DNA of 5,520 nt from an uncultured bacterium (GTDB lineage Bacteria > Patescibacteriota > Gracilibacteria > Absconditabacterales > Absconditicoccaceae): positions 1-5,520 of the forward strand of contig CAJAPL010000073.1 of NCBI GenBank assembly GCA_903943625.1, written 5' to 3'. How positions within the stretch are numbered: the first letter of the stretch is position 1; the number at the start of each line of letters is the position of its first letter. Of the stretch, positions 1 to 5,520 are shown one piece after another. The notes beneath the pieces are model-generated. The model saw nothing but the letters and a program-made list of their open reading frames with translations. It did not search any database and was not told the origin of the DNA. The translations under genes and the position numbers were made by a program.

Positions 1-134
1 ATTTTTTATAATATTTCATTTGGATTCACTTAGATAGCAATAAGATCAGAATGACAAGTGGAATATTTAAAAATAATTTGCAAATGTTTTGGGAAAATTT
101 AAGTTTGTTGGGATTTATTTAGAGATAATAATTT
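1..134. other. Intergenic leader upstream of the 3D-domain gene
   Basis: No gene can be supported here. All three plus frames meet TAA or TAG within the first 40 bases, so at most the last few codons of an upstream plus-strand gene are present. On the minus strand an ATG at 19-17 opens a lysine- and tyrosine-rich reading frame running off the left edge (MKYYKK), which could be the start of a divergent gene but is too short to judge. The stretch is AT-rich. A -10-like GATAAT at 124-129 lies too close to the ATG at 135 to give a leader and has no good -35 partner, so no promoter is called. Confidence 0.4.
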
Positions 135-1604
135 ATGAGATTGAAAGTCTGATTTTTGTTTATTATATTTATTGCTTATTCTTGATTTAGTTTCGCTTTT
201 GACATAGAAACTGATTGTGAACAGAGGACTTTTGTGGTAACTGCTTATTATTCGCCTATTAGTGGACAGGCTTTTTATTATAGACCAGATTATACACAGG
301 AGAAAATCCTTAACTGAGAATGAATAGCGTGAGCGGCTTGAAAAAAAGTCTTTAATGGTATGCTTGCTTGACCAAAATCTTATGAGTTTGGAAGTGTGGT
401 GTATTTCCCTTGATTTGGGGTATGAGAAATCGCTGATAGGGGTGGAGCCATTGTAAATTCATGAGAAAGAGGACATGTAGGAGACCGTATCGACATATGG
501 ATGTGAAGAGGTGAGGAGTGACTTGTAAGAGCTTTAACTTTTGGCAAACAGACATTGACCTGATATTTTTGCGGTATTGAGAAACTTAACTGAAATAATC
601 TAAAAATCTGACTTAACTTTGATCAAGTGCCTTTTTATGCTAATTTTTTTGATATTGCACTTTGGGTAGTTAAACTTTGATCATGAAGAAATGATATATG
701 GGTGGCAACTTTGCAAAAATACTTAATAAATTTGGGATATCTCAAAGCTGGGAAACAGACGTGATTTTTTGGTAAAGAGACCAAAGATGCTTTGTGTAGA
801 TACCAAGTAGCCAAATGAATTCTCTCTAAAAAGAATATTAACTGTTGATACTTTTCTTCTCCGACTAGTTTTGTGATGAAACAGGATATAAAAAATAAAT
901 GACTTTATCCCGTCGATCTTTGGGCTGTATGAACATTGGAAAATATAAAAAAAGATGCTAGGAAAACATTTCAACAGGTTGCATTAGCGCCTGAATTGAA
1001 GCAATATTTTAGCAAGCCATTTACCAAATCAGAGAAATCTGATGATATTGGAAAACTTCAAACAATTCTGACTAATTTATGATATTATACATGAAATATA
1101 AATTGAATATTCGATACCAAAACTATGGATGCTGTATATTCTTTTCAGAATAAGAACTGAATATTGTCCTTAAATTCAAATATATCGTCCAGATGACGGT
1201 TGTGACCAGCGACAAGAAATAAATTGAATGCGTTGATTAATGATAATGAGGGATTGCTGGTTTTGAAGATTAACGTTCAAGAAAATCCTCAGTCTTCGCC
1301 CTTGGCGAATCCAGCTCTACCGCTAAAGACGGCACATGCTTTATCAAGAAGCACAGAAAAGTTGTTTCAATTTTATAGACCATTCAAAAAATTAGATCAG
1401 AATTGAGAAATTAGGATATTACAGAAGTTTTTGAGCTGAGAAAAATTGTATTTTGGTAAGATAGACTGAGTTTATTCTTTGGGTGTTATCAATGCTTTAT
1501 GTGAATTTCAAAAGCAAAATAATTTAATTTCTTCTACGGATTCTTCTAGTCTGTGTTGATATTTCGGCCCCAAGACTAGGGATCTTATAAATAACAGACT
1601 ATAA
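135..1604 (+). CDS. Secreted 3D-domain (YuiC/MltA-fold) protein with three peptidoglycan-binding repeats
   Basis: 489 residues when TGA is read as Gly. The ATG follows an in-frame TAA by one codon, so no earlier start exists. Residues 1-21 look like a signal peptide (hydrophobic core, SFA at a likely cleavage site), so the protein is exported. Residues about 33-147 match the 3D domain, a double-psi beta-barrel shared by MltA and YuiC. Its three aspartates are visible as EIADRGGAI (D101) and GDRIDIWMG (D117, D120). In this family they act in lytic cleavage of peptidoglycan glycan strands. Three PG_binding_1-type repeats follow (about 188-250, 303-368, 424-488), each with an LQ..L...GY..G opening, a G.F...T..A...FQ middle and a closing GYF.P.T-like motif. 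A proline/serine-rich linker (about 370-423) precedes the last repeat. Tryptophan is TGG at 122, 177, 189 and 263; the single CGG (residue 355) aligns with Tyr in the other two repeats. Family assignment is firm; catalytic activity and target wall (own or host) are inferred. Confidence 0.85.
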
Positions 1605-1613
1605 GTTATCTGT
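1594..1613. terminator. Inverted repeat across two convergent stop codons, possible weak bidirectional terminator
   Basis: ACAGA (1594-1598) and TCTGT (1609-1613) form a 5-bp stem around a 10-base loop that contains both stop codons (TAA at 1602-1604 on plus, TTA at 1606-1608 for the minus gene). The tail-to-tail genes are one base apart, so any terminator must sit in or around the coding ends. There is no T-run on either side, so this is not a classical intrinsic terminator, and the stem is weak. Confidence 0.25.
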
Positions 1614-2991
1614 ATATGATAAAATCATCTGGGCATGGTCATGTGCCAAGAAGTATATTTCCTTTAAATTCTAACTTTGAAGACAAGTAATTTATATATT
1701 TTTTATACTCTTGAGGCAATTCATCTAGAGTTTTCATTCAAATGATGTTTTGTGAAAGATCAAAATTGGGACTATATTTGACTTTTAAGTTACTATAATC
1801 TTCCATCTGTGTCGGAACCTCATTTATATAGATTTTTCATTTAGTCTTATCTATATATCTTAATCCAACCTTTGCGTTCTTTCAAAGTTCGGGTAACAAA
1901 TCTACTTTGGTAAATATTATTATGTTTGTTTTGTTTGTTCTAAGAACTTTTCTTCATTCAACGGTATCTATATATCAAACGTCTCTAGGTCTTTTGGTCG
2001 TTGCTCAATATTCTCAAGACTTATTTCTATAATTGTTTGCAAATTCTTCATCCTCAAACTTTGTGGGGAAAAATCATCCTCATACCTTGGATTTTATTGA
2101 TTTAAATACAGCTATAGTAGTATTTATTTCTGGTAAATTAAGAGCGCTCATGGCTCCATTTGCCGAGGTGTCATTTGAGGTATTGTAGGGATACATTCAT
2201 CAGTCTGCTGCTAGCATTGCCGATTGTGAGAGTTCCAATAATATTCTTTTGTTTTCATATGCTGCTGTGTTGAGCAACATGTTTGTTGGGTCTATTTGTA
2301 TGTATTTCAAGTCAATCATATCCTTTAATAATTTTGTTTCCTCTTGTATTTCCTGTTCAATTTTTTCTATTACAAGTCACTTAAAAAGACTACAATTTAC
2401 ATTCATAAATTCATTTAGTTGATCAGAATTTGGATTTAATAGTATGTTAAAGTTTGGTCATGTCCTTAGGGCTTTCAATGCTGCTGTTGGGCCGATTCAT
2501 TTAGCTGTGGTTCATACCTTTTTCGATTTTAGTCATTCTATGATTCTGTCCAGTTCTTTTTGTAGGTTATCAAATATGATTTGTGCGTTTCATGCTATTA
2601 TTATTTTTTCTTTCATATTGTATCCATTCTCCTCTAGTTCTTGAATTTCTTTATATATTCAACTGATGTTAACGCTTCTTCATTGTCAAATATAAACTTT
2701 TGCCTTTTCTATTATTGCTCATCATGGTAATTCGTGTAGAGCGATTGATTTTCAATTTGTGCAAACGACTGTATGTCATGCGTTTCATCCTCATGATCAA
2801 ACTGCCACATAATCTACATTCTTGAATTGAGAAGTTACTTTTCATTTTCACTCATCTCATAGTTGTCATCCATATATTGCAACAACTGGCCCTCTTTCAA
2901 AAATCTTATCTTCAAAGTTTTCTCTGTTTAGGTTTTGTATTACCTTGATTGAGTTGTATTTAGACTTTTTCTTTGGTAAAAGTTTAGGCAT
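1606..2991 (-). CDS. purA: Divergent adenylosuccinate synthetase (PurA-like)
   Basis: 461 residues with TGA as Gly. PurA joins IMP and aspartate using GTP to form adenylosuccinate, the committed step to AMP. Visible motifs in order: QLGDEGKGK (43-51) with the catalytic Asp (46, E. coli D13); GGGNAGHT with the catalytic His (73, E. coli H41); GTTAKGIGP (160-168); an Arg at 176 fitting E. coli R143; Q256 and YPYNTS (267-272) of the IMP pocket; GATTKRPR (329-336) keeping both arginines of the aspartate loop; TKVD (361-364) for guanine recognition; GTGP (449-452). The key residues are intact, so activity is likely. Divergence shows in ELSQS where EGAQG is usual, Leu for Trp before GDEGKGK, and a lysine-rich N-terminal extension of about 34 residues. 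ATG 2991 is chosen because a strong promoter lies just upstream; an in-frame TTG at 3051 would fall inside its -35 box. No CGA or CGG and no Trp codon occurs. The retained Asp argues against PurZ (2-aminoadenylosuccinate synthetase), which has Ser there. Confidence 0.85.
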
Positions 2992-3028
2992 GGAAATATT
3001 TGATAGTGAAATAAAAAAAGACTGAGGG

Positions 3029-3056
3029 GTTATATCAATCTTAATAATCAAGTCAA
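3029..3056 (-). promoter_or_regulatory. Sigma-70-like promoter for purA
   Basis: On the minus strand a -35 TTGACT (3056-3051, 5 of 6 to TTGACA) is followed by a 16-base spacer and a -10 TATAAC (3034-3029, 5 of 6 to TATAAT). Transcription would begin near 3022, giving a leader of about 30 bases before the ATG at 2991. It lies in the 84-base gap after the CAP gene, so purA can be expressed independently of it. This is the best promoter match seen in the window. Confidence 0.5.
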
Positions 3057-3075
3057 GTAACTGTTTGGATATCGA

Positions 3076-3684
3076 CTAATCTATTTTTATTGTATTTACT
3101 CAATAGTGAGTAACCAAAAAATATCTATTGGTTTTTTTGTCTACTGAAATTCATACTCATATATTTGAAAAGTTTTTCATTATTATTCAATTATAATGTG
3201 GTTTTCGATTTTTATTCTTTTCGCTCATAAAAAATTTAAACGTACTTTTGATAGACTTTATAAGGTCTTGAGTGCAATCTAACTTACTACACTTATAATA
3301 TCATCGTCATATGCTTTCAGTAAATAGTGTCCCATTTATATCTTCAAAATTTACTCACAAATTTTCGAATCGTAACTTGATGTTTCAATAATTATAGTAT
3401 CCGTCTTTGGTGCTTCTTTGATGGGTAGATTTTCATAGTTTTGTGAGTTTATCCGACCGTGTTTTAGCTGTTTTGTTTAAATTGTTATCTAGAACATATC
3501 AGCTCAGTCAGTACTTTTCTCTCTCTTGATTGTGTCGTTTTGTCCGTTCTTGCTTTACGATATCTATATTCACATTTTCTATTTTGGAAAAATTATTTTT
3601 TTGACTTATCTCTGTGTTGTTACCTAGAGATATTCCCAAAGTACTAATAGTTAGACATACAATAATAAATACTCTTAATTTCAT
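3076..3684 (-). CDS. Secreted CAP/SCP-domain protein
   Basis: 202 residues with TGA as Gly. Residues 1-21 form a signal peptide (MKLR, then a hydrophobic stretch), so it is exported. The rest resembles the CAP (SCP/PR-1/antigen-5) fold: HNQER..YGL (51-60), a helix A.TxSDKL (73-80) where the family has A..WA, H88, FENLG (106-110) standing for GENL, PHY (162-164) and IGVG (175-178). H88, E107 and H163 fit the usual CAP cleft residues. Two cysteines (132, 137) may form a disulfide. Six codons are CGG or CGA (residues 47, 50, 76, 105, 127, 160) and none is TGG; residue 76 falls on the family's conserved Trp, which supports reading them as tryptophan. Arginines are all AGA (4, 55, 90, 187). CAP proteins serve in adhesion, lipid binding or protease-like roles; the role here is unknown, though a surface or host-contact function is plausible. 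Its own promoter candidate lies at 3714-3741. Confidence 0.75.
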
Positions 3685-3713
3685 TTTATTAAATTTAGTT
3701 AAATTATTTACTC

Positions 3714-3741
3714 ATTCTATTATTTGGCTAATTTAATACAA
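3714..3741 (-). promoter_or_regulatory. Candidate promoter for the CAP gene
   Basis: Minus strand: -35 TTGTAT (3741-3736, 4 of 6), 16-base spacer, -10 TAGAAT (3719-3714, 5 of 6). Start of transcription would be near 3707, about 22 bases before the ATG at 3684. Spacing and distance are reasonable, but the region is very AT-rich and chance matches are common. Confidence 0.35.
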
Positions 3742-3766
3742 GAATAAAAAAATCCCCATAGTAATA

Positions 3767-3794
3767 TTGAATTTCGAAATAATTTTCTTAATAA
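3767..3794 (+). promoter_or_regulatory. Weak candidate promoter for the YuiD-like/ftsQ direction
   Basis: Plus strand: -35 TTGAAT (3767-3772), 16-base spacer, -10-like TAATAA (3789-3794), with transcription starting near 3801 and a leader of about 19 bases. A perfect 10-base palindrome, ATTTCGAAAT (3771-3780), overlaps the -35 end and spacer, which is where a repressor site would act. The -10 match is poor. Confidence 0.22.
3771..3780. repeat. Perfect palindrome ATTTCGAAAT in the divergent promoter region
   Basis: A 10-base perfect dyad centred on TTCGAA between the CAP gene and the YuiD-like gene. The same TTCGAA core recurs in an imperfect dyad (CTAATTCGAACTTAG, 4441-4455) just before ftsQ. 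It could be an operator, but palindromes of this size arise by chance in AT-rich DNA. Confidence 0.3.
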
Positions 3795-3819
3795 GTGAGT
3801 ATTTATTATTCTTTTTTTG

Positions 3820-4311
3820 ATGTTTGATTATATTGTTAGCGTATTTACTGATATTTTTCAATGATGAATGAGGATGCATCCTATATTCATAGTTTTTATT
3901 GTTGGCTTCATTGTACAGTCAACAAAAGTTGTTATAGATTTTGTAAAATATAAGCGTTTGTATCGGTGACATATTTTTACTGCTTGAGGATTCCCATCTT
4001 TTCATAGTTGAATTGCCACTAGTGTAACCTTGATAGCATTGTTAGAATATGGCTTTGATAGTACTATTTTTGCGATAGCTTTTGCTTTTTCTATTTTGTT
4101 CGCATATGACGCTATGAATCTAAGATATGAAGCAGGACAACATGCACATTATATAAATGATTTGAGAGTAGATTTGCAGTGAGTCCTAACAAAGAAAGAA
4201 AAATGACCTTTAAAAGAGAGGATTTGACATACACGAGAAGAAGTCGCTTGATGAATATTATTTTGACTGGTTCTGACATTTTTGTTGTATTATTATTTTG
4301 TAGTAGCCTAA
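3820..4311 (+). CDS. YuiD-like divergent PAP2 family membrane protein (DUF212)
   Basis: 163 residues with TGA as Gly. The signature GGFPSFHSG (56-64) matches the GGMPSSHSA motif of the divergent PAP2 (acid phosphatase/vanadium haloperoxidase-related) family, with the His at 62. It is followed by the second family motif YDAMNLRYEAGQHAHYIN (96-113, usual form YDA.GVRR.AG.QA...N) and the third, IGHTxEEVAGG (135-145, usual LGHTP.EV.AG). Hydrophobic segments at about 20-40, 64-78, 80-96 and 145-163 make it an integral membrane protein. Length is typical. Relatives are presumed lipid- or isoprenoid-phosphate phosphatases, but no substrate is established. CGG at residue 49 lies seven positions before the GG motif, where relatives often have Trp. 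CGA at 139 replaces the usual Pro and is uninformative. Start: ATG 3820; no other ATG exists back to the TAA at 3745, and M17 or M19 would remove part of the N-terminus. It probably heads the rightward unit that includes ftsQ. Confidence 0.8.
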
Positions 4312-4314
4312 ATA

Positions 4315-4382
4315 TGCCGCACCGCAATGAAAATCTAAAATTTTCAAAACTATCCGGCACGAGCAAACCTACCTGGAGGTAG
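4315..4382 (+). ncRNA. Candidate structured RNA leader between the YuiD-like gene and ftsQ
   Basis: Directly after the YuiD-like stop codon lies a patch richer in G and C than its surroundings, with nested complementarity. TGCCG (4315-4319) pairs with CGGCA (4355-4359). Inside it, TGAAAAT (4328-4334) pairs with ATTTTCA (4340-4346) around a 5-base loop. A third hairpin follows, CTACC (4369-4373) with GGTAG (4378-4382), loop TGGA. The third stem contains GGAGGT (4375-4380), a strong Shine-Dalgarno sequence with no start codon at usable distance. A small reading frame from ATG 4314 to TAG 4380-4382 (22 codons, with CCG, CAC and CGC that are rare here) overlaps it. Together this could be a cis-regulatory leader or processing site, but it matches no family I recognise. 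Confidence 0.3.
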
Positions 4383-4440
4383 ACAAGTACTGTTATTGTG
4401 CTGTTCTGTGTATTTAATATTTTGATTGTTGTTTCAGATT

Positions 4441-4455
4441 CTAATTCGAACTTAG
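4441..4455. repeat. Imperfect dyad CTAATTCGAACTTAG before ftsQ
   Basis: CTAA and TTAG flank a TTCGAA core with one extra base on the right side. It ends 5 bases before the ftsQ ATG and shares its core with the palindrome at 3771-3780. It could act as an operator or a small RNA hairpin near the ribosome entry site; it could also be chance. Confidence 0.2.
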
Positions 4456-4460
4456 TATAG

Positions 4461-5297
4461 ATGATAAATATAGTAAAACAAAGGCCCTTTAGAAGAAAAC
4501 ATAAAAGTTTTTTTGTTAAATGAAATATCCCTGTAAAAATACCATTTAAAACAATAATGAGATGAATTTTGTTGTTCGCCCTTGCATTTGCTTTTATTTA
4601 CTTCCTTATTTATATTTTTAGATCAACGCTATTTAAGCCTGAATATTATATTTACAATATTAGGTATTCTGCTGAAAGTGTGAAAAACTTTGATGATCCT
4701 GTTTTGTATAAAATTATAAAGAATCAAGCTAAATGAGAAAATTACTATGTTCTGAAACATTTCAAGAGAAATGATATTTTGAACTTAATGAGGGTTAAGT
4801 TCCCAGTCGTAAAGGATATTGAATTCCATTATTCTCAAAAAAACACTTTGGATGTTAAGGTTATTTTTGATAAGGTAGATCTTCGTTTTAGGTTGTGAAA
4901 TAAAATATTTGGTTTATATAAGTGAAATACATTTTTGCTCTATAGCTGAAATGTTTTGTGAGAGGGTAGCGATGTTGTTGAATTACCATGATATCTTTCT
5001 GGTTTAAATAATTTGGATTGATTGTTTTTTAATTATTCTTATGAAGATTTCCTACTAAATGTAGATATCATTTCTCAGGTTTTTGGAGATAAAATTCGTT
5101 TGGTGTATTTGCCTGGTTCTAAGAGAATTGCTGTATTTGTGGGGAAATCCAAAGTTGTTTATATAAGTTTGCAGAAAGATATAAAATTACAGATGACTGA
5201 ATACGATTTTTTAAGAAAATATGATCCGGGGTTTGCTAGCTATATTGAAATAGATCTATGAAGTCTAGAATGAAGTATGGCTATTGTAAAGAAATAG
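4461..5297 (+). CDS. ftsQ: FtsQ/DivIB-like cell division protein
   Basis: 278 residues with TGA as Gly. The ATG directly follows an in-frame TAG, which fixes the start. Topology is that of FtsQ/DivIB: a basic cytoplasmic tail (RRKHK, about 1-32), one transmembrane helix (about 33-53), then an extracytoplasmic part. The region about 60-139 fits a POTRA domain, ending in FPVVKDIEFHYSQKNTLDVKV (114-134), closely following the FtsQ pattern of FPWV..V...R..PNTL.I.V. The next segment has the usual NKIFGLYKGN strand pair and a beta domain, ending in YIEIDL (261-266), like the family's terminal Y.ID motif. FtsQ bridges early and late divisome proteins (FtsB, FtsL) at the septum. Sequence conservation in this family is low, so the assignment rests on topology, the POTRA end motif and length. 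It has no CGA, CGG or TGG codon. It follows the YuiD-like gene by 149 bases and precedes sufS by 56. Confidence 0.7.
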
Positions 5298-5353
5298 TAT
5301 TTGGTCGCTAGTCTTTAGTTGTTTGATGTATTTAAAATATTTATTTATATAAA
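5298..5353 (+). other. Short AT-rich gap between ftsQ and sufS
   Basis: The gap holds no terminator. A -10-like TAAAAT at 5333-5338 would suit a start 10 or so bases before the sufS ATG, but no convincing -35 lies 15-18 bases upstream (TTGGTC at 5301-5306 is too far). Read-through from ftsQ is the simplest explanation for sufS expression. Confidence 0.3.
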
Positions 5354-5520
5354 ATGAAAAATTTAAAATCTGATTTTCCGATATTTGCCAATAATCCATG
5401 ATTGGTGTTTCTAGATAATGCCGCTAGTACGCAAAAACCTAAGTATGTAATTAATGGGGTGTCAGAATTTGTTTCCAATGATTATGCAAATATTCATAGA
5501 TGATTATACTCTCTGTCTGA
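5354..5520 (+). CDS. sufS: SufS-type cysteine desulfurase, N-terminal part (runs off the window)
   Basis: Only the first 55 codons are present. With TGA as Gly, the segment DFPIF....PGLVFLDNAASTQKP (7-30) is the typical opening of group II cysteine desulfurases. NIHRGLYSLS (46-55) matches their N.HRG.H.LS motif. These class V PLP enzymes take sulfur from cysteine to form a persulfide for Fe-S cluster assembly, normally with SufU or SufE. The PLP lysine and the reactive cysteine lie beyond the window. Motifs favour SufS over IscS/NifS, whose N-termini lack DFP and HRG; the related CsdA cannot be excluded. Two glycines (16 and the one in HRG) are TGA. The start is the only suitable ATG and has no Shine-Dalgarno sequence. 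Confidence 0.8.

Follow-up and report, generated by a model that had tools for sequence, protein, structure and literature searches.

The window, by which we mean the whole analysed stretch of 5,520 nucleotides, carries six genes: a gene for a 3D-domain protein with peptidoglycan-binding repeats, purA, genes for a CAP/SCP-like protein and a YuiD-like protein, an FtsQ-like gene and a sufS-like fragment. CGA and CGG are arginine codons in nearly all life. When the window is translated with table 25, nine such codons stand in frame in three of its genes (Table 1), a count and placement that the original prediction had given correctly, together with the CGG triplets at 1197-1199, 3457-3459 and 3964-3966; purA, the FtsQ-like gene and the sufS-like fragment contain none in these frames. 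Summed over the six genes, Arg is encoded by AGA (38), AGG (12) and CGT (4), with no CGC.

Placement of the source genome in Absconditabacterales/SR1 rests on the names of homologues: the best match to YuiD is 90% identical and carries the name Candidatus Absconditicoccaceae, further ones are named candidate division SR1 or Absconditabacterales, and the homologues of its tryptophanyl-tRNA synthetase (TrpRS) include RAAC1_SR1_1 at 67%. The nearest named genome, which belongs to the same genus and is the single named relative from a contig scan, is labelled Gracilibacteria.

Table 1. Genes of the window and their in-frame CGA and CGG codons, with the codons or residues found in relatives (G001 and G002, same-genus relatives; G004, G007 and G020, other relatives; G025 and G037, outgroups).
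Feature	Start	End	Strand	Remarks
3D-domain / peptidoglycan-binding-repeat protein	135	1604	+	table 25; one CGG; orthologue in L056 at 58-61% identity
CGG codon 355, 3D protein	1197	1199	+	taken as Trp; TGG in G001, TAC (Tyr) in G007
purA (adenylosuccinate synthetase-like)	1606	3051	-	table 25; no CGA or CGG; anchor for the named relative
CAP/SCP-like protein	3076	3684	-	CGA four times, CGG twice; TGG absent
CGG codon 47, CAP	3544	3546	-	CGA in G001, G002, G020, G004
CGA codon 50, CAP	3535	3537	-	Leu, Leu, Lys, CGA in G001, G002, G020, G004; uninformative
CGG codon 76, CAP	3457	3459	-	A..W position; CGA in G001, G002, G020, G004
CGA codon 105, CAP	3370	3372	-	taken as Trp; TGG in G001 and G002, CGA in G020 and G004
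CGA codon 127, CAP	3304	3306	-	CGA in G001, G002, G020; Tyr in G004
CGA codon 160, CAP	3205	3207	-	Tyr, Leu, Lys, Gly, Ile in G001, G002, G020, G004, G007; uninformative
YuiD-like DUF212 (divergent PAP2) protein	3829	4311	+	CGG and CGA once each; TGG absent; start uncertain (3817 is the alternative), codons counted from 3829
CGG codon 46, YuiD	3964	3966	+	taken as Trp; TGG in G001, G020 and outgroups G037 and G025; CGA in G002
CGA codon 136, YuiD	4234	4236	+	taken as Trp; TGG in G002; other rows Pro, Phe, Tyr, Val or Ile

The nine positions were aligned with eight relatives, some of the genes being found in only part of them. At four positions (3D 355, CAP 105, YuiD 46 and YuiD 136) at least one relative has TGG, and at none of the nine does any aligned row have an Arg codon. 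Both same-genus relatives have CGA at CAP 47, 76 and 127. The CGG at CAP 76 had been proposed to fall on the conserved A..W position of the family, and its place there is consistent with Trp; since four relatives have CGA and not TGG, however, it gives no independent evidence. CAP 50 and 160 are variable, each with Lys in one relative. In an alignment of 28 DUF212 rows, from which two loci without a match were dropped, neither YuiD 46 nor YuiD 136 is opposite an Arg codon; position 46 has Lys in two outgroup rows and Thr in one, and position 136 has Arg or Lys in no row. Columns dominated by Arg or Lys had been named beforehand as the sign of a wrong assignment, and across the aligned homologues Lys appears at CAP 50, CAP 160 and YuiD 46, Arg codons nowhere. 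Nine codons alone are thin evidence; the pattern is more than chance because a sample of about a fifth of the genome (GC 0.296), covering 128 CGA and CGG sites, has no Arg codon opposite them.

Over all sampled relatives, TGG is found in some relative at 45 of 100 CGA sites and at 11 of 28 CGG sites, or 56 of the 128 pooled, and an Arg codon at 0/100, 0/28 and 0/128, respectively. With CGA and CGG (together CGR) masked, the 61 CGA columns against G001 hold 39 CGR, 11 TGG and no Arg, and the 21 CGG columns hold 13 CGR, 5 TGG and no Arg; against G007, 16 of 27 CGA columns are TGG and none is Arg, while the four CGG columns have neither TGG nor Arg. Among 62 codons tested, a departure from table 25 was flagged for CGA and CGG only. 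The codons AGA, AGG, CGT and CGC pair mostly with Arg in the same alignments, CGT in 16 of 21 and CGC in 15 of 18 columns against G001. In the family as a whole, some relative has an Arg codon at 3/487 CGA sites and 1/74 CGG sites. The family f14 (G036), which belongs to the same class and also has TGA within its genes, provides an internal control: there, unlike in the genome studied here, CGA remains Arg (7 of 8 sites, with one tie) and the UCG tRNA is of the Arg type.

It could be argued that CGA and CGG still encode Arg and that the nine are unremarkable arginines, most of them at the surface of fast-evolving proteins. ARAGORN does label the UCG and CCG tRNAs as Arg, from the anticodon, and Lys is present at CAP 50 and 160 in one relative. 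Against this stand the 0/128 sites with an Arg codon, set against TGG at 56, the pairing of the other four codons with Arg in the same alignments, and the identity bases of the two tRNAs. We therefore reject the Arg reading for this genome on the 0/128 count, and regard its survival as extremely improbable; the original proposal that both codons are read as Trp is supported by the same sites. Its companion claim, TGA as Gly, agrees with the open frames under table 25 and with the columns in which TGA is aligned to Gly (513 of 579 against G001, 207 of 262 against G007), a comparison that is partly circular as the relatives were themselves translated with table 25.

The prediction had held that only CGG was firmly supported. 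Both codons are, and CGA more so: the nine non-CGR columns of CGG against G001 and G007 include three Trp and three Tyr, a thinner support than that of CGA. This bears on the alternative in which the change is confined to CGG, as reported for some Gracilibacteria and for Anaerococcus, CGA being still Arg or ambiguous. Such states are known, since three Firmicutes clades are reported as CGG-only and Gracilibacteria as mixed (PMC8629427), and f12 (G034) has a CCG tRNA with A1:U72 and G73, its UCG tRNA not having been found and its sample holding no CGR sites. In the genome under study, however, the support for CGA exceeds that for CGG and a UCG tRNA with G73 and U20 is present. We rejected the Anaerococcus type because CGA behaves as Trp and the UCG tRNA exists, and we see hardly any chance for it.

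The tRNAs point in the same direction. The CCG tRNA has A1:U72, U20 and G73; the UCG tRNA has G1:C72, U20 and G73, its first pair differing from the A/G1:U72 of the other 15 UCG tRNAs of the family; the GCG tRNA is Arg-like, with A20 and A73. The CCG and UCG tRNAs of family and outgroups were found by similarity to those of this genome. CCG tRNAs were found in 14 of 24 family genomes (the query matched in 18 genomes, three of the matches being other tRNAs: Met in G011 and G033, Trp in G026), all 14 with A1:U72 and G73 and without A20. UCG tRNAs were found in 16 of 24, all 16 with G73 and without A20, three of them being read by eye after the script had misregistered them. In the outgroups A73 and A20 are present in 4/4 CCG/UCG tRNAs. 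A tRNA-Arg with either anticodon had been named as evidence against the reassignment; both tRNAs are there and bear the ARAGORN label Arg, yet under the rules of PMC8629427 they carry Trp-type identity bases. No UCA tRNA was found in this genome, and four genomes searched with a narrow pattern for tRNA-Gly(UCA) gave no match; a further tRNA or a second TrpRS may possibly lie beyond the assembly, which is 88% complete.

The UCG tRNA is closest to an outgroup tRNA-Arg(UCG), with 55 of 71 bases matched, and it looks less like a mutated tRNA-Trp than like a former tRNA-Arg(UCG) whose identity was switched in place. This resemblance, and an anticodon that is that of tRNA-Arg, would fit an ambiguous reading in which both tRNAs, keeping C35 and G36, are still charged to some degree by ArgRS, so that CGA and CGG are part Trp and part Arg. 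The absence of A20 from every family UCG and CCG tRNA found speaks against it, as do CGR codons at strictly conserved Trp positions: the TrpRS gene itself, which runs into a contig end, carries CGG where E. coli has W93, and 12/12 outgroups have W in this column (the divergent TrpRS of G025 and G031 are outside these 12, which also served for the enrichment test of contact columns, and inside the 14 outgroups considered below). We consider ambiguity unlikely. Taken on sequence evidence, CGA and CGG are very likely read as Trp by tRNAs with UCG and CCG anticodons, predicted to be charged by TrpRS; AGA, AGG, CGT and CGC likely encode Arg, and TGA likely Gly.

The code itself is already known. 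CGA and CGG to Trp, with UGA to Gly, was reported in 2021 for Absconditabacterales/SR1 (Shulgina and Eddy 2021, PMC8629427), exactly the reassignment in Absconditabacteria that the original prediction had attributed to a computational screen; the same paper states that experimental confirmation is still needed. This genome shares with the Absconditabacteria code described there the move of both codons to Trp, UGA as Gly, a low GC, a GCG tRNA for CGU/CGC, and UCG and CCG tRNAs with G73 and not A20. With Anaerococcus and the RFN20 Bacilli, according to that paper, it shares the reading of CGG as Trp by means of a CCG tRNA that has Trp features; in those clades, however, CGA stays Arg and the UCG tRNA is missing, whereas here both codons move. 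UGA as Gly is also shared with the Gracilibacteria codes, CGG being reported as Trp in some members (PMC8629427; PMC13092985), and the nearest named genome carries the Gracilibacteria label; the window's other named homologues belong to Absconditicoccaceae, Absconditabacterales and SR1.

What goes beyond the published account is the dominance of CGA and CGG among putative Trp codons, a later stage than the reported rarity, and a set of changes at TrpRS contacts. PMC8629427 describes both codons as rare in Absconditabacteria, CGA remaining under 37 per 10,000 in all its species. Unlike that set, the conserved ORFs of this genome have 51.0 CGA and 15.6 CGG per 10,000 codons, together more than TGG (40.2), as ORF-based counts and not the Pfam-aligned counts of that study; of the 308 putative Trp codons in these ORFs, 192 are CGA or CGG.

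In the E. coli TrpRS-tRNA-Trp complex, as described in PMC12135181, Ser227 contacts A36, Asp226, T225 and K274 contact C35, Gly271 contacts C34, and Q152 and E155 contact G73. By alignment, T225, K274, Q152 and E155 are in the same places in the TrpRS of this genome, whereas G271 is replaced by Lys, D226 by Asn and S227 by Thr, and these three contacts are replaced in most of the family. We compared 22 family TrpRS (the second TrpRS of G013 was left out, and none was matched in G017 or G018) with 14 outgroups. The literature searched contained no report of TrpRS anticodon-contact changes in Absconditabacterales, and the terms 'tryptophanyl-tRNA synthetase' and 'TrpRS' do not occur in the part of PMC8629427 that was available.

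These changes may be drift in a fast-evolving, reduced genome, unrelated to the NCG anticodons, and we hold this to be a substantial possibility, somewhat short of even. The contact columns are not enriched among losses (3/6 lost in the family, compared with 28/115 outgroup-conserved columns overall, P=0.15), and the residues are retained in part, S227 in four of the 22, D226 in eight and G271 in two, some of these genomes having Trp-type tRNAs. The family is moreover one clade, so that the change counts once. On the other hand, 22/22 family TrpRS have a change at one or more of the three residues, against 5/14 outgroups, and 20/22 at no fewer than two, against 2/14, and T225, K274 and E155 are constant in all 22 and in 120/120 database homologues, Q152 being changed in one of the 22. 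CGR codons are also less used in the genomes that retain S227 (P=0.011, one-sided, over all ORFs and with kinship ignored), the codon counts of most relatives coming from roughly 14 to 40 kb of each genome; the conserved-ORF version (P=0.037) was not relied on, G016, without conserved ORFs, having been scored 0.

A mechanism for the reading of CGA and CGG as Trp can be proposed on these elements. ArgRS would reject both tRNAs because A20 is gone, and TrpRS would accept NCG tRNAs because CCA, CCG and UCG all have C35 and its strict reading of A36 and C34 may have been relaxed. We see about an even chance that such a rebuilt TrpRS, no longer demanding A36 and C34 and keeping its grip on C35 and G73, charges CCA, CCG and UCG tRNAs that are partly old arginine tRNAs, and that CGA and CGG, having overtaken UGG, represent a completed takeover and not an early stage.

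For the annotation of this group, proteins translated with table 25 would show Arg instead of Trp at CGA and CGG. For its biology, this is a sense-codon reassignment at an advanced stage, in which CGA and CGG are most of the putative Trp codons in conserved ORFs, and three TrpRS residues, mapped by alignment to a solved complex from E. coli, pinpoint a candidate specificity change that bears on how a synthetase comes to accept the anticodon of another amino acid.

The assembly behind the window comprises 1.01 Mb in 216 contigs, is 88% complete, and includes the 5,520 bases of the window as its contig 73. Codon meaning was examined in the window together with 40 contigs (211.5 kb, 196 ORFs, 60,089 codons): the ORFs were aligned to relatives, both CGA and CGG (CGR) being masked as X on either side, and only columns with ungapped, conserved flanks were kept. 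Against G001, a same-genus relative, the 61 CGA columns included 39 CGR, 11 TGG and no arginine codons, and the 21 CGG columns 13 CGR, five TGG and again no arginine codons; against G007, a family member of another genus, TGG stood at 16 of 27 CGA columns, with no Arg, and the four CGG columns held two Tyr, one Phe and one CGR, with neither TGG nor Arg. Over all sampled relatives, 45 of 100 CGA and 11 of 28 CGG sites had TGG in at least one relative and no site had an arginine codon in any, while 33 of these CGA and 12 of these CGG sites had nothing but CGR in the relatives. Of 62 codons, CGA and CGG alone were marked as deviating from table 25 (TGA as glycine); in columns of this kind AGA, AGG, CGT and CGC stood mostly opposite Arg. 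Family-wide, an arginine codon occurred in some relative at 3 of 487 CGA and 1 of 74 CGG sites. The method is able to return arginine, because in the control G036, a genome of family f14 with TGA codons inside its tryptophanyl-tRNA synthetase (TrpRS) frame, CGA was opposite Arg at seven of eight sites, with one tie. In the TrpRS gene of the source genome, CGG stands where E. coli has W93, a site that is Trp in 12 of 12 outgroups.

Genes of the window in the table 25 reading
Feature	Coordinates	Strand	Remark
3D-domain/peptidoglycan-binding protein	135-1604	+	
purA	1606-3051	-	
CAP-like protein	3076-3684	-	
DUF212/YuiD protein	about 3829-4311	+	DUF212 matched to its family
FtsQ-like protein	4461-5297	+	
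sufS-like gene			start only

The 3D, purA, CAP, FtsQ-like and sufS-like genes are presumably what their names say, these being taken from the original prediction or from inspection of the sequence. That prediction, of CGA and CGG read as tryptophan, drew on nine in-frame codons, all of which were recovered at their coordinates when the window was read with table 25. When they were aligned with homologues from eight relatives, individual genes being missing from some of these, no aligned row had an arginine codon at any of the nine positions, and TGG was present in at least one relative at four of them (3D codon 355, CAP 105, YuiD 46 and YuiD 136). CAP 76, proposed as the A..W position of its family, is CGA in all four relatives aligned there, and it is therefore compatible with Trp but no proof alone. 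CAP 50 and CAP 160 vary, one relative having Lys. The 28 rows of a DUF212 alignment mostly show Trp, CGR, Leu, Ile, Phe or Val at YuiD 46, apart from two outgroups with Lys and one relative with Thr; at YuiD 136 they show Pro, Phe, Tyr, Val, Ile or Trp. The 3D-protein gene of a same-genus relative (L056) has one in-frame stop, between GIG and IADRGG.

The Rfam tRNA model gave 33 matches over cut-off in the source genome, and ARAGORN labelled its UCG, CCG, GCG and CCU tRNAs as Arg. Under the identity rule in a passage of PMC8629427, by which G73 without A20 marks a Trp tRNA, the UCG (G1:C72, U20, G73), CCG (A1:U72, U20, G73) and CCA (A1:U72, G73) tRNAs are Trp-type and the GCG tRNA (A20, A73) is Arg-type. 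The search for UCG and CCG tRNAs with Trp identity bases found both, with G73 and U20, as the prediction would have it. Using these two as queries (one UCG tRNA was recovered by the CCG query), 14 of 24 family genomes, counting the source genome, yielded CCG tRNAs and 16 yielded UCG tRNAs, where no match is not to be read as absence; all 14 and all 16 have G73 and no A20 (three UCG read by eye). The outgroup CCG/UCG tRNAs found have A73 and A20 in four of four. Outside the family, the closest match of the UCG tRNA was an outgroup tRNA-Arg(UCG), with 55 of 71 bases matched, and the genome's own tRNA-Trp was absent from its top twelve matches; the CCG tRNA gave no such clear result. The UCG tRNA (L019) has G1:C72 versus G1:U72 in same-genus relatives (L165, L166). 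Each of the UCG and CCG genes is present twice in the assembly (L019/L020, L029/L030), with upstream flank in common and one copy near a contig end, which is likely an assembly duplication. Neither UCA (Gly) nor UCU (Arg) anticodons were seen among the source-genome tRNAs read, probably owing to assembly gaps.

Two relatives from other families have TGA inside genes. In G036 of family f14 (L257, L230) the UCG tRNA has A73 and A20; since CGA stays Arg there alongside this Arg-type tRNA, the changes of UGA and of CGR appear to be separable. In G034 of family f12 (L254) a CCG tRNA has A1:U72 and G73 but also A20, and no UCG tRNA was found among 26 read; an intermediate state, CGG-only or ambiguous, is possible. 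UCA was also unseen among these 26 tRNAs and 34 of G036, counting only those plainly named by ARAGORN.

TrpRS was found over the family cut-off in 38 of 40 genomes searched, all except G017 and G018. As described in part of PMC12135181, the E. coli enzyme reads C35 and A36 through Thr225, Asp226, Ser227 and Lys274, contacts C34 through Tyr270 and Gly271, and reads G73 through Gln152/Glu155. When the family enzymes are aligned with that of E. coli, Thr225 and Lys274 are kept in 22 of 22 genomes, Ser227 in four, Asp226 in eight and Gly271 in two, versus 11, 10 and 12 of 12 outgroups for the latter three. The source genome has Thr225, Asn226, Thr227, Tyr270, Lys271 and Lys274, with Gln152 and Glu155 kept. 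Among the best 120 of 7,994 database homologues of G001 TrpRS, Q152, E155, T225 and K274 are present in all 120, Ser227 in seven and Lys at 271 in 117. These residues fit a pocket that would still read C35 and G73, common to the CCA, CCG and UCG tRNAs, and would no longer require A36 or C34, which is testable. The contact columns are not statistically enriched in changes relative to other changed columns (P=0.15), and, the family being one lineage, the change counts only once. Trp-type tRNAs also occur in genomes with Ser227, G007 for example, and the four genomes with this residue use fewer CGR codons (P=0.011, kinship uncorrected). G013 has two TrpRS genes over the cut-off (C1:8115-9086 and C5:255139-256104; L155, L286), the second with T-H-S at 225-227; this might be an enzyme set aside for the new tRNAs, or simply a duplicate.

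Within the ORFs of the source genome that have a homologue in some other sampled genome (28,835 codons), there are 147 CGA, 45 CGG and 116 TGG (51.0, 15.6 and 40.2 per 10,000), so that 192 of the 308 putative Trp codons are CGR; across 21 family genomes with such ORFs this share lies between about 0.1 (G021) and 0.8 (G004, 32 of 40 codons). A passage of PMC8629427 likens CGR changes to earlier stages, with CGA below 37 per 10,000 in all its species and frequencies near UGG in one; its counts come from Pfam alignments, those given here from ORFs. In the literature searched, which covered few subscription journals and no bioRxiv preprints, neither the TrpRS change nor CGR as the majority of Trp codons was found described.

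The closest named proteins belong to Candidatus Absconditicoccaceae, candidate division SR1 and Absconditabacterales, and also to a same-genus relative labelled Gracilibacteria. CGA and CGG as Trp with UGA as Gly are reported for Absconditabacteria in a section of PMC8629427, and CGA/CGG as Trp is repeated for Absconditabacterales in a portion of PMC13092985. Given these homologues and the former report, the code is already published and the source genome is a further member of the group that uses it.
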